Part shown: in pieces, positions 1 through 64,000 of the stretch
Layout of the letters: every line of letters starts with the position of its first letter
Position numbering within the stretch: the stretch's first letter is position 1
Source of the DNA: a virus
DNA length: 64,000 nt
Direction: 5' to 3' (one strand)
IMG/VR virus record: IMGVR_UViG_3300037201_000018
Coordinates: 1-64,000 of that record
Notes under the pieces: model-generated
What the model was told of the DNA's origin: nothing
Databases searched by the model: none
Seen by the model: only the letters and a program-made list of their open reading frames with translations
Translations under genes and position numbers: made by a program

Positions 1-1
1 C

Positions 2-127
2 GATGACAATCGAATTCAACCGAGCAAAATCTTAGAACTACAGATGTACAGTAAGACTCCTTATAATTCTGTCCTGCTGATCGCCTGGTTGGTTGTAAAG
101 AGCTACTTGAGACCGGGGAGACTGTGA
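2..127 (+). CDS. C-terminal end of an upstream gene (partial)
   Basis: An open frame enters from the left edge and closes with TGA one base before the next ATG. About 41 residues are visible, with a hydrophobic stretch (SVLLIAWLVV) followed by a basic tail. The junction reads GGGGAGACTGTGAGATG, so the ribosome site of the next gene would lie inside this frame, as elsewhere in this block. In many phages the gene just upstream of the portal is the large terminase, but nothing here identifies it. Confidence 0.35.
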   Translation, partial: DDNRIQPSKILELQMYSKTPYNSVLLIAWLVVKSYLRPGRL

Positions 128-128
128 G

Positions 129-497
129 ATGGGTAAGCAGCCGCTGACTCCGGAAGAGCTGACTTCTTGTCGTAGAGAAGGGATCATCTTCTGTTTCGGA
201 GTTCTACACGACTTAAAAGAACTGGGATTGACCGACGTAGCATTCGACATCACTCCAGACAAGGGAATGGCACACTATGAATCTGTCAAAGATGATTGGA
301 AGCGGTTCGTGGGAGAACAGCCGTTCTGTAATATGCTCATCATATGGGAGATCTCCAGACACGAAGAGTTCTGCGAGGGATCTGCTAAATTAGCGAGACG
401 CTACAAACTGATCGGTGATTTCAATCACTTCTCGCCCAAGAAATCTGAGTCAACCAACGAATCGATAATCAGGTTCCATTTTGGCGGATTCTACTGA
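129..497 (+). CDS. hypothetical protein, 122 aa
   Basis: ATG preceded by GGGGAGA at good spacing. A soluble mixed-composition protein with no motif I recognise; the middle (MLIIWEISRHEEF) looks like a folded alpha/beta core. It is the first complete gene upstream of the portal, within the same transcriptional run. Function unknown. Confidence 0.7.
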   Translation: MGKQPLTPEELTSCRREGIIFCFGVLHDLKELGLTDVAFDITPDKGMAHYESVKDDWKRFVGEQPFCNMLIIWEISRHEEFCEGSAKLARRYKLIGDFNHFSPKKSESTNESIIRFHFGGFY

Positions 498-514
498 TAA
501 AACTGGAGACTGTG

Positions 515-763
515 ATGGTATTCATCCAGAACAACGATAGGGTCATGACGCCTGATCAATACAGTCCCCCACTGACTGACCAGCAGATTGAGACTCTCAC
601 GATCCGCGGGTATACACACGACACTGAGATCGAGGCGATGGAGAGGTGCTGCGAGTGGATTAAGTCGAGTCGTGCCGGAATGAAGAGTGCATACATCAGG
701 CTAGGTAAGCAACTGAAAGAAGTACGGACCAAGCTGAACTCTCTGAAAGCTAAGAGCGACTAG
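515..763 (+). CDS. hypothetical protein, 82 aa, helical
   Basis: ATG chosen over the adjacent GTG at 512 because GGAGA lies at better spacing for ATG. The C-terminal half is charged and predicted helical (IRLGKQLKEVRTKLNSLKAKSD), a likely coiled coil. It sits just before the portal gene, where small packaging accessory proteins can occur, but there is no sequence link to a known family. Confidence 0.65.
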   Translation: MVFIQNNDRVMTPDQYSPPLTDQQIETLTIRGYTHDTEIEAMERCCEWIKSSRAGMKSAYIRLGKQLKEVRTKLNSLKAKSD

Positions 764-775
764 AACGGATCGATC

Positions 776-3481
776 ATGACGGAAGGCAATGGAGACGATC
801 GAGGTAGATTAACAGCAAATGAAGAGCGCAAGCAGTTCCCCGAGGGGATGTATCCACAGCAACGGCTGACCCATGCCGAGGAGGACGCGCTCTGGTCCCA
901 CGTGATGGACTACGTCGAGAACGCGGGGATGGCACGCAACGACGGGCCGCAGCAGGGGTCGATCACCAGTCGCAACGAGCTGTTCCGAGCCTGGAGGCAC
1001 AACCCGCTCCGGCTGATCAGCGAGGAGTGCGGCTATCCGGACACGATGGCGATCGAGCCAGACACGTACCGGACGTTCTACGACCGTGAACCGATCGCGA
1101 CTCTGGTCTGTCAACTCTTACCGCGTGAGTCGTGGCAGGTATCTCCGCGGGTCTATGAGGACGAGGACCCGCAGAACGAGACCCCCTTCGAGAAGAGGTG
1201 GGCTGAAATCGACCGACTGCTTCACGGTCAGAGTTGGTATCGAGACATGAAGGGTTCCCAAATCTGGGAGCACCTGAGGAGGGCGGATGAGTTATCAGGG
1301 ATTGGTAGCTTCGGGGTTTTACTCATGGGATTCAATGATGGACGTCGGTTGGATGAACCTGTACCAGGGGCACTTGGGGGAGGTACGCAGTTCGACACTG
1401 GAGGCGAACCCCTTTCACGTGTTGGCGTCTACTCCGGCGAGAAGGAAGGTCCACAGAGCCAGTCACAAGGGGGTCCAGGCTCAGGCGTCAACTCGCACAA
1501 GATCGGGAACCTCGTCGAGCCAAACAAGCTGACGCAGGGTGGACTGCCGCAGTATCGCTATGACAGCCAGCTGTTGGGTACTGACGCGCAGTACGTCGGC
1601 GTTCAACTCAGTCATGACATCATTCCCCCGAAGGGGAAGGGACAACAACTCGACCTACTATTCTTGAGGGCCTTCGATGAAAGTCTCGTCCAGATCGTCC
1701 AGTATGAAGCTGACCTTCGCAATCCACGATTTGGTCTCCCTGTCATGTATCGTATTACTCTTAATGATCCGCGGGAGCTGCACTCGGGAATTGGATTACC
1801 TCTTGCTACCATTAGGGTGCATTGGAGCCGCGTCATCCATCTCGCCGATAATCTTGGATCTTCTGAGATCTTTGGCGTCCCCCGGATGCGACCGGTCTTC
1901 AACCGACTGATCGACCTCGCGAAGGTCTACGGAGCCAGTGCACAGGGGTACTGGTACGGCGCGTTCATGGGCCTAGCATTCACGACGCATCCCCAGCTAG
2001 GTGGTGACGTGAAGATCGACGTGGCTCAGATGCGGCAGCAGTCGAGGGACTACTTCAAGCGACTGAACCGGGCGATCACCGCCAGCGGGATGAACGTGCA
2101 GCCCCTCGCACCGCAGGTCAGCGATCCGACGGCACAGATCAAGGCACTCTTGGAGTGCATCGCGATGCAACTGAGAGTCCCCATGCGGGTCTTCATGGGA
2201 TCAGAACGAGGTGAACTCGCCAGCAGTCAAGACATGCAGGCCCACAATGGTAGACTCGCGTTTAGGCAGAACAACTACCTGACGCCGAGGGTCATCATAC
2301 CGTTTGTGGACCGGTTGATTTCGGTTGGCGTGCTACCCGAGCCGAACAGCAAGGTCCCAACAGCAAATAAACGGATGAGAAGGTCTCTCATTGCTAACAA
2401 GAGGTACGGCTGGTGGACGACGTACCAGAGGTGGTTGGAGGGCGGCAACTGCGGAGGATACGAGGTTCACGAGGCCGAGCGAATTACGGTGAATGTGGAG
2501 TCCAAGGCCGAGAAGCGGCAGCTGCTGTTGGGATTGAGCCAAGAGGCTGACGCGACTGATCTGTATCCTCAGCCCGAGGCTTACGGTGGCCTGATCGTCC
2601 TGAACGAGGCCCCTCCGCAGGACGCTACTCAAGGACAAGGGGAGACAGACGAGGACCAAGCGGAAGATCCCACATCTGATGACGATGAATCAGACTCTAC
2701 GACCGAGGAAGCTTCGGGTGGGTACGTCGTGGACTGGCCAGATATGGAGGCCCTAACGGACGCTGAGAAGGCGGCCATCGCCCAGCAGCTCTCCTCCGCG
2801 CTGGCGACCTATGTCCAGTCGGGTGCCGAGAACGTGTGTCCTCCCGCGATCTTCATGAGTGCGATCATGAGGCTGGACGAGGAGACGGCCAACATGATGA
2901 TCGATGCCGCGATGGAAGCCCTGGAAGACCCCTCTGACCGGCTGACCCCTGACCCGATGGACCAGAAGGAACGAGAGAAGGAGGCTCACGAGACAGACCA
3001 GCAAGGCCAGCAACAGGGTCAGGAGCAGCAGGCCGAGAGCCACGACCAGAACCTCCAGCAAGGTCAAGAAGCTCACGAGAAGGCCATGAGCGAACCACCG
3101 CCGGACGAGGCCGATGAGGAGCCACCTGGCAAGCCTACGAGCAACGCCGACCGATCCAAGGCCGAGGCGTTCATGAGGAAGTACATGGGAACCGTAACGG
3201 GCAACGAGAAGGATGCGCTGGGACATGGGTCTGATGCTAAAGGGGAACGATCGCTGATAAGGAAAGGTAAAAAAGAATCTAGGCAGCAGAAAAAGTCAGA
3301 CGAAATCCATCTCAAGAAGCTAGAAGGAAAGTCACCAGAGGAAGTCAATCAACTCATAGCGACTGACCACTACATTGGGGCAGCTATGAGTCGGCAGGGG
3401 ATGAAATCATCTGACTTCAAGAGTCCGCCCGCGGGACCGATGCCTCCGGGGAGCAGCGACAAGGAACAGACTGGGGCGTAG
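776..3481 (+). CDS. portal protein with long C-terminal extension
   Basis: Predicted dodecameric portal through which DNA is packaged. The core (about residues 60-560) has the look of DUF1073/phage_portal_3-type portals: a clip/stem-like region, then MRVPMRVFMGSERGEL near residue 470, the usual position of this loop before the C-terminal helices. At 901 residues it is much longer than a typical 450-550 residue portal. The extra part is acidic (residues 600-660), Gln/Glu-rich (about 730-780), then carries the peptide NEKDALGHGSD at residue 810 followed by a Lys-rich tail. The same peptide recurs in the prohead protein at 12150-16127, so this tail is probably an added module. Portal call is by recognition of family features, not alignment. 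Confidence 0.75.
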   Translation: MTEGNGDDRGRLTANEERKQFPEGMYPQQRLTHAEEDALWSHVMDYVENAGMARNDGPQQGSITSRNELFRAWRHNPLRLISEECGYPDTMAIEPDTYRTFYDREPIATLVCQLLPRESWQVSPRVYEDEDPQNETPFEKRWAEIDRLLHGQSWYRDMKGSQIWEHLRRADELSGIGSFGVLLMGFNDGRRLDEPVPGALGGGTQFDTGGEPLSRVGVYSGEKEGPQSQSQGGPGSGVNSHKIGNLVEPNKLTQGGLPQYRYDSQLLGTDAQYVGVQLSHDIIPPKGKGQQLDLLFLRAFDESLVQIVQYEADLRNPRFGLPVMYRITLNDPRELHSGIGLPLATIRVHWSRVIHLADNLGSSEIFGVPRMRPVFNRLIDLAKVYGASAQGYWYGAFMGLAFTTHPQLGGDVKIDVAQMRQQSRDYFKRLNRAITASGMNVQPLAPQVSDPTAQIKALLECIAMQLRVPMRVFMGSERGELASSQDMQAHNGRLAFRQNNYLTPRVIIPFVDRLISVGVLPEPNSKVPTANKRMRRSLIANKRYGWWTTYQRWLEGGNCGGYEVHEAERITVNVESKAEKRQLLLGLSQEADATDLYPQPEAYGGLIVLNEAPPQDATQGQGETDEDQAEDPTSDDDESDSTTEEASGGYVVDWPDMEALTDAEKAAIAQQLSSALATYVQSGAENVCPPAIFMSAIMRLDEETANMMIDAAMEALEDPSDRLTPDPMDQKEREKEAHETDQQGQQQGQEQQAESHDQNLQQGQEAHEKAMSEPPPDEADEEPPGKPTSNADRSKAEAFMRKYMGTVTGNEKDALGHGSDAKGERSLIRKGKKESRQQKKSDEIHLKKLEGKSPEEVNQLIATDHYIGAAMSRQGMKSSDFKSPPAGPMPPGSSDKEQTGA

Positions 3482-3508
3482 GTTAAAATAGACGTGAAGG
3501 AGACGACG

Positions 3509-3727
3509 ATGCGAGGAAGCTTGAAGTCCAAGGCCCACGCGGAGAGAGCCAAGATGGAGGGGATCTTTAGGATTCGAGAGCGAGTCTCTCCCAGGTGGCT
3601 GACGCTGGACAAGAGTCGTAATGACGTCTTCAACTGGCTGATGGGCGGCAGGGAGCGTAAGACCCTGAGACAGCAGAGGTGGGCCAAGATCGTCTACAAG
3701 CGCAGACGGTTGGAAGTCGTAGAATAA
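3509..3727 (+). CDS. small basic hypothetical protein, 72 aa
   Basis: ATG at 3509 follows AAGGAG seven bases upstream; an earlier in-frame start would bury this site. Very basic (RERKTLRQQRWAKIVYKRRRLEVVE), so nucleic acid binding is possible but unproven. Lies between the portal gene and the sigma factor gene. Confidence 0.6.
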   Translation: MRGSLKSKAHAERAKMEGIFRIRERVSPRWLTLDKSRNDVFNWLMGGRERKTLRQQRWAKIVYKRRRLEVVE

Positions 3728-3739
3728 CTGGAGAAGGCT

Positions 3740-4126
3740 ATGAACAAAGAGAAAGCGATTGCTTATCTGAGGAACTGGAGGAATAGCGGCCCTGGGAATT
3801 GTTCAAACCTATTGCCATTGATCATTGACTTACTACTGGAAGGCCAATCAGAACCGACCAAGCCGCAGACCTACGGTGAGAAGATCGCTGAGGAGAGGAT
3901 CACAGTGGGCGAGACGAGTAACTACGCTCGACTGACAAGCAAAGACGAAACCTTCGACGTTTGTTCTACATCCATGAGAAACGGATTGGATAGCAAGTTG
4001 AAATCATTCTTCTCATTGGATAGCAAGTTGAAATCATTCTTCTCAGCTGCACTCGACGAGGCGTTCGAGGCAGAGAAAGCTGCTGGAGTGAGCGAGTACA
4101 TTACAAGTCGAGAGAGACCAGAGTGA
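3740..4126 (+). CDS. hypothetical protein with internal tandem duplication
   Basis: A 128-residue soluble protein with a conventional start and a GTGA overlap with the next gene. A 10-residue unit (LDSKLKSFFS) occurs twice in tandem because of a perfect 30-base duplication. The C-terminus (AALDEAFEAEKAAG) is predicted helical. No family recognised. Confidence 0.65.
   Translation: MNKEKAIAYLRNWRNSGPGNCSNLLPLIIDLLLEGQSEPTKPQTYGEKIAEERITVGETSNYARLTSKDETFDVCSTSMRNGLDSKLKSFFSLDSKLKSFFSAALDEAFEAEKAAGVSEYITSRERPE
3986..4045 (+). repeat. perfect 30-bp tandem duplication
   Basis: Two identical in-frame 30-base copies (3986-4015 and 4016-4045), each beginning TTGGATAGCAAG. No mismatch separates them, so the duplication is recent or error-prone at this spot. 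It lengthens the protein by ten residues without breaking the frame. Confidence 0.95.
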
Positions 4127-4881
4127 TCAAGCGAACCCATACACCTAGTAAGTGTCCGCTCTCCCGAGAGGAGGAGAATCAGCTCGTGGAAGCCGCGAAG
4201 GGCGGGGACGCGGTTGCCTTCGACCGGCTGTGGGAGACGTTCAAGTACATGGGCTTGAGGGTCGTGATCGCGAGGTGTCGCTTCGGGTTTACCAACGACG
4301 AGCGGGATCAGGTGATCAGGATCAGTCTGTGGGACGCTGTGAGGAAGTTCGACCCTTCCCGCAGGATCAGGTTCGGGACCTATGTGTTCAACTGGTTCAG
4401 GCAGGGAGCGAACAGGCTGTTGGACAACGAGGGATGTCGTATCATCAGAGTCCCGCGGACCCAAGCGACGACGACTTCGAGGACAGGATGCAAGCGGAAG
4501 TATCTGGATAGAACAACAGACGCCAAGCGGAGGATGCGGGAGGCCGCGATCTTCAGCTTGAGTACCGAGGCGAAGAGCGGAAGACCGAGACACGAAGGCG
4601 TCTCCAGCAGAGATCAGCTTGAAGTCTGGGAAGAGGTAGACACCAAGCTAGAAGTCGAAGCGACTCATGCACGATTGCGGCTAGTTCTCAGCGAACGATC
4701 GGTGAGCATCCTGGAACGTCGAGCTAGTGGGATGACGTTGAGGGCGATAGCGGAGTCTGAGGGAATAACCCACGAGCGAGTTAAGCAGATCCAGGTCAAC
4801 GCGATCATCAAGTTGCAACGGAGGTATCCAAGTCTCCTGCGTTGTACGAGTCGTAGGAACAGCTCAAGGAGGGCAGTATGA
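4123..4881 (+). CDS. sigma-70 family RNA polymerase sigma factor-like protein
   Basis: 252 residues starting at a GTG that overlaps the upstream TGA. Region 2-like part at about residues 20-105: AFDRLWETFKYMG, then AVRKFDPSRRIRFGTYVFNWFRQGANRLL, matching the helix that binds core polymerase and melts the -10 element. Region 4-like helix-turn-helix at about 190-235: LSERSVSILERRASG then AIAESEGITHERVKQIQ. Family knowledge: such proteins redirect host polymerase to specific promoters. The segment between the regions is Arg/Thr-rich and diverged. It probably drives a class of phage promoters; its location inside the head-gene run is unusual. Confidence 0.8.
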   Translation: MIKRTHTPSKCPLSREEENQLVEAAKGGDAVAFDRLWETFKYMGLRVVIARCRFGFTNDERDQVIRISLWDAVRKFDPSRRIRFGTYVFNWFRQGANRLLDNEGCRIIRVPRTQATTTSRTGCKRKYLDRTTDAKRRMREAAIFSLSTEAKSGRPRHEGVSSRDQLEVWEEVDTKLEVEATHARLRLVLSERSVSILERRASGMTLRAIAESEGITHERVKQIQVNAIIKLQRRYPSLLRCTSRRNSSRRAV

Positions 4882-5120
4882 AAGTGGTGCTCATCGACGG
4901 CTGCCAGGTGCCGCAGATCGTGATCCCCAAGAACTCGATTCACAAGTTCTCGATGGCTCAGGTTCCGATCGAGCTGGCTGAGTCGGGGATCGAGACGAAG
5001 GATAGACTCGTCCACTCGGTGACCTATGGCAAGCGAACGTATCACATGATCTGCTTCGACACGAACCTCTGGATAGACATGGAGACCGGCGACGTCGTTA
5101 CGATCGAGGTAAGCAAGTAG
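4878..5120 (+). CDS. hypothetical protein, 80 aa
   Basis: ATG overlaps the sigma gene stop, with AAGGAGG just upstream, so the two are probably translated together. The sequence is beta-rich and alternates hydrophobic and charged residues (VLIDGCQVPQIVIPKNSIHKF). Its coupling to the sigma factor hints at a related role, but no family is recognised. Confidence 0.65.
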   Translation: MKVVLIDGCQVPQIVIPKNSIHKFSMAQVPIELAESGIETKDRLVHSVTYGKRTYHMICFDTNLWIDMETGDVVTIEVSK

Positions 5121-5130
5121 GAACGACGAG

Positions 5131-5478
5131 ATGACAGATGAAAGAGAGTCGTATGGAAAGGATAGGATTGAGATGAATGAGGAAGCCCTGACCTGTGGGA
5201 CGTGCAGGAACTGGATCAAGTTGCCCCCGAACATCGCAGCCTTGAAGGAGGTCAGGGGGCAGTGTCGAGCGATCCCGCCTCAGGCGATGCCCTTGTACTC
5301 GGCAAGGCAGCAGATGACGAGCGAGGGCATGTTGCTGATCCTGACCCCAGTCCTCGACGCTCATAGTGTCAACGCGGCCTATCCAGTTCTTCCTCCCGAG
5401 TTCCCTGCCTGCGGTCAACACGTCAGGCGAGAGACCTGGCAGCAGGGGAACTACGACGCAGAGGAGGGAGTGCTGTGA
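5131..5478 (+). CDS. small Cys-containing protein, possible zinc site
   Basis: 115 residues. CGTCRNW near the N-terminus, a further Cys (GQCRAI), and CGQH near the end suggest one metal site made from distant pairs, a pattern seen in small phage zinc proteins. The centre is hydrophobic and Pro-rich. The last codons overlap the next gene. No function assigned. Confidence 0.6.
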   Translation: MTDERESYGKDRIEMNEEALTCGTCRNWIKLPPNIAALKEVRGQCRAIPPQAMPLYSARQQMTSEGMLLILTPVLDAHSVNAAYPVLPPEFPACGQHVRRETWQQGNYDAEEGVL

Positions 5479-5735
5479 TGCCGATGCCGATCGAGTGTTC
5501 ACTAGGTTCGCTGCCGTCAAAGGAAAGTCCTTGGTCGGTCAGCATGATCCCGGAAGAGGGAGCTGCGTTGCTGATGACCGAGTTGAAGTCAGTTCCAAGA
5601 TACTCGAACCTTTGGAGCTGGTTTAGGAAACGACCCACCTCTTATGACGTCATCTGTCGATTCGCGTTCAACTTCGATTTGCCAGTAGTTGAGACATTCA
5701 CGAACGTCACTTATCGTCCGAAGGGGATACTGTAA
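5478..5735 (+). CDS. hypothetical protein, 85 aa
   Basis: ATG overlaps the preceding TGA; a GTG one codon earlier is possible. Mixed composition with a Trp-rich centre (NLWSWFRKRPTSYDVICRFAFNFDLP). It ends in TAATG, so the next small gene starts inside its stop codon. Function unknown. Confidence 0.55.
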   Translation: MPMPIECSLGSLPSKESPWSVSMIPEEGAALLMTELKSVPRYSNLWSWFRKRPTSYDVICRFAFNFDLPVVETFTNVTYRPKGIL

Positions 5736-5884
5736 TGGTCAGTAAAACGAGGCAGATCCAAATCGGTTATCTAGCCGAAGGTCGTTGTGAGTGTGGGCGA
5801 ACGAAACGCCCAGATCGGTATCGCTGTGAAGTCTGCTTGGCAAAGCATCGTAGGATCAAGTTGGAGAAGAGACATGTCAGCTGA
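5735..5884 (+). CDS. tiny zinc-finger-like protein, 49 aa
   Basis: ATG overlaps the upstream TAA in TAATG. Two cysteine pairs, CEC and CEVC, spaced by a basic loop (GRTKRPDRYR), followed by a Lys/Arg/His-rich tail (KHRRIKLEKRH). This resembles a single zinc ribbon with a nucleic acid-binding tail. The next gene overlaps its last codons. No close family named. Confidence 0.6.
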   Translation: MVSKTRQIQIGYLAEGRCECGRTKRPDRYRCEVCLAKHRRIKLEKRHVS

Positions 5885-6110
5885 CAGACGTGAGATTGTC
5901 GTTCAGGATCAGGGGAAGATCGTCGTCGTGACTAACGACAAGGAAGTCGAACTGGGGATCGAGAGCCCCTGCTGCACCTGCGTCGCCCCCGTCTTCCGGT
6001 TGAACCTGTTCAGAGCGAGAGCCCTGAGAGCCGCACTGACAGACGCGATCGTCAACCTCGTCGGGACCGAGGCGAAGAGGAACGACTCGATCGAGGAGGA
6101 AGCTGAGTGA
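5874..6110 (+). CDS. hypothetical protein, 78 aa
   Basis: ATG at 5874 preceded by GGAGAAGAG, inside the end of the previous gene. N-terminal beta-rich half (IVVQDQGKIVVVTNDKEVELGI), a CCTC cluster, then a helical C-terminus (ARALRAALTDAIVNLVG). Ends GTGA, overlapping the following GTG start. Function unknown. Confidence 0.6.
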   Translation: MSADRREIVVQDQGKIVVVTNDKEVELGIESPCCTCVAPVFRLNLFRARALRAALTDAIVNLVGTEAKRNDSIEEEAE

Positions 6111-6424
6111 TCTACAACATGCAAAACACGTGTGACACTGGTAGGTTCGTCGAGAAGATCATCGACGCTGGGGGGAGGGTCGTGTCAAGTAACGAGGCGT
6201 CGTCTAAGATTGGAGCGATCGAGTGCGACACGGAGACCGGCAGGGTCTACGGCCTGAAGCGAGAGAATGGAAAGTACGTGTACTACTATGACAAGGGAGA
6301 GGCCGTGAGGATGACGGAGTACTTCCCTGCTCCGCTGCGAGTCGTCTTCTTTGACGATCCTAAGACACCCAAGCCTGAGACTTGGCGTGACCGCTCGCCG
6401 TTGTTGCGAGAGGGAGTCGAGTAG
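6107..6424 (+). CDS. hypothetical protein, 105 aa
   Basis: GTG start overlaps the previous stop. Mixed alpha/beta composition with Tyr-rich centre (GKYVYYYDKGEAV). Stop TAG directly abuts the GTG of the next gene, typical of tight phage operons. No motif recognised. Confidence 0.6.
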   Translation: MIYNMQNTCDTGRFVEKIIDAGGRVVSSNEASSKIGAIECDTETGRVYGLKRENGKYVYYYDKGEAVRMTEYFPAPLRVVFFDDPKTPKPETWRDRSPLLREGVE

Positions 6425-6691
6425 GTGACCAGTTCGCACTGTCCTTACAAGCTGCTCCCCGAGACACTGAGGATGTTTGTAGACACTGAGATCGCAGTAC
6501 AGACTGGTAAGGGAGTCTGGCCTGAGTTGAATTTCTTCACGCCTAACAAGGACGGCATACCTCCGCTGATGATGATCTATGATAGGCTGAAGAAGGAACC
6601 CAACCTCTCTGATGTCCACTACACAATCGGTCCTTACGGATTTAGCATGTGGGTCATGAAGACGATCGGCGGACACGTATTGGAGATATGA
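6425..6691 (+). CDS. hypothetical protein, 88 aa
   Basis: GTG start placed immediately after the previous stop. Compact soluble protein (LPETLRMFVDTEIAVQTGKGVWP; shown residues are part of the helical N-terminus). Ends TGATGA, overlapping the next ATG. Function unknown. Confidence 0.55.
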   Translation: MTSSHCPYKLLPETLRMFVDTEIAVQTGKGVWPELNFFTPNKDGIPPLMMIYDRLKKEPNLSDVHYTIGPYGFSMWVMKTIGGHVLEI

Positions 6692-6909
6692 TGAACTCGA
6701 TCAAGCTGCACCCCGACCACTGGGACGACTTCCGATTGAGGGAGTTCTCGGAAGCGATCGACGTTCACAACCGACGGTTCAGAGTCGGTAACGCTCAGAG
6801 CGAAGAGTCGATCACGGCTGAGGAACACGAGGAGCGAGAGAGTCGCATCCCACTGTACGCCGAGAGAGCTAAGGAACGTCTCAACCTGTTCACGGGGAAG
6901 GGTAACTGA
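6691..6909 (+). CDS. hypothetical protein, 72 aa, charged
   Basis: Two ATG codons occur in a row; the site TTGGAGA upstream suits either. Strongly charged and helical (EEHEERESRIPLYAERAKERL), a likely coiled coil. Its TGA overlaps the ATG of the giant MuF protein, so translation of the two is probably coupled. Confidence 0.55.
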   Translation: MNSIKLHPDHWDDFRLREFSEAIDVHNRRFRVGNAQSEESITAEEHEERESRIPLYAERAKERLNLFTGKGN

Positions 6910-9900
6910 TGCTCCTGAAGCCTAAGATGAGGAAGCTCCCCAAGCGGACGAAGGCCGTGTCCAAGAGGCGAAAGATGATCGCGAGGAAGGAACTCGCGGT
7001 CCGCAACGCTTTCTGTCCAACCGGCGAAGGTGGAGGCCAGGACAACAGCTGTTCGTCCCACGGCAAGTTTGAACTTGGGAAAGGGATTGATCTTCCAAAT
7101 AAACCGCTAGAAAAAGCGATTAGTAATCCGAAGCGACTTCCGAAAGAAGTCGGTGGCCATCGGGTAGTCTACCTGGAAGAGATGAACAACGAGGGTCGAG
7201 CGGACCCAGATGGAACTATCAAAGTCGGCCCGAAGTTCTTCAAGCTGGACGTCGACCAGCAGAATCACGTCTTGATTCACGAGTGGGTCCATCAGAAGAA
7301 CATTGAGACGTCGGTGATGATGGACAACGAGTTCTGGGATCGACTACGCAGCGGAAAGATGTGGGGCAAGCCGGAGGGCGAGTACAATGTCGTCTGGGGA
7401 CCAGGAGGCAACACCCCAAATGAGAATATCGTTGAGACGACGATCGCGATGGTCACTGAGCCAGGCTGGGTGAAGGAGAAGTATTCTGGCGCGTACGACT
7501 ACTTTAGTAAGAAAGTCTTCAGAAATGGTGGACGAGATCTTCAATCTGAGAACCGGGGAGTGGCTAATCTATCTGGGCGAGTCAAAGATAACATCTCTCA
7601 TCGCGGCTCACGCCCAGTCGCTGCGGGATTACAACACCTGGGACTATCGAGCAAAATACCGCTATCTGGTAGTGAGCAACAAGCTGACTCTAAGGTGCGG
7701 GGACTTCGCCATATTCAAAAGAAGCCGACCGTCAACGCCTTTTGTCCGACTGGAGAAGGGGGAGGTCAGGATAATTCCTGCTCGTCCCACGGTGGAGGAT
7801 CGAAGGTAATTGAGACTCCTGAGTTCAAGAAGTGGTTTGGAGACTCGAAGGTCGTCGACGCTCAAGGCAAGCCGGCTGTTGTGTGGCACTCATCTGAAGC
7901 ATTTTTTACTGCGTTTGATCCCGCAAAAATTGGGAGTGGATTCAAGGAGGGGTACGACGGAATTAGAGTGATCGGTAAAGACGGTCAGACGATGGAGTAC
8001 GTCGCCTTTCATCCGACGCAGATTAAGTCAACAGAGAATCGAGGAACGTTCGACGCTAAAGACCCAATCATCACGAACCGCAAGCGTCTAGCGACCGTCA
8101 ATGCCAAGCGAAATCCGCTCAAAGCCGACCCAACCAGAACGGCGTCTCTCCGCAGGAGGTTCATCGCGGACCTCACCCGTAGGTTCAACATCCTCAAGCG
8201 GCGGATCTACAAGCTGATCGTCGAGGAGGACGCCTTCGGACTCAAGTCGAGCAACCACAATCCGTTTACAGCGAACGCTAATTTTTCCAGTACGCAGGTC
8301 AACGTCGACGATGCCTTCGTCGAGCAGCAGATCAAGAGGATTCAGGCGGCGATTAACCCTTCAGACATCGTCGAGCTGGAGGACGAGCCGCACGTCACGG
8401 TTCGATACGGTCTGCACGATCAGGACTCGGCGAGGGTCGAGAAGCTGCTGAGTGAGTGTGGGCCGATCTACGCGAGACTCGGACGGCTATCCCTCTTCAA
8501 GTCGCCAGAGCAGGACGTTCTGAAGATCGACGTCCGCAGCAACCAGATGGACGGACTCAACCGGCGACTGAAGCTACTCCCGAATACCGAGACGTTCCGT
8601 GAGTACCATCCCCACCTCACGATCGCCTACCTCAAGCCAGGGACCGGACAGAAGTACCTTGACATCCCGACCCAGCTCGAACACAGCAAACTGTTGTTCA
8701 AGTCGCTGGTGTTCTCCAACAAGGACCGCGAGAAGACTGAGCTGATGCTGACGGCGAACGCTTTTTGTCCTACCGGACCGGGAGGTGGGATAGATCCGAC
8801 GTGTTCATTGTCCCCACAGGAGGCAAGTTCGTTAATCTCAAAGATTCGCGGGGGTGACGAGCGGTCTAAAAATAAGGGAGACATACGACCAGAACAGATC
8901 AACAAGTCACAAGTAATTCGGCAAGTTCCGCTCAAGTCAATTCCGCAATCGATTATCGAGTCGCTACGAGAATCCACAGATCGAGCGAGAGTCGCAAAGT
9001 ACGCAACCCAGAAGATCGACACACCTGTGGTCTTAGTCCCCCTCAGAAAGACAAGCGGGTTTGGAGTTTCTGACGGGGGACATCGGATACTTGCGGCGAT
9101 CGAACGGGGCGACACTCACATCAACGCGATCATTCCGGCAGACTCTCAAGATAGATTAACAGCGAATACTCGCTTCAAGTTTCACACGACGAGCGAGCAG
9201 GTCGAGGCTTTTCGCCAGTGGTTGGCCCAGCAGACGCAGTACCTGATCCTCGGAACCTCGCTGCGGGAGATCGAGGACGCTTGGTGGAAGCAGTACGTCA
9301 TGGAGGGTTATGAGAAAGGTGCTGGAAGAGCCTTCTCAGACGTCCGCAAGCCAAAGACGAGCGACAATGTGAAGTTGGACTTCTTCAACGGCACGAAGGA
9401 TCAGTTTCTGCGAGAGTCGTTTGCCCACCCCGTCTCAGTCGACAAGGTCAAGCTGCTGAGTGGGAGGGTCTACACCGAGCTGAAGGGCGTGACGGAGGCG
9501 ATGAGTCAGAACCTCGTGAGGACCTTGACCGATGGGCTGGTCCAGGGAGACTCACCGAGAGAGATCGCGAGGGACATCAACGAGCGAGTCGACGGGATCG
9601 GCAGGCAAAGGGCGGACGTCATCGCGAGAACTGAAATAATCAGAGCCCACGCGGACGGACAGCTGAACGCTCTCCGCGATCTCGGTGTTGAGCAGGTGGG
9701 CGTCCTTGTGGAATTTTCAAGTACGCAGGACGATCTTGTTTGTCCTGAATGTGAGGCGTTGGAAGGGATCGTAATCACGATCGACGAGGCGGAAGGTCAA
9801 ATCCCAGTTCATCCGCAGTGTCGTTGTGCTTGGATTCCTGCGAATGTCGGCGAGGACGAGAAGGATCAGGTTAGGGGCAAGGAGGACGTCGACGACGCGA

Positions 9901-11333
9901 TCGAGGAGGCCAATGACTTGGGGGCAGACATCGACTCGAAGATCAGCAAAGAGCGACCAGAGAGCATTCTGAACTTCGATCCTGACGAGGCTCGTGACGA
10001 GAAGGGAGAGTGGACAAGTGGCGGAGGAACTTCAGAAGGTAAGCCAGAATCTTACAAGGACATTAAAAAGCGGATAATGAAAGAGTGGCCGAGGGCGGGC
10101 AAGATGGTTGGCGGTCTTCGAGCGTTGCGAGGAGTCCCAGTACCGAATACTGATTCGATCAGTGCCTCGATGACAGACTACGAGGAGTTGCCCGGAATCC
10201 GTGAGGTTCCCCTCTCGGCTTTCAAGGGCCTCGGTAATAAGTCGTACTCCACGGAGCGAGATGAGAAGGTAGACAAGCTCGCGGCTAGAATCAAGAAGTC
10301 TGGTAAGATCGTCCCCCTAATCGTCGTCTACGATAAGCATCCTGACAACCCGAGTTACATTCTGGAAGGAGGGCATCGCTCTGACGCACTGGCGAGACTC
10401 GGAGTGAAGTCGCTGCCGGCCCTCGTCGTACTGGATCGTGGAGCGATACGCGAGCACTCTAAGAAAGCCTCTACAAAGAACTCTGAAAGTATTCTCAACC
10501 GAATTTGGAACGCCTTGAGAGGGAAGAGGACCGATAACGCATTTTGTCCCACAGGGCTTGGAGGAGGCGTCGACGATTCGTGCTCGCCTGGGGGCGGGCC
10601 AAGTGGGATTGACATCGGTAAGTTAGGAACTACGCCGCACGACGAATGGAAGAACCTCAAGGGCGACTCCAAGTTCATCTACCACGCAACGAATCTGGAC
10701 AACCTACACGACATTAGTCAGGGTAAACTGGAGCCGCACAAGCCCAGCTTCGGGACTGACCAAAGAGAATGGCCTGACGGGTCTCGTGAGAAGCGGAGCT
10801 ACTTTAGCCACGAGCCTTCCATTGCTTGGCAGTTCGCCCCCGAAGAAGGAAAGCCAGTATTGCTGAGGATTCCCCGCGGTCCGAAACTGAAACAAGAGTC
10901 GACGGGGGACTACTACACAACGGCACACGTCGGGCGGGAGAAGGTTGAAGTTTCTACGAAGAATGGCTGGGTTAATCTGTCAAGTGGCCAAATGACTGAA
11001 AATGCAGAAGTGATGAACGTAGCGACTGTGAACCTGTTCGTGTATGGGACGTTCAAGGATGCAGGCACGCTCGACCGAGTCGCTGGTCGTGACGTCTCTC
11101 GTGAAGAGGCGACGCTGGATGGCTACCGACACGATACGGGTACTGACGGTTACAGCTACCTCCGACGAGATCCCTCCGCGTCGGTCCCCGGCTTCCTCGT
11201 CCGTCTGACCCCGCAGGAGCTACAGAAGACTGATCGCTGGGAAACTCGTTACGAACGGGAGTGGGTTACTCTCAAAGATGGGACTCGTGCCTGGGCCTAC
11301 TTCATCGACCCAAAGGACGTAGACAAGTCGTGA
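6909..11333 (+). CDS. MuF-type head protein with multiple effector domain cassettes
   Basis: 1474 residues, against about 250-500 for a plain MuF protein, which is packaged in the head and can be ejected with DNA. Modules: zincin (HEWVH, residues 124-128); ADP-ribosyltransferase-like segment (300-394, WFGDSKVVDAQG to NRGTFDAKDP, shorter than usual); 2H phosphoesterase (about 464-612, H495-x-T and H569-x-T); ParB-like (about 674-748, GGHR 723-726); MuF core (about 823-976, ending CPECEALEG and HPQCRCAW); a second ParB-like module (GGHR 1154-1157); a second ART-like module (FIYHATNLDNL, about 1256); and a gamma-glutamylcyclotransferase-like C-terminus (LFVYGTFKD, Tyr at 1379). The peptide NAFCPTGxGGGxD(x)SCS precedes modules at residues 33, 276, 617 and 1210. 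Domain calls are by motif; effector role is inferred. Confidence 0.85.
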   Translation: MLLKPKMRKLPKRTKAVSKRRKMIARKELAVRNAFCPTGEGGGQDNSCSSHGKFELGKGIDLPNKPLEKAISNPKRLPKEVGGHRVVYLEEMNNEGRADPDGTIKVGPKFFKLDVDQQNHVLIHEWVHQKNIETSVMMDNEFWDRLRSGKMWGKPEGEYNVVWGPGGNTPNENIVETTIAMVTEPGWVKEKYSGAYDYFSKKVFRNGGRDLQSENRGVANLSGRVKDNISHRGSRPVAAGLQHLGLSSKIPLSGSEQQADSKVRGLRHIQKKPTVNAFCPTGEGGGQDNSCSSHGGGSKVIETPEFKKWFGDSKVVDAQGKPAVVWHSSEAFFTAFDPAKIGSGFKEGYDGIRVIGKDGQTMEYVAFHPTQIKSTENRGTFDAKDPIITNRKRLATVNAKRNPLKADPTRTASLRRRFIADLTRRFNILKRRIYKLIVEEDAFGLKSSNHNPFTANANFSSTQVNVDDAFVEQQIKRIQAAINPSDIVELEDEPHVTVRYGLHDQDSARVEKLLSECGPIYARLGRLSLFKSPEQDVLKIDVRSNQMDGLNRRLKLLPNTETFREYHPHLTIAYLKPGTGQKYLDIPTQLEHSKLLFKSLVFSNKDREKTELMLTANAFCPTGPGGGIDPTCSLSPQEASSLISKIRGGDERSKNKGDIRPEQINKSQVIRQVPLKSIPQSIIESLRESTDRARVAKYATQKIDTPVVLVPLRKTSGFGVSDGGHRILAAIERGDTHINAIIPADSQDRLTANTRFKFHTTSEQVEAFRQWLAQQTQYLILGTSLREIEDAWWKQYVMEGYEKGAGRAFSDVRKPKTSDNVKLDFFNGTKDQFLRESFAHPVSVDKVKLLSGRVYTELKGVTEAMSQNLVRTLTDGLVQGDSPREIARDINERVDGIGRQRADVIARTEIIRAHADGQLNALRDLGVEQVGVLVEFSSTQDDLVCPECEALEGIVITIDEAEGQIPVHPQCRCAWIPANVGEDEKDQVRGKEDVDDAIEEANDLGADIDSKISKERPESILNFDPDEARDEKGEWTSGGGTSEGKPESYKDIKKRIMKEWPRAGKMVGGLRALRGVPVPNTDSISASMTDYEELPGIREVPLSAFKGLGNKSYSTERDEKVDKLAARIKKSGKIVPLIVVYDKHPDNPSYILEGGHRSDALARLGVKSLPALVVLDRGAIREHSKKASTKNSESILNRIWNALRGKRTDNAFCPTGLGGGVDDSCSPGGGPSGIDIGKLGTTPHDEWKNLKGDSKFIYHATNLDNLHDISQGKLEPHKPSFGTDQREWPDGSREKRSYFSHEPSIAWQFAPEEGKPVLLRIPRGPKLKQESTGDYYTTAHVGREKVEVSTKNGWVNLSSGQMTENAEVMNVATVNLFVYGTFKDAGTLDRVAGRDVSREEATLDGYRHDTGTDGYSYLRRDPSASVPGFLVRLTPQELQKTDRWETRYEREWVTLKDGTRAWAYFIDPKDVDKS
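7005..7064 (+). repeat. junction peptide copy 1 (NAFCPTG type)
   Basis: Encodes NAFCPTGEGGGQDNSCSSHG immediately before the zincin module. The same 20 residues recur at 7734-7793, yet 12 of 20 codons differ synonymously, so selection holds the peptide and not the DNA. Its two cysteines could pair or bind metal. Confidence 0.9.
7525..7809 (+). pseudogene. out-of-frame cassette: possible embedded small phage gene
   Basis: In the +1 frame relative to the MuF gene, an ATG-started 94-residue reading has natural composition: EIFNLRTGEWLIYLGES, AAHAQSLRDYNTWDYRAKY and LRCGDFAIFK. NTWDY followed by CGDF is reminiscent of small phage proteins I have seen, though I cannot name a family. The MuF frame over the same bases is Arg/Ser/Gly/Gln-rich and looks like a shadow. 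After about 7720 the situation reverses and the MuF frame carries the junction peptide. Either a cassette was inserted out of frame, or a small gene is overprinted. No strong ribosome site precedes the ATG. Confidence 0.5.
7734..7793 (+). repeat. junction peptide copy 2 (NAFCPTG type)
   Basis: Identical in amino acids to copy 1 but different at 12 codons. It lies between the out-of-frame segment and the ADP-ribosyltransferase-like module. Confidence 0.9.
8757..8813 (+). repeat. junction peptide copy 3 (NAFCPTG type)
   Basis: Encodes NAFCPTGPGGGIDPTCSLS, a diverged copy with the Cys, Gly and Asp positions kept. It follows the 2H phosphoesterase module and precedes the first ParB-like module. 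Confidence 0.9.
9963..10028 (+). repeat. second class of junction peptide (RDEKGEWTSGGG)
   Basis: Encodes NFDPDEARDEKGEWTSGGG just after the MuF core and before the second ParB-like module. A motif of the form RDxxGRFTSGGG is often seen at domain joints in phage head proteins (recalled, not checked). Confidence 0.6.
10536..10598 (+). repeat. junction peptide copy 4 (NAFCPTG type)
   Basis: Encodes NAFCPTGLGGGVDDSCSPGG between the second ParB-like module and the second ART-like module. Cys, Gly and Asp positions match the other copies. Confidence 0.9.
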
Positions 11334-11575
11334 CGTTTCATCATCTCAAATTCATGACGAAGTTGAGGCTGCGACGGCTGATCTGTCGACTGATCGGTCA
11401 CGACAACGAGTTCATCGAGTCTAGCGAGATGGAGCCATATGCCTTCCTGAAGTGTCGCCGCTGTTGGTACTGCGAGGAGCGAGTCCCGATCTCGTTCAAG
11501 CAGTGGTGCCTCGCCAAGTTCAGGTACGACCAGATGTCGGAAGAGCTATACGAGATCAACACGCGAGGTTTGTAG
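11330..11575 (+). CDS. small zinc-ribbon protein, DUF1660-like
   Basis: GTG start overlaps the MuF stop; an ATG at 11354 is the alternative but lacks a ribosome site. The order LICRLIGHDNEF then LKCRRCWYCEE gives CxxxxGH followed by CxxCxxC, like small prophage proteins with a single zinc knuckle (DUF1660-like). 81 residues. Role unknown. Confidence 0.55.
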   Translation: MTFHHLKFMTKLRLRRLICRLIGHDNEFIESSEMEPYAFLKCRRCWYCEERVPISFKQWCLAKFRYDQMSEELYEINTRGL

Positions 11576-11577
11576 AA

Positions 11578-11724
11578 GTGAATAGGACTCAGGCTATCTA
11601 TTGGGTGCTCATCTGCTTCTACGTGTTACTATTCGCGTCTGAATCTTACGACCGTAACTGGTCCAAGTCAGTCTATTGGGTTGGTGCTCTGATTCTGACA
11701 TTCGCACTTATGAAAATGAAGTAG
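11578..11724 (+). CDS. small membrane protein, 48 aa
   Basis: GTG start shortly after the preceding stop. Two hydrophobic segments (AIYWVLICFYVLLFA and VYWVGALILTFALM) separated by a short polar loop indicate a hairpin in the membrane. Too short to assign; a holin-type role is possible but there is no lysis gene beside it. Confidence 0.5.
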   Translation: MNRTQAIYWVLICFYVLLFASESYDRNWSKSVYWVGALILTFALMKMK

Positions 11725-11735
11725 GAGCTTGATTG

Positions 11736-12059
11736 ATGTCGAATGGAGTCAAGCCACAGTTCACTGAGACTCAGCAGAAGATCGTCAACCTGCTGAGTGA
11801 CGGAAACGCACACCAGCGGAAGAAGCTCCATGTACTTCTACCAGATCCGCAGAGCAAACTTAGCTCCATCAACATCCACATCAGCCGCATTCGAGAGAAG
11901 ATCGAGCCACAGGGATACACGATCGTTTGCGAGCTGGTGAACCGACAGATCTGTTATCGTCACGTCAGACTGTTGCATCCTGACTCTCCGGTGCCTGGCT
12001 ACAATCATCACAACACGCTGAAGAGACAACAACGAGCCGCCGACTGGGACGAGAGATAG
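11736..12059 (+). CDS. winged helix-turn-helix protein (OmpR C-terminal type)
   Basis: 107 residues; ATG eight bases after AGGAG. The fold pattern is that of a transcriptional regulator C-terminal domain: QQKIVNLLSDGNAHQRKKLH, SSINIHISRIREKIEPQG (recognition helix) and a final hairpin VCELVNRQICYR. No receiver domain, so it acts alone or as an adaptor. It sits directly before a possible promoter region, so it may regulate the following head genes (inference). Confidence 0.65.
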   Translation: MSNGVKPQFTETQQKIVNLLSDGNAHQRKKLHVLLPDPQSKLSSINIHISRIREKIEPQGYTIVCELVNRQICYRHVRLLHPDSPVPGYNHHNTLKRQQRAADWDER

Positions 12060-12094
12060 TTTATTACGATAAACTTCTTCAGTCTCAGTTATCG

Positions 12095-12122
12095 TTGACA
12101 TAGCCTCAAATCTATTTATCTC
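12095..12122 (+). promoter_or_regulatory. possible promoter before the prohead gene
   Basis: A perfect -35-like TTGACA at 12095-12100 lies in the largest gap of this region. The best -10-like hexamer at 16-base spacing (TATCTC, 12117-12122) is poor. It could be a phage-specific or activator-dependent promoter. Confidence 0.3.
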
Positions 12123-12133
12123 CGCTGCTCTCC

Positions 12134-12148
12134 CCCTTAATTTAAGGG
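12134..12148 (+). promoter_or_regulatory. palindrome next to the start codon
   Basis: CCCTTAA-T-TTAAGGG, a perfect 7-base inverted repeat ending one base before the ATG at 12150. The AAGGG arm is too close to the ATG for a normal ribosome site. It may be an operator or an mRNA fold that gates initiation. Confidence 0.4.
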
Positions 12149-12149
12149 C

Positions 12150-15100
12150 ATGAGCACCTCGACAAAGCTCGGCAGTGCCAAATCTCTCGTCGCCAATCAT
12201 CGGCAGACAGAAACTCATCCAGTCTTCCAAGAGATCGTCGCCAACCTCTCAACGGGGAAGGTCAGACGCGAGCGACTCGATGGTAATACTTACCTCGTCG
12301 CTCACGCCACGATCCTGAAGCAGGGAGTTCTGAACGGCAGCAAGGGTGCGCTGTTCTACCCCGACTCCGAGATCGCGAAGAACTACAGGGATTGGGACGG
12401 GGTCCTCCTAACTCTGTACCACCCGATGGCCGCCAACGGCGAGCACCTCTCCGCCAACCATCCCGGCGTCTCTGACCGTCAGGGAATCGGCTTCGTTAAG
12501 CGACCGAGACTCGAAGGCAAGCTGAGGGTCAACGCCTTCTTCGACGAGACCAAGCTGACTCAGATGGCCAAGTCAAATACAGAAGCGAGGAGAGTCTTGA
12601 ACGCTCTCGAAAACGGCGAGCCCCTCGAACTCTCAACTGGGTTGTTCACCGAGAACGAGAAGGCAGCGGTCGGTTCGAACTATCGCGGCAAGCCCTACGA
12701 GTTCGTCGCCCGCAATTACACCCCGGACCACGTGGCTGTCCTTCCGGGTCAGGTCGGTGCGTGCTCGAACAACGACGGCTGCGGAATCCTGGTGAACAGC
12801 AGCAGCCAAGTCCAAACTGAACTCGACCTCCTCGTCAACGGTGGACCCGGTTCTGGCCCACGACCCGGAGTCAAATTCGTTCAAAGAAAAAATCCCTCAT
12901 TTAGTAGGCCAGAAACCCACGTTGCAAAAACTGACAAAGGAACATACTCGATCACACCAACAGAGAGCGGACATCATTTAACCTATGAAACTGGAAGACA
13001 AAGAGAAAATTGGACAGTAGGCCAATCTACTTTCAAATCTCTTGGAGTACATCCAACTGTCGACGCAGCTAAGTCTGCCGCTGATTCACACTACTCCTCT
13101 CCAGCAAATAATTCTTCCTATCTACTTGTCAACGCTAAGAAGGAAAGAGACATGGGACCGGAGGACGACGAGGATGAGGAAGACGACGACGAGGTGACCG
13201 ACAACGAGCCAGAGACGGTCGAGGGGATGGAGGACGAGGAAGCTGGCGGGGGTGACGTCCCTACGCCAACCGGCAACCAGGAGCGGAAGCGAACCTTCCG
13301 AGGCTGGCTGGGTGAGCTGCTGAAGATCGCCAACGATCCTAACTACGAGCCAACGAACAACGGAGGCCCAGGTAGTGGCCCGCAAGGCGGTGGTAGTAGT
13401 CCTAAGAAATTCGATGAGATTAGAGAAGAACACGTAGCTCCAATCATCGAGCATCTACGAGCAGGCAGAAACTCAGAAGCACAGTCTCATATGGATGCCC
13501 TGCTAAAAGGAGTAAAGGCGAAGGATTGGGAAGCTCGATTGTTAGCTGAAAAGGTCAAAGAAAAAGCTGGAGTAAAACAACAAACACGAGCCGAAAGAAA
13601 AGCTGCGGCTAAAGAGATCACAGGAAATACGTGTGGAAAATGCGGGGGAACTGGAATTGTAACGAAATGGTTTGGCGAACCTCCTCGCACTGGAGCTACG
13701 ACTAGTTGCGGAAGATGTGGAGGTAACGGTAAAAGTTTACTACATAACCGTAAGTTCGCGAGACTGCTGGAAGCGACGTATAACGCTCGGTGGCCGGAGG
13801 AACGTAAGCAGCAGACCCAGCAGCGAGACTTCGCCGGACGTTACCCCATCGCCAACCAAGCGGACCTCGACGCCGTCTGCTACTTGGTCGAGAACGGTGG
13901 ACCTGGAAGTGGGCCACACGCTGGGGGCGGATCTGCGGCGAGACAGGCTTCTGAAAACGCTTCTACAAAGACGGCAGAAGCTGGAAAGAATTATGGGTCG
14001 AGTAATTATTTCAAAATGATGGCTCAACGAGCTGTGGATCATGCAAACCAGGGAAATCACACAGCGGCTGCGAAAGAGCACACGAAACTTGCAGCTGACC
14101 ACCGAGACTCTGCGAAGTTGTATCCAGGTATTTCATTAAGCCATTTGGCAGCTGCGAAAGCGCATGAGACGGCAGCTACTGCTCATTTGGCAATGACCCA
14201 TAACCGCGACATCTCGCAAAAAACTCGCGACAAGATGCCCGAGTCGGACTTCGCTGGAAGCGGTACTTCGTTCCCGATCAAGACCCAGGCCGACGTCGAG
14301 GCCGCTGCCCACTCGCTCGGAAGGACGGGTCAGGACCGAGACAAGATCAAGTCGAGGATCAAGTCGATCGCCAAGCGGAAAGGACTGACGCTACCTGACT
14401 CGATGAAGGACGACGAGAAACCTGCTGACAACGAAGACCTGAACCTGAAGGTCGACGGTATTGGCCTCGACCAGAACAAGCCAGCGCTGAAGAACGCCTC
14501 AAAGGCCGCGAAGGGGAGTTTCAGACCGATGGGAAGCAGCTACCTTTCAAGCAACACGACGAGCGGCAAGCAGATGAGCCACGACGAGATCCGCGGGCAC
14601 CTTCAGAAGGGCCTTGATCAGTCCTCGACTCACGACGAACCCCAGCCCCTGATCCACTCAGTCTACGACGACCACTGCGTCTACTCGAAGGGGGGTGATC
14701 TCTTCAAGCAGGGCTACACGAAGTCCAAGACGAGCGACGGTAGGCAAGTAGCTGAACTCGATAAGGAAGAGCCTGAGAAGGTTCTCAAGGGCGAGTCGAT
14801 CTATCCAGATGACGTCGACACTTCGGCGAAGTATCACGGACAGAAGCTAACCTCCGACAACCCAACTGCGAACGAAAAAGATGCTCTTGGTCATGGATCA
14901 GATAAGCGAGGGCAGGAGGGTAAAAGTTCCTTACCTAACCGAGCTAAGGACGCCAGTTCAAGCGCCGAAGCAATGAGTGGTCTGGCAGGGTCGATGACTG
15001 ACCGATTGAAGGGCGCTGTCGCTGAGGCGAGAGGACATGCTACGAACGCACTGGCTGCTGCGGGAAAAGGAGAGCACGGATCAGCGGCCGGATTCCATAT

Positions 15101-16127
15101 GAAAGCGGCAGAGAGACACTACGCTCTGGCGACCCATCCTGACAACGAAGGAACGTACTTCGCTAACGCCAATATGAAGGCTTCAGACGCGCACGATGCA
15201 GCGGCCAAGTTGCAAATGCAGATGCAACGTCGGGGTGGCATTAAAAAATCTACCAACAATTCCATGTTCCGTAAGGAGATCACGATGAGGAAGTTCACTG
15301 CGGACGAGAGGGATCTGCTCACGGAGCAACTCGTCGCGAACTGTGACTGCGAAGACCGAGCCGAGGAAGTTCAGAACGAACTGAACGAGCTTTCCGACGA
15401 GGCGTTCGGCCTCGTGGCCAACTCGATCACATCGAATGTGACGCCGGGTGGGACGAGGGTCGGCGATGGCAAGAAGATGATCCCTGCCTCCAAGGGTGGA
15501 GGCGACACGGGTTCGTATCCTTCGAGCGGTGTGAAGGGGGGTAATCAAGACGCGGACGCTGATGGAGACCCGCAGAAGGGGACGGCAGCTGCGAAAGCAG
15601 GATTGGGGGTTCATACGGAAGGCAAGTCACCACGCAAGACGGGGAAGCAAGTCATGGGCATCGAGGACGTCACGACCGACAACCAGCTCAGCTGGGAGGA
15701 GTGGGTCGCCAGCCCTGAGTTCAAGAGCCTGCCGAAGATCGTGCAGAACACGCACCTTCAGTCGAAGAGATGGTGGGATGATCAAAAATCATCGCTGATC
15801 AATCAGCTCGTCTCGAACATGGAAGGCGACGAGCGGAAGCAGCGGGAGACGTTCTACGGGGCGATGGAGCCGGACGCGCTCCAGACGATCCTCGAAGACC
15901 GCGAACGATCGACTCCGACTCGTAACGTCCGAGTTCACGTCCCGCCGGTCCCGAACTACGTCGGTGCAGCCGGTGGTCCCTCGGCGGGAATTGGTGGCTC
16001 CGGAAACCGTCAACTGTCTACCAAGGACATGGACGCTGACCAGCTCCTGCCGCCAACTGTGAACTGGTCGAAGGTCAGCGAGGAGAACGCCAAGCACTTC
16101 GCCAAGAGCAAGGTGTCGGCCAGCTAG
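12150..16127 (+). CDS. modular prohead protease/scaffold-like protein (DUF2213 type)
   Basis: 1325 residues, several times the usual size. Residues 1-225 look like a DUF2213 head maturation protein (WDGVLLTLYHPMAANGEHLS, PLELSTGLFTEN, YTPDHVAVLPGQVGAC). After that come modules introduced by NGGPGSGP at residues 230, 404 and 582: a beta domain, a zinc-ribbon-like domain (CGKCGGTG and CGRCGGNG, like DnaJ zinc repeats), and an Ala/His-rich helical domain. About 700-760 carries DFAGSGTSFPIKTQADVEAA, a DUF6582-like stretch. NEKDALGHGSD at residue 908 introduces another Ala/His-rich helical module. The last 280 residues resemble a normal scaffold C-terminus before the capsid. Function by family and position; catalytic residues not assigned. 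Confidence 0.75.
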   Translation: MSTSTKLGSAKSLVANHRQTETHPVFQEIVANLSTGKVRRERLDGNTYLVAHATILKQGVLNGSKGALFYPDSEIAKNYRDWDGVLLTLYHPMAANGEHLSANHPGVSDRQGIGFVKRPRLEGKLRVNAFFDETKLTQMAKSNTEARRVLNALENGEPLELSTGLFTENEKAAVGSNYRGKPYEFVARNYTPDHVAVLPGQVGACSNNDGCGILVNSSSQVQTELDLLVNGGPGSGPRPGVKFVQRKNPSFSRPETHVAKTDKGTYSITPTESGHHLTYETGRQRENWTVGQSTFKSLGVHPTVDAAKSAADSHYSSPANNSSYLLVNAKKERDMGPEDDEDEEDDDEVTDNEPETVEGMEDEEAGGGDVPTPTGNQERKRTFRGWLGELLKIANDPNYEPTNNGGPGSGPQGGGSSPKKFDEIREEHVAPIIEHLRAGRNSEAQSHMDALLKGVKAKDWEARLLAEKVKEKAGVKQQTRAERKAAAKEITGNTCGKCGGTGIVTKWFGEPPRTGATTSCGRCGGNGKSLLHNRKFARLLEATYNARWPEERKQQTQQRDFAGRYPIANQADLDAVCYLVENGGPGSGPHAGGGSAARQASENASTKTAEAGKNYGSSNYFKMMAQRAVDHANQGNHTAAAKEHTKLAADHRDSAKLYPGISLSHLAAAKAHETAATAHLAMTHNRDISQKTRDKMPESDFAGSGTSFPIKTQADVEAAAHSLGRTGQDRDKIKSRIKSIAKRKGLTLPDSMKDDEKPADNEDLNLKVDGIGLDQNKPALKNASKAAKGSFRPMGSSYLSSNTTSGKQMSHDEIRGHLQKGLDQSSTHDEPQPLIHSVYDDHCVYSKGGDLFKQGYTKSKTSDGRQVAELDKEEPEKVLKGESIYPDDVDTSAKYHGQKLTSDNPTANEKDALGHGSDKRGQEGKSSLPNRAKDASSSAEAMSGLAGSMTDRLKGAVAEARGHATNALAAAGKGEHGSAAGFHMKAAERHYALATHPDNEGTYFANANMKASDAHDAAAKLQMQMQRRGGIKKSTNNSMFRKEITMRKFTADERDLLTEQLVANCDCEDRAEEVQNELNELSDEAFGLVANSITSNVTPGGTRVGDGKKMIPASKGGGDTGSYPSSGVKGGNQDADADGDPQKGTAAAKAGLGVHTEGKSPRKTGKQVMGIEDVTTDNQLSWEEWVASPEFKSLPKIVQNTHLQSKRWWDDQKSSLINQLVSNMEGDERKQRETFYGAMEPDALQTILEDRERSTPTRNVRVHVPPVPNYVGAAGGPSAGIGGSGNRQLSTKDMDADQLLPPTVNWSKVSEENAKHFAKSKVSAS
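12837..12869 (+). repeat. junction peptide NGGPGSGP copy 1
   Basis: Encodes NGGPGSGPRPG at residue 230 of the prohead protein, at the end of the DUF2213-like domain. Copies 2 and 3 start at 13359 and 13893; their codons differ. Confidence 0.85.
13359..13391 (+). repeat. junction peptide NGGPGSGP copy 2
   Basis: Encodes NGGPGSGPQGG at residue 404, just before the helical and zinc-ribbon-like module. Confidence 0.85.
13893..13925 (+). repeat. junction peptide NGGPGSGP copy 3
   Basis: Encodes NGGPGSGPHAG at residue 582, before an Ala/His-rich helical module (AVDHANQGNHTAAAKEHTKL). Confidence 0.85.
14871..14903 (+). repeat. junction peptide NEKDALGHGSD shared with the portal
   Basis: Encodes NEKDALGHGSD at residue 908. 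The same 11 residues occur in the portal at 3203-3235, but 7 of the 11 codons differ synonymously. Confidence 0.85.
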
Positions 16128-16200
16128 GGCATCTCGTACTAACCCCTCGACAAGCTCGGGGCAGGCTCAACCAAACAAGGATTCATAAAGGAGATTCGGG

Positions 16201-16725
16201 ATGCTCGGCAACGAGATCATCGTCAGTACGATCTACGAGCGCGCGATGGAGACGGAGTGCACGATTGTCGGTACTCCCTACCCTGGCACGTTCATGACCC
16301 TGGTGCCAGCAGTGGCTCCGATCGGAGGCTATATCGCCCAGCCCGCGACGGCCCCCGTGATCGGTCGGTTCAGCTGGCAGGCTTACGCTCCCTACGGGGG
16401 AGTCGACGGACAGAAGTCGACGATTACGGCCCTCTTGCTGCCGGACTACAACCAGGGGATGGGGCCGACGACGCAGTACGCCAACGGCTCGCGGGGATAT
16501 CTGTACTTCCCGCTGCCGGGCGACCAGTACAACGCGCTCGTTTCCTCTGTACCGGTCGCTGGTACGGCGGACAACCACGTCATCGGCGACATCATGGCGA
16601 TTCAGTGGGGCACGGGAGTCTTGGAGAGAGACGTGGCCCTTGCCAAGAACAAGGACGTCTGCCAACTGCTGGAGACGATCAACGCGATCGCAGTCAATAC
16701 GCTCATGTGGTGCATGGGCATCTAG
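16201..16725 (+). CDS. capsid decoration/stabilisation protein candidate
   Basis: 174 residues with AAAGGAG upstream. Gly/Ala/Pro-rich and beta-rich, with almost no Lys and few charged stretches, as in head decoration proteins. It sits directly before the major capsid gene, the common place for a decoration protein. The C-terminus (CQLLETINAIAVNTLMWCMGI) is helical and hydrophobic. No catalytic motif. Assignment rests on position and composition. Confidence 0.55.
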   Translation: MLGNEIIVSTIYERAMETECTIVGTPYPGTFMTLVPAVAPIGGYIAQPATAPVIGRFSWQAYAPYGGVDGQKSTITALLLPDYNQGMGPTTQYANGSRGYLYFPLPGDQYNALVSSVPVAGTADNHVIGDIMAIQWGTGVLERDVALAKNKDVCQLLETINAIAVNTLMWCMGI

Positions 16726-16727
16726 TC

Positions 16728-16741
16728 CCCTCGCGAGAGGG
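16728..16741 (+). promoter_or_regulatory. GNRA-tetraloop hairpin before the capsid gene
   Basis: CCCTC-GCGA-GAGGG: a 5-bp GC-rich stem with a GCGA tetraloop. There is no T tract after it, so it is more likely an mRNA-stabilising or processing hairpin than a terminator. Confidence 0.45.
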
Positions 16742-16779
16742 ATCGAGAGAATTAACTTTTCGCAAGGGAGAATCAAATA

Positions 16780-18027
16780 ATGGCTCAAGACTTCATTCTC
16801 AACGGCTCTGGGTACGGACCCGTGGCCGAGGCGCTGGTCAGTGACGGACTGGACGTCGGTCTTCGTCGTCCGTTCAAGGTGACGAATCCCCGCAGTCCGA
16901 ACTACGGCAAGACGTGCGTCACGGTCAACACCGGGCGCAGGCGGGAGGTGACTGACAATCAAGGTCAGCTGGTCTACAACGAACTAGGATTGCCGACGAC
17001 CCAGGCAGTCATGGAGACGGTTCGAGTCAGTGACCTGATCGCCAACGGTGACGGCCTGCCGGTGCCCGTCACGAACGCGACGACTCTCCGAAAAGAAGAG
17101 TGGATCGAGCTGGACCAGGTGATCCTGCGTGAAGCGAGATACCGTCTTCGGGCCTGGGCTGACCTGGCCAATGCGAACTCGTTCGGCGGGTTCAACGGGA
17201 TGTCAAAGCTGATCCTCGAACACGAGACGATGAGCGACCCTGGAGCCGCGGTCCAGGACATGGATGGCATCTCTCCGGCCTTCGCTGACAGTCCGCTGTT
17301 CCAGCTCCAGGGCCTGCCGCTGCCGATCACGCACGCGGACTTCTGGTTCCCCAGTCGGCGACTCTCAATTTCGCGGAACACGGGCACCCCGCTGGACACC
17401 GTGATGGGTGAGGCGGCTGGACGGAGAGTCGCGGAACTCATCGAGCAGACCCTGATCGGCACGATCTCGGGGATCACGCTGGGCAGTCCTTCGGGATGGA
17501 CTCCCGCCTACGGTCGTGCGAACTCGGTCTACGGCTATACGAACTTCCCACCAGCCCTGACCTACACGGGATCGGTTCCTACGGCTGGCGGATATACCGC
17601 GTCGAAGACCCTGGCCGACGTCCTCTCCATGATCGACGTCCTCACGGCCAACAAGTTCTACGGTCCCTTCATGCTGTATCACACAGGCAACTGGGACCAC
17701 GTCCTGGACAACGACTACATTCTCACCGGCGGCAACGTGGCAACTCAGACGCTGCGAAATCGCTTGCGAAGTATCGAAATCATCCAGGACGTTCGCCGCT
17801 TGGACTTCTTCCTGGACAACACCTACAACACCGGGCCGTTCAAGATGCTGCTTGTGCAGATGACCCCGGACGTGGCCCGCGCCGTCAACGGAATGGACAT
17901 CACGACCGTCCAGTGGGAGGCGATGGGTGGCATGAAGCTGAACTTCAAGGTCATGGCGATCCAGGTTCCCCAGCTCCGTGCGACCTTTGCTGGGAATTGC
18001 GGAATTTTGTACGCACAATTCGCATAG
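16780..18027 (+). CDS. major capsid protein
   Basis: 415 residues, AAGGGAG upstream. Helical segment KEEWIELDQVILREARYRLRAW followed by NSFGGFNGMSKL and SRRLSISRNTGTPLDT is typical of encapsulin-like/HK97-fold capsid proteins of the DUF6260 kind, and the C-terminal part (VARAVNGMDITTVQWEAMGG) fits the A-domain. It follows prohead and decoration genes and precedes connector genes. No delta domain is visible at the N-terminus, consistent with a separate scaffold. Fold call by pattern; the role is well supported by context. Confidence 0.8.
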   Translation: MAQDFILNGSGYGPVAEALVSDGLDVGLRRPFKVTNPRSPNYGKTCVTVNTGRRREVTDNQGQLVYNELGLPTTQAVMETVRVSDLIANGDGLPVPVTNATTLRKEEWIELDQVILREARYRLRAWADLANANSFGGFNGMSKLILEHETMSDPGAAVQDMDGISPAFADSPLFQLQGLPLPITHADFWFPSRRLSISRNTGTPLDTVMGEAAGRRVAELIEQTLIGTISGITLGSPSGWTPAYGRANSVYGYTNFPPALTYTGSVPTAGGYTASKTLADVLSMIDVLTANKFYGPFMLYHTGNWDHVLDNDYILTGGNVATQTLRNRLRSIEIIQDVRRLDFFLDNTYNTGPFKMLLVQMTPDVARAVNGMDITTVQWEAMGGMKLNFKVMAIQVPQLRATFAGNCGILYAQFA

Positions 18028-18085
18028 TATTTGCCTAACATTTGGGTAAAATAGTTTAAGACTTTTAATGAACTGAGGACATGAC

Positions 18086-18703
18086 ATGGTGACAGCTGAG
18101 TTAGAACGCCCAGTAGAGGCGAAGAAGACTCCCGAGGCTCCCAAGCCCAAGAAGTACAAGTTCCGATTGAACTACTCAACCTACGTGGCCAACCAGGGCT
18201 ACGAGCACATCTTCGTGGAGGTCTACAACGAGCAGGGAGAGGTCGTCGGGAAGAAGCCTGTCGACCTCCGTGCCAAGCCGCCCAAGATCTACCGTGCCCT
18301 TTCCCCGACCGGGAAGAAGGTCCACCCCGATGACTGCAACATCATCGAGACGGACCTGGAGCTGGACGTCCTGTTCCCCACGCTGCCCTCGACGAACTAT
18401 CCCTTGCAAAAGTTCACGCGGTTGAGCGGTCCTTCGGGCGTCCCCCTGGACGATGCAGCGCAGGAGGCGTATCGGCTCGGAGTCGAGGAAGGAATGAAGC
18501 GAGCGAGGGGAGAGCAGCCAGTGGACTCGATCGGAGATCCGGTCGTAGCCGCCCCAGTAGAGTCGGCTTCAGGAGTCGACATCCGGGCGACCTACGAAGC
18601 GATGACCGAGGACGACCTGCGACAGTTAGCAGCGAGCGAGGAGATCGACCTCAACGGATGCCGTACCAAGAAGCAGGTCATCGACCGCTTCATGCATTCC
18701 TAA
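18086..18703 (+). CDS. head-associated protein with SAP/HeH-like C-terminus
   Basis: 205 residues. N-terminal beta-rich domain (residues 15-110, KYKFRLNYSTYVANQGYEHI), then a linker, then a C-terminal EDDLRQLAASEEIDLNGCRTK unit that reads like a HeH/SAP-type helix-extension-helix. Such a motif binds DNA or protein in several phage head proteins. Located right after the capsid gene. Exact role unknown. Confidence 0.6.
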   Translation: MVTAELERPVEAKKTPEAPKPKKYKFRLNYSTYVANQGYEHIFVEVYNEQGEVVGKKPVDLRAKPPKIYRALSPTGKKVHPDDCNIIETDLELDVLFPTLPSTNYPLQKFTRLSGPSGVPLDDAAQEAYRLGVEEGMKRARGEQPVDSIGDPVVAAPVESASGVDIRATYEAMTEDDLRQLAASEEIDLNGCRTKKQVIDRFMHS

Positions 18704-18753
18704 TCAATAAAGACACCGACGGCGAAGAAACACACTAGCTAGGAGACCGAACG

Positions 18754-19059
18754 ATGCCAACAAATCCCCCAGTCGAACCCAAGAAGAAGGTCCGTAAGTT
18801 CCGGTTGATGTCTGGCTACGGCAAGCACACCGACTCGAAGGGCAGCCACGCTCCTGGAGACGTCGTGACGGTTGAGTACGACGACTATGCTGGCGATCCT
18901 TCCGACGAAGAAGCGAAGAACAAGCACCACGACCCACACGACCTCTCCAAGGCGTTCCTTGGACAGCCCAGTAATCCCCGCTTCGTGGAGTTCAAGGACG
19001 GCGAGCCTCTCCCCAAGCTGAAGGAAGAGCAGCCAGCGACGACTGGTCCTCGCATCTAG
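18754..19059 (+). CDS. hypothetical head-region protein, 101 aa
   Basis: KKKVRKFRLMSGYGKHTDSKG at the N-terminus resembles the opening KKYKFRLNYSTYVAN of the preceding protein, so the two may share a small beta module. The middle is acidic and His-rich. Preceded by CTAGGAG. Probably a minor head or connector component. Confidence 0.55.
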   Translation: MPTNPPVEPKKKVRKFRLMSGYGKHTDSKGSHAPGDVVTVEYDDYAGDPSDEEAKNKHHDPHDLSKAFLGQPSNPRFVEFKDGEPLPKLKEEQPATTGPRI

Positions 19060-19105
19060 TCAGTCATATTAACCACGTCGTCTACGTCAGTAACTGGAGC
19101 GACAG

Positions 19106-19549
19106 GTGCCATTAAGGACGAACGACTCGACGGTTCGCTCGACAATCAAGATGTCGCCGACGACGCCGACAGCCATCTTCATCCTGATGGCCAACTCGCT
19201 AACGAACCAGGTCGCTCTAAACGACGCCTACGCTCAGCTCGACGCCAACACGTTGCTCTGCATCGAGACGCTGCTCGCCTGTCACTACATCGCGAGTCAC
19301 CCCGACGAGCAGCAGTACGCTTCGAGGACGACTGAGGGAGCCTCTGCTTCGTTTCAAGGCCAGTTCACGGTCGCTCTCAAATCGACGAAGTATGGGCAGG
19401 ACGCGATGATGCTGGACGTGACGAACTACCTCGCTCGACACTCGAAGGAGGTCGAGGACGGATACCGACGAGTCGCCGGTATCGCCTCCCTGGCGGGACA
19501 TCAGTGGCCTGCGAGTGTGAACGAACTGGATGAGGGACCCGAGGACTAG
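19106..19549 (+). CDS. head-tail connector protein (DUF4054-like)
   Basis: 147 residues, GTG start after CTGGAG. The pattern is an all-helical connector: NTLLCIETLLACHYIASHP then a beta hairpin with small residues (GASASFQGQF) then YGQDAMMLDVTNYL. This matches the layout of gp6/DUF4054-like ring adaptors that sit under the portal. Position after the capsid supports it. Confidence 0.6.
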   Translation: MPLRTNDSTVRSTIKMSPTTPTAIFILMANSLTNQVALNDAYAQLDANTLLCIETLLACHYIASHPDEQQYASRTTEGASASFQGQFTVALKSTKYGQDAMMLDVTNYLARHSKEVEDGYRRVAGIASLAGHQWPASVNELDEGPED

Positions 19550-19551
19550 AG

Positions 19552-19752
19552 ATGAATTCATTTAGCTACAAGTACGTCATTGGAGTAGTGCTTACCGTCT
19601 TAGTTCTACTCTCAGCGTTTTTAGGAATTGGCGGAGTTTGGGGTTGGATCAAGGGCGACTCGGCCTGGCAGGTCTTTTTGACGTTCTTGATCGTTGGTGG
19701 TACGGTCGCAGTCGTGACTTACGTCGCACATGCCTTCTTCGGAGTCGGCTAG
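19552..19752 (+). CDS. small two-segment membrane protein
   Basis: 66 residues with two strongly hydrophobic helices (VIGVVLTVLVLLSAFLGIGG and VFLTFLIVGGTVAVVTYVAH) around a short loop (WGWIKGDSAW). Holin-like size and topology, but several such proteins follow nearby, so no single one can be named the holin. TAG overlaps the next GTG. Confidence 0.55.
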   Translation: MNSFSYKYVIGVVLTVLVLLSAFLGIGGVWGWIKGDSAWQVFLTFLIVGGTVAVVTYVAHAFFGVG

Positions 19753-20135
19753 TGCCACCACTTGAGTCAATGGATCGGAACCAACTAGCGACTCTCTGGA
19801 CGAACACGGGAGCGGGTAACTACGGGACTCCGATCGTCTCAGCGACGTCTCAGAAACTACTTGTGAGGTGGATCGACACTGTGGAGGAAGGGACCAACGA
19901 GCAGGGAGAGGTCATCAGCGTCTCGGCGACAGTCGTGATCGATCCCACGATACCGATCCCTCCAGTTGGGAGCCTACTGCGTTACGGTTATCCGCCACCG
20001 GTTGGTTTGAGTCCAGGGAACCTGATGAGAGTTGCAAACTACAAGCACGGACGAGACATCAAAGGTAGAAACCAGCGAGTCGTGCTCGTCCTCGAACGAT
20101 ACAAGAACAGCCTGCCACTGGCAGCGACAGCGTAA
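19752..20135 (+). CDS. head-tail adaptor/stopper candidate
   Basis: Start set at GTG 19752 in the TAGTG overlap; ATG 19770 is the alternative. About 121-127 residues and beta-rich (SATSQKLLVRWIDTVEEG, ISVSATVVIDP), the composition of small beta-barrel stopper or adaptor proteins. Location after the DUF4054-like connector fits a second ring protein. Not recognised by motif. Confidence 0.5.
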   Translation: MPPLESMDRNQLATLWTNTGAGNYGTPIVSATSQKLLVRWIDTVEEGTNEQGEVISVSATVVIDPTIPIPPVGSLLRYGYPPPVGLSPGNLMRVANYKHGRDIKGRNQRVVLVLERYKNSLPLAATA

Positions 20136-20147
20136 AGGAGACTCCTG

Positions 20148-20369
20148 ATGAACGCACTCATGACGTTAGGTCAAGTGGTCGGCGGCGGGATGGGGATCGT
20201 CCAGATGGTTGTCGTCGGGATCATCATCATCGCGGTCATCGCAATCGGAGTCGTCGCGGTTAAGGCGATGGGTCTCTCGTTCCCGCCCTGGGTCGTGACG
20301 ATCTTCTGGATCGCCGTGATCGCAATCGTTGCTATTTTTGCGATCAAGCTGCTCATCGGTCTGTTCTGA
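20148..20369 (+). CDS. small two-segment membrane protein
   Basis: 73 residues, AAAGGAG upstream. Two long hydrophobic helices (MVVVGIIIIAVIAIGVVAVK and WVVTIFWIAVIAIVAIFAI) with a short Pro/Trp turn. Holin-like topology. Part of a run of membrane proteins. Confidence 0.55.
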   Translation: MNALMTLGQVVGGGMGIVQMVVVGIIIIAVIAIGVVAVKAMGLSFPPWVVTIFWIAVIAIVAIFAIKLLIGLF

Positions 20370-20433
20370 GTTGATCATGGTCGCTAGTTGCAGTTCTACA
20401 TTGAGTTGACCAATTAAGAATCAAGGCGAACGG

Positions 20434-20790
20434 ATGACCACGAAGCAAGAGATGGCAGACGCTTTGGCTCTGGCGTCTAAGCAGCCCACCAAGGGGCATG
20501 CAGACGAGATGTCTCCACTCACCATCAACCTCGCCAAGGCAGAGCACGTTCGTATACTCTTGGCCCTCATCCTGCACACCGCGGTCGTGCTGGGTTCAGT
20601 CATCGCAGTGATCTGGTCAGCAACGGCCACGATCAACACTCGACTCTTGTCGCTGGAGATCCACAGAGACAGAGACCACGAAGAGTTCAAGACGATGGCC
20701 GTCGACTTCAAGATCATCGCCATCCAAGTGTTGCGGAACCAGGAGGGCGTCAAGAGTCTGAACGACCGAGTGGGCAGAGGCGGTAAATGA
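20434..20790 (+). CDS. membrane protein with periplasm-side coiled coil
   Basis: 118 residues. A single hydrophobic helix (ILLALILHTAVVLGSVIAVIW) in the middle is followed by a charged helical tail (LLSLEIHRDRDHEEFKTM). Resembles the layout of XhlA-type accessory lysis proteins. The paralogue-like protein at 21141 has the same design. Role unproven. Confidence 0.55.
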   Translation: MTTKQEMADALALASKQPTKGHADEMSPLTINLAKAEHVRILLALILHTAVVLGSVIAVIWSATATINTRLLSLEIHRDRDHEEFKTMAVDFKIIAIQVLRNQEGVKSLNDRVGRGGK

Positions 20791-20830
20791 TGCCGTCGAA
20801 AAGTTCAAATTTTGAAAAGGAAATCGCTGT

Positions 20831-21097
20831 ATGGCAAAGCGCAAAGCACATGAATTGGTAACGCCAGCGGTTCCAATCGCACCAACACTGGTCCGCGTCC
20901 AAGGTGCCCCGACAGGTCCCGGAGATTATCGCGTCAAGCTCACGGCGTCCGCCTCGCAGGACGAGCCACGCCCTGAGGTGTTGAGCGTCGATTCGGTCGA
21001 CGAGATCTTCATCTATGGTCGACCGAAAGGGTTCTTCGGCATGGCCGGGTTCAAGATCGACAAGCAAGTGATCGAGTGGTTCGAGAAACTGCCCTGA
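20831..21097 (+). CDS. hypothetical protein, 88 aa
   Basis: Basic N-terminus, Pro/Thr-rich middle, and a folded C-terminal half (DSVDEIFIYGRPKGFFGMAG). AAAAGGA precedes the ATG. No known family recognised. Embedded among membrane proteins. Confidence 0.5.
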   Translation: MAKRKAHELVTPAVPIAPTLVRVQGAPTGPGDYRVKLTASASQDEPRPEVLSVDSVDEIFIYGRPKGFFGMAGFKIDKQVIEWFEKLP

Positions 21098-21140
21098 CGG
21101 TCTCTCTGTTCGTAGCGACTTACTTTTTATAGGTAAACGG

Positions 21141-21503
21141 ATGAGCGAAGCGGACATCAAGCTGCCGATCCCGAGGAGCTGGTTCAACAACCTGGCTCTG
21201 AAGATCAGCGGGACCGTAATCAGTGCTGTCATCCTCAGCATGTTCGCCGCGGTCGGTACGGCCTACCACTTCATGAGCGACACGAAGGAGAGACTCTCGG
21301 TCCTGGAGACTGAGATGAAGGGCCTGATCGGAGAGACGAACCAGCGAGTTGACCTCGTCGACCGCAGGGTGGAAGCTGCGATGAGGAAGTCCAAGATGCA
21401 CGAGCAGCAGATCGCTGGCTTGCAGAGAGAAGACCGCGAGATACACCAGGTCATGAAGGTCCAGGGTCGAGAGCCGCAGGAACCAGTACCGAGCGGGAAG
21501 TGA
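21141..21503 (+). CDS. membrane protein with coiled coil
   Basis: 120 residues. One transmembrane helix (ISGTVISAVILSMFAAVGTAY) then a heptad-like helix (LSVLETEMKGLIGETNQRVD). Same architecture as the protein at 20434. Could be a spanin-like or holin-accessory protein. No lipobox. Confidence 0.55.
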   Translation: MSEADIKLPIPRSWFNNLALKISGTVISAVILSMFAAVGTAYHFMSDTKERLSVLETEMKGLIGETNQRVDLVDRRVEAAMRKSKMHEQQIAGLQREDREIHQVMKVQGREPQEPVPSGK

Positions 21504-21504
21504 G

Positions 21505-21984
21505 ATGACTCATCTGTTCTCGTTACTGTTAGTTCTCTGGCTCGCCCTGCCCGTCGTCGCAGGACAGGGAAGGCAGACGCTCGTCGTCGAGACAAGCTAC
21601 GACTATGGGACTGTCTGCCGTTGGTTAGAGAGGAACGCCGACCGAGTTCGGGAGAGCAGTGGGGCGATGACGGTTGGGAGGGACGGAACGACCTCCACCG
21701 TCCAGAGCGAGACGAAGCGCGGTATCGAGGTCTTCAGAATCAGACAGTACGGAGCCAAGGGAAGATATCGAGCCGTCTTCGTCCAGTCGCTGAAGGGATC
21801 TGTCACGGACTTCGAGTGCCACATCGACATCCGACCATTACCAGAGAACCGAACGAGCGAGATGACAGTCGTCCTGATCGCGGCAGCCAGTAACTCGAAC
21901 TCGGTGGAGATCAACGTCGAACTCAGGAAGTCTCTCCGTCTGATGAGGACATACATTCAATCTCGACTGGTGACGAACAAGTGA
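21505..21984 (+). CDS. secreted protein of unknown function
   Basis: 159 residues. N-terminal signal peptide (LFSLLLVLWLALPVVAG) with probable cleavage after residues near 19-20. The mature part alternates strands and helices (TSYDYGTVCRWLERNADRVR, EVFRIRQYGAKGRYRAVF), a little like a START/SRPBCC-type fold, but that is only an impression. Export by the host Sec system is likely. Confidence 0.55.
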   Translation: MTHLFSLLLVLWLALPVVAGQGRQTLVVETSYDYGTVCRWLERNADRVRESSGAMTVGRDGTTSTVQSETKRGIEVFRIRQYGAKGRYRAVFVQSLKGSVTDFECHIDIRPLPENRTSEMTVVLIAAASNSNSVEINVELRKSLRLMRTYIQSRLVTNK

Positions 21985-22175
21985 TCTACTACCCTGACGA
22001 GCAGGACGTGAGGATCGGCGACAAGGTTGAGGAGATTGGACGCGGGATCAGAGGAACGGTGACTGCGATCAACGAGTACCAGTTAAACCCAATCGAAGTA
22101 ACAGACGACGACGATAACTGTGTGGATCAGGTAGGACCTGAAGTGCTGACCCTCTTGGAACGGAAACAGGGATGA
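21981..22175 (+). CDS. hypothetical protein, 64 aa
   Basis: GTG start overlaps the previous stop. Beta-rich (VRIGDKVEEIGRGIRGTVTA), like a small barrel with an SH3-type look, as in many tiny phage proteins. Ends overlapping the next ATG. Confidence 0.5.
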   Translation: MIYYPDEQDVRIGDKVEEIGRGIRGTVTAINEYQLNPIEVTDDDDNCVDQVGPEVLTLLERKQG

Positions 22176-22615
22176 CTGACGAAGAGAGAGACGCCGAAGA
22201 GACGGGAGACGTCTTCACGAGCAAGCACCGGCTCCAGCCGAACGAGAGCCTGGTCTACACGCTCGTCGAGATGGCTGGTGGTTGGTTTCCGATTGGCGTC
22301 TTCCTACTGCTCTCCGGTGCCTCGTTCGCGTTCATGTTCGTACATCCCGAGCACGCCCCGGTCGTCTTCGGGTTCATCGGGACCGCACTGCTGCCAATCG
22401 TGATCGGACACCAGGCCTGGAAGACTCGGCAGAACACGGACGTCGCCGCTACGGCGATCAACAGCGTGTCCAGGACGACGACGGCGAACGTGATCGAGAA
22501 GATGCAGGATGGGGTCGGAACGAAGATCGCCGATCAGGTAGCCAGCAAGGTGAACGAGAGAGTTGACGAGAAAGTGAAGAGTGCGATCGACGAGAAACTG
22601 CCAGGAACGAAGTAA
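22172..22615 (+). CDS. membrane protein with helical tail
   Basis: 147 residues. Acidic N-terminus, two hydrophobic helices (FPIGVFLLLSGASFAFMFV and VVFGFIGTALLPIVIGH) and a long amphipathic C-terminus (ADQVASKVNERVDEKVKSAI). The stop TAATG overlaps the next start. Unknown function. Confidence 0.55.
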   Translation: MTDEERDAEETGDVFTSKHRLQPNESLVYTLVEMAGGWFPIGVFLLLSGASFAFMFVHPEHAPVVFGFIGTALLPIVIGHQAWKTRQNTDVAATAINSVSRTTTANVIEKMQDGVGTKIADQVASKVNERVDEKVKSAIDEKLPGTK

Positions 22616-23019
22616 TGCTAGTCGACTACGAAGACGTGAGGTCAGGGATCAGGGAGAGTTGGAAGCGGGATCATCACCTGCTCGGGTTCGTCATCTGGCG
22701 ACCGTTTCACAACGAGAGACACTTCAACAGCTGTCTCGGCTCGATCCTGACGGAGTTCGATTGTCGAGACGACCTCGGTGACTACGGTTCGCTAGAGACG
22801 GACAAGGACGACGCCGAGACGGAGGTGATGGCAGAGATCATTGACGTCGTCGTCGCAAAGGAGTTCCCTCACGTCAACGAGAACAACGTCCTCGTGCGAA
22901 TGGCGATTCACTTCATGACGGTCGAACTGGTCAAGAAGTTACACGAGGCGCAGGAAGGACTTAGTCCTAGAACGAAGGTGGAGCGATGGCTGGGACAGTA
23001 CAAGGCGGTGGTGGAGTAG
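22615..23019 (+). CDS. hypothetical protein, 134 aa
   Basis: Soluble alpha/beta protein (RESWKRDHHLLGFVIWRPFH, ETEVMAEIIDVVVAKEF). Start in the TAATG overlap. Its end overlaps the start of the next membrane protein by 34 bases, suggesting linked translation. No family recognised. Confidence 0.55.
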   Translation: MLVDYEDVRSGIRESWKRDHHLLGFVIWRPFHNERHFNSCLGSILTEFDCRDDLGDYGSLETDKDDAETEVMAEIIDVVVAKEFPHVNENNVLVRMAIHFMTVELVKKLHEAQEGLSPRTKVERWLGQYKAVVE

Positions 23020-23507
23020 GCAAAGCGGTCGCGATCGGCTGTGGTTGCTTCATCGTGATCATCGTGGTCTCGATCCTACTGAGCGTGGCTTCCTACTGCT
23101 TCTGGCTCTTCAGGGACATGTTCCTGCCGGGCGACCGAGACAACCACCCACCGATCAACAACGCGAAGCTGATCGACCGGGCTTACGAGAACGAGCGGAT
23201 ACTCAACGCCGAGGTTTACGAGCAGGCGGCTGACAACGAAGAGCTGGACGTCCCTCAGGAACTCCTCAAGGCTCACAAGCGGGCGTTCGTCGAGGTCCAG
23301 AGGAACCTTAAGCGGAACATGGATCGGGAGGGGCGGAAGAGGGCCTATCACGAGCTGGCGGTAGAGACGAGGGGGAGCAGGAGACGGGCCGACCCCGATC
23401 CCCAATCTCAAGAGAGTCGGCAGCCTACGGAGAGTCAGCCATTAGAGACAGTTCCTCAACGACGTGCGATTCAGAGACCGGGCCGAACGCTGCTCGAAGA
23501 GAAGTAA
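22986..23507 (+). CDS. single-pass membrane protein with charged tail
   Basis: 173 residues. Gly-rich start, then a transmembrane helix with a Cys pair (IGCGCFIVIIVVSILLSVAS), then a long charged helical and Pro/Arg/Gln-rich tail. The topology is that of an inner-membrane spanin-type protein, but no outer-membrane partner is identified. Confidence 0.5.
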   Translation: MAGTVQGGGGVGKAVAIGCGCFIVIIVVSILLSVASYCFWLFRDMFLPGDRDNHPPINNAKLIDRAYENERILNAEVYEQAADNEELDVPQELLKAHKRAFVEVQRNLKRNMDREGRKRAYHELAVETRGSRRRADPDPQSQESRQPTESQPLETVPQRRAIQRPGRTLLEEK

Positions 23508-23519
23508 AGAGAGGAAACG

Positions 23520-23981
23520 ATGCTAGACCCTTACGTGATCGTCCCGATGCTGCTCATCCTACTCCTAGCGGTGTTCGCGTCGTACTTCATGGTCGCCCTA
23601 CTCGTCTACGTCCGACTGAAGGACGGGATAGTCCCCTCGCTCCTGTGGCTCGTCTATCCCCTGATCGTCTGGCTCAAGACCCGTAAGGTCCGTGCGCCAG
23701 TCAACCCGCTAACCCTCCTGACGAACGAGATCCTCGGCCTCAAGCTGCTGATGACCGAGAACCTGGTGACGATGAAGCTGATGCTACAAGGGAAGGGGCC
23801 AGCGTTTGTCCCAATCAAGGACGATCCCAAAGGTCCAATCAAGGACGATCCCACTGGGAACGTGATTAAGCCGATCCCGATAAGTGATCCCACTGCTCCC
23901 CTGTTACCGACGACAACGACGAGTACGACAGAGACCCCCCTGCCGAGTTCGATCGAGCCAGTTAAGCAGTTCGCTCGCTAG
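23520..23981 (+). CDS. membrane protein with Pro/Thr-rich tail and short repeats
   Basis: 153 residues. N-terminal transmembrane helix (VPMLLILLLAVFASYFMVAL) and a second hydrophobic stretch. The C-terminal half has a short repeat (PIKDDPKG, PIKDDPTG) and a Thr-rich linker (LPTTTTSTTETPLPSS) similar to Thr/Ser runs elsewhere in this window. Function unknown. Confidence 0.5.
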   Translation: MLDPYVIVPMLLILLLAVFASYFMVALLVYVRLKDGIVPSLLWLVYPLIVWLKTRKVRAPVNPLTLLTNEILGLKLLMTENLVTMKLMLQGKGPAFVPIKDDPKGPIKDDPTGNVIKPIPISDPTAPLLPTTTTSTTETPLPSSIEPVKQFAR

Positions 23982-23997
23982 ATAGAAGGAAACTGAG

Positions 23998-24861
23998 ATG
24001 GACTTCGCATACGGTTGGAACGTCGCGAAAGAGGATCACGCCCAGCTGATGGCGACCCAGCAGCGGTTTGACTTGTCCCACTACATGGCCTACAAGATCC
24101 CGCGGCAGGTCGACCAGCGGAAGCACGTCAGGATCAAGAACCAGCAGCAGGTTGGAGCTTGCTCGGGGTTCTCTCGCTCGACGATCCAGGAGACGTTGCA
24201 CGGGATATTGACCAAGTGGAAAATCCCCGTCAACCTCTCTGCCAACTTCGCGTACATCACGAACCAGCAGCGGTGCGGCTGTACGGGAGGAGACAAGGGG
24301 GCGACAATTAGTGGCTCGGCGATTGCTGCCAAGCAGGACGGCATTTGCCTGGAGTCGATGGCCCCCTTCCGCGGGGTCTACGATCCCAACATCTCGGGTC
24401 AGTCTCGTCAGTTCGCTCGGCAGCACACCGTCCAGAGTCACTCAGTCATTTCGTCCTATAGAGCGGCGATCCAGTACCTCGGCACAGTCGGGTGCATCCA
24501 GATCGGGATGCCGGTCGGCAACGGCTTCCAGTCGTGCAAGGGACCACTGACGACTCAGATGATCAGGAGGGACGTACAGAGTCCAGAAGGTGGCCATGCC
24601 CTCGCGATCGTTGGCTACCTGCTCCCCCAGACGATCGGGATCGAGACGAGAGAGGAAGATCCCTGGTTGTTAGGGGTCAACTCCTGGACCGAGGAGTTCG
24701 GCGACAACGGGTTCTTCTACGTCGAGCCAGAGGGAGCTGACCTACTCCTTTCCATGATCAGTCACGGTGAGGTCGAGTGCGTGGGGATGTCCAAGCAGGA
24801 GACCTTCAAGGGCGACGACAACAACTCGATCGACTTCGACGACGAAACGATCCTCTGCTGA
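23998..24861 (+). CDS. papain-like cysteine protease (C1 family)
   Basis: 287 residues with all papain-family landmarks in order: oxyanion Gln49 and catalytic Cys55 in NQQQVGACSGFS, catalytic His200 in GGHALAIVGY, and Asn228 in GVNSW followed by GDNGFFYV. No signal peptide is evident. Known family: endopeptidases, peptidases and bleomycin hydrolase types. In this phage it could process virion proteins, act in lysis next to the membrane proteins, or attack host proteins; the sequence does not say which. Confidence 0.85.
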   Translation: MDFAYGWNVAKEDHAQLMATQQRFDLSHYMAYKIPRQVDQRKHVRIKNQQQVGACSGFSRSTIQETLHGILTKWKIPVNLSANFAYITNQQRCGCTGGDKGATISGSAIAAKQDGICLESMAPFRGVYDPNISGQSRQFARQHTVQSHSVISSYRAAIQYLGTVGCIQIGMPVGNGFQSCKGPLTTQMIRRDVQSPEGGHALAIVGYLLPQTIGIETREEDPWLLGVNSWTEEFGDNGFFYVEPEGADLLLSMISHGEVECVGMSKQETFKGDDNNSIDFDDETILC

Positions 24862-24873
24862 AAGGCAACTCGA

Positions 24874-25071
24874 ATGGGAGATAAGTCACTAGTTGTTGAG
24901 TCCGAACAGTGGATTGCTGGGGATCGAAAACGATCTGCGGAAGACTTGTTACGCGAGTGGATTGCCTACGGTAGTGGTATTGAACTGGGAATCAAACACG
25001 ACGCTCGCTTAATCAATGAAGCTCGGAAGAGTCTAAGAGAAGTAATACTTGGTCAGGGAATGCAATCATGA
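24874..25071 (+). CDS. hypothetical protein, 65 aa
   Basis: Helical, soluble (DRKRSAEDLLREWIAYGSG). The end overlaps the start of the lipoprotein gene (ATGA). Not recognised. Confidence 0.5.
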   Translation: MGDKSLVVESEQWIAGDRKRSAEDLLREWIAYGSGIELGIKHDARLINEARKSLREVILGQGMQS

Positions 25072-26468
25072 ACAAACTTGTACTCGTCCTCTTCGTCTTG
25101 CTACTCTGCGGGTGTACCGCGGGGAAGGCTCAATCGACTGGCCCCGCGTCTCAGTCAAGCTATAACGACTCTGACTCGCAGGACCAACCCCTGGTTTACA
25201 ATAACCCTGACCAACCAGAACCTCGTCAGATCCCTCAGCGAAAGAGGTACAGCTCAGTCAAGACGAGGAGGACGAACGCCCCTCCCGCCGCGCCTCCGAC
25301 GGAGGACGAGGACAACTCCCAATCCAGTCGATTGGCTCTCTGTCCTCCGATCGACATCCCGCTGGGTTGGACTGGCTCGGTGATCTACGAGCAACCAGGG
25401 AAAGTCTGTCCCAACTGTCCCAAGCTCCACAAGGCGATCCTCGCAGCGGGGTATCACATCGCGGCTCCCGGAGACGACACCGACGCTCCCTACCTCTCGG
25501 TAGTGCTCCAAGGGGCGACAGACGAGGAAGTAGAGCAGTTATTCATCCAGAGGAATATCACGTTGACCCCGACGGTCGTCGACTTCGAGAACGGCAAGGA
25601 GGTGACTCGCACGGTCGGCTACCTGGGGACTGACGCCGAGGTTCAGGCGATCCTGATCAAGAACCCCGTGATCCGCCCCGCCATCCGGCAGCGAATGATC
25701 AGAGACAACAGTCGTCAGCGATCGTCGCGCAGCAGCGAGGTTCCGCCGACGAAGAGCCGAAGCAAGATCGAGTACGCCGTTGATCAAGTTCCTGAGGATG
25801 AGGAAAGTCAAAGCGAACTATATCGGAAGGCCCTCGCTGCTGCTGATGAAGCTGATAGAACTGGGGGCTGGAAAAGTTATTATGCGACTCCAGTCAAATC
25901 TAGTTCCCCTCAGTATCAAAAGGTGAGTGAAATTGACTTCAGCGCCTATCCAGATGGGACTAAGATCAAGACTTACGACTGTGGGAATCCTGAGCATCCC
26001 CAGATTGGAACTGTCACAGTTAGGAACGGCAATCCGATCAGGGAAGACGGATCTAACTGTTTATCTCCTATGACTACCTACAGCACAACAGTTCCTTACT
26101 CAAATCGAATGACGGTAACTCTCCCTACCGATCCCCCGGTTCAGTACGACGCTCCGCCCCAGCAGGGCTATCCAGTAACGGTCGTCGACTGCGGGAGACC
26201 AGACCATCCAGTGATCGGGAGTTACCAAACTCCAGTGATGACACAGAATTATCAACCGAGTTACTCGTCGTCTAACTACTCAAGTCCGAACTACTCCCAA
26301 GGCTATCCCCAACAAAACTACGGCAACGGTTATTCGCAGCAAGTAGTCCCGATGAACTACCAATCCTACGCTCCCCCAGTCAATATTCAATCTTACGGTC
26401 AATACTACGGAGGTGGCTTCTCTGGCGGGTGTCCTCCAGGCGGTTGTCCTCCGAGATATGGTTACTAA
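25068..26468 (+). CDS. lipoprotein with thioredoxin-like CxxC and Tyr/Gln/Pro-rich tail
   Basis: 466 residues. A signal peptide ends in the lipobox LLCGC (Cys at about residue 15), so the protein is probably lipid-anchored. A folded domain around residues 100-200 has the sequence KVCPNCPKLHKAILAAGYHI, then APYLSVVLQG and TLTPTVVDFENGKEV, a thioredoxin-like pattern with CPNC as redox pair. Two later segments contain paired Cys (YDCGNPEHPQIG, VDCGRPDHPVIG), a short repeat. The tail is Ser/Tyr/Gln/Pro-rich. Reaction and partner unknown; lipoproteins in phages often alter the host surface. Confidence 0.6.
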   Translation: MNKLVLVLFVLLLCGCTAGKAQSTGPASQSSYNDSDSQDQPLVYNNPDQPEPRQIPQRKRYSSVKTRRTNAPPAAPPTEDEDNSQSSRLALCPPIDIPLGWTGSVIYEQPGKVCPNCPKLHKAILAAGYHIAAPGDDTDAPYLSVVLQGATDEEVEQLFIQRNITLTPTVVDFENGKEVTRTVGYLGTDAEVQAILIKNPVIRPAIRQRMIRDNSRQRSSRSSEVPPTKSRSKIEYAVDQVPEDEESQSELYRKALAAADEADRTGGWKSYYATPVKSSSPQYQKVSEIDFSAYPDGTKIKTYDCGNPEHPQIGTVTVRNGNPIREDGSNCLSPMTTYSTTVPYSNRMTVTLPTDPPVQYDAPPQQGYPVTVVDCGRPDHPVIGSYQTPVMTQNYQPSYSSSNYSSPNYSQGYPQQNYGNGYSQQVVPMNYQSYAPPVNIQSYGQYYGGGFSGGCPPGGCPPRYGY

Positions 26469-26479
26469 CCCGAGGAGAG

Positions 26480-26809
26480 ATGATGACGAATATCTTGACT
26501 TACCTGAAAGCATTGACTGATGGCCAAGCGAAAACCGAAGCTGCAAAGGCCGCGTTGGAGATGGTCGCGAAGGCTCAGGGGTCGCTCGAATCCCTGAAGG
26601 CTGCCGAACAGCAGGCCGTCGACGACCTGAACGACATGCTGGCCGCTGACGGCTACCTGATCCGCACGGGTCACGGACTCGCCTGTCTGCCGACGACCAC
26701 GAGCACGACGACGACCTTACCGGGAAACGTCGTCCCTCCCGCCGCAGGAGGCATCGTCGGAGAGCTGACGAACGTGGTTGAGGAAGCGGCTTCTCGGATT
26801 CCTTCGTAA
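26480..26809 (+). CDS. Ala-rich helical protein with Thr linker
   Basis: About 108 residues; GAGGAGA precedes two adjacent ATGs (26480, 26483). Long helix (AAKAALEMVAKAQGSLESLK), then LPTTTSTTTTLPG, then a hydrophobic short end. The Thr-rich linker resembles those in the membrane protein at 23520 and the mucin-like protein at 39846. Function unknown. Confidence 0.5.
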   Translation: MMTNILTYLKALTDGQAKTEAAKAALEMVAKAQGSLESLKAAEQQAVDDLNDMLAADGYLIRTGHGLACLPTTTSTTTTLPGNVVPPAAGGIVGELTNVVEEAASRIPS

Positions 26810-26831
26810 CACAACAAAGGGAGTGACTCAA

Positions 26832-27467
26832 GTGAAGTACAGAGACTTGTTCAAATCGTCCAAATTTCCGTTGATCCTCGCAGTCGCTGTGATGATCGCG
26901 ATCTGCATTCCTACGAAAACTGCTCAGGCTTACGGCGGTGCTGGCGGAGGGCTGCTGATCCCAGTCGCTACGAACTTCGCCTTCGGAGTCGGGGAGGGAA
27001 TCGGGAAGGCTCTCGTCAATCGAGCGTTCACGAGGCAGGTGGCTCATCAGGGGTACGGCTACGGGGCCTATGCTGCTCCCAACTGTTCTCAACCAGCCCA
27101 AGCCTACGGAGCGACTTACGCAACGCCTGTCTACTCAGCCCCAACCTATGCGGCTCCAAACTGTTCTCAACCATCTCAGTCGTATGCATCTCCAGCTTAC
27201 TCAGCCCCTAACTGCTCTCAGCCCGCTCAGTCTTACGGGGTTGCTCCGAGCTATTCGGTAGCTCCAGCTTATCAAGCTCAAGTCTACTCAGCACCAACCT
27301 ATGCGGCTCCGATGTACGCAGCTCCTCCTGTCTACGCTTCGCCCGCCTATGGATACGGGATCGGGTTTGGTATTGGCTTCGGTGACGGTAGGGGAAGAGG
27401 CGACTACCGACGAGTTCACTACCACGAGAACCACAACGGGAATATCCACGGGACTTGGAGACGTTAG
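26832..27467 (+). CDS. secreted low-complexity Tyr/Ala/Pro/Cys protein
   Basis: 211 residues from a GTG eight bases after AAAGGGAG; an upstream ATG at 26778 would bury the signal peptide. Signal peptide (FPLILAVAVMIAICI then TQAYG-like end, AQA cleavage site). The mature part is made of APNCSQPxQSY units and similar Tyr/Ala/Ser/Pro stretches, ending in a His-rich tail (HYHENHNGNIHGTW). Looks like an exported structural or adhesive protein. Confidence 0.5.
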   Translation: MKYRDLFKSSKFPLILAVAVMIAICIPTKTAQAYGGAGGGLLIPVATNFAFGVGEGIGKALVNRAFTRQVAHQGYGYGAYAAPNCSQPAQAYGATYATPVYSAPTYAAPNCSQPSQSYASPAYSAPNCSQPAQSYGVAPSYSVAPAYQAQVYSAPTYAAPMYAAPPVYASPAYGYGIGFGIGFGDGRGRGDYRRVHYHENHNGNIHGTWRR

Positions 27468-27480
27468 TTCGACATGCTCG

Positions 27481-27544
27481 CGTCCGACCGTTGGACCGCA
27501 AACGGGTGTTGCTACCTCACAGGGTCTCAGCGGTCGGACGTTTT
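27481..27544 (+). terminator. strong stem-loop terminator
   Basis: Perfect 10-bp inverted repeat, CGTCCGACCG at 27481-27490 and CGGTCGGACG at 27531-27540, followed at once by TTTT. The 40-base loop is long for a simple terminator, so attenuation or protein control is possible. It separates the membrane/secreted gene run from the tail appendage genes. Confidence 0.75.
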
Positions 27545-27561
27545 AACTACATGAGATAACT

Positions 27562-27834
27562 ATGCCAATTGTTCCTGGATTCGTACCAGATTCGACTGCT
27601 AACTTCGTTCGTCCTCCAGCGAACGGATTCGGTTTGAGATTGTACGGAAGTAGTAGCGGTCACGTCGGGCTGAGGCCGGCAGCCGCAGCAGGAGCAGTCG
27701 ACTTTACACTCCCGGCAGCGGACGGAGCTAACACGAACGTGCTTCAGACTAATGGATCTGGCATCTTGAGTTTCGTGGCAGTTGGTGGTGCTGGTGCTCC
27801 GACTGCTCAAAACCTTCTAGCATTCATCTGGTGA
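27562..27834 (+). CDS. virion appendage protein, small
   Basis: 90 residues. Contains FTLPAADGANTNVLQTNGSG, a repeat type frequent in phage tail-fibre and structural proteins (a beta-hairpin with a TNG turn). It follows the terminator, so it probably starts a new transcript. Role inferred from motif type and neighbours. Confidence 0.5.
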   Translation: MPIVPGFVPDSTANFVRPPANGFGLRLYGSSSGHVGLRPAAAAGAVDFTLPAADGANTNVLQTNGSGILSFVAVGGAGAPTAQNLLAFIW

Positions 27835-27837
27835 TCG

Positions 27838-28299
27838 ATGGCTAAGACGAGTACCCTCCCCTGTACGCAAGCCTACTTCGACATCATGGCGAGCATCGTC
27901 CTCGCGACGGGGAACATCGGCACGACGATGACAACTGCCCCAACTTCGGGGAACCTCGTTCTGCTCCATACGGCGGGAGCGAACGACGGGGTCATTAAGT
28001 CCCTGATCGTGAGTATGGACGACAGTACGGCGAGGGTGCTCACGTTCTATCGAGCGATCGGGATCGTTACCCCGTTCTGGCCGATCGGCACGGTGAACAT
28101 CCCGATCAACTCTGGAGCGACTGGAGCGATCGCCAACGTCGACGTACTCGGGTCGGCGTTCCTGATCGGATTGGAATTGGACGCAGCTGGAAAGCCAATG
28201 CTTGGGATTCAAGCAGGTAACTCGATCTTCGTAGGCTGCCAGACGACAGTGACGACGGCGAAAACGATCAGCATCACCGGCAGCGCACAGGACTTCTAA
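27838..28299 (+). CDS. hypothetical structural protein, 153 aa
   Basis: Beta-rich and Gly/Ser/Thr-rich, low in charged residues (GNIGTTMTTAPTSGNLVLLH), typical for virion surface proteins. Head or tail appendage role is likely from position; no family named. Confidence 0.5.
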   Translation: MAKTSTLPCTQAYFDIMASIVLATGNIGTTMTTAPTSGNLVLLHTAGANDGVIKSLIVSMDDSTARVLTFYRAIGIVTPFWPIGTVNIPINSGATGAIANVDVLGSAFLIGLELDAAGKPMLGIQAGNSIFVGCQTTVTTAKTISITGSAQDF

Positions 28300-28301
28300 A
28301 C

Positions 28302-29552
28302 GTGCTCGCAGCGTTAAGCCAAGTCTCGATGTATCCCGAAGCTCGCGGACCGAGAAGGCTCGCCGGGCTCAATCGTGACTTGGCCGAGTGGTTCCCGGTC
28401 AACGGCGTCCCCGGCAACTTCGCCAGGATCACGAGTGCGGGAGCGTTTAGCGATAACGGGGGGACGGCAGCTTCGGAGGCATTTGGGGCTGGTGCAGTTT
28501 TTGGAGCTAACAACAACTGTACGGTTGTCGGAAATGGGTCAAGTGCGACCAACGCTAACTGTACGCTGATCGGGCAAAACACCAGTTCTTCGGGCAACGA
28601 GGGTGTGGCGATTGGCGTTGCGGCGGCAGTGACAGGCACGGCCGGGATAGCCATTGGGTATGGTTCGGCGGTAGCGTTGGCCAATACGTGCGTTATCGGC
28701 GCCTCTGGCACGAGCACCGGCTTCATCTCCGCTCTCTATTTTGGGATAACTGCGGCCGCCCCCCAGAATGTAAGCATCAACGCCTGCGGCGGCTCGGGCA
28801 GCAACATCGCAGGGGCTTCGATCACGATCGCGGGTGGCAAGAATACAGGGACTGGTGCTGCCGGGGCGATCATATTTTCTCAGTCGCTTCCGATCGCGAC
28901 GACAACCAGCTCTACGCTCAACGCTCTTGCGACCGTTGGCCAGTTCGATGGCGTGTACGGCGGTTTGACGCTCACGCAGCCGATCGCTCCGACTGGCTCT
29001 CCGACCGCGTTCATGATCACGGGCGCGGCCCACACGACACTGACGCTCTCCACCGAAGCGACGGACGTCAACTTCAACTTGGCAAGGACGGTTCAGTTCG
29101 CGACGGGGGCGATTGCAACTCAGCGAGCCTTCCGTGTCCAGGCACCGACCTACGGGTTCGTGGGGGCTTCGACGATCACGACTGCCGTGACGCTGGACGT
29201 CAGCGGTCCACCGATCGTCGGGAGCAACGCGACTTTCACGAGTGCGATCGCTCTCCGTGTGGGCGGTCTGACGCAGATCAACGGAAATCTGCAACTCGGG
29301 ACGGCTGGGAACAAGCTGCTCATTGCGACGGGATCGAACGCCAGCGCTGGAACAGGGACGCTCTCCAGCGGGACGGTCACGATCAGCACGACGGCGGTTA
29401 CGGCGAGCAGCCTGATTTTCCTCACGGACACAAGCAGCGGCATCAACATCGGAACATTGTCGGTTGGGACGATCACGGCGGCAACTTCGTTTGTGGTAAA
29501 CAGCAGCAATGTCGCAGACGCCTCGACGTTCAATTGGATTATTATCAATTAG
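28302..29552 (+). CDS. tail fibre-like protein with YadA-type repeats
   Basis: 416 residues, GTG start. About residues 65-130 form short left-handed beta-roll repeats (NCTVVGNGSSA, NCTLIGQNTSSS, GVAIGVAAAVTGTAGIAIG) like the heads of trimeric autotransporters and several phage fibres. The remainder is Ala/Thr/Ser-rich with little charge. Likely a trimeric receptor-facing fibre; host range role is inferred. Confidence 0.6.
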   Translation: MLAALSQVSMYPEARGPRRLAGLNRDLAEWFPVNGVPGNFARITSAGAFSDNGGTAASEAFGAGAVFGANNNCTVVGNGSSATNANCTLIGQNTSSSGNEGVAIGVAAAVTGTAGIAIGYGSAVALANTCVIGASGTSTGFISALYFGITAAAPQNVSINACGGSGSNIAGASITIAGGKNTGTGAAGAIIFSQSLPIATTTSSTLNALATVGQFDGVYGGLTLTQPIAPTGSPTAFMITGAAHTTLTLSTEATDVNFNLARTVQFATGAIATQRAFRVQAPTYGFVGASTITTAVTLDVSGPPIVGSNATFTSAIALRVGGLTQINGNLQLGTAGNKLLIATGSNASAGTGTLSSGTVTISTTAVTASSLIFLTDTSSGINIGTLSVGTITAATSFVVNSSNVADASTFNWIIIN

Positions 29553-29560
29553 GTGAAAAG

Positions 29561-29860
29561 ATGGCCGCAGGTACAGTCACGCTTACCTTCAGTGATTCCG
29601 CCGACATAACTAACCTGCTCAACGCGATGGAATCGAACTACAATTTCGCCAAGAATGGGGGTGGATTAACGGGCGGGCAGTTTGCCCTGAATCAGATGGT
29701 TGCATGGTTTCAATCGCAGTTCGCTCAGTACAACCAGATGCTGGCGAGTCAGGCAGCGTCAGCGGCTTCAGCGGCGGCACTAGCAGGACAGACGACAATA
29801 TCATTGGTGCCATACGAAGCGGTGGGCCTTGGTGGAACAATAACAGCGTCTAGTCCCTAA
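29561..29860 (+). CDS. small Ala-rich structural protein
   Basis: 99 residues. The ATG at 29561 is preceded by AGGTGA; a longer upstream frame is a shadow of the fibre gene. Helical with an Ala run (SQAASAASAAALAGQTT). Possibly a fibre chaperone or shaft piece. Confidence 0.5.
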   Translation: MAAGTVTLTFSDSADITNLLNAMESNYNFAKNGGGLTGGQFALNQMVAWFQSQFAQYNQMLASQAASAASAAALAGQTTISLVPYEAVGLGGTITASSP

Positions 29861-29876
29861 CAAAAGGAGCGATACG

Positions 29877-30098
29877 GTGGTTTTGAGAAACGTCGAAAAA
29901 GTAGAGGAGATGTTGAGGCGAGACCTAACCGTCCTGCGTCAGCAACGGTCGCAACTAGAGCAGCAGAAGCAGCAGGTCGATCAGCAACTTGTTCAGCTTA
30001 ACCGAGCGATCGCGGAGTGGGAGGAAGTCGTCGTCGAGGAGAACGGCCAGAAGAGGGAAACGATCAAAAGAGGAAGTCTCACGAACGAAGTCGACTGA
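29877..30098 (+). CDS. coiled-coil protein, 73 aa
   Basis: GTG start after AAAGGAG. Almost all coiled coil (LRQQRSQLEQQKQQVDQQLV). Likely a trimerisation or assembly helper for the neighbouring fibre proteins. Confidence 0.5.
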   Translation: MVLRNVEKVEEMLRRDLTVLRQQRSQLEQQKQQVDQQLVQLNRAIAEWEEVVVEENGQKRETIKRGSLTNEVD

Positions 30099-30106
30099 GG
30101 TAAGCA

Positions 30107-32095
30107 ATGGCAACTGCGACTATCGAGGCTCTCGTCGGGATCAGCGGGCTCACGCTGCTGGTGGACCTCTACCCGCTCGGGAGCGACACAATCTCCTTAA
30201 ACGGCGGTACGCTGACAGAGGCGACGAACCGTAAGGGCCTCTACACAGGGACATTCACCTCGACGGGGTTCAGTGGCGAGTATCAGGCGTTCGTCTATCC
30301 CTCTGGCTCAGTGTCGCAGAGGGTCTACGTCGGCTACGTGAACATCACAGACGCAGCATCTTTGCATCGGATCGTTGACAACGCAGCAGACGCCTCAGTC
30401 GACATCACGGGTTGTAGTTCAAACGTCGGAGCGTTTTTGGGAACGGTATCGAAGGGAGCAGCTGGTTACGCCGGAATGGACTGGGGGCAGATGACGAACC
30501 TGACCGCGGTGACTACCCTGACGAATACGACGATCGCCACGAGCCAAGTCATCGCCACGGTCACTAATCAGCTCACCGCCGCAGCAATTGCGACAGGAGT
30601 CTGGGAGGATACGACCGCGGGAGGAGACTTCGGGACGGCTGGCAGCATCGGTCTCCTGCTCGTCACGAACGTCAACGCGACGATCGGCAGCCGACTAGCG
30701 ACCTCAGGATACACAGCCCCGACGAACCTGACAGCAGCCCAGATCGCGACTGGAGTCTGGCAAGACGCAACTGCTGGAGACTTCACCGTCTCGGGGAGCA
30801 TCGGTAAGAGCTTATTCACGAGTGGCAACGCCCCCGGAGCTGCGTCTGGTCTGGCACTCGTCGGTTCCAACATGGGAAGTGCCAGTTCAGTCACTGCGGC
30901 GATCACGCTCCCCGCTATCCCGAACAACTGGATCTCAGCGGCCGGGATCGCCGCCAATGCACTCAACGGAAAGGGTGACTGGCTCCTGGCAGTTAATTAC
31001 ACAGCACCTCCGACGTCGGCACAAACGGCTACAGCGGTGTGGCAAGACTCGACTGCTGGGGACTTCACCGCGGCTGGGTCTATCGGTAAGTCCCTCGCAC
31101 CAGCAACCCTCGGAGCCGTACCAGGAGCCTCAGGCGGGTTCCTGATCGCGGGAGCCAACGCAGCGACGACGTTCGCCACGCTGACTTCGACGGGAGCATT
31201 TACGGTCAACGGCGTGTCAAATGTATCACAAACAGGGGACAGCTTCGCGAGAATCGGGGCGCTTGGTGCTGGACTGACTGGGATCACTGGAGTTACTCTG
31301 GCAGCGAGCCAACCAGGAGTTACGATCCCTACGGTTACGACAGTCACCAACCAGCTGACGGCAGCGGTCATCGGTGGGGCAGTCTGGGACGTCACCCTCT
31401 CGGGCCACCTGGTAGGCGGGTCGACTGGAGCGGCACTGAACGCAGCTGGCTCGGCCGGTGACCCATGGTCGACGTTGATCCCCGGTGCTTACGGAGCTGG
31501 GACAGCAGGGAACCTCGTCGGTAACAACCTGGCGACGATCCTGACGAACCTCAACTCGCTTGTCACGACTGTCGGAGCCGCCGGTGCTGGATTGACAGCA
31601 CTCGCGTCTGCCACGAACCTGGCAACAGCCAACACGGACATCAACGCCCTGATTACGACAGTCGGAGTTGCAGGTGCAGGATTAACGGCGCTGGCCCCTG
31701 CCTCGACTGCCCTCTCCTCCGTCGTCTGGACGAACGCGAGAGCGGGATATCAGGACAATCTCAACGTCGGAGGCAATGTCGCTTCTTCGTCTCAGTCAGT
31801 CACTCTCCTCGGGGCGATCGCCACAGTTGATGCCGACGTCCTCACGAGACTCGCCGCGACGTCCTACACGGTTCCTCCGACAGCAGCAGCGATTCAGTTG
31901 CAAGTCTTTAACGGGCTCGTCGATGGGACTTACTCCCTGAGACAGTGTGTCAAGGCAGCGGCTGCTGGCGCAGGCGGGGCATTGACTGGCGGACCTGGAC
32001 CGTCTCTCGCGTTTAAGTCTCTCGACGGAACAACTGCGTTCACTTGTACTGTCGACTCTTCGGGTGACAGATCAGGATTCAACTACACACTATGA
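30107..32095 (+). CDS. large repeat-containing appendage protein
   Basis: 662 residues. The first about 100 residues form an Ig-like or collar-like beta domain (TLLVDLYPLGSDTISLNGG). The body repeats VWxDxTAGDFxxxGSIGKSL, with three clear copies near 30601, 30760 and 31039 and a more diverged fourth (VWDVTLSGHLVGGSTGAAL). The rest is Ala/Thr/Gly-rich. Such VW-type repeats are common in phage side tail fibres and collar appendages. The next gene starts at its stop. Confidence 0.6.
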   Translation: MATATIEALVGISGLTLLVDLYPLGSDTISLNGGTLTEATNRKGLYTGTFTSTGFSGEYQAFVYPSGSVSQRVYVGYVNITDAASLHRIVDNAADASVDITGCSSNVGAFLGTVSKGAAGYAGMDWGQMTNLTAVTTLTNTTIATSQVIATVTNQLTAAAIATGVWEDTTAGGDFGTAGSIGLLLVTNVNATIGSRLATSGYTAPTNLTAAQIATGVWQDATAGDFTVSGSIGKSLFTSGNAPGAASGLALVGSNMGSASSVTAAITLPAIPNNWISAAGIAANALNGKGDWLLAVNYTAPPTSAQTATAVWQDSTAGDFTAAGSIGKSLAPATLGAVPGASGGFLIAGANAATTFATLTSTGAFTVNGVSNVSQTGDSFARIGALGAGLTGITGVTLAASQPGVTIPTVTTVTNQLTAAVIGGAVWDVTLSGHLVGGSTGAALNAAGSAGDPWSTLIPGAYGAGTAGNLVGNNLATILTNLNSLVTTVGAAGAGLTALASATNLATANTDINALITTVGVAGAGLTALAPASTALSSVVWTNARAGYQDNLNVGGNVASSSQSVTLLGAIATVDADVLTRLAATSYTVPPTAAAIQLQVFNGLVDGTYSLRQCVKAAAAGAGGALTGGPGPSLAFKSLDGTTAFTCTVDSSGDRSGFNYTL

Positions 32096-32274
32096 ACTTC
32101 TGGTCCTCTAGCTTCTGGGCAGCTTGGCACTGGGTCAGCAACTACTGGCACGGCGGTGGATTCGTACCTCCACCGGTTCATCCCAAGCCAGCCAAGTTTC
32201 TGTTCGCCCAGTCAAGAACGGCGACACTGTACGCGACTCCCCGTACCTCACAGCTTTATGCGGAGCCAAGATAG
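32092..32274 (+). CDS. small Trp-rich appendage-associated protein
   Basis: 60 residues, MNFWSSSFWAAWHWVSNYW start overlapping the previous stop. A family of short proteins starting with W/Y-rich runs is often found beside phage fibre genes. Role unknown. Confidence 0.5.
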   Translation: MNFWSSSFWAAWHWVSNYWHGGGFVPPPVHPKPAKFLFAQSRTATLYATPRTSQLYAEPR

Positions 32275-32517
32275 GTGTCTCTCGATGTACACAAGCCTGG
32301 ATCTAGAATCAAATTTAATAACAGCGGGAAGGACGAGATTGAGGCGACGATCACAGCTGTTTGCATCAGAGGGGATTCAAGAACCGTTTATGTGACTTAC
32401 GAAGTGATCTGGTGGAACGGAAGGACGAGGGAGGAGAAGTGGGTGACTGAGCACGAGCTGTGGAGTGTTGCCTCTCACGGCAAGGTCTCGATCGGATTCA
32501 ATGGAGAATCTAAGTAG
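32275..32517 (+). CDS. hypothetical protein, 80 aa
   Basis: GTG start adjacent to the preceding stop. Beta-rich with paired Trp residues (YEVIWWNGRTREEKWVTEHE), like a small SH3- or tudor-type fold. Its end overlaps the next gene. Confidence 0.5.
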   Translation: MSLDVHKPGSRIKFNNSGKDEIEATITAVCIRGDSRTVYVTYEVIWWNGRTREEKWVTEHELWSVASHGKVSIGFNGESK

Positions 32518-32891
32518 TGTCGACAGGAAGCCCGGGATTCGGATCGAACCAAGACCTCGTCGCGTCACCCGACGTGCTCGTTGCTGCACCGACGGATTCG
32601 TTCGATTTCTCCTTCGACTTCGTAACGCTTCCTCTGCTGCCGGGTGAGTACGTTTCGTCGATCGTTGCGACAGTCGTGACTTTACAAGGAATTGCTCAGG
32701 CTCCCGGACTTATTACGAACGTCGCAGTCGGTCCTGGGTCGACTCCCACGGCGATCACGGCCCGAGTCAACTTCCCCATCGACCAGTGTGACTACCTCGT
32801 GACAGTAGTCGTGACGACAGATTTTACAGGATCGTCGGGAGCGAGCGAGACGAGATCAGCTGTCTTTTGGGTTCAGGGGAGAGCGGCATGA
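32517..32891 (+). CDS. hypothetical structural protein, 124 aa
   Basis: GTG start in an overlap with the previous stop. Beta-rich Ig-like pattern (FVTLPLLPGEYVSSIVATVV, YLVTVVVTTD), few charges. Probably a virion decoration or fibre-linked domain. Confidence 0.5.
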   Translation: MSTGSPGFGSNQDLVASPDVLVAAPTDSFDFSFDFVTLPLLPGEYVSSIVATVVTLQGIAQAPGLITNVAVGPGSTPTAITARVNFPIDQCDYLVTVVVTTDFTGSSGASETRSAVFWVQGRAA

Positions 32892-33193
32892 AACTCTCTC
32901 AATTGAATCCAGCTATCGGAAAAACAGCCGAGAAAGACGTACTCGAAATTTCATTCGATTGTCCGAAGTGCGGGATACCGTATCGAATTCTGGCAAAAGG
33001 AAGAGTTCGTCAGCCAAAAGATGAGAGTCGGCATCTTTGGGGATTTGAAATTGGATTTAATTGGGACATCGATTGTAGTTACATGATCGACTGGGACTCT
33101 ATCACAGTAGACCCATCGATCATGAACCATCACCACGGTAAAAAACTCTGCGGGTTGGATGTCACAATCAGTAACGGCGAGATTAAAGTCTGA
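32888..33193 (+). CDS. hypothetical protein with one CxxC
   Basis: 101 residues from the ATG at 32888, overlapping the previous TGA. CPKCGIPY near residue 23 is a single zinc-knuckle half; later Cys residues (DCSY and KLCGLD) could complete it. Function unknown. Confidence 0.5.
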   Translation: MKLSQLNPAIGKTAEKDVLEISFDCPKCGIPYRILAKGRVRQPKDESRHLWGFEIGFNWDIDCSYMIDWDSITVDPSIMNHHHGKKLCGLDVTISNGEIKV

Positions 33194-33675
33194 TGCCCAA
33201 GATCGAGAATCTGAACAAGCTGCTCTCAAAGCTCAGTCAGAAGCAGAAGGAGGCAGTCAAGGCGAGCGAGGCTTCGGTAACTACCGGGTTCACACAGAAC
33301 TACGCGGTGCACGTTCACGAGAACATGGAAGCTAAGCATAACGTCGGACAGGCCAAGTTCCTCGAACAGCCGGCGAGAGAGCTAAACAACAGTGGAGAGC
33401 TGTCCAATATCATGACGAAGGCACTCAAGCGGGGAGCGACAGTCGAGCAGGGGCTTCTCCTTGACGGATTACGAATCCAACGAGAGGCGCAGAAACTAAC
33501 CCCGGTCGACACAGGAGCACTGAAGGCGAGTGCCTTTACGTCACTAACGAGAGACGAGGAGCAGGCAGCAGAAACAGCATTAGCAACCTCGAACGCAATC
33601 AAATTATCGGTGACGTCTCAGAGAGCCAAGAAGTCAGAGTCAAAGAAACTGAAGGGTTTACCGAGGACCTACTGA
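33193..33675 (+). CDS. tail completion/HK97 gp10-like protein
   Basis: 160 residues. The core NYAVHVHENMEAKHNVGQAK then FLEQPARE and APVDTGALKAS-like TPVDTGALKAS matches the HK97 gp10 family, which joins the tail to the connector. Next genes are tail terminator and tube, as expected for the module. Confidence 0.7.
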   Translation: MPKIENLNKLLSKLSQKQKEAVKASEASVTTGFTQNYAVHVHENMEAKHNVGQAKFLEQPARELNNSGELSNIMTKALKRGATVEQGLLLDGLRIQREAQKLTPVDTGALKASAFTSLTRDEEQAAETALATSNAIKLSVTSQRAKKSESKKLKGLPRTY

Positions 33676-33676
33676 G

Positions 33677-34147
33677 TTGAGTATCCCCCTAGCTAACTCC
33701 CCCGCCGACGTCGTTCGCTACCTGCTGATCGCGCTCGGCTTGGGAACCTTACCGACAAACACTCCACAAGGGAACTGGCCTATTAGTTCTGGTCAGGAGT
33801 TGAACGACCCTGATAACACTGTGACAGTCTACGACACGCTGGGAAACAAGCACGCGAGGATCATGATCGACGGGCAAGTCGTCGAGGACCCCGGCATCCA
33901 GATCAGAGTGAGAGCGACTGACAACCCTACCGCTCAGACTCAGGCGGAGATCATCAAGCAGGCGATCGACGAGAGAGCAACGGGATACAACGTCCAGATC
34001 CCCGACTTGAGCAACGTGCTTCACAACTTCACGGTCTACGCTCTCAATCGATCAGGGAACCCGATCCAGTTGGGGAAGGAGTCCCCGACGAGCAACAGAA
34101 GGATCTACACGATCAACGCCACGGTAACTCTCAGACAGGCAACCTAA
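33677..34147 (+). CDS. tail terminator/minor capsid protein
   Basis: 156 residues, TTG start one base after the previous stop codon. ANSPADVVRYLLIALGLG and PGIQIRVRATDNPTAQTQAE are typical of tail terminator proteins (Lambda gpU-like). Position between gp10-like and tube genes agrees. Confidence 0.65.
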   Translation: MSIPLANSPADVVRYLLIALGLGTLPTNTPQGNWPISSGQELNDPDNTVTVYDTLGNKHARIMIDGQVVEDPGIQIRVRATDNPTAQTQAEIIKQAIDERATGYNVQIPDLSNVLHNFTVYALNRSGNPIQLGKESPTSNRRIYTINATVTLRQAT

Positions 34148-34165
34148 CTAACAGAGGAGAACGAT

Positions 34166-34642
34166 ATGGCTGCACCCCCGGTCACCGCCCGAGTCCTTCC
34201 GACTCACGGCAAGATCTACAACGGATTCCCGACGACGATAGCATTGAGTCTCAATCCCGCGATCAACATCTACGAGAAGACCGTCATGCCACCTGGACTC
34301 GACGGAGGGGAGATGATCGACGTCACGACGATGCTGAACGTCGCCTGGCGGACGATGGTCCCCCGCTCCCTGAAGACCCTCTCACCGATCACGATCGTCG
34401 GACTGTACTCAGCTTACCTGTACCTCGACATGCTGGCAGTTCTGAACTTACAGGGAGCCGCCTCGGTCCACTTCCCAGACGGCGACGTCTACTCGTTCTG
34501 GGCAACTTTGAACAAGTTCGAGACTCCCGCCCACGCAGAGGGAGTCGCACCTGAGGCGACCTTCACGCTGACCCCGACAAACTGGGACCCGGTCTTGCTT
34601 GTCGAGTCCGGCCCAATCCTTACCTCCGTCTCAGGGACCTAG
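34166..34642 (+). CDS. major tail (tube) protein candidate
   Basis: 158 residues, beta-rich with few charges (VHFPDGDVYSFWATLNKFE, EGVAPEATFTLTPTNWDP). Lies between the terminator and the tail assembly chaperone, the standard slot for the tube protein. No sheath gene is nearby, so a siphovirus tail is suggested. Confidence 0.65.
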   Translation: MAAPPVTARVLPTHGKIYNGFPTTIALSLNPAINIYEKTVMPPGLDGGEMIDVTTMLNVAWRTMVPRSLKTLSPITIVGLYSAYLYLDMLAVLNLQGAASVHFPDGDVYSFWATLNKFETPAHAEGVAPEATFTLTPTNWDPVLLVESGPILTSVSGT

Positions 34643-34795
34643 CAGATCGTAGGACGTGTTCGGACCCCTGAGTAGGGAATCCTAGCCTAAACACTTTAGG
34701 AGTTTCCTTCGGCGCGGCCCGTCTGAGTCAGGATTTTCCAGTTTCTCCAGGCTCGGATGGGCTGCGTCTTTCTCAAACTGGAAAGGTAGCGAGCG
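34643..34795 (+). promoter_or_regulatory. structured intergenic region between tube and chaperone genes
   Basis: A 153-base gap with two inverted repeats: CCTAAA-CAC-TTTAGG at 34686-34700 and a perfect 10-bp pair TTTCCAGTTT (34735-34744) with AAACTGGAAA (34775-34784) around a 30-base loop. No T tract follows the second. Possibly an mRNA processing or attenuation element that makes tube transcripts more abundant than chaperone. Confidence 0.5.
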
Positions 34796-35227
34796 ATGAC
34801 AGAAGTGATGGACTTCGAGTCCCTAGCCCCGATCGACGTCGAAGTCAAGTACAAGGGGCAGACGCTGACGTTGAGGAGCGCAAACGGGGCAGTCGGTACA
34901 CTCTTCAAAAACAAGATCATCCAGTATGAATCCTGCGACCGGAGGGACATGGCGGACATCCAGCCTTGGCTCGTCTCGGTCTGCCTCTTTCGTCGAGTTC
35001 CTGACCTGGCAATCCCTGGGGATCAGGGTGAACTGGTTCCAGTGTCGGTCGTGAGAACGTTCCCTCATCCAATGCTCAAGAAGCTGTTCGACAAGGCGGT
35101 CGAGATTGGTGAATTGATTCCCGAGGACGAGACGATCGAGTCACTGGAGAAGAAGCTGGCGATCCTTCGGAAGCAGGAGGCGGCGAGAAAAAACGGGCAC
35201 GAGTCTACGGGGACTGGTTCGAGTTAG
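34796..35227 (+). CDS. tail assembly chaperone, short form (gpG-like)
   Basis: 143 residues. It follows the tube gene and precedes the tape measure, and its end carries a phased A AAA AAC slippery heptamer, so it is the gpG-like partner of a frameshifted chaperone pair. N-terminal beta domain, then a helical C-terminus (ETIESLEKKLAILRKQEAAR). Known role: holds the tape measure while the tail tube grows. Confidence 0.75.
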   Translation: MTEVMDFESLAPIDVEVKYKGQTLTLRSANGAVGTLFKNKIIQYESCDRRDMADIQPWLVSVCLFRRVPDLAIPGDQGELVPVSVVRTFPHPMLKKLFDKAVEIGELIPEDETIESLEKKLAILRKQEAARKNGHESTGTGSS

Positions 35228-35475
35228 CGGCTTATTACGGCCACTCGGGGCCGATCCACTCGTTCATGAGTTGCATGTCTTACAGGGAGTTCCTGACTCG
35301 CGTCGACCTGATGAACGAAGAGCGTAAACGAGAGAACCAGGGAACTCAACCGAGTCAAGCTCCTCAACTCTCTCCCGAGGAACAAGCGAGACAGTCCAAG
35401 GCGGCTTGGGCAGGGGCGTTGGGAATGACGAAGACTCAAACTGGAGAGATTCGTGGGGCACCCCTTGGAAGATAA
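34796..35475 (+). CDS. tail assembly chaperone, frameshifted long form (gpGT-like)
   Basis: A -1 shift on A AAA AAC at 35188-35194, with zero-frame codons AGA AAA AAC, continues into the frame reading RARVYGDWFELAAYYG and on through YREFLTRVDLMNEERKRENQ to a stop at 35473-35475. The fusion would be about 226 residues. The two frames are open and joined exactly at the heptamer, and the downstream gene is the tape measure, as in lambda and HK97. Shift efficiency is not predictable here. Confidence 0.75.
35188..35194 (+). promoter_or_regulatory. -1 ribosomal frameshift slippery site
   Basis: A AAA AAC in the correct phase (X XXY YYZ). No stable downstream hairpin is evident by eye. Confidence 0.7.
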
Positions 35476-35833
35476 CAAGACTGCGTTCACTGACAAGAAC
35501 AACGCGACGACTGTCCTGAACAGTAAGTGGAGAACTCGCGTAGCAGAGTACAAGGGAGAAACTGAGATGAAGATGAAGGAGTTCAAGAACGGGAAAGAGA
35601 CGTTCAACACGCTCTCCCCGATCCCAGATCAGGACATCCAACTGGGAGACGGGAGAGTCCTTCGAGTCCAAGGTTGGCGACCCAAGGGAGACCCAGAGGT
35701 TTGGTCTCTGGTGAAGATCAAGATCACGGATTACATCTGCATGCCCGAGAAAGAGACGGACGACGACTTCCTTAAGAAAAGCTACGGGATGCTGAGGGAC
35801 CTGGCTCAGAAGAGAGAGGACGAGAGTAAATAA
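35453..35833 (+). CDS. hypothetical tail-region protein, 126 aa
   Basis: GTG at 35453 follows CTGGAGAG and overlaps the end of the long chaperone form; an ATG at 35567 with AAGGGAG is an alternative. Alternating helix and strand (LRVQGWRPKGDPEVWSLVKI). Located just before the tape measure. Function unknown. Confidence 0.5.
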   Translation: MGHPLEDNKTAFTDKNNATTVLNSKWRTRVAEYKGETEMKMKEFKNGKETFNTLSPIPDQDIQLGDGRVLRVQGWRPKGDPEVWSLVKIKITDYICMPEKETDDDFLKKSYGMLRDLAQKREDESK

Positions 35834-35835
35834 CG

Positions 35836-38187
35836 ATGGCTGGTGAGACCGAACTCGAAAGATTAGTCGTCCGCCTGACTGGCGACGGTAGCCAGTATAA
35901 GCGGATGTTGGATACGGCGATCTCAGCGACGACCTCCGCGGCCGAGAAGATCGAGCAGTCGACTGAGAAGATGGGCTCCGGGATGGTCGCCAAGGGAGTC
36001 CTCATCGCTGAGGGCGTGACCCTGATGGTTGAGAAGTTCAAAGAATTCGGGAAGGAGGCTCTCTCCGCTTTCAGATCTCACGAGGACGCAGAGTTCAAAC
36101 TGAAGGCGGTGATCGAAGCGAACGGGGAATCTGTCTCCAAGGTAACTGAAGAGTACGAAAAGTTTGCTGACACGATCGGCAAGACAACGACTCACGGTAA
36201 GGTTCAAGTTCTTCAGTTACTTCAGATGGCTGAAACCTACGGTTTGACAGGAACTAAGGCAGAGCAGGCAGTCAAACACGCACTGGGATTCGAGGATGCG
36301 TTAGGTCACAGCGCAGAGGGGGCCTTACGCCTGACTGCGAGACTCCAGCAGGGCAGCGCTGAGATGCTGGGGAGGTTCGTCCCCGGCCTTGACAAGGCGA
36401 CGAGCGAGCAAGCCAAGCTGACTCTCGCGAACGACCGCTTCAACAAGATGTTCAAGGTCTCCGAGTCGTTGACTGAGACGACGACCGGCGCAATTACGAT
36501 GTTCCACAAATCGATACATTCGTTATTTGCGGAGCTGGGGGGACTCGTCGCTCTCGGCCTCAAGCCGATAGTCAAGCTACTCACGGAGGGAATCGACGCA
36601 TTCCAGAAGCTAGACCCAGAGATCAAGAAGGTGACGTCTTCCATCGCCGCGTTCACGGCGGTCACGCTGGCAATAGGAGCCGCAAGTACCTACGCACCGA
36701 TTGTCGGGGCCTTCAAGCTGCTCGGGACGGTAATCGGATTCTTGACAGGACCGATCGGCCTCGTCGCGGCTGCCATCGTGGGGCTTGGATACCTTGTGGT
36801 TAAGCACTTCGGAGGGATCAGCGAGACGTTCACGGCGATCAAGACCAAGTTTGACGAGTTTGCGAACTACGTTCGGCCTGTTACTACGGAGTTGGGTAAC
36901 ATCTTTCGTGTGGTGTGGGACGATATCCTAGAGGCAGGACAGACCACGTTCAATACCCTCTCACTGTTCATCAGCCCGATACTGGCGAAGCTCGGGGTCT
37001 TGATGACTGGATTCTGGGATACGTTCAGACGGGCGTCGATCGAGGCACTCATCGGAGCCGAGTTCGCGATCCGTAACTGGAAGGAGATGCTAGCCCTGGC
37101 AGCGACGTTTGCGCGTCTTAAATTTGAGACGTTCAAGGAAGACGCGAAGTATCTCTTCACTGACGAGATCCCTAACTACCTCCAGAACATGACAGGCGTG
37201 TTTAAAGCTACGTGGAAAGCCGTGTTTGATAGTGCGACGGACGCATTCAATCAGCTCGGAGCAAACTTAGTAAGCATCTCTCTCCACTTGCCGCAGCTGC
37301 TATCGGGCCGGATGGATTTCAGCCAAGTTTGGAATCCGCTAGTTGAGAACTTTGAGATTACGATCCCTAAGATCGTCCCTCTAGCCAAACGCGAACTGAG
37401 TTTCGTCGAGAAGGCACTGACGGCGGCTATGAAGGTGATGGGCGGTGGACTCGCCGCGTCGTTCATGGATTTTCGGGCCAAGCGGGTCGGTGAGTTACTC
37501 TTTCCAGACAAGGCGATCGACGCCGCCGTAGATAAGACGGCTAACAAACTGAATACGGACATCCTCCCAGTCGCGAAGGCGATCAACAAGGAGCTGCGCC
37601 CGCCTGACGTCGTGTTCTGGAGCGCGACTGCGATCACCCACGCGAGGAACCAGCTGTTCGGCCTCGCCAGGACGATCAAGACTGTTCAGACCGTAGGCAA
37701 CGCGACCGTCACCAACGTGGGAGGCGGCGTAGCGGGCCATGCCAGAGCAGCCCCTGCCGCTGTTGGAGCTGCTGCCGTTCACCCCGCGATCGCTCAGATC
37801 GTCCGTGCGGCGGTGGGTGCCTCTGCTGCCCCTGACCTGCCCGTAGAACTTGAAGAGGGTAAGTTCGGAACGGCAAATCTAATTAGCAGCAATCGTAAGC
37901 AACGGCAGCAAGAGTTCCTCCGCAAGGCCGGCGTCGTACCAGCAGGAGCTGCCCCCTCTATCCGACAGGGTCTCATACGTCCTAAATTGCAATCTGGTTT
38001 TGGCTACAAGCAACGTCAGCAAGAGTTCCTCCGCAAGGCCGGAGTCACTCCCGTTACTCCGCCGCCGGGGAGTCTCTCTCCCCAACAGACGACAATGACG
38101 GATCAGTTACTTCAGCAGATCGTGACGTTGCTGAGTGACAAAAACAAGAAGAGGACGCTCGAAGTCAGACCCCTGGGGATAGCATGA
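35836..38187 (+). CDS. tape measure protein
   Basis: 783 residues. N-terminus (ETELERLVVRLTGDGSQYKR) is the common start of tape measure proteins. Long helical stretches flank a hydrophobic region near residues 265-325 (VTLAIGAASTYAPIVGAFK, LLGTVIGFLTGPIGLVAA) that could insert in the host membrane. The length would set a tail of roughly 110-120 nm if the usual about 0.15 nm per residue holds. Two near-identical 13-codon repeats lie near the C-terminus. Confidence 0.8.
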   Translation: MAGETELERLVVRLTGDGSQYKRMLDTAISATTSAAEKIEQSTEKMGSGMVAKGVLIAEGVTLMVEKFKEFGKEALSAFRSHEDAEFKLKAVIEANGESVSKVTEEYEKFADTIGKTTTHGKVQVLQLLQMAETYGLTGTKAEQAVKHALGFEDALGHSAEGALRLTARLQQGSAEMLGRFVPGLDKATSEQAKLTLANDRFNKMFKVSESLTETTTGAITMFHKSIHSLFAELGGLVALGLKPIVKLLTEGIDAFQKLDPEIKKVTSSIAAFTAVTLAIGAASTYAPIVGAFKLLGTVIGFLTGPIGLVAAAIVGLGYLVVKHFGGISETFTAIKTKFDEFANYVRPVTTELGNIFRVVWDDILEAGQTTFNTLSLFISPILAKLGVLMTGFWDTFRRASIEALIGAEFAIRNWKEMLALAATFARLKFETFKEDAKYLFTDEIPNYLQNMTGVFKATWKAVFDSATDAFNQLGANLVSISLHLPQLLSGRMDFSQVWNPLVENFEITIPKIVPLAKRELSFVEKALTAAMKVMGGGLAASFMDFRAKRVGELLFPDKAIDAAVDKTANKLNTDILPVAKAINKELRPPDVVFWSATAITHARNQLFGLARTIKTVQTVGNATVTNVGGGVAGHARAAPAAVGAAAVHPAIAQIVRAAVGASAAPDLPVELEEGKFGTANLISSNRKQRQQEFLRKAGVVPAGAAPSIRQGLIRPKLQSGFGYKQRQQEFLRKAGVTPVTPPPGSLSPQQTTMTDQLLQQIVTLLSDKNKKRTLEVRPLGIA
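37897..38046 (+). repeat. duplicated 39-bp unit in the tape measure C-terminus
   Basis: KQRQQEFLRKAGV is encoded at 37897-37935 and again at 38008-38046; only two of 39 bases differ (both synonymous). The unit is basic and helical. Confidence 0.85.
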
Positions 38188-39359
38188 CCGCGACTGTCCA
38201 AGGTATCCTCTCGTGGAGCGCGTCTGAGAACCAGGACGGGCACAAGGACTACCACATCGTCCTGGAGGTCGAGTCAGCTCTAAATGACGGTCCCGACGCG
38301 ATCCTCAACGCTGCTGGGATGCCGGCGATTGGTGCACCGTACCAAGGTTCTTCCCTGCCAATGGTCGCCAACGGCGGTAGCCCCTCGATAATCAACGACT
38401 TCAACCCTTGGGCCTTCCGTTGGCCGAACTGCGAAGTCAAGATTCACAGCGAGAAGAGCGGAGAGAACACGAAGTGGTACGAGGCGGACATCCTGTTCTC
38501 GACCCGGCCTCTCGAACGGTGCATGACGGCGCTACCAGCGAACCCGATCAGCGAACCTCCCAAAATCGGGGGGTCGTTCACCAAGTTCACACGGGAGGCG
38601 CTGGTCGACCGCTATGGCTATCCAATCCTCAACTCCGCGTTGGAGCCGATAACTGGGCAGCAGGTCGAGAGGGATTACAACACGGCATCGGTTACGATCG
38701 AGATGAACTTCGCCACGTTCGGGGGTGGAACGTGGGCACCGATGATCGACACATTGAATGACTCAACTCTGTGGGGTCTTCCTCCCCGATGCGTCAAACT
38801 GAGTAACGTCAGATGGCAAAGAAAGTTGTATTCACTCTGTACGTTCTTTTACAACTTCACCTACGAGTTCGACATCAACTTTGAGACGTTTGACCGCCTG
38901 CTACCAGACATCGGGACCAAGATCTTGGCTCCGGGTGGCAACGTGTTCAACCCCAGTCACTTCGTCGCCTACCAGGATCTCCAGGGGAACACAGGGACGG
39001 TGACGCTCGACGGTTCTGGTAACCAGTGGACTGGGATCAGTTCTGGTGTAGTTATCGTCGGGTTTTCGGTCAGTACTAACTCCCTAATCTCGACAGCTGC
39101 ACCGCACAATCTATCTATTGGGGATCAATGTATCATCGTCGGGACTGGTGGGACGGTAAACCTCAACGGAACATGGGAAGTAACTGATACGCCTACATCG
39201 AACGAGATCATTATCGATAACCCTTTCGTTCCTTCAGCGACGCTCTCGGCAGCCAGTCAACTTGGTAGCTTTGCCAACTCGACCCTACCCGGATCGAACT
39301 ACGTGCAGTTCTATGACGAATCCAACTTCCTGCTGCTCGGGATTCCCTCCTCTCTCTAG
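38184..39359 (+). CDS. tail tip/distal tail protein candidate
   Basis: 391 residues starting in an ATGA overlap with the tape measure stop. N-terminal two thirds are beta-rich (FTYEFDINFETFDRLLPDIG, WRFPNCEVKIHSEK-like WPNCEVKIHSEK). The C-terminal part (DQCIIVGTGGTVNLNGTWEV) forms strand pairs like a carbohydrate-binding or gp27-like hub fold. The position just after the tape measure is that of Dit or hub proteins. No catalytic motif. Confidence 0.55.
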   Translation: MTATVQGILSWSASENQDGHKDYHIVLEVESALNDGPDAILNAAGMPAIGAPYQGSSLPMVANGGSPSIINDFNPWAFRWPNCEVKIHSEKSGENTKWYEADILFSTRPLERCMTALPANPISEPPKIGGSFTKFTREALVDRYGYPILNSALEPITGQQVERDYNTASVTIEMNFATFGGGTWAPMIDTLNDSTLWGLPPRCVKLSNVRWQRKLYSLCTFFYNFTYEFDINFETFDRLLPDIGTKILAPGGNVFNPSHFVAYQDLQGNTGTVTLDGSGNQWTGISSGVVIVGFSVSTNSLISTAAPHNLSIGDQCIIVGTGGTVNLNGTWEVTDTPTSNEIIIDNPFVPSATLSAASQLGSFANSTLPGSNYVQFYDESNFLLLGIPSSL

Positions 39360-39369
39360 CGAGCGAACG

Positions 39370-39837
39370 ATGAAAGGTGAACAGCTGCCAGACACGACCT
39401 ACCCAGCTGACGGGAGACTGAGGAACAACGACCGACTGACAGTGATCACCCAGATCCATCACGACCACACCGGAAGACCGACGTTCAGTGGCGACGTTAG
39501 ATTTGACAGACTACTAAGAACGACTGAGCAGCCGCTCCATCGGGAGATCGAGATCGGTGAGGAGCCAACTCAGCTGGAGACCCACTGGATGAAGGAGGTC
39601 GGCTACGTCCTGATCCACAACATCACTGGATCAAACTTCCAGATACATCCATCGAAAGCCGAGAAGGAAGACAACGAGAAGCGAATCGTCAAGGTGACGT
39701 TCGGACTTGACTGTGTTAAGGGCCTCCTGTTTCCTCCAGGGACTGGCTACCCGATCGAGGTTGAAGACATCACCAGCGTCTACCTGAGGAGCCTGTACAA
39801 AAAGGCCCTCGTCAACGTCTACCTTTTCCCAGCCTGA
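39370..39837 (+). CDS. tail tip-associated protein, 155 aa
   Basis: Start at ATG 39370; an earlier in-frame ATG would overlap the previous gene deeply. Beta-rich (HWMKEVGYVLIHNITGSNFQ), with charged linker (EKEDNEKRIVKVTFG). Probably a minor tip component. Not recognised. Confidence 0.5.
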   Translation: MKGEQLPDTTYPADGRLRNNDRLTVITQIHHDHTGRPTFSGDVRFDRLLRTTEQPLHREIEIGEEPTQLETHWMKEVGYVLIHNITGSNFQIHPSKAEKEDNEKRIVKVTFGLDCVKGLLFPPGTGYPIEVEDITSVYLRSLYKKALVNVYLFPA

Positions 39838-39845
39838 AGTAAACT

Positions 39846-42281
39846 GTGACCGAACCTCTTCATTTCTTGACTGAGCAGGACCGGCAGAAGCTGGTCGACA
39901 CGATCGACCAAGCGAAGAAGCTCCGTGTCAGCAAGCCAGTCATAAGTAAAGATCCAAAGCTCGCCGTCGCTCAGGACGTCTACGTCGCCCGAGTCCCCTG
40001 CGGTCTCCAGATCCCTGCGAGCACGGCGACTCAGCCGGGATACCTCGACTGCTGCATCTTCAAGATCACGTGGCAGACCGACATCAACAATCCCACGATG
40101 GTCTACCAGCCACTCCTGAACCCCGATGGTTCAGCGGTGCGGGAGCGGGTCTACAACATCTACGACGTCCCAGTATTGGACTGTCAGTACATCCAGATCT
40201 ACAAGACAAAGGACGGACACTTCGTCAACGAGAACCCGGATTGGATGGACTGTCCTAACAATCCCGCGAGTACGTCATCAACCAGCTCAACTTCGAGTTC
40301 CACGACGACGGTCGCCCCGCAGAACACGTCAACGACGACTCCCAACCCGAACTATGCCTACTGCGCAGGAGTCTGCCAGTGGGTCTGGAGTGCCACAAAC
40401 AAAACCTGGAGCGTCACGAGCAGCACTTGCTACATAGCAACGACGACCAGCTCGACGAGTTCTAGCAGCACCAGCAGCACGAGTACTAGCTCGACTAGCA
40501 GTACATCTAGTACGAGTACGACTAGCAGTACATCTAGTACGAGTACGACGAGTACCTCGACGACGACTCCTTGTCCCTGCCCGACGACGTCAAGTTCCAG
40601 TTCGAGTTCTACATCGTCGACTAGCTCTAGCTCGACGTCATCGACATCTTCAACTAGTACGACGTCATCCACGACAACGAGCAGCACGACGACTCCTGCC
40701 CCCTGTCAGTGTCTCTATCCAACGACCTGTGGGACGAACGACGGGGACTGCACGACGACGTACTGCTCGACGGGGATCAATCAGCCCCCGAGCTGCGGTC
40801 AGTCGACGACCAGCTCATCCTCAACGACCTGCTCGCCCTGTCAGTCTTGTGCAGCTACGTCGACAACGCCATCGCCTGGAGGTGGAGGTAGCGGAAATAA
40901 CTGCGGTAACTGCATAGCGACTTGTTTGGGAGTCGTGGCTGGGACGTGTAACGACAAGGCAGGAACTTGGACGTTAACGACTGGATGCATCTCACCAACC
41001 GGGTGCGGTTGCCCACTCTTCGGTCAGAACTTCGTTCCTGGGATCATCGGAACACCGTGTAGCACTAACGGTGCCACGATCTCGATGGTATGCATCACTG
41101 GGGAGACTATCCCACCTGGATCTAGCAGCAGCGGACAGTGTTGCTACAGTTGGACCGGATCGGCGTGGCAGTACAAATCTACCGCATCGACTCCCTGCGC
41201 CGTTTCGGGAATTGTGACTTCTGGCCTTACCTGTCAACCTCCATCAGCCCCCGGCGGGACTGTCTGCGGTATATCTTGTACGCCATGCGTGGCGGCGGGA
41301 GGAGGTGGTAGCCCAGGCAATCCAGCGACTACCCAAGCTCCATGCTGCACCGGATACTCTGGCCCCGTCTGCGGGGGCGTCCCTCAGACCTCAACGACAA
41401 CTACGACTGCCCAGCCTTGCGGGACCGGCTGCTCCTACAGTTACACTACCAGTACCTGGTCTCTCGTCTCGAACAACTGCGGTCCCTGTTCTTGCGTCGC
41501 CCCAACTGGAACTCCGAGTCCTGCCTGTGCCGCTGGCTCAAATATCCAGGTAATGCCCTGTGGTCCCCAGACGTCCTCGACAACTACCACAACGACTACG
41601 ACGACTACCACAACGACTACGACGACTACGACGACTACTACGACCACGACGACTACTACGACCACGACGACTTGTGCTCCAAATGGGTGCGTCCCAATAG
41701 CAACAGGATGCCCAAGTAGTGGAGGAGTTTGTGCAATTTATTGTGCAAATGGATGTGGAGGAGGCGGTCCCGGTTGGTATGGCCACGCTGAGGGTGCCGG
41801 ATGTGCATCCAGTTGCGTTGTATATTCTCCCTCTCCTGGAAATTGTGTTTATCAGGCATGCGGCCCCGGCTGCCCCAATAATTTACCATCAAGCCCAACT
41901 GATGGGCAGACCGTTTGTGGAGGATGCATTCCAGGCGGCATTTCGTCACAGAATTCTTGCTTTGGTGCCATGAGTGGTTGCACTACCTGCAACACCACCA
42001 CGACAACTACAACGACCACCACTACCACGACGACGACGACCACAGCTGCTCCTTGTCAGTGGCAATGCTGTGAACCGGGCAAAGACAACCCTTACGGCTG
42101 GCAGCTGCTGAGCACCACCTGCGGAGGAGGATTCGCGTGTCTGCCACCTGCGACGGTCTGTAATGCTGGCACGGCGAACTGCCTAATCGCCACAAACAGT
42201 TGCGTCCCCAGCAGCACGCCAGGGTCGACAAACACGCCCTCCGGGTACACCAGCTGTAGTGGTGGTGGAGTCTGTAGTTAA
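39846..42281 (+). CDS. mucin-like Thr/Ser-rich, Cys-rich tail protein
   Basis: 811 residues, GTG start. Residues 1-135 form a folded head-piece (VYVARVPCGLQIPAS, YDVPVLDCQYIQIYKTKDG). The rest alternates Thr/Ser-rich linkers with short Cys-rich units that share a CxW/W pattern: CAGVCQWVWSATNKTW, SGQCCYSWTGSAWQY, CGTGCSYSYTTSTWSL, PCQWQCCEPGKDNP. Thr runs reach 31 residues (41580-41672) and 17 (41994-42044). This layout is that of a secreted mucin-like or glycan-displaying virion protein. The adjacent glycosyltransferases suggest O-glycosylation, unproven. Confidence 0.6.
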   Translation: MTEPLHFLTEQDRQKLVDTIDQAKKLRVSKPVISKDPKLAVAQDVYVARVPCGLQIPASTATQPGYLDCCIFKITWQTDINNPTMVYQPLLNPDGSAVRERVYNIYDVPVLDCQYIQIYKTKDGHFVNENPDWMDCPNNPASTSSTSSTSSSTTTVAPQNTSTTTPNPNYAYCAGVCQWVWSATNKTWSVTSSTCYIATTTSSTSSSSTSSTSTSSTSSTSSTSTTSSTSSTSTTSTSTTTPCPCPTTSSSSSSSTSSTSSSSTSSTSSTSTTSSTTTSSTTTPAPCQCLYPTTCGTNDGDCTTTYCSTGINQPPSCGQSTTSSSSTTCSPCQSCAATSTTPSPGGGGSGNNCGNCIATCLGVVAGTCNDKAGTWTLTTGCISPTGCGCPLFGQNFVPGIIGTPCSTNGATISMVCITGETIPPGSSSSGQCCYSWTGSAWQYKSTASTPCAVSGIVTSGLTCQPPSAPGGTVCGISCTPCVAAGGGGSPGNPATTQAPCCTGYSGPVCGGVPQTSTTTTTAQPCGTGCSYSYTTSTWSLVSNNCGPCSCVAPTGTPSPACAAGSNIQVMPCGPQTSSTTTTTTTTTTTTTTTTTTTTTTTTTTTTTTTCAPNGCVPIATGCPSSGGVCAIYCANGCGGGGPGWYGHAEGAGCASSCVVYSPSPGNCVYQACGPGCPNNLPSSPTDGQTVCGGCIPGGISSQNSCFGAMSGCTTCNTTTTTTTTTTTTTTTTTAAPCQWQCCEPGKDNPYGWQLLSTTCGGGFACLPPATVCNAGTANCLIATNSCVPSSTPGSTNTPSGYTSCSGGGVCS
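40494..40547 (+). repeat. perfect 27-bp tandem repeat in the Ser/Thr linker
   Basis: Two identical 27-base units, 40494-40520 and 40521-40547, beginning ACTAGCAGTACATC. They extend the Ser/Thr linker by nine residues and suggest slippage-driven length change. Confidence 0.9.
41580..41672 (+). repeat. 31-codon threonine run
   Basis: 31 consecutive Thr codons using ACA, ACT, ACC and ACG. Inside it a 21-base unit (beginning ACTACCACAACG) and an 18-base unit (ACTACTACGACC...) each appear twice, so growth was by tandem duplication while Thr was kept. Confidence 0.9.
41994..42044 (+). repeat. 17-codon threonine run
   Basis: 17 consecutive Thr codons of mixed type between two Cys-rich units; no exact tandem DNA copy is obvious, unlike the longer run. 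Confidence 0.85.
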
Positions 42282-42293
42282 GGAATCCGTAGG

Positions 42294-42746
42294 ATGAGAA
42301 CTCTGCCGACGATCACCGCTGCCCAGCTGCTGGGGTTCGGTCCCTGTGCCGAGTATCTGAAGGGCGGCAAGCGAGAGAGCGTCATCAGCCAGTCGCCTGA
42401 GTGGGACGCTAGGGGACTCCTGTCGTTGGACATCCCAGACGACCACAAGTTGTGGGCGGTCCTGAGACTCGAACTGCTACCGCAGGACTTGCTGGATAAC
42501 TGCGTCAAAGCGATCCACGCGGACTATCCCGAGCTGAGAGGCGAGATCGTTCCCCCAGCCGGCAGTACCTACGAGCAAGACCGAGATGTCATCCTCTCCT
42601 CACTGAAGAAGAAAAAGTATCTCTCCGCCTGCGTCCACTGCACCCAACTGGCGAGACTGATCCCCCGCAACCGTAACGTGCGGCAGGAACTGGCGAGGCA
42701 GGTCGAAGTGATCAAGCAGCAGGTCCAGAACTGGATAGATGATTAA
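42294..42746 (+). CDS. hypothetical protein, 150 aa
   Basis: Predicted helical with several Leu/Arg-rich segments (DILSSLKKKKYLSACVHCTQ, LARLIPRNRNVRQELARQVE). It overlaps the following glycosyltransferase by 8 bases. Role unknown; it may assist the glycosylation cluster it opens. Confidence 0.55.
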   Translation: MRTLPTITAAQLLGFGPCAEYLKGGKRESVISQSPEWDARGLLSLDIPDDHKLWAVLRLELLPQDLLDNCVKAIHADYPELRGEIVPPAGSTYEQDRDVILSSLKKKKYLSACVHCTQLARLIPRNRNVRQELARQVEVIKQQVQNWIDD

Positions 42747-44655
42747 CCCCTCTCAAACTGGAGTGACAGAAGTGCCCAAACTGACGATCGGGATGGCCCA
42801 CCACGCGGACGTCGCGAGATTAGAGTCTACAGTTCAGTCTTTGAGACTGCATCACGCGGTCGACTGGAACTTTGAGATCGTGATCGTCGACAACTCGGCG
42901 AACCTCCCCTGCACTCAGGACCTCGTCAACTTTATCAACTCGGCGACGTCTCACGATCGCTGCGTGATCAAGTACGTCCCCATGACCGATCCCGTCGGTA
43001 CGAGTCCCACGAGAGACCTGATCTTCCAGATCGCGACGGGCGACTTCGTGCTCGTGATGGATTGCCACGTCATGCTTGACAAGGATGCCATCTCTCGTCT
43101 CTTGAAGTTCTACTCTGAGCATCCCAAGACTGACGACCTCTACTCTGGTCCCTTACTGACTAACGACTTGAGAACCTCGTGGACTCACTTCAACGACCAG
43201 TGGCGGGCGGAGATGTGGGGAACGTGGAGTACGGCCTGGATCTGTCCCTGCGGAGGAACGCGGTTCTCCACGCTCGACATGGGGACCGGTAAGATGATCC
43301 CGATCGCCCTGACGATGGGAGCGGTCAAGATCGACGGCTGCCACTACTGCGGCAAGCAGTTACCCAAGGACGGTCCCTGGAACGGTCACGAGGACTACTT
43401 AGAACGACAGGGTTGGATTCCTCTCGGGAGAGATCCCGACGAGAAGCCCTTCGAGATACCGGGCCAAGGTTTGGGACTCTTCACTTGCCGTCGGGAGTCG
43501 TGGCTCGGCTTCAACAAGGATTCGAGGTTCTTCGGAGGCGAGGAACTCTACATCCACCAGAAGTACAGGAAGGCTGGGAGAACCTGCTGGTGTCTGCCCT
43601 TCCTCCGCTGGTGGCACGACTTCTACAAGGACCCCAACAAGCCAACTTACACCAATACGACATGGAACAAGTGTCGGAACTACGTATTAGAGTCTCAAGA
43701 GTTGGGCGAGGAGTGGATGCCGCTGCTCGACGTCAAGAACCACTTCATCGGGCAGAACAACTTCACGGAGGCCCACTGGAACAAGCTGATAGCCGATCCC
43801 GTCAAGAGGGTCAACGAGAGCGACTGCCCTGGCTGTCAGGCGGCTCAGGCTGCCATGATGATCCAAGACGATCCTCAGATCAAGACCCTCGACGACGCAT
43901 TCGACGTCGTCTCAAAGATTCCCCGTGACATGGAGCAGCACATGCCCAAGCTGCGGGAGCTGGCAGCCGACGTCTCGCACGTGACGGAGATCAGTCACCG
44001 GCGGGAGGGGACGATCGCGTTCCTGGCTGCTCGACCCAAGTTCATCAAGTCCTACAACCTAGAGCCAGCTTCCCCTCAACTCAGCAAACTCGCGAAGGAG
44101 GCGGGAGTCTCGCTAGACATCCAAGCCCCCGCCGACGGTTACGTTAAAATAGAACCGACGGATCTGCTCTTCATCGACGACGTCGAGACGTATGAGAGAA
44201 CCAAGCAGCACCTAGAGAGACTGTCGGGCTCAGTGAGTCGCTACATCGTCTTCCACGACACGATCTTCGCCCCTCCGATGATGCAGGCGATCAGGGAGTT
44301 TCTGTTCGTCAATCGTCAGTGGTCGGTCATCTACCACACGGTCGAGGAGCACGGGCTGACTGTCCTCGGTTGCAGAGACGAGGACAAGCCAAAGCTGCCG
44401 CCCTTCACCGACGAGCTGAAGAATGTCACCCGGAGCATCTGGAAGGCGGCGACGAACTACGTTAAGGGAGGGCAGACGAACGTCGAGCCTGAGGTCTATG
44501 AGAAGCGACTCTCGATCTGTGCGACCTGCACCCAGCGAGTCAACGACCGCTGCGCTGCCTGCGGGTGCCGCATCGAACTCAAGGCGAGCTTGGCAACGGA
44601 CACCTGCCCCCTCCTCTACTGGCCCCTACTGAATGCAGAAGGGAAGGTAGAATGA
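42739..44655 (+). CDS. bifunctional glycosyltransferase 2 / CmcI-like methyltransferase
   Basis: 638 residues. N-terminal GT-A domain (about 1-300): KLTIGMAHHADVARLESTVQ, FEIVIVDNSANLP, and VLVMDCHVML in the DxD position. The later part (about 400-580) has EISHRREGTIAFLAARPKF and DLLFIDDVETYERTKQHLER then VFHDT, the pattern of cephalosporin hydroxylase/MTase_24-type SAM enzymes. The C-terminus has a zinc cluster (CATCTQRVNDRCAACGC). Likely transfers and methylates a sugar in glycan assembly; substrate unknown. Confidence 0.65.
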   Translation: MINPSQTGVTEVPKLTIGMAHHADVARLESTVQSLRLHHAVDWNFEIVIVDNSANLPCTQDLVNFINSATSHDRCVIKYVPMTDPVGTSPTRDLIFQIATGDFVLVMDCHVMLDKDAISRLLKFYSEHPKTDDLYSGPLLTNDLRTSWTHFNDQWRAEMWGTWSTAWICPCGGTRFSTLDMGTGKMIPIALTMGAVKIDGCHYCGKQLPKDGPWNGHEDYLERQGWIPLGRDPDEKPFEIPGQGLGLFTCRRESWLGFNKDSRFFGGEELYIHQKYRKAGRTCWCLPFLRWWHDFYKDPNKPTYTNTTWNKCRNYVLESQELGEEWMPLLDVKNHFIGQNNFTEAHWNKLIADPVKRVNESDCPGCQAAQAAMMIQDDPQIKTLDDAFDVVSKIPRDMEQHMPKLRELAADVSHVTEISHRREGTIAFLAARPKFIKSYNLEPASPQLSKLAKEAGVSLDIQAPADGYVKIEPTDLLFIDDVETYERTKQHLERLSGSVSRYIVFHDTIFAPPMMQAIREFLFVNRQWSVIYHTVEEHGLTVLGCRDEDKPKLPPFTDELKNVTRSIWKAATNYVKGGQTNVEPEVYEKRLSICATCTQRVNDRCAACGCRIELKASLATDTCPLLYWPLLNAEGKVE

Positions 44656-44728
44656 CCCATGTTCACTGACAATACTCCGTGGGATCATGCGGGTTGGGGC
44701 GGCGTAATCGTTCTCGCAGGTTTTAAGG

Positions 44729-45022
44729 ATGTTAAACTCTAAAGAACACGTATGTCATCACTGTGATAATCCGCCATGTTGTAATCCAAAGCACCTGTTT
44801 CTAGGTAACGATAAATCTAATCGCCGAGACGCTACGTCTAAATTTAGAACGGAGCACGGAGAGGATCATCACTTCGCAAAGATAACTGAGAGGGATGTAC
44901 TGGAGATTAGAAAATTGGGGGCTGCTGGATCACACCGCCACCGGCAATTAGCTGAGATGTTTGGTATTAGTATTTCACAAATTGTCTCGATAATCCACCG
45001 AAGGTTTTGGAGGCACATATGA
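44729..45022 (+). pseudogene. truncated HNH homing endonuclease
   Basis: 97 residues. CHHCDNPPCCNPKHLFLG followed by DKSNRRD matches the C-terminal half of HNH_3-type homing nucleases. The expected N-terminal half (about 50-60 residues with the first zinc/His region) is missing; an in-frame stop lies at 44705-44707. A helix-turn-helix (HRQLAEMFGISISQIVSI) remains at the end. Probably a remnant of a mobile element between two glycosyltransferase genes. Confidence 0.6.
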
Positions 45023-45813
45023 GAAGTAACCCATTTATTGCGTGCTTGTGTGCAACTTACAAGAGACCGACTTGCCTGGCGAACGCGGTCGCCTGTTTCT
45101 TGGCTCAGGAGTACGAAAATAAGGTATTGGTGATCGTAGATGACGCCGCGCAATACAACCCACGTGAGTACGATTGGAAGCAACCCAAGAACATCCTGAT
45201 GATCTCTTGGCAGCAGAGAGGACCGAGCCTCAGCGAGAAACGAAATGAAGTAGCTAGGATCGCTAAGGACGGATATGAACCAGAGATCTTTGCTGTTTGG
45301 GACGACGACGACGTTTACCTCCCGAATCATCTCAGCAACATAGCCGCGGGTTACGAGCGAGGGGGAGAGTTCTTCCTTCACAAGAAGGTACTGACGACCT
45401 ACGACTGTGGAGAGACCGGAAAGACGGTTTTAGAACAGGCGGTGTATGAAGTCGCCGGTCCCTGGGAAACCCGGTTCCATTCCTCCTGGGCATTCACGCG
45501 GGAGCTGTTCGAGCGAGTCGGGGGTTATCCCCCTCCTATGCCTAACGGGCAATACGATGATTTTGAGACTCAGCTCGGAATAAACCTAAAGCGAGTCGGT
45601 AAAGTAGAATATATCGACGGCGATGGACCGAGTTACGTCTGCCGGGTGTTCAACCAAGCCGAGTACCACTTGACGCAGACGGACGGGAAGAGCTACCAAG
45701 AGAACTGGGAAAGGATCGGCAAGTTGCCATCTCCGTTCGTCGGCGAGTTAGTTCCAAAGATGGACGACTGGACCAAGCGACTGTACGTGAACTTAACTGG
45801 AGTAAAAGCGTGA
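45019..45813 (+). CDS. glycosyltransferase family 2
   Basis: ATG at 45019 with TTGGAGG upstream, overlapping the HNH remnant. FIACLCATYKRPTCLANAVA is the nucleotide-sugar binding start, and FAVWDDDDVYLPNHL is the metal-binding DxD region. 264 residues, close to the minimal GT2 domain. Acceptor unknown. Overlaps the next GT2 by a GTGA. Confidence 0.8.
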   Translation: MRSNPFIACLCATYKRPTCLANAVACFLAQEYENKVLVIVDDAAQYNPREYDWKQPKNILMISWQQRGPSLSEKRNEVARIAKDGYEPEIFAVWDDDDVYLPNHLSNIAAGYERGGEFFLHKKVLTTYDCGETGKTVLEQAVYEVAGPWETRFHSSWAFTRELFERVGGYPPPMPNGQYDDFETQLGINLKRVGKVEYIDGDGPSYVCRVFNQAEYHLTQTDGKSYQENWERIGKLPSPFVGELVPKMDDWTKRLYVNLTGVKA

Positions 45814-46631
45814 GCGACGAGCTTCCTTTCGTATCGTGCTTGTGCCCTACCTATCGTCACCCAAAGCTACTGGCCAACGCCGTCGCCTGCTACCTCTCGC
45901 AGGACTACCCGTTGGAGAGGCGAGAGCTGATCATCCTCGACGACTACGGCCAATACGAGAACAAGAGCTACGACGGTTACCAAGTCGTCTCCGTCTCTCG
46001 TCGATACGTTTCGTTCTGGGAGAAGCGGTGTGCGACAGCGGCTCTCGGGAGGAACTTGGGAGAGAACAAATCCCCAGACGTCTACTGTGCTTGGGACGAT
46101 GACGACGTCTACATGCCGTGGCACATCACAGCCCACATCGAGGCGCTGAAAGTCAGACGGCGGGGTAGGGACGCTGTTGCCTACTCACATCCCATGAAGA
46201 TATTCAGCACATATGGGCGAGTCTTACATGAGGAAGACGGTCGAGGTCGGTTTGAGGGTTCTTTCGCATTCACCCGAAGAGCCTACGAGAAGGCCGACGG
46301 CTGGCCAGTCACCAAGCGGGGAGGGGGTGACCAGATATTCATCGGTCGACTGGAGAAGGCCTGCGGAGGAAAGATCGACGACCCCTGCGAGGGATATGCC
46401 CCCAGCTACGTCTACCGTTGGGAGTCTACGAACAGTAATCATTCATCGGGGTACCATAAGTCGTTTGACGACGAGGAGTGGTATGATCGCTACGCGAGAG
46501 AGGCGAACTTCGACGACGAGGGGGCCAGCAGGATCGTCTTACCCCAGTTCGATGCGGAGACGAAGCAGATCTACAGTCTAGTCGATCAGGAGAAAGGAAT
46601 CGGCCTTGAGACACATCAGATACAGAGTTGA
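45810..46631 (+). CDS. glycosyltransferase family 2
   Basis: 273 residues. Same design as the upstream neighbour: FVSCLCPTYRHPKLLANAVA, then YCAWDDDDVYMPWHI. The two are evident tandem paralogues, differing in acceptor-binding parts. GTG start in the GTGA overlap. Confidence 0.8.
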   Translation: MSDELPFVSCLCPTYRHPKLLANAVACYLSQDYPLERRELIILDDYGQYENKSYDGYQVVSVSRRYVSFWEKRCATAALGRNLGENKSPDVYCAWDDDDVYMPWHITAHIEALKVRRRGRDAVAYSHPMKIFSTYGRVLHEEDGRGRFEGSFAFTRRAYEKADGWPVTKRGGGDQIFIGRLEKACGGKIDDPCEGYAPSYVYRWESTNSNHSSGYHKSFDDEEWYDRYAREANFDDEGASRIVLPQFDAETKQIYSLVDQEKGIGLETHQIQS

Positions 46632-46854
46632 CCCCGACGTCGAGATCAGTCGGGTCCTCAACCAACTCTTGGACTACTATGACGATAAAAAGTACGAGGA
46701 ACACCAGATCGAGAGGGCCAAGCGACCGCCGATCTACGAGAAGAGGCATGAGTACGGATGTTATCTTGACACTGGAAAGCCTCTCTCCGAGGAAGATCGC
46801 GAGAACTTGAGAAAAGAACTGGCAGGCGAGATCAGAGGAGACATCGACGAATGA
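46606..46854 (+). CDS. hypothetical protein, 82 aa
   Basis: Probable TTG start inside the end of the GT2 gene. Charged helical protein (YYDDKKYEEHQIERAKR). Overlaps the next ATG. No family recognised. Confidence 0.5.
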   Translation: MRHIRYRVDPDVEISRVLNQLLDYYDDKKYEEHQIERAKRPPIYEKRHEYGCYLDTGKPLSEEDRENLRKELAGEIRGDIDE

Positions 46855-47012
46855 GTGAACCTACCCACTACCACTGCCCCTACGGACACGAACATCCTCA
46901 ACCGTGCGAACTGGAAGACGGCAGGGTCATCTGTCGGAAGTGCTTGTACGACGACGGCGTAGAAGTTGAATGCATTCTATGTACGCCAGAGACCTGCGGA
47001 GAGCGAGCATGA
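46851..47012 (+). CDS. tiny zinc-finger-like protein, 53 aa
   Basis: ATGA overlap with the previous gene. His/Cys spacing CPYGHEHPQPC, then CRKC, then CILCTPETC gives at least two possible zinc sites. Of the same class as the mini zinc proteins at 5735 and 51817. No known function. Confidence 0.55.
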   Translation: MSEPTHYHCPYGHEHPQPCELEDGRVICRKCLYDDGVEVECILCTPETCGERA

Positions 47013-47785
47013 GATGGGCTTACGGAGTGATGACTTGTAAAGAGCGAGCGACGAATATCCTAAGTAAGACTCTCACGTCACTGGCAACGGGGGGATTTGA
47101 CAAGCCGCGAATTTTCCTCGACGATGGTTGGGAAGAGATCCCGATCGCAATCGAACTGGATTTCACAAATAGAAGTCCGCGAATCAATCCGTTCGGTAAC
47201 TGGCTGCTCGGGATTTGGGAACTCTACATCAGGAATCCCAACGCCGAGCGATACGCGATGTTCCAGGACGACATCGTATGCTACAAGAACCTTCGTCAGT
47301 ACCTCGAACAGTGTAACTTACTTCAGTACCAACCGATGACCGAATCAACCAGAACAGACACGATTCAAGAACCAAATAAACGATACTGGAACCTCTTCAC
47401 GTTCACGGCAACAGTCGACGTCGCTAAACACCAACCCTCGAACGAGGAACTAGCTCCGAAAGACAGAACAGGTTGGTACGAGTCCAACCAACTCGGTCGG
47501 GGGGCGGTCGCCCTCGTGTTCGATCGTCAGGGACTCCAGACGTTACTCAGCAGCCCCCTCCTCGTTCAGCACCCGATGGAAGTCTATCTGGGAACTAGGA
47601 GGATTGACGGGATTGTACGAGATTGCCTGAGTGCCGCTGGTTACGTGGAGTACGTTCATTGGCCTTCGCTCGTTCAACACGTGGGAGACCTCTCGACGAT
47701 CGGCAACCCAACACAGAAGCCCGCCATCTCCTTCCGCGGCGAAGAATATGATGCTCTCAACTTACTGAAGAGGGAAACCGTTTGA
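47009..47785 (+). CDS. glycosyltransferase-like protein
   Basis: 258 residues from ATG 47009, overlapping the previous TGA. The start MRWAYGVMTCKERATNIL and FQDDIVCYKNLRQYLE have the arrangement of GT2/GT25-like enzymes, with FQDD as the DxD-like site. It lies in the glycosyltransferase cluster. Specific activity unknown. Confidence 0.6.
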   Translation: MRWAYGVMTCKERATNILSKTLTSLATGGFDKPRIFLDDGWEEIPIAIELDFTNRSPRINPFGNWLLGIWELYIRNPNAERYAMFQDDIVCYKNLRQYLEQCNLLQYQPMTESTRTDTIQEPNKRYWNLFTFTATVDVAKHQPSNEELAPKDRTGWYESNQLGRGAVALVFDRQGLQTLLSSPLLVQHPMEVYLGTRRIDGIVRDCLSAAGYVEYVHWPSLVQHVGDLSTIGNPTQKPAISFRGEEYDALNLLKRETV

Positions 47786-47958
47786 TCTATCTTATTCCGT
47801 TATCAATTATTGCGGGGGTACTTGTCTTTGCTACCTCTACCTTGTTTGACGTAGTGAAGCAAATCGAAAAAGTGGCGGACGAACTGATGGGAATACACAA
47901 CGCGATCATCGCCGAGCAGGTTCGGAGAGACGAACGAGAGAAGAGGTACGAGACATGA
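47782..47958 (+). CDS. small membrane-anchored coiled-coil protein
   Basis: TTG start in the preceding stop. N-terminal hydrophobic helix (YLIPLSIIAGVLVFATSTL) followed by a charged helix (EKVADELMGIHNAIIAEQV). 58 residues; function unknown. Confidence 0.5.
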   Translation: MIYLIPLSIIAGVLVFATSTLFDVVKQIEKVADELMGIHNAIIAEQVRRDEREKRYET

Positions 47959-48281
47959 AGGCCCTCTGCATCTGTCAGTACGGTCACTCGCGATCGGTCG
48001 CTCTGAGTCGAGTGTTACACGGCAGGTCGATCGAGGCAGTCGCGATCGGCTGGTCTACTGCGGGACAAGACGCGATAGACGTACTGTCAGAGTGGGCTCA
48101 TTACATCTTCATGCTGGACATGACGAACGGACCCCATAAGATCCTACCGAGGCACAGAATCAAGATCGTCCCGTTCGACGTCGGACCTGACAGGTGGAGT
48201 AACCCCTACAACCAAGAATTGCTTGAGATACTCGGTAAGAAGTTCAACGAGTTCTATGCGACGCTACCGACGGAAGACTGA
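47955..48281 (+). CDS. low-molecular-weight phosphatase-like protein
   Basis: 108 residues, ATGA overlap. CQYGHSRS (Cys7, Arg13, Ser14) is the CX5R(S) loop of protein tyrosine phosphatases; the fold start MKALCICQYGHSRSVAL and later HYIFMLDMTNG fit the low-molecular-weight group. The family's C-terminal DPY motif is not seen, so the general acid is uncertain. Could dephosphorylate a glycan intermediate or a host target. Confidence 0.6.
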   Translation: MKALCICQYGHSRSVALSRVLHGRSIEAVAIGWSTAGQDAIDVLSEWAHYIFMLDMTNGPHKILPRHRIKIVPFDVGPDRWSNPYNQELLEILGKKFNEFYATLPTED

Positions 48282-48283
48282 CG

Positions 48284-49342
48284 ATGCCCGAACCCTGGAC
48301 GATCGACGACACGATCGGTCGCTTGCAGACGACTCAGCTGCCGAGGCTCGTCAAGCCAGCTTACGTGCCGAAGGAGGAGAGTCAGCGTAGGATCATGCTC
48401 GCGGTCGAGTCGATGAAGCGGCACACCAGCGATGAAGGTTATCAGATAGCCCAGGGACTGGAGAGCGCGGGATACGATCTCGTAGGACACCGGATGACCT
48501 TCGACGTGACCGACGTCCGCAGGATCTACCAGAGTCTCAAGCCGGGGACAGTCGTCGTTCAGGACAAGCGGGAGTGGGACGTCCAGCCGGGAGACTTCCG
48601 CGAGCACGAGGCTCGATTCCACCACGTCTCCTGTCTGGCGTACCAACCCGAAGTCTTCAGACTGACGATCCTCAAGGACTCTCACCAGCGGCCGGAGTGG
48701 CATCGAGAGAGTGCTGATGAGATCAACTGCCACGCCTGGATCGTCTATTACAACAAAAGGATCGTGCAGCACGTTGCTACCTACGTCAGACCCGAGCACC
48801 TCGTGAGGACGTACCACAGTCTTGACCCCGACCTGGTTCCTCCCTACTCGGGCGATCGTAACCAGGAGTGCTTGTTGTCGGGGGCTGTCTCGGCAGCGTA
48901 TCCTCTCCGACTGAGTATCGTGCGTAACCTCTGTAACACACCGGGAATTACTTACCTCTCACATCCGGGTTATCACCGTAACGGTTCTGCGACCCCCCAG
49001 TTCCTCAAGAACCTGAGTCACTTCAAGGTAGCGATCTGTACGGCGTCGATGTACGGCTACGCTCTCCGCAAGATCATGGAGGCGACGGCCTGCGGCTGCC
49101 GAGTCCTGACCGACCTACCAGTTGACGAGGTTCTGCCTGAGATCGATGGGAACTTGTTTAGAATTAGACCAGACACGTCAGCGTACCACGTTGGGATCTA
49201 TGTCCGTCAGCTCGTCAAGGAGTACGACGCCGACAAGCAAAGGGACTACGCCGATAAGGCCAAGCAGTTCTACGATTACAGAGCAATAGGAAAGAGATTG
49301 TCTGACGACATCGAGAAACTGAGGAAAGGCTACAATGACTGA
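48284..49342 (+). CDS. glycosyltransferase (GT-B fold, CgeB-like)
   Basis: 352 residues. Carries the C-terminal pattern of CgeB-like/GT4-like enzymes: HFKVAICTASMYGYALRKIMEATACGCRVLTD, shown here only in part, with the conserved E (MEATACG) and the following loop (PVDEVLPEIDG). N-terminal half is less typical. Likely part of the same glycan pathway. Confidence 0.65.
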   Translation: MPEPWTIDDTIGRLQTTQLPRLVKPAYVPKEESQRRIMLAVESMKRHTSDEGYQIAQGLESAGYDLVGHRMTFDVTDVRRIYQSLKPGTVVVQDKREWDVQPGDFREHEARFHHVSCLAYQPEVFRLTILKDSHQRPEWHRESADEINCHAWIVYYNKRIVQHVATYVRPEHLVRTYHSLDPDLVPPYSGDRNQECLLSGAVSAAYPLRLSIVRNLCNTPGITYLSHPGYHRNGSATPQFLKNLSHFKVAICTASMYGYALRKIMEATACGCRVLTDLPVDEVLPEIDGNLFRIRPDTSAYHVGIYVRQLVKEYDADKQRDYADKAKQFYDYRAIGKRLSDDIEKLRKGYND

Positions 49343-49568
49343 GCAAGAGCAATATCAAGAATACGAGGCAAAGAGAAAGGAACATCAGTACGAGATCCGC
49401 AGAGAACGATTTGCGTTAAAAATTTACGGGATACTAACTCAAGAAGAAGCCGCTGGAGAAGCATTTCCAGACTGGAAAGAGATAGCGGAGAGGGCTGTTA
49501 CAGCGGCTGACGCCTTAGATAACGCTCTCTATCCTGATCCTCATGTACTTCCCCCTTACGAGGCATAA
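49335..49568 (+). CDS. hypothetical protein, 77 aa
   Basis: Helical, charged (YQEYEAKRKEHQYEIRRERF), starting inside the end of the previous gene. A small partner protein, role unknown. Confidence 0.5.
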   Translation: MTEQEQYQEYEAKRKEHQYEIRRERFALKIYGILTQEEAAGEAFPDWKEIAERAVTAADALDNALYPDPHVLPPYEA

Positions 49569-49570
49569 CG

Positions 49571-50740
49571 ATGAACGAAGCTGAAGCAATCGCGAAGATG
49601 ATCGGACCCGGTCAGCGTCGACCGAGGAAGAGTTATCGTGAAGGCGTGATGCAGATCTGGACCACGAACGTCTGCGACAAGGCGTGTTTTGGATGTACCC
49701 AGCTCGGACAGATCAAGTCGCCGAAGAGGTTCATCACGCCGGAGCAGTTTGAGCAGGCAGTCATCAGTCTTGGATTCGAGAAGGGGGACGGTTTACCTTC
49801 TTGGCGAAACGGAATGCCCTCAGAATCTTATTTTGGAGTTGTTGGAGTTTTCGGTGCCAACCCCGCTCTTCATCCTCAGTTCGACGATCTCTGCGATGTC
49901 TTGCAGACCTACGTCCCTTTCGAGCAGCGAGGACTCTGGTGCAACAACCCACTTGGTCACGGCAAGAAGATGCGAGAGACGTTCAACCCCGCGGTCAGCA
50001 ATCTCAACGTCCACTTGGATCAGAAGGCTTATGACGAGTTCAAGCGAGACTGGCCGGAGGGGAACGTCTTCGGACTGCACGAGGACAGTCGTCACAGTCC
50101 CCCGTGGGTCGCGATGCAGGACATTATGATAAACATAGAAGATACTGTGACGCCACAGGGAATCGTCTCAAATTCTGAAGCTGAACGCCATTCAGTCAGC
50201 TTACGACACCTGACAGAAGAGGAGCGATGGACTCTCAAATCTGGCTGCGACATCAATCAATACTGGAGTGCGATGATCGGGGTCTTTCGGGGGGAGCTGA
50301 GAGGTTACTTCTGCGAGGTCGCGGGGGCTCAGGCGATCGCTCACCAGGACGATGATTGCCCCGACTGTGCGATGAGAATTGACACTGTGGACAGCGGTGA
50401 AGTCCTGCAACACTTCAAACGCAAGGACGGTTGCCCAACTTGCAAGGGAACCAGGCTCTATCCAGACCTCGGTTCAACGATCTACGATGGCTGGTGGAAG
50501 CAGCCGATGGAAGCCTTCAAGGAACAGGCAAGGTTCCACTGTGACGCCTGCGGAGTTCCATTACGAGGCTACGGCGAACTGGCCCAATCCCACGAGGGAC
50601 TCGAACAGGTCAGCAAGACCCACGAGGCGATCTTCAAGCCGAAGCGAAGCAGCCACCTCGTCCAGCTCGTAACCGACCGCAGCCAGCTCGGCAAACCCCT
50701 GGCGGTAATGACTCAATACCTGCAAAATTCTCATAAGTAA
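49571..50740 (+). CDS. radical SAM protein
   Basis: 389 residues. The [4Fe-4S] motif CDKACFGC (Cys35, Cys39, Cys42) follows IWTTNV. A zinc-like region appears later (CPDCAMR at about 260 and CPTC further on). Known family: radical reactions on peptides, sugars or nucleic acids. Here it may modify a sugar or a virion peptide; substrate unknown. Confidence 0.7.
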   Translation: MNEAEAIAKMIGPGQRRPRKSYREGVMQIWTTNVCDKACFGCTQLGQIKSPKRFITPEQFEQAVISLGFEKGDGLPSWRNGMPSESYFGVVGVFGANPALHPQFDDLCDVLQTYVPFEQRGLWCNNPLGHGKKMRETFNPAVSNLNVHLDQKAYDEFKRDWPEGNVFGLHEDSRHSPPWVAMQDIMINIEDTVTPQGIVSNSEAERHSVSLRHLTEEERWTLKSGCDINQYWSAMIGVFRGELRGYFCEVAGAQAIAHQDDDCPDCAMRIDTVDSGEVLQHFKRKDGCPTCKGTRLYPDLGSTIYDGWWKQPMEAFKEQARFHCDACGVPLRGYGELAQSHEGLEQVSKTHEAIFKPKRSSHLVQLVTDRSQLGKPLAVMTQYLQNSHK

Positions 50741-50752
50741 TCGAGCAACGTG

Positions 50753-51058
50753 ATGCCTAAATTCAGAAAGAATCCGATTGTAATTGAAGCGTTCTGCTGG
50801 CTTAAAAATGGAGATCACCCAGAAGACGGGCCGGCTGAGACAGAGGGTAAAGTCGTTCGATACTTTCGCCATCCACAAGTGGCTGCCGACAAGTGTTGTC
50901 CGCATTGCCTAAACGCCATGAATGACCACGGATTTATGGACACACACGAAGGCGGATATACTGTTTGCCCTGGCGACTGGATTATTACGGGCGTGAAGGG
51001 CGAGCGTTATCCGTGTAAGCCAGATATCTTCAGGGCGACTTACGAGGAAGTGAAATAA
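50753..51058 (+). CDS. small conserved phage protein with PGDWIITGVKGE motif
   Basis: 101 residues. The motif PGDWIITGVKGERYPCKPDIF recurs in many small phage proteins (recalled). A CPHC pair (residues about 45-50) with CCP suggests a zinc site. The final residues (FRATYEEV) complete a beta-barrel-like fold. Function not known. Confidence 0.6.
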   Translation: MPKFRKNPIVIEAFCWLKNGDHPEDGPAETEGKVVRYFRHPQVAADKCCPHCLNAMNDHGFMDTHEGGYTVCPGDWIITGVKGERYPCKPDIFRATYEEVK

Positions 51059-51059
51059 T

Positions 51060-51824
51060 ATGGACTCGGACTTCCCCAGTGCGATGCTCCCCGAGATCGA
51101 GGAGTTCCTCTCGAAAGACAGCGAGAGAGAATCTGGACTCGATCTCTACCCAGGCGTCTTCGACACACAGCACTTCTTCCCGCTTCAGAGGAAGGAGGAG
51201 CTGAAGAAGATGATCCAGACGGCTCGGAAGGTCGAGCCGAAGGTCATCATGGAGATCGGAGCAGATAAGGGGGGAGGACTGTATCACTGGTGTAAGTGCT
51301 TCCCCAGCGTCGAGAGAATCATTGGATGTGAGATACGAGGGACACCGTACTCCAGCCTCTTCGAGCGGTCCTTTCCGAATGTCAACTTCCTCTGGCTGCC
51401 GGTGAGCAGCTACGACAACAAGACGCTGAACGCTGTTCACAGGTGGCTCGGCGAGGAGAGACCCGACAGGCTGAAGATCGACGTCCTGTTCTGTGATGGC
51501 GAGAAATCGTACTTCAAGAAGGACATCGACGCCTACCTACCCTTCATGTCCCCGAAGGGGGTTATGTTCCTGCACGACATCACGGACTGGGATGGTCCCC
51601 CGCAGGCGTTCGAGTACGCCCAGAGTCTGGGTTTCAGGACCGAGACGATCATCGACAAGTCAGACACGATGCAGTCGCTCGGGAGGGCGATCCAGGGTCA
51701 GGCAGCGACGACTCCCTACGAGAGCTGGCTACGGCACTGGGCCGGGACCTCGTGCGGGGTCGGGGTCGTCTGGATGAGAGAATCTCAATTTACTGTCAAC
51801 GAAAGGAAGTTTAGAGATGAGTAG
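51060..51824 (+). CDS. cephalosporin hydroxylase-like/MTase_24 SAM methyltransferase
   Basis: 254 residues. KVIMEIGADKGGGLYHW is the SAM-binding loop, DVLFCDGEKSYF the acidic motif after it, and VMFLHDITDW the typical C-terminal loop of CmcI-like enzymes. Probably methylates a sugar hydroxyl in glycan assembly; substrate unknown. Confidence 0.7.
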   Translation: MDSDFPSAMLPEIEEFLSKDSERESGLDLYPGVFDTQHFFPLQRKEELKKMIQTARKVEPKVIMEIGADKGGGLYHWCKCFPSVERIIGCEIRGTPYSSLFERSFPNVNFLWLPVSSYDNKTLNAVHRWLGEERPDRLKIDVLFCDGEKSYFKKDIDAYLPFMSPKGVMFLHDITDWDGPPQAFEYAQSLGFRTETIIDKSDTMQSLGRAIQGQAATTPYESWLRHWAGTSCGVGVVWMRESQFTVNERKFRDE

Positions 51825-51960
51825 CGGCAAACCAGTTCTACAGCCTCAGCCGACTTGCAAGCATGAGTGGGAGATCTCCCGCGTGAGGGTCGGCATCAAC
51901 AAGTATGAGACCCGACATACCTGCAAGAAATGTGGGGAAACTAACCCACCAGGAAAGTAG
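51817..51960 (+). CDS. tiny zinc-finger-like protein, 47 aa
   Basis: ATG 51817 overlaps the end of the methyltransferase gene. A Cys/His pair (TCKHEW) and CKKCGE give one zinc-knuckle-like site. Stop lies one base before the GIY-YIG start codon. No known family. Confidence 0.5.
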   Translation: MSSGKPVLQPQPTCKHEWEISRVRVGINKYETRHTCKKCGETNPPGK

Positions 51961-51961
51961 A

Positions 51962-52852
51962 ATGGCTAAAGAGTGCAAACTGATAGGACAAGTTGGAGGA
52001 GTTTATCAGATTAGAAATACCTCAAACCAAAAAGCCTATGTTGGATCTACGAAGTGCTTTACTGGTAGATGGAAGACGCATAAGATCGCCCTTAGAAACG
52101 GCATTCACCCTAACAGATATCTGCAAAACGCTTGGAACAAGCACGGAGAAAAAGCATTCAAATTTGAGATCCTTATTAAATGCCGCTCTAGCTTGTGCTT
52201 GAAAAATGAGCAGAAGTGCATAGACGAAAGGACACTTAAAAATCTGTACAATCTTGCTCCAAAAGCTAACGGCGTTTTTGGAATCAAATGGTCAGAAAAA
52301 TCTAAAGAGGCTTTTCGGGCACGTTGGAATGAAATTTACTTAACTCCTGAATATATTCAGCACATGAAAGCTATCAAATTCGGAACAAAACGGTCAAAAC
52401 AAGCCATAGAAAAACACAAACTGTGGATGAGTAAAAACCGAGCCAAACTCGGAGCAGCTATTAAGCGGGGTCTTGCCAATCCCGAGGCCAGAAGAAAAAT
52501 GCGTGAGGCAGCTGCCAGACGTTGGGCATCGCGTAAGGCTGAGATTGCTAAAGTCAACGCAAATAATCGCAAAAATATAAACCCAGCGGTGTCAGAAGGT
52601 GCCAAGAGGGGCTGGATTACTAGAAAAGCTAATTACGGGACAGATGGGGGAGTCTCTGGGAAAATAGCAAATAAAGCTTTAATAACCAGAAGACAGAGAT
52701 ATGGCCCCAGTGGAAGGTCTCCAAGAGCAGCGGCCGAACTAGAGAAGCATCGAAAGCAGGCAAAATTGAGGAAAGATAAATTCAGGAAGGAACTGGCAGA
52801 AATCTATGAAAATATTCTCACGAAAAGACGAAAAACCAACACCAGTATGTGA
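51962..52852 (+). CDS. GIY-YIG homing endonuclease
   Basis: 296 residues. GVYQIRNTSNQKAYVGSTKC at the N-terminus is the GIY-YIG core, with the following GRWKTHKIAL arginine/helix part and E in NEQKCIDERTL. Lys/Arg-rich C-terminal half carries DNA-binding NUMOD-like helices. Base composition is more A/T-rich than the neighbours, so recent transfer is likely. A free-standing homing enzyme between two genes of the cluster. Confidence 0.8.
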   Translation: MAKECKLIGQVGGVYQIRNTSNQKAYVGSTKCFTGRWKTHKIALRNGIHPNRYLQNAWNKHGEKAFKFEILIKCRSSLCLKNEQKCIDERTLKNLYNLAPKANGVFGIKWSEKSKEAFRARWNEIYLTPEYIQHMKAIKFGTKRSKQAIEKHKLWMSKNRAKLGAAIKRGLANPEARRKMREAAARRWASRKAEIAKVNANNRKNINPAVSEGAKRGWITRKANYGTDGGVSGKIANKALITRRQRYGPSGRSPRAAAELEKHRKQAKLRKDKFRKELAEIYENILTKRRKTNTSM

Positions 52853-52997
52853 ACATCTATGGGTCAAGAAGTGTACTGGCGGAGTCTGTCAGGTCGTCTG
52901 CGTCCTCTGCGGTCAGAAGGGAACTAACGCCAGTTTACCCAAGATAGACCCAAAAGTGTTAGAGACTGTACGTAATCATCTAGGACCTTCAAAGTGA
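52806..52997 (+). CDS. small zinc-ribbon-like protein
   Basis: 63 residues starting inside the end of the GIY-YIG gene. CEHLWVKKC and CVLCGQKG form a CxH...C and CxxC pair. Function unknown; similar in style to the other mini zinc proteins here. Confidence 0.55.
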   Translation: MKIFSRKDEKPTPVCEHLWVKKCTGGVCQVVCVLCGQKGTNASLPKIDPKVLETVRNHLGPSK

Positions 52998-53284
52998 ACG
53001 AGCAAGTGAGAAAAGAACGAACGCTGTCAGATGAAGAGTTAGGTGCAATTGAATTTCGTGTCAACGGTTGGTTGCCAACCGATCCAGATTACGCAACAGA
53101 GGGGATGATCTCCCAAGAGATCCCGCTTCTCATCAGTGCATTACGTTCTACGAGAAATGCGCTCCGACAACAAACGGGACTCGTCGAGAACGCTCGTAAA
53201 GTTGTGGAAGAAGGACAATCTTGGTCGTTCTTTGAATTAGAAGAAGCTCGCCAAATCCTCCGAGCATTGGGAGAGGACAAGTGA
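52994..53284 (+). CDS. hypothetical protein, 96 aa
   Basis: GTG start in the GTGA overlap. Soluble helical protein (LRSTRNALRQQTGLVENARK). Ends overlapping the FkbM gene start. Not recognised. Confidence 0.5.
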   Translation: MNEQVRKERTLSDEELGAIEFRVNGWLPTDPDYATEGMISQEIPLLISALRSTRNALRQQTGLVENARKVVEEGQSWSFFELEEARQILRALGEDK

Positions 53285-53871
53285 ATGACCTGACCAAGAA
53301 GCTCGTTGAGATGTTCCCCAACGGCGGGTACTTCGTCGAGGCAGGGGCACACGACGGGATAGGCGACTCCCAGACCTATGAGTTAGAGCAACTCGGCTGG
53401 AACGGCCTCTGCGTAGAGCCCTCGTCAGCGTTCCACGGACTAACCGAGAGCCGCAGGTGCAGGCTAGACAACCGTTGCCTGTGGGACCACAACGGATTAG
53501 CTCCATTCACAGAGATCTCCGGAAATGACATCGAGCTAAGTGGTATCTCTGGGTCATTCAACTACGACGAACACGGCCGAGATAACCTTTCTAGCTATGT
53601 CAGCTTAAAGCAGGCGGTCACTCTTACCGCGATGCTCAAGGATCACGACGCTCCCTCAGTCATCGAGTTCCTGGCATTGGACACTGAGGGATCAGAATTG
53701 GCGATCCTCTCGGTTCACGACTTCGAGCGGTATCGGTTCCTGTTCATGGAGATCGAGTACCACACGGACAAGAGACGCGAAGAACTGACTCAACTACTTG
53801 TACCGAAGGGATACCAACTCCACTCTGACGACGCGGTAAACTTGTTTCTGACCTACGGAAGGGAGATATAA
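53281..53871 (+). CDS. FkbM-type SAM methyltransferase
   Basis: 196 residues, GTG start. GGYFVEAGAHDGIGDSQTYE is the SAM loop, GLCVEPS the acidic end, LALDTEGSE the FkbM catalytic-region motif. Known for O-methylation of sugars or lipids. Its place next to glycosyltransferases fits methylation of a glycan. Confidence 0.75.
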   Translation: MNDLTKKLVEMFPNGGYFVEAGAHDGIGDSQTYELEQLGWNGLCVEPSSAFHGLTESRRCRLDNRCLWDHNGLAPFTEISGNDIELSGISGSFNYDEHGRDNLSSYVSLKQAVTLTAMLKDHDAPSVIEFLALDTEGSELAILSVHDFERYRFLFMEIEYHTDKRREELTQLLVPKGYQLHSDDAVNLFLTYGREI

Positions 53872-53966
53872 TAGAAATTGCGTGGCTAGGGTCGCTCCTG
53901 AAAAGCAGAAACCTCGCTGCCTGCCACGTAACTTTTTAATTGAGGGCTACTGGGGGAGTAGAAAAC
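53872..53966 (+). terminator. stem-loop in gap before the HNH-like gene
   Basis: CGTGGC at 53881-53886 and GCCACG at 53923-53928 form a 6-bp stem, followed by TAACTTTTTAAT. A possible terminator after the FkbM gene or a boundary of the mobile gene that follows. Confidence 0.4.
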
Positions 53967-54617
53967 GTGACAGAGATTAAGGACATTAAAGGACAGCGGT
54001 TTGGCAAGTTGGTAGTCTTAAGCTATGTCGGACAGAACAAGTTCAGGAAGGCCGAATGGAGGTGCCAATGCGACTGCGGTAAGACTACAGTCACAACAGG
54101 AGGCGGATTAAGGTCAGGCAATACAACTAGCTGTGGCTGTTACCAGAGAGAAGCTAACAAAACCCACGGTGAGTCACGAGTCAACAGTAAGGAATACAAA
54201 GCTTGGGGCGAGATGTTGAGCCGATGCCGGAACTCAAACGGGAAGGCATACCACAACTACGGCGGTCGGGGAATCAAAGTCTGTACTCGTTGGTTGTTAT
54301 TTGTAAATTTCCTAGCTGACATGGGCCGTAAGCCAACTCCTCAACACAGCCTTGATCGTTATCCAAACAACAACGGCAACTATGAACCCGGAAATTGCCG
54401 ATGGGCGACCAAAAAGCAACAGGACACGAACCGCAGACAGACGCGACTGCACACATTCAATGGTGAGACGCTATGCGTTAAAGACTGGGCTAAGAAATAC
54501 GATCGAAGCTACGACGTGCTACTGAAAAGAATCCAGTCTGGATGGGACTTCGAGAAAGCCCTGATGACTCCCTACAAAAAATACAAACTAAAAAGAAAGG
54601 AGGTGCACAATGGCTAA
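53967..54617 (+). CDS. HNH-like homing endonuclease
   Basis: 216 residues, GTG start after GGGGGAG. N-terminal zinc-like domain (CQCDCGKTT, TTSCGCY), then NYGGRGIKVCTRW and HSLDRYPNNNGNYEPGNCRW, the layout of HNH-type homing enzymes with this GRGI/NCRWAT pair. C-terminal helix-turn-helix (CVKDWAKKYDRSYDVLLKR). It ends over the start of the frameshifted radical SAM gene. Confidence 0.7.
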   Translation: MTEIKDIKGQRFGKLVVLSYVGQNKFRKAEWRCQCDCGKTTVTTGGGLRSGNTTSCGCYQREANKTHGESRVNSKEYKAWGEMLSRCRNSNGKAYHNYGGRGIKVCTRWLLFVNFLADMGRKPTPQHSLDRYPNNNGNYEPGNCRWATKKQQDTNRRQTRLHTFNGETLCVKDWAKKYDRSYDVLLKRIQSGWDFEKALMTPYKKYKLKRKEVHNG

Positions 54618-55381
54618 TCCAATGGTGTTTAAGCATATCGAGCTGGAAATACTAACGGCTTGCGATTGTGCCTGCTTTTGGTTGTGATCGAATGAGCGAC
54701 GTCACCAACGCACCGAACATGACGATCGAACAGGTCAAGCTGTTCGTCGACGAGAGCCTTGAACTCGACTGGGAGTGGGAGCGTATTCGATTGCTCGGGG
54801 GAGAGCCTACTCTACATCCCAAGTTCCGTGAGATCTGCGAAGAGCTGATTCGTTACCGTACCAAGTTCCCTGGCGTCTTCCTTCAGGTCCTCAGCAACGG
54901 ACTCGGCAAGTTAGCCCAACACCAGGACTGGCTCGTCGAGAGGAACATCGACCCACACGTCGAGGCCAAGAACAAGACCGTCCAGCCTCACTGGTTCGTC
55001 AACACGAGGATCGTCCCTCTCGACAGAGACCCCGACTGCCCCGACCTACCGCCGTGCGGGATCTTCGGCGTTAGGGGCTGTGGGATCGGACTGACGAGGC
55101 ACGGATACTTCCTCGATGGTGCTGGGGCCTCGATCGCTCGTATCGCTGGGTTCAACATCGGAGTCCAGCACCTCAAGAACGTCACGATGGAGGCCATGCT
55201 CGAACAAGCCAAGCCAATCTGCAAGCGCTGCGGACACTGGAACGACCAAACGCCAGGAGTCCCATCAGTGACCAAAAAAGTTTCGGAGACCGGGATGACG
55301 ACTGGGGCCTTCTGGACAGAGACCCTCGCGAAGTACAACAAGGAGAAGCCAGTCCTGACCGTCTACGGGAGCGACAGATGA
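54610..55381 (+). pseudogene. radical SAM gene frameshifted in the cysteine motif
   Basis: ATG 54610 with a near-perfect AAAGGAGGTG site. The frame reads MANPMVFKHI, then TACDCACF, and stops at 54685-54687. Skipping one T of the TTTT run (54676-54679) restores CACFGCDRMSDV and continues to 55381, giving the motif C18-x3-C22-x2-C25 and then LLGGEPTLHPKF, the second radical SAM motif. The full product would be about 256 residues. The upstream homing enzyme may have been inserted nearby. Could be an inactive gene, an indel error or a +1 shift site. Confidence 0.7.
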
Positions 55382-55569
55382 CAAATGTACTTCAACGAGA
55401 CACGACTAACGGCGTGCTGTTCGGCGTGTGTGCTGGACTGGCCAACTACTTCAGCGTCGACGTCACGCTCGTTCGCCTGGCATTCGTCGTCGGCTTATTC
55501 TTCACGCTCGGCCTCGACGTGATTGTCTATCTGGCGCTGTGCTTCCTAGAGAAGCGACCGGAAGAGTAA
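55378..55569 (+). CDS. PspC-domain protein
   Basis: 63 residues. GVLFGVCAGLANYFSVDVTL then LVRLAFVVGLFFTLGL is the PspC signature with its two membrane helices. Host PspC proteins take part in envelope-stress response. A phage copy may influence membrane stress or act as a bacterial-like transmembrane regulator. Confidence 0.8.
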   Translation: MTNVLQRDTTNGVLFGVCAGLANYFSVDVTLVRLAFVVGLFFTLGLDVIVYLALCFLEKRPEE

Positions 55570-55570
55570 C

Positions 55571-56149
55571 ATGACTAGAGATCGTTACTGCCTGCCTCAG
55601 AACTACATTACGAGGCCTGAGCCGATCTTCCACGATGATACGACGTTGAAGGACGAATACCAGAAGGAAGTGTACGCCGAGGCGAGAGACTACTACGACA
55701 GATACGAGTTCAACACAGTCCTCGACCTCGGCTGCGGCTCGGCGTTCAAGCTGCTCAAATACTTCCCCGAAGCCCTGACAATTGGAGTCGACCTGCCTTC
55801 TACCGTAGATTGGCTCCGCAGGAATCATACCGAGAGAGCCTGGAGGGATTGGGACGACGGACCCACGAACGCGGAGTTAGTGATCTGCGCCGACATGATT
55901 GAGCACGTGAAGGACCCCGACGAGGTCATCAACTTCATCGAACGCTGCAAGCCAACCCTCATCGTGATCTCAACGCCAGACCGCTCGTTACTGGAGAAGG
56001 GCAAGGAAGGTCCACCGAATAACGAAGCCCACGTCCGGGAGTGGACCTTCGACGAGTTTGGTGAGTACCTCCGTCAGCGGTGGGTGATCATCGATCAGAA
56101 AGTAGTGAACTACCAACAATCAACCCAAGTGGCGGTCTGCCGACTATGA
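55571..56149 (+). CDS. class I SAM-dependent methyltransferase
   Basis: 192 residues. TVLDLGCGSAFKLLKYF is motif I; LTIGVDLPSTV and LVICADMIEHV follow in the usual order. Substrate unknown; likely a sugar or nucleotide-linked group. Confidence 0.75.
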   Translation: MTRDRYCLPQNYITRPEPIFHDDTTLKDEYQKEVYAEARDYYDRYEFNTVLDLGCGSAFKLLKYFPEALTIGVDLPSTVDWLRRNHTERAWRDWDDGPTNAELVICADMIEHVKDPDEVINFIERCKPTLIVISTPDRSLLEKGKEGPPNNEAHVREWTFDEFGEYLRQRWVIIDQKVVNYQQSTQVAVCRL

Positions 56150-56721
56150 AACTCACGATCCTCATGCCGACGCTCGTCGAACGTCGTGACACGCGGAAGA
56201 AGTTGGTCAACGAACTCCTGAGACAGACGAGAGGCCACAGGAGAGACGTCGAGCTGTCAGTCTTCGAGGACGATGGGACGATGTTCTATGGGCGAAAGAT
56301 GCACGTGATGTACTCCCAAGCGAAGGGAGACTACGTCTGCTGCGTCGACGATGACGACTGGGTTGCAGGTAACTACGTCGAGTGGATACTGAACGCGATT
56401 GCAATTGGGCCAGACGTCGTCACGTTCGACCTCTATCGCGTCGATCTTGCCCAGACCTGGACGTTCGGAACCAAGTACCAGGACCGAGAGGTTGTTGGAT
56501 CTAAGATTGGGATGACGGCGAATCACCTCTGCGTCTGGCGGAGGGAACTGGCTCAGTCGGTTCCCTGGCCCGACGAGACACAAGGGGCCGACGTCGCGTG
56601 GTACACTGAGATGCAGCGAAAGTATCCAGACGCTCTTGAACAGCACATCGACGCGATCCTCTACCTCTACTTCTTCGACCGCTCGGTCAGCCGCTGCCAC
56701 GAAAGGTTAGATGATGAGTAA
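56146..56721 (+). CDS. glycosyltransferase family 2
   Basis: 191 residues from ATG 56146, in the overlap with the methyltransferase stop. MKLTILMPTLVERRDTRKKL then YVCCVDDDDWVAGNYVEW (DxD). A small GT2 domain with a C-terminal end near residue 191. Acceptor unknown. Confidence 0.75.
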   Translation: MKLTILMPTLVERRDTRKKLVNELLRQTRGHRRDVELSVFEDDGTMFYGRKMHVMYSQAKGDYVCCVDDDDWVAGNYVEWILNAIAIGPDVVTFDLYRVDLAQTWTFGTKYQDREVVGSKIGMTANHLCVWRRELAQSVPWPDETQGADVAWYTEMQRKYPDALEQHIDAILYLYFFDRSVSRCHERLDDE

Positions 56722-56899
56722 GTGGAAGAAAGACAATCTAGCCGCTGTAGTTGACGACCTCGTGAAAGGAAAGATAGATGAGCAAAAGGCGAGAGAAAGA
56801 TTGGCGGTAATCATTGACGAATACGTCGTTGAAGCACTACAAGACAGGGACCACAGCGAAGAGTCTGCATTACAGAGATCGTTTAGGAGAGAACTATGA
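56711..56899 (+). CDS. hypothetical protein, 62 aa
   Basis: Helical, charged (DDLVKGKIDEQKARERLAVI), starting before the previous stop and ending over the next start. No family recognised. Confidence 0.5.
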   Translation: MMSKWKKDNLAAVVDDLVKGKIDEQKARERLAVIIDEYVVEALQDRDHSEESALQRSFRREL

Positions 56900-58503
56900 A
56901 GGCAATACTTGTTGCCGTTAATTTCCTTGATATCCTGTCAATCACGCTTCCTTACAATCGACATCACTTCGACGAGGTCTGGATCGTCACGAACCAACTG
57001 GAAGTCAGCAGTCCCAAGATGATGCAGTTAGCTGCGGACAACCGAGCGACGCTGTTCGGGACCGACGCCTTCTACGAGGATCATGCCGTTTTCAATAAAT
57101 TCAAGGCGCTGGAGCAGGGACTCGACGCGATGGGAAGAGACGGTTGGTTATGTGTAGCACCCTGGGTCCCCGTAGAAGCTCCATTCGTTAAAGGCGCATC
57201 GAGAAAATGGTACGTCGGAAATCTGATCACGATCAGGACCGTCAGTGGCCGGTCAGTGTCCGTGACACCTGATCACAACTTGTTTACCTCTCGCGGTTGG
57301 GTTCCAGCGAAATCGATTCGCAAAGGAGACAATCTCTTTCAGGTCAGCAGTCCCGATTGTCTTGGGGCACCAGACGTACACCAGCGTCCACCCGAGATTG
57401 GTCAAATAGTCGATGCGGCGTTTGAGAGATCCGCGATGAAGAAGGTGGGGTCCGTGAGGATTCGTATGGATCTCAAACCCCAATTTCTTGACGACGATCG
57501 CGACGTCGATGTTATACCGTCTGACAGCGAATTGTCTGTCGACCTTGAACCGCTTCGACAGTGTGTCAGCGACGTCGCCTTCGTAGCGTCCGATGCAGAC
57601 CTGGTTTGCGTGTCTAGTCTTAGCGATCTTCGACGAGACCTTCGCGGGACGCGCTACGCCGGTACGCACAGCCCTCATCGCAGCGACCCGCTTAGCGACG
57701 GCCGCCGGAGAATCGTGAGTCGCCCTAACTTTACCGGCTTGGCTATGACTCCGTTGTATTATTCCAGACAGTCTGAGTTGCCTACTGATAACCTTGTCAC
57801 TTGTATCAAAAACAGCGGCGATAGTTCTCAAGCTATCGCCGGCCTCATAACGCCTGACGACGTAGTCTCTATCGATGCCATCCCGTGGTCTGGTCATGTC
57901 TATGATCTCTCTACGGTTCAAGGTTGGTTCCTAGCAGATGGACTTATTATACACAATTGCATCATGGACGCCGACGTCCTCTGGCCTAAAGACATTGGCG
58001 GAGTGATGATCGAGAACAGTTCCAACAGGAACTTGATCCTATCAGATTGTGGTTGCTCATTTACGTTTGGCTATCTTTACACTCCCAAGCGGCGGATGTT
58101 CACCAATCTCACGAAGCCAATTCCGCCGGAGTCCGAGTGGAAGGACTACCCCTACCATCACTACTTGGCTGAGTGGAGTGGCTACACCCAGATATTCCAC
58201 GGCAGCGACCCAGTCCTTCCGAATCCGCCTTGGCATGACACTTCGTGGTTACATGCTGGCGGCGGCGACAGCGGATTTCAGAGTCTGTGGCCACCAGACA
58301 AAAAGCTCCGTACACCCTTTGAATGCTTGCACTTGGGCGACTCGCTTAACTGGACAGGGAGAGTGACGAAATACGTCGACGGGTCTACTCCGCCGGGGGC
58401 CGAAGCAAACCGCCAGAAGCTGGTGAGGTTCCTGCACGAGCGAAGTCTGAAGGGCAGCAGGTCAGATCGCTACGACCACGAGAAGATACAAAGGACTGAG
58501 TGA
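56896..58503 (+). CDS. intein-interrupted glycosyltransferase
   Basis: Precursor of 535 residues: N-extein 1-85, intein 86-354, C-extein 355-535. Joined exteins (266 residues) read MGRDGWL then CIMDADVLWPKD, restoring the DxD metal-binding motif of a GT-A enzyme; N-extein VAVNFLDILSITLP, TDAFYEDHAVFNKFK and C-extein HDTSWLHAGGGDSGF are typical of a sugar transferase. Splicing is required to assemble the active site. Product is the last glycosyltransferase of the cluster. Confidence 0.85.
   Translation: MKAILVAVNFLDILSITLPYNRHHFDEVWIVTNQLEVSSPKMMQLAADNRATLFGTDAFYEDHAVFNKFKALEQGLDAMGRDGWLCVAPWVPVEAPFVKGASRKWYVGNLITIRTVSGRSVSVTPDHNLFTSRGWVPAKSIRKGDNLFQVSSPDCLGAPDVHQRPPEIGQIVDAAFERSAMKKVGSVRIRMDLKPQFLDDDRDVDVIPSDSELSVDLEPLRQCVSDVAFVASDADLVCVSSLSDLRRDLRGTRYAGTHSPHRSDPLSDGRRRIVSRPNFTGLAMTPLYYSRQSELPTDNLVTCIKNSGDSSQAIAGLITPDDVVSIDAIPWSGHVYDLSTVQGWFLADGLIIHNCIMDADVLWPKDIGGVMIENSSNRNLILSDCGCSFTFGYLYTPKRRMFTNLTKPIPPESEWKDYPYHHYLAEWSGYTQIFHGSDPVLPNPPWHDTSWLHAGGGDSGFQSLWPPDKKLRTPFECLHLGDSLNWTGRVTKYVDGSTPPGAEANRQKLVRFLHERSLKGSRSDRYDHEKIQRTE
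57151..57957 (+). mobile_element. intein at the DxD motif of a glycosyltransferase
   Basis: 269 codons. Cys1 at TGT 57151-57153. Splicing blocks are visible: block A region after Cys1, block B SVTPDHNLFTSRGW with T-x-x-H (His at 57274-57276), block F GHVYDLSTVQ, and block G LIIHN with the final Asn at 57955-57957, then Cys+1. No LAGLIDADG block is read in this strand. The 150-odd residues in the centre are Arg/Ser/Asp-rich and look like a shadow of the opposite-strand gene. Confidence 0.9.
57253..57897 (-). CDS. antisense homing endonuclease inside the intein (Vsr/EDxHD-like)
   Basis: 214 residues from ATG (CAT at 57895-57897); a TTG at 57921 gives 222. AGAGAG lies about 9-14 bases upstream. 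N-terminal helix-turn-helix: VVRRYEAGDSLRTIAAVFDT then VISRQLRLSGI. Nuclease core at about residues 125-190: FKVDRQFAVRRYNIDVAIVV, GFEIHTNPHGPH, RRIDYLTNLGWTLVYVW, the order seen in Vsr-like/EDxHD homing enzymes (Asp, Glu, His). It is codon-aligned with the sense frame: ATG is the complement of the block F His codon CAT, and TGA is the complement of the Ser codon TCA before block B. Its reading has natural composition; the sense strand there does not. Expression and activity are inferred. Confidence 0.75.
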   Translation of the reverse strand: MTRPRDGIDRDYVVRRYEAGDSLRTIAAVFDTSDKVISRQLRLSGIIQRSHSQAGKVRATHDSPAAVAKRVAAMRAVRTGVARPAKVSSKIAKTRHANQVCIGRYEGDVADTLSKRFKVDRQFAVRRYNIDVAIVVKKLGFEIHTNPHGPHLLHRGSLKRRIDYLTNLGWTLVYVWCPKTIGTADLKEIVSFANRFRWNPTARGKQVVIRCHGH

Positions 58504-58709
58504 TGAGTAAGGGGATAGCAGACGCTACGGCGATGGAGAATGGAGTCGAGATCTTTCGCAAGGCCGCTGATGGAGTCCCGCCGTTCTCCCCAGAGCACAA
58601 GGAACTGGATCGAGAGACTTGCCTGAGGATGATCAACGGGGACGTAGCGGAGATCGGTCGAATAGACCAGCTCATCGCCAGCCACGAGGAAGCCGAGCGG
58701 GGCAAGTAA
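58503..58709 (+). CDS. hypothetical protein, 68 aa
   Basis: ATG overlaps the previous stop (GAGTGATGAG). Helical, charged (HKELDRETCLRMINGDVAEI). Last plus-strand gene of the window. No family recognised. Confidence 0.5.
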   Translation: MSKGIADATAMENGVEIFRKAADGVPPFSPEHKELDRETCLRMINGDVAEIGRIDQLIASHEEAERGK

Positions 58710-58717
58710 ACTAAACA

Positions 58718-58843
58718 GAACGACCGTTGCAGACTGGGATCGCACGCCGTAGGAGTCGAGGTGTGTAATCTGGAAGGCGACAAGCGTCTAGAGACCGTCA
58801 AGGATGAAGTCCGGGCGGTTACGTCTGACCGTCGTTCCGTTTT
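58718..58843 (+). ncRNA. structured multi-hairpin element between converging gene blocks
   Basis: Long-range stem GAACGAC (58718-58724) with GTCGTTC (58831-58837), extended inside by CAGAC (58730-58734) with GTCTG (58823-58827). Within it are CACGCC (58743-58748) with GGTGTG (58760-58765) and ACCGTC (58794-58799) with GGCGGT (58814-58819). TTTT follows at 58840-58843. No ORF of note on either strand. It could be a small RNA with its own terminator or a complex bidirectional terminator. No known family recognised. Confidence 0.5.
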
Positions 58844-58845
58844 AA

Positions 58846-58872
58846 CTAAAAGAGCCGCCGGCACCACGGCCA
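58846..58872 (-). terminator. possible terminator of the minus-strand block
   Basis: On the minus strand, GGCCGTGGTGCCGGC is followed by GGCTCTTTTAGTT: a short GC stem then a T run, just downstream of the last minus-strand gene. Confidence 0.35.
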
Positions 58873-58888
58873 GAGAGCGGGCCGCAAA

Positions 58889-59074
58889 TCAGGACTGCTT
58901 TGAGTGAGGCCGGCCTGGCCTCGTCGGAAGGTCCCGCTTGCCCTTGCCTATGCGGCGCCGGATGCACTCGCGGAAAAACTGCGAATAATCCATGTCTCCG
59001 CGGGCCGCGTTGATGGATGCGATCCAGTCGTCGGGCAGGCGGAGGAGGAAGTCGGTGTAGCCGGGGCGTCTCAT
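58889..59074 (-). CDS. small ribbon-helix-helix-like protein
   Basis: 61 residues. LLRLPDDWIASINAARGDMD then FFRECIRRRIGK reads like the strand-helix-helix of a CopG/Arc-type DNA-binding protein. AGGTGA precedes the ATG. Probably a repressor or accessory regulator of the minus-strand block. Confidence 0.5.
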   Translation of the reverse strand: MRRPGYTDFLLRLPDDWIASINAARGDMDYSQFFRECIRRRIGKGKRDLPTRPGRPHSKQS

Positions 59075-59099
59075 GAGTCACCTATGTCACCGACGACAA

Positions 59100-59423
59100 T
59101 CAGATGATGAAGCTCAGCGTAGCGCATGGAGCGTGAGTGTGGATCGTTCTCTTCTCTCCGTGACGAGAGCTGTTATAGACCTCGATCTGAAATTCACGAC
59201 CATCAAATGCAGCCCAGTCGCGCTCTACATCGGTCTTGACCTGGGCTGCGATGTCGGCGGCAGAGGCGCCCACCTCATGCTCCATATAGTCGAATTTCAA
59301 CGAGCCTATCGTTGTCCACGTCGGATACAGTGGCGAGTGACGAAAAAATACTCCCACCGCCGTGCAATGTCGCCCAGACTCGGTCCTCACGGCGTCGCCA
59401 AGTTTTACAGTTGTAGTCATCAT
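59100..59423 (-). CDS. hypothetical protein, 107 aa
   Basis: Start at the paired ATGs 59423/59420 after AAAGGGTGA; an upstream ATG at 59486 overlaps the transposase-like remnant. Beta-rich start (TTTVKLGDAVRTESGRHCTA), later IHTHAPC. Base and codon use differ somewhat from the left block. Function unknown. Confidence 0.5.
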   Translation of the reverse strand: MMTTTVKLGDAVRTESGRHCTAVGVFFRHSPLYPTWTTIGSLKFDYMEHEVGASAADIAAQVKTDVERDWAAFDGREFQIEVYNSSRHGEKRTIHTHAPCATLSFII

Positions 59424-59427
59424 CGTT

Positions 59428-59514
59428 TCACCCTTTTCTCTTGCGGTTTCTTGTGGCACACGCGGAGAAATAACGGACGGCCTCAATCAGCGTCTGCGGG
59501 ATTGTGTCGGTCAT
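59428..59514 (-). pseudogene. N-terminal remnant resembling an IS1595-type transposase
   Basis: 28 residues starting MTDTIPQTLIEAVRYFS, which resembles the opening of IS1595-family transposases (PQTLxEAxRYFSD pattern, recalled), then diverges to a basic end and stops. The zinc and catalytic parts are absent. It overlaps the ribosome site of the next minus-strand gene. A remnant of a lost insertion, or a captured start region. Confidence 0.45.
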
Positions 59515-59529
59515 TGCGATCTCCTCTCA

Positions 59530-59808
59530 TTAGTCACGGTATCGAGAGATGCGCGTCGCCTCGACGGCGTCACGGACTTCGTCTGTCCACGCCTCGATGA
59601 CTGTCTCCTCGGCCTCTCTGCACGCACGCACGGACAGCTCGTCAGATTGCTCAGCGCACTCGGCCAGCGTCGTCTCCAGGCATTGCATCGCGGCGAGCAA
59701 ATCGGCGTCATCGGTGAGGCCCGATTCGATCGCCTTGCGAATTGTGTTGATCGTGGTGTCTTCGGCGCTCTCGTAATTGCAGTTCGCGATGATTGGGTAG
59801 GTCGTCAT
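59530..59808 (-). CDS. hypothetical acidic protein, 92 aa
   Basis: ATG 59808 after AAGAGGAAAAC. Acidic and helical (LLAAMQCLETTLAECAEQSD), no known motif. A promoter lies about 60 bases upstream. Confidence 0.55.
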   Translation of the reverse strand: MTTYPIIANCNYESAEDTTINTIRKAIESGLTDDADLLAAMQCLETTLAECAEQSDELSVRACREAEETVIEAWTDEVRDAVEATRISRYRD

Positions 59809-59872
59809 GTTTTCCTCTTGGCTTGTGGCAGCCTTCGTTTTTCCCTTTCCCGTTGTTTCCTTCACTGGCCTA

Positions 59873-59901
59873 ATTGTATAGCCATTTTCGTTCGGCGACA
59901 A
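59873..59901 (-). promoter_or_regulatory. sigma-70-like promoter on the minus strand
   Basis: -35 TTGTCG (complement of 59896-59901) and -10 TACAAT (complement of 59873-59878) with a 17-base spacer; the -10 matches consensus at five of six positions and the -35 at four. Drives the gene at 59808 and those after it. The rest of the gap 59809-59968 has an 8-base inverted repeat CGTTTTTC/GAAAAACG. Confidence 0.5.
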
Positions 59902-59968
59902 GCCAGGAAACGAAGAAAAACGACAGAATTCCAAAATAATTGGCTAGCCGTTACGTAGATTACCCAAA

Positions 59969-60346
59969 CTACCGAGCCACCGCCGGAGATTTGCGAAGGC
60001 TCTCAACTGCTGCCGTGGCGAGCGCTTCGTAGCTCGGATACTTTACGCACCACGACTGATAATCGGCACGCGGTTCCGTGTCCGGCAGATCCACGTCGGC
60101 CGTCACGGTGATAAACAGCTTCATCATGCGGCCAAACACGTAATCGCCGTAGGGATGTCCGGGGCGATCAAAGCTCATTGGATAATCACCCTGCCCTCGA
60201 ACGTTGTTCCAGACCATCTCTTCGGTCACGCTTCTGCGCTCCTGAAGCACTCCCATGCCCGATGCACGGCCGCAGGCTTCGTAAGCGAGGAAGAAAATCC
60301 GTTTGGCCAATTGCTCACCACTAAAACCTTCCACTTTGAACTTCAT
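59969..60346 (-). CDS. hypothetical protein, 125 aa
   Basis: ATG after CTGGAGAAAG. Folded alpha/beta (GEQLAKRIFFLAYEACGRAS, FGRMMKLFITVTADVDLPD). Similar composition to the neighbouring minus genes. Function unknown. Confidence 0.6.
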   Translation of the reverse strand: MKFKVEGFSGEQLAKRIFFLAYEACGRASGMGVLQERRSVTEEMVWNNVRGQGDYPMSFDRPGHPYGDYVFGRMMKLFITVTADVDLPDTEPRADYQSWCVKYPSYEALATAAVESLRKSPAVAR

Positions 60347-60381
60347 AACTTTCTCCAGTTTTGAAAAGTCACCACTGAACG

Positions 60382-60657
60382 CTACCCTACCTTAGTGCGC
60401 TTACGATCTAGGTCGGCTCGGTCAAGAGCCGCTTCCCAAGCAACTGGATTCTTGTAGCTCTGATCGTCGCGTAGAGATAATTCCTCATCTTCGTATTCAT
60501 CCTCGTCGTCGTCTTGGTAGTCATCAGGGTCGTCTGGACCTTCGTCCTCCTCGTCAACCAAGCCCAACTCATCGACAACGTGACCCGTCGTGTCCTCGTG
60601 CTTGTTCGCTTCAAGGCCGTCGTTTGTCGTAAAGTTGCAGTGTCCGCAGGTGTACAT
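60382..60657 (-). CDS. acidic protein with C2H2-like finger
   Basis: 91 residues from ATG 60657. CGHCNFTTNDGLEANKHEDT and a following His give a C2H2-like zinc finger; the rest is a long Asp/Glu run (PDDYQDDDEDEYEDEE). Overlaps the upstream gene by ATGA. Possibly a DNA-mimic or nucleic acid-linked protein (inference). Confidence 0.5.
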   Translation of the reverse strand: MYTCGHCNFTTNDGLEANKHEDTTGHVVDELGLVDEEDEGPDDPDDYQDDDEDEYEDEELSLRDDQSYKNPVAWEAALDRADLDRKRTKVG

Positions 60658-60884
60658 CAGCCGTCTCCCATCATAACACATTCCAGTGGAATCTGATACA
60701 GCTTGTCCTTGTCGAACGTATCTAACCTGACGATCGCGTCGGTCGAGATCGTGTCCAGCTCGCTTTTACCTAATATGGTTCTGGTCGTAACGCCGGCCGC
60801 CGCTGGGACGAATGCGATTAGCGTCGCTTCGATCGGACTCCGCCAGTCCTTGTTCAACCTGACGACGCATTTGAGATTGAGCAT
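60657..60884 (-). CDS. hypothetical protein, 75 aa
   Basis: Starts in the overlap with the upstream gene. Beta-rich (KCVVRLNKDWRSPIEATLIA). No motif recognised. Confidence 0.5.
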   Translation of the reverse strand: MLNLKCVVRLNKDWRSPIEATLIAFVPAAAGVTTRTILGKSELDTISTDAIVRLDTFDKDKLYQIPLECVMMGDG

Positions 60885-61114
60885 CAGTTCTTTCCTTTAC
60901 TGGCTGATCTGTAGACGTGAAAAGAGTCAGACGTCTGCCCCTCCTTTCTCGGTCTCACGGAGACTACTTCGTTGTTCGTGAACGCCGTTACCCAGCAGTA
61001 GTGCTTCCCGTGCTTGTGCTCGCTGATCCTCCCCTGCTTGACGACGTTGGAGACTCTCTGGATCGCAGTCTCCTCGTCGATCTCCGGTCCGAACGTGATG
61101 ATGATCCTCTTCAT
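60884..61114 (-). CDS. hypothetical protein, 76 aa
   Basis: ATG after CCAAGGAGGAACC. IIITFGPEIDEETAIQRVSN then WVTAFTNNEVVSVRPRK, a small beta fold. Function unknown. Confidence 0.6.
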   Translation of the reverse strand: MKRIIITFGPEIDEETAIQRVSNVVKQGRISEHKHGKHYCWVTAFTNNEVVSVRPRKEGQTSDSFHVYRSASKGKN

Positions 61115-61197
61115 GGTTCCTCCTTGGTTAGAAGATGCTGGGCTTGACCTACCTAGCATGAGAAGCCGTCCGAGATGAGTTTGGCGGCTCCAAGGTT

Positions 61198-61422
61198 TCA
61201 GACTCGGTAATTCCCACACGACTGACTGAGGTAAACTACGTAGCCATCTTGGTCTTGGAATTCCGTTCGACAGGTAATGTCGTCAGATTCGTGTTGGGGA
61301 GACAAAACCGAGTAGGCGGTAATCGTCTTGTCGCCGTTCGTCCAGTTGAGACGATCCCAATCATATCGCCACTCCCCAGGGAACATCTTACGGAGTTGGT
61401 CAATTACTCGCTTACGAGGCAT
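61198..61422 (-). CDS. hypothetical protein, 74 aa
   Basis: RKRVIDQLRKMFPGEWRYDW at the N-terminus then beta-rich end with CRTEFQDQDG. Three bases separate it from the upstream neighbour. Not recognised. Confidence 0.55.
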   Translation of the reverse strand: MPRKRVIDQLRKMFPGEWRYDWDRLNWTNGDKTITAYSVLSPQHESDDITCRTEFQDQDGYVVYLSQSCGNYRV

Positions 61423-61425
61423 AGA

Positions 61426-61704
61426 CTAAGCTTCCTGACTTGGTTCCTGAATCATGTCGTGACCGAACGTCCTAAAGAACTCGTCCCTGATCTGCTTCTC
61501 GATGTAGCGGAGATCATCTAGAGATAAGCTCAAATCTGCCGAGTCTCTACCTGATCTTATAAGTTGTAACATCAGACCTAGATCTTGAGCTAAGTTAGCA
61601 ACAACCAGAGGGAATTTGGCGACTGCCCCTAGTCGGTTCAGCTCGCTCATCGCGAGGATCTCTTGGGTCTTCGCCCCTTCCAGCTTCTTGCGATCAACTG
61701 ACAT
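61426..61704 (-). CDS. hypothetical protein, 92 aa
   Basis: Helical (AVAKFPLVVANLAQDLGLML, SLDDLRYIEKQIRDEFF). Overlaps the end of the helicase gene, suggesting coupled translation with it. Possibly a helicase partner. Confidence 0.55.
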   Translation of the reverse strand: MSVDRKKLEGAKTQEILAMSELNRLGAVAKFPLVVANLAQDLGLMLQLIRSGRDSADLSLSLDDLRYIEKQIRDEFFRTFGHDMIQEPSQEA

Positions 61705-63442
61705 AGATAAGCTCCTCGATCGCCCTCGTTATGGCGATGTAGCGACAATTCCATTCTTGCTCGACCTGCCACTTGCTCTTGGCCATCGGATGTGGAACGG
61801 TCGCCCCTTCCGGTTCAAGTAAGAAAACTCTCTTGTTTTCGAGGCCCTTCGCTTTGTGAATCGACGACAGTCTAATCCCGGTTCCGTTCTTGTCGTCGGT
61901 GAACACGCTCTCGATCTTCGCGACGACTCCCGCAACCGTCGTCTGGTCTTCACAGAATGCAATTAAGCAGTCGTGACGATCTTGCAGGGCGATCAGTCGG
62001 GTGTCGGACGGGTTGCGCTTCGAGTTCTCCTTCGTCTGTTCCTTGTGAAGCCAGTCCTCCAATTTGACGAGCAGTTGCGAGACGTCGTCACACTTCATCT
62101 TGTTGATCGTGCTGATGAGCCCCTGTCCGACGTCTCTGCCTTGAATTACGGCTTTTCGTCCAGCCTTGAGGAACTTGAAACACTGCGAGACGAGAGGTGC
62201 GTTACAGCGACAGAGGATCATGTCTCCGTCTTGGACGTAACCGCGGTAGTTACTTTGAGCAGCCCCGTCCTTCGCTTCCTTCTCGTCATCCTTGTACTTG
62301 AGTCCGTGACGAATCGCCCCGTCGCAGTTTGACTCGTGCGCCTCGAAGTCAGGCACGATCCTCTGAGCTTCCTTGACGATCGCCTTCCCGCACCTCCGAG
62401 TGACGGTGAGCGGGAGAGTGACGCAACCTCGAACTGAAACTGGCGGGTCTATTTTTTGAGCAGCGTAGATGGCTTGAAGCACAGATCGACTACGCGGTAC
62501 ACCGAAGCACTCACTGAGTTCTTCCGCCATCCGCTTCATGCTCTCGGAGTCGGCTCCTGCGAAACCGTAGATCGCCTGCTTCGGGTCTCCACATAGGATG
62601 AGACGCCTTCCCGACATCTTCGCGAGGGCTTGTTGAACTTTTGAAAGGTCCTGGCACTCATCACAAAGCAATACGTCGTACTTCTGGACGTTCAAGCCGA
62701 GAGCGACCGGAATCCACACCATGTCGTTGAAGTCCACGCAGTTATCGCGAGCGACGTCCTTGCACCGTTCGAGGACTCGCGGAACCAGCGAAAAGACCTC
62801 TTCCTGCGAGCTGTTCAGGTCGACGTCGTAGTACGAAGCCAAATCCCGAAGAGTCTCATTCCAGTCTGGATCTCCGGGTTTCATCGAGTTACCACAAGGA
62901 TCGAGGTGAGAGAGGTTCATCTTGCAGAGACCGACCAGCTCCTCCGTCGCCTTGACGAGGACCGGCTTGGTACGTCGGAGTTCGCGGATGTCGCGTTCGA
63001 GCAGCTCGGAGACGACGTCCTGCACGCGGTAGCTGTTTACCTTGACGTTGCCGAACGCCCGCTTGACTGAGGAGAAGCCCAGGCTGTGCATCGTCATCGC
63101 GTCACAGCCTGCGGGGACTCGCCGCTTCAACTCCTCAGCTATGCTCTTGTTGAATGCCACGAAACCAACAGTCTGTGCTTTCCCCTTCGACAGGCAGACG
63201 GCGTCGAAGATCGCCTGCTGCTGCGGGGAGGGGACGATGTCCGAGGGGAGACCCTTCAGCAACTTGAGGGACTCAATGAGAGTTGTCGTCTTGCCAGTCC
63301 CCGCTCTCGCCTCAATGATCAGGTGGGGGGTGGTGTCCGCGCCGGTATCTCGCTTCGTCTTTAGCCGGTCCGCGAGAGTTTTCCGCCCGTCTTCCCGTAC
63401 CACCTGATCCTGTGCTTTTTCCTCAACGCGATCAGTAACCAT
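61694..63442 (-). CDS. superfamily 1 (UvrD/Rep-like) helicase
   Basis: 582 residues. Walker A ARAGTGKTT with Lys51, DECQD in the Walker B/motif II position (LLCDECQDLSKVQ), motif III-like RRLILCGDPKQAIYGFAGAD, and motifs V-VI near the end (SIHKAKGLENKRVFL, RYIAITRAIEEL). Known role: ATP-driven 3'-5' DNA unwinding in replication or repair. No extra nuclease domain is seen. Confidence 0.85.
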   Translation of the reverse strand: MVTDRVEEKAQDQVVREDGRKTLADRLKTKRDTGADTTPHLIIEARAGTGKTTTLIESLKLLKGLPSDIVPSPQQQAIFDAVCLSKGKAQTVGFVAFNKSIAEELKRRVPAGCDAMTMHSLGFSSVKRAFGNVKVNSYRVQDVVSELLERDIRELRRTKPVLVKATEELVGLCKMNLSHLDPCGNSMKPGDPDWNETLRDLASYYDVDLNSSQEEVFSLVPRVLERCKDVARDNCVDFNDMVWIPVALGLNVQKYDVLLCDECQDLSKVQQALAKMSGRRLILCGDPKQAIYGFAGADSESMKRMAEELSECFGVPRSRSVLQAIYAAQKIDPPVSVRGCVTLPLTVTRRCGKAIVKEAQRIVPDFEAHESNCDGAIRHGLKYKDDEKEAKDGAAQSNYRGYVQDGDMILCRCNAPLVSQCFKFLKAGRKAVIQGRDVGQGLISTINKMKCDDVSQLLVKLEDWLHKEQTKENSKRNPSDTRLIALQDRHDCLIAFCEDQTTVAGVVAKIESVFTDDKNGTGIRLSSIHKAKGLENKRVFLLEPEGATVPHPMAKSKWQVEQEWNCRYIAITRAIEELIYVS

Positions 63443-63575
63443 CGCTCTTCTCCCGCTTCTGTTTGGCTCGGGTCATGTCGTCGCTGATCTGCTTCCGCAT
63501 CGTTCGCGTCTTGTCGACTGCCTTCTTCGCGTTCGTCTGCGATCTCGTCGGCTTCTTAGTCTTCTTCGGGTGCAT
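63432..63575 (-). CDS. small basic protein upstream of the helicase
   Basis: 47 residues, AGGAGCG before the ATG; overlaps the helicase start by 11 bases. Lys/Arg-rich (HPKKTKKPTRSQTNAKKAVD), probably DNA-binding or a translation-coupling leader. Confidence 0.5.
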   Translation of the reverse strand: MHPKKTKKPTRSQTNAKKAVDKTRTMRKQISDDMTRAKQKREKSDGY

Positions 63576-63796
63576 CGCGTCGCTCCTGTTCCTGAGTCAA
63601 CTAAGTAATAGGACCAAATTCACTTGGCGTTGCAAGCCGTAAGTTGCCTTATGATATTCTTTATCCTCTTCTCGTGAAGTTTCCAGTGACGCTTTTGCTT
63701 ATGCAGGTCGTCAATGCTCTCGGGAAAGGATTGAACTTTCTGGTTCTATTAGCCTGGATTTTTGGGGATAATTACAAGCCATTACAGACCAACGAC
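63576..63796 (-). other. intergenic region before the small basic gene
   Basis: No convincing gene on either strand; the plus-strand open frame here shares its 3' part with the antisense of the right-edge gene. On the minus strand TTGCAA and TATTAC sit 19 bases apart, a weak promoter-like pair, just ahead of AGGAGCG and the ATG. Confidence 0.4.
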
Positions 63797-64000
63797 TTAC
63801 GGCTCTTCCGAGCGGAGGTTGGCTGCGGGAACCTCCCAGATTTTGCCGTTGGCCGCCTTCACTTTGGCGACCTCAGCCCCAACTTTGCCGTAGACCTCAA
63901 CTAACACACCTTGCCAGTTATCCCCATCCTCGTCGAGGACCCAAACGACGTCCTTCGGTTGGGGGTCGAACTTCGGGGCCTTCCCCTTACCGTTTTTCTT
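63797..64000 (-). CDS. C-terminal end of a minus-strand gene (partial)
   Basis: 68 codons are open to the window edge and end in TAA (complement of 63797-63799). The fragment is basic at first (KKNGKGKAPKFDP) then VVWVLDEDGDNWQGVLVEVY and VKAANGKIWEVPAANLR, like a small barrel domain. Too little to name. Confidence 0.6.
   Translation of the reverse strand, partial: KKNGKGKAPKFDPQPKDVVWVLDEDGDNWQGVLVEVYGKVGAEVAKVKAANGKIWEVPAANLRSEEP

What the first reader, a model, noticed from the sequence alone, without database searches (positions are those of the whole stretch)
12837..14903. Two more junction peptide classes in the prohead and portal proteins
NGGPGSGP appears three times in the prohead protein, and NEKDALGHGSD in both the prohead and portal proteins (3203-3235). 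Each introduces a new module. In the shared peptide 7 of 11 codons differ synonymously. Thus three head proteins of one phage use separate peptide types to accept cassettes.
Basis: seen in the sequence. Interest (0 to 1): 0.75.

Follow-up and report, generated by a model that had tools for sequence, protein, structure and literature searches.

The report
Cut sites between phage head cargo modules
The repeated short peptides in this virus's head proteins sit directly behind what look like cutting sites of the virus's own head-maturation protease, so the big head proteins are probably chains of cargo modules that are cut apart inside the virus particle before being injected into the host.

Summary
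The peptides exist exactly as described. The interpretation changes. In a survey of about 70 phage contigs, the residue just before each peptide and the one two further upstream (P1 and P3 in protease notation) are constant within a phage but differ between phages: P1 equal in 199 of 212 within-contig pairs, shuffles at most 99; P2, P4, P5 near background. P1/P3 match the presumed maturation site of the same phage's major capsid protein for four specificities: [TVLI]xN (this window), ExR, xxK, Rx[LA]; a T4-like LxE fits one further peptide. In one capsid-protein family the otherwise invariant Asn is Leu exactly where the junctions switch to Leu. The main carrier begins with a T4-gp21-like prohead protease (predicted structure). 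[quoted passage not shown] the conserved peptide is the new N-terminus of each released module. Peptide classes are not tied to a carrier. T4 targeting propeptides and MuF/polyvalent effectors are known relatives; serial arrays with leaders shared across proteases are not described in the papers held. No proteomics confirms cleavage.

The parts
12261..12797 (+). prohead protease domain of the carrier (aa 38-216), T4 gp21 / herpes-assemblin fold; invariant H91, S162, D193-H194
   Evidence: AlphaFold model from 19 homologues, pLDDT >=90 over most of the domain; Foldseek best hit 5jbl T4 gp21 prob 1.0; VIA-align Z 11.8, 139 aa; PHROG 760 E 2e-27; invariant columns
12837..12860 (+). junction 1, LLVN|GGPGSGPRPG; predicted P1 Asn at 12837-12839
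12861..13139 (+). module 1 (aa 238-330)
   Evidence: between junctions; no family hit
13359..13382 (+). junction 2, PTNN|GGPGSGPQGGG
13383..13892 (+). module 2 (aa 412-581), with a DnaJ-like CxxCxGxG zinc-ribbon at aa 490-529 (weak, below Pfam cut-off)
   Evidence: PF00684 E 0.0097
13893..13916 (+). junction 3, LVEN|GGPGSGPHAGGG
13917..14240 (+). module 3 (aa 590-697), Ala/His-rich helical (AxxHxxAA) module
   Evidence: sequence; by eye similar modules follow GGPGSGP in L006, L111 and L155; no significant phmmer hit
14241..14384 (+). module 4 (aa 698-745), FAG..FPI.....A...G module, no junction of its own
   Evidence: phmmer hits in L115, L399, L192, L264, without a junction within 60 aa upstream
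14601..14834 (+). core SHDEI domain (aa 818-895) found in the same place in relatives without insertions
   Evidence: by eye in L115, L117, L118, L120, L121; phmmer L115 2.6e-11
14871..14903 (+). junction 4, PTAN|EKDALGHGSD
14904..15314 (+). module 5 (aa 919-1055), second Ala/His-rich helical module
   Evidence: sequence
15315..16124 (+). C-terminal scaffold-like region (aa 1056-1325), conserved in relatives without insertions
   Evidence: L110 8e-08
3203..3235 (+). portal junction, VTGN|EKDALGHGSD, followed by an 81-aa tail (3236-3478)
7005..7037 (+). MuF-ORF junction AVRN|AFCPTGEGGG
7734..7766 (+). MuF-ORF junction PTVN|AFCPTGEGGG
8757..8789 (+). MuF-ORF junction LTAN|AFCPTGPGGG
9972..10013 (+). 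MuF-ORF class-B junction SILN|FDPDEARDEKGEW
10536..10568 (+). MuF-ORF junction RTDN|AFCPTGLGGG
17074..17076 (+). predicted P1 Asn (aa 99) of the major capsid protein ORF 16780-18027, PVTN|ATTLRKEEW
   Evidence: invariant in 19 relatives; model residues 97-99 align with encapsulin residues 5-8, near the start of the encapsulin chain

Best explanation
Each junction is a cleavage site of the phage's own prohead (capsid maturation) protease followed by a conserved leader peptide that becomes the N-terminus of the released module. In this phage the site is [TVLI]-x-N|. The prohead, portal and MuF-type proteins are head-targeted carriers, that is, polyproteins: they bring strings of cargo modules into the procapsid fused to a structural protein; the DUF2213-like gp21-type protease at the front of the prohead protein then cuts after Asn at each junction (and in the capsid protein at N99), leaving free modules in the head, presumably to be ejected with the DNA. 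Cassettes (leader peptide plus module) move between phages and between carriers. The residues just upstream are kept or re-acquired to fit the local protease, while the leader is independent of protease specificity. Shown by sequence: the islands, phage-specific P3/P1, the match to the capsid-protein site, the protease fold prediction. Inferred: actual cleavage, retention in the head, ejection, and the role of the leader (most likely an unstructured Gly/Pro-rich N-terminus that keeps the bond exposed and the released module flexible).
For: (1) P1 equal in 199/212 within-contig junction pairs (10000 shuffles: mean 69, max 99); P3 49% vs 18%; P2, P4, P5 near background; 45 of 47 contigs fully concordant. 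(2) Within one phage, unrelated leaders share P1: all 10 junctions and the capsid site here are [TVLI]xN (P about 7e-5 against the Asn context of the same proteins). (3) Capsid-protein boundary matches in the same genome: N|A (N|D in one) in 17 of 17 N-type contigs read; [ED]xR|A in R-type with S78 protease and HK97 capsid protein (14 contigs read); xxK|[AST] in six K-type; RxL|S with junctions mostly Rx[LA]| in three L-type. In the L-type the capsid protein is of the same DUF6260 family in which Asn is otherwise invariant. (4) T4-like contigs: gp23 LNE|A and MKSFLTYLKE|EKDALGHGSD, fitting T4's L/I-X-E rule and a 10-residue capsid-targeting propeptide (PMC9026906). (5) Carrier protease fold = T4 gp21. 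(6) Encapsulin N-terminus aligns at capsid residues 97-99.
Against: No N-terminomics or virion proteomics; capsid sites are inferred, not measured. L005 has D at five junctions but N at the first; the contig of L160/L163/L227 mixes K and R. The portal QGGPGSGV (1466) has no Asn. For class B in other phages the residue at the expected position is not conserved, so where the cut lies there is unclear. R-type contigs are related to each other, so pairs are not independent. D-type (L005), E-type (L155) and XkdF K-type (L151) phages have no matched capsid site. N99 invariance could partly be structural. Conservation of the leader itself is not explained by protease specificity.
Confidence: 0.84

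Rival explanations
1. The peptides are cassette-acceptance (recombination) junctions or inert flexible linkers; nothing is cut there.
For: Gly/Pro/Ser-rich composition; different modules follow the same peptide.
Against: Codons differ at 4-6 of 8 and 7 of 11 positions, so there is little DNA-level homology to recombine on. A linker role does not predict phage-specific P1 and P3 residues outside the peptide, nor their match to the capsid-protein site.
Confidence: 0.08
2. P1 concordance only reflects shared ancestry: junctions copied within a phage lineage carried their upstream residue along.
For: R-type contigs are related; P1 and leader variants (NAFCPTG..DPTCS versus ERRGFCPTG..DNSCG) travel together.
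Against: P2, P4 and P5 are near background while P1 and P3 are kept; unrelated leader classes in one phage share P1; the capsid protein, which is not a cassette, switches with it.
Confidence: 0.06
3. Compatible with cleavage: the leader peptide is itself the functional signal (binding to scaffold or portal for packaging, or in the tail for ejection) and the cut mainly exposes it.
For: Leaders are conserved across phages with at least four protease specificities, so selection on them is not protease-driven; standalone small ORFs carry a short N-terminal stretch, P1 and then GGPGSGP.
Against: In T4 the targeting information lies upstream of the cut (PMC9026906), and here the upstream carrier already provides head targeting.
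Confidence: 0.3

Closest known systems
Phage T4 internal head proteins with capsid targeting sequences, cut by gp21 (PMC9026906)
   Same: Head-packaged, ejected cargo whose junction is a P3-x-P1 motif (L/I-X-E) of a gp21-fold prohead protease; the KDALGHGSD peptide follows such a propeptide-like sequence in contigs L081-L105.
   Different: T4 cargo are single proteins with a short N-terminal propeptide; here many modules sit in series on portal, MuF and protease carriers, P1 is Asn, and conserved leaders follow the cut.
phiKZ / SPN3US head and inner-body proteins processed by gp175 / gp245 (PMC10052503)
   Same: Multiple cleavages by a gp21-related protease at short motifs ending in Glu, portal included.
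   Different: Long propeptides are removed and mostly leave the head; no repeated leader peptides or interchangeable effector modules in the passages read.
MuF polymorphic toxins (PMC5576092) and polyvalent proteins (PMC5512222)
   Same: MuF/portal carriers fused to effector domains (ADP-ribosyltransferase, 2H phosphoesterase and others) thought to be packaged and injected.
   Different: Those papers describe fusions; 'linker', 'cleav' and 'conserved motif' give no hits in PMC5576092 and 'linker' none in PMC5512222; release by the prohead protease at shared junctions is the new element. PMC5512222 does discuss processing of P1 DdrB by its own metallopeptidase domain.
Nudix fused to the capsid-processing serine peptidase (PMC9503650)
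   Same: Cargo domain fused to the head protease, as in L151.
   Different: No cleavage-site rule given in the passages read.

Membership tests
gp21/assemblin-type prohead protease | assemblin-like fold | tested here: met
   Foldseek 5jbl prob 1.0; VIA Z 11.8 over 139 aa; herpes proteases Z about 6-8
gp21/assemblin-type prohead protease | conserved Ser/His catalytic residues | tested here: met
   H91, S162, D193-H194 invariant in 19 sequences; the catalytic assignment is inference
gp21/assemblin-type prohead protease | cleaves head proteins | not testable with these tools
   needs assay or proteomics
Pfam DUF2213 (PF09979) | score over the curated cut-off | tested here: not met
   19.6 bits vs 22; resembles it by PHROG 760 relatives and fold, so called DUF2213-like
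T4-type internal protein with CTS | N-terminal ~10-residue propeptide ending in L/I-X-E | tested here: not met
   window junctions are internal with P1 Asn; the class-E proteins of L081-L105 do fit it
MuF polymorphic toxin | MuF domain with variable effector domains | tested here: met
   ORF 6909-11333: PF04233 8.5e-14, GGACT 3e-12, 2_5_RNA_ligase2 3e-7
MuF polymorphic toxin | cognate immunity gene / temperate phage | not tested
   not examined
Polyvalent protein | several effector domains in one virion protein | tested here: met
   same ORF incl. ART-PolyVal just over its cut-off (31.7 vs 31.2 bits); that it is in the virion is not testable here

The most novel reading that the evidence does not exclude
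A general, phage-wide cargo grammar: structural head proteins serve as polyprotein carriers, effector cassettes with class-specific leader peptides are traded among unrelated phages, and each recipient fits the cassette to its own maturation protease at P3/P1 only; the leaders act after the cut as N-terminal signals for retention in or ejection from the head.
Probability: 0.4. Interest if true: 0.88.

Novelty: new variant of a known kind. Interest (0 to 1): 0.76.

Why it matters
It turns unexplained repeats into a readable rule: from a phage genome one could predict its maturation-protease specificity, its capsid-protein cleavage site and the boundaries of every packaged effector module, including unannotated ones. 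It makes a concrete, cheap test possible (N-terminomics of virions), explains how large multi-domain head proteins could pass a narrow portal as small pieces, and gives a way to list injected phage effectors systematically.

Tried and rejected
Segmental duplication or DNA-level recombination site: rejected by codon and flank divergence. Peptide tied to one carrier: rejected. Asn as mere part of the peptide: rejected because N/D/K/L/E precede the same GGPGSGP and R/N/K the same FCPTG. Fixed P1 for class B across phages: not supported, left open. General enrichment of [TVLASI]xN in the window's head ORFs: about two-fold over shuffles, but the Asn context is generally hydrophobic there, so used only as weak support. 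Cultured phages with these junctions: none found by short tblastn queries, which are insensitive; the one class-C hit (MW091528) held no ORF with the motif. The one genome-contig scan gave only two planctomycete MAG loci with the protease and no junctions. Papers holding the peptide strings: none. The first NGGPGSGP scan was full of matches in one unrelated glycosyltransferase-like family (...FFHKIPKSAW), which were removed.

Full report
Observation. The window is part of a 94,383-base IMG/VR virus record. NGGPGSGP occurs at 12837, 13359 and 13893 in the 1325-aa ORF 12150-16127; NEKDALGHGSD at 14871 in that ORF and at 3203 in the portal ORF. Copies differ at 4-6 of 8 and 7 of 11 codons, and the flanks of the three 8-mers are unrelated.

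Carrier. Pfam gives only a sub-threshold DUF2213 hit (19.6 vs 22 bits) and PHROG 760 (2e-27). A model of aa 1-240 from 19 homologues has mean pLDDT 85 and its best solved match is the T4 prohead protease gp21 (VIA Z 11.8 over 139 residues), with herpesvirus proteases next. H91, S162 and D193-H194 are invariant. Relatives show a conserved N-terminal protease, often a SHDEI-type core domain, and a conserved C-terminal scaffold-like part; inserted material lies mostly between the first and last. L118, L120, L122, L123, L125-L127 have little or none of it.

Junction classes. In relatives further peptides stand at the same kind of boundary: FCPTGPGGGxDPTCS, NPNQPRDxxGRW, NPEGHNQ, N[TA]W[TS]DEARE, GGPGSGNFGHxGRPGEVGGS. 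The same class occurs on different carriers: portal (L005 with six GGPGSGP and several ADP-ribosyltransferase modules), S78 protease and portal ORFs (L158), MuF ORFs (window, L124, L171), an XkdF-type protease ORF with Nudix and methyltransferase domains (L151), and small standalone ORFs with short N-terminal stretches (L142, L155). So the claim of one class per carrier fails.

The residue before the peptide. Scans that left this residue free showed that GGPGSGP is preceded by N, K, D, L or E and FCPTG by R, N or K (two residues upstream), and that the residue is constant within a phage. Over 170 distinct junctions, in the 47 contigs with two or more, P1 is the same in 199 of 212 pairs against a shuffled mean of 69 and maximum of 99 in 10,000; P3 is the same in 49% against 18%; P2, P4 and P5 are 15/8.5, 9/7 and 7.5/6.7%. 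A P3-x-P1 pattern is how T4 gp21 (L/I-X-E) reads its substrates (PMC9026906) and is the form reported for SPN3US gp245 (PMC10052503). In N-type phages P3 is T, V, L, A, S or I in 74 of 89; in the window all ten junctions and the capsid site are [TVLI]xN.

Match to the capsid protein. If the junctions are maturation sites, the capsid protein of the same phage must carry the same motif at its propeptide boundary. N-type: N|A (once N|D) at the start of the conserved fold in 17 of 17 contigs read with junctions, invariant in the family; the modelled window protein aligns with several encapsulins from residue 97-99 on, at encapsulin residues 5-8, while residues 92-101 have low confidence, as for an exposed linker. 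R-type: Peptidase_S78 and HK97-type capsid protein with [ED]xR|A about ten residues before the conserved GG, junctions mostly ExR|[AG]. K-type: EQK|[AS] (five) and WHK|T (one), junctions xxK|[AS]. L-type: contig G039 and two relatives have the DUF6260-type capsid protein with RAL|SPLS or RTL|SPLS in place of the invariant Asn, and 25 junctions mostly of the form Rx[LA]|GG. T4-like contigs with the KDALGHGSD peptide: gp23 LNE|A, and the peptide follows MKSFLTYLKE, which resembles a T4 capsid targeting sequence. The D-type (L005), E-type (L155) and XkdF K-type (L151) have no capsid site to compare.

Mechanism. The best reading is that these head proteins are polyproteins cut in the procapsid by the phage's own protease, each leader peptide becoming the N-terminus of a released module. 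Because the same leader is used behind at least four specificities, it is not read by one protease; it is part of the travelling cassette. Its own role is open: a passive exposed spacer, or a signal acting after the cut. Cleavage, retention and ejection are inferred; no proteome exists.

Novelty. Packaged, protease-processed cargo is known from T4; fusion of effectors to MuF, portal and protease is known from the polyvalent-protein and MuF-toxin work. No paper in the library holds any of the peptide strings. What is new is the rule joining junction, protease and capsid site, and the serial, exchangeable arrangement. No cultured phage with these junctions was found by short tblastn queries, so the first test needs an isolate or recombinant protease. 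The protease's only two genome-contig relatives are in planctomycete MAGs, a hint at the host group.

Noticed in passing
window 1466-1486: Degenerate QGGPGSGV inside the portal ORF with no Asn before it; by the rule it should not be cut, perhaps a relic.
   Followed up: no
window 7944-8051: MuF-type ORF carries only the last quarter of an ART-PolyVal domain (profile 105-140 of 140), a partial ADP-ribosyltransferase, followed by a 2H phosphoesterase with weak Acb1 similarity.
   Followed up: no
L005:1226-6247 (-): Portal protein with a chain of GGPGSGP-led modules, among them three ADP-ribosyltransferase stretches; D instead of N before five of six leaders.
   Followed up: partly
L095:2486-3694 and L081-L105: Proteins of T4-like phages with a CTS-like MKSFLTYLKE start followed by KDALGHGSD and a body with KxDG nucleotidyltransferase/RNA-ligase-like motifs (by eye); a probable class of injected T4-like head protein. 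L095 has the same peptide before a different, nucleotidyltransferase-like protein.
   Followed up: partly
L151:1-2415 (+): XkdF-type protease ORF fused to Nudix and methyltransferase domains behind K-GGPGSGP junctions.
   Followed up: partly
window 4123-4881: Sigma-factor-like ORF (by eye) between the portal and MuF genes, unusual inside a head cassette.
   Followed up: no
L404, L405: The only genome-contig relatives of the protease lie in planctomycete MAGs (Pirellulales and Planctomycetota), hinting at the host group.
   Followed up: no
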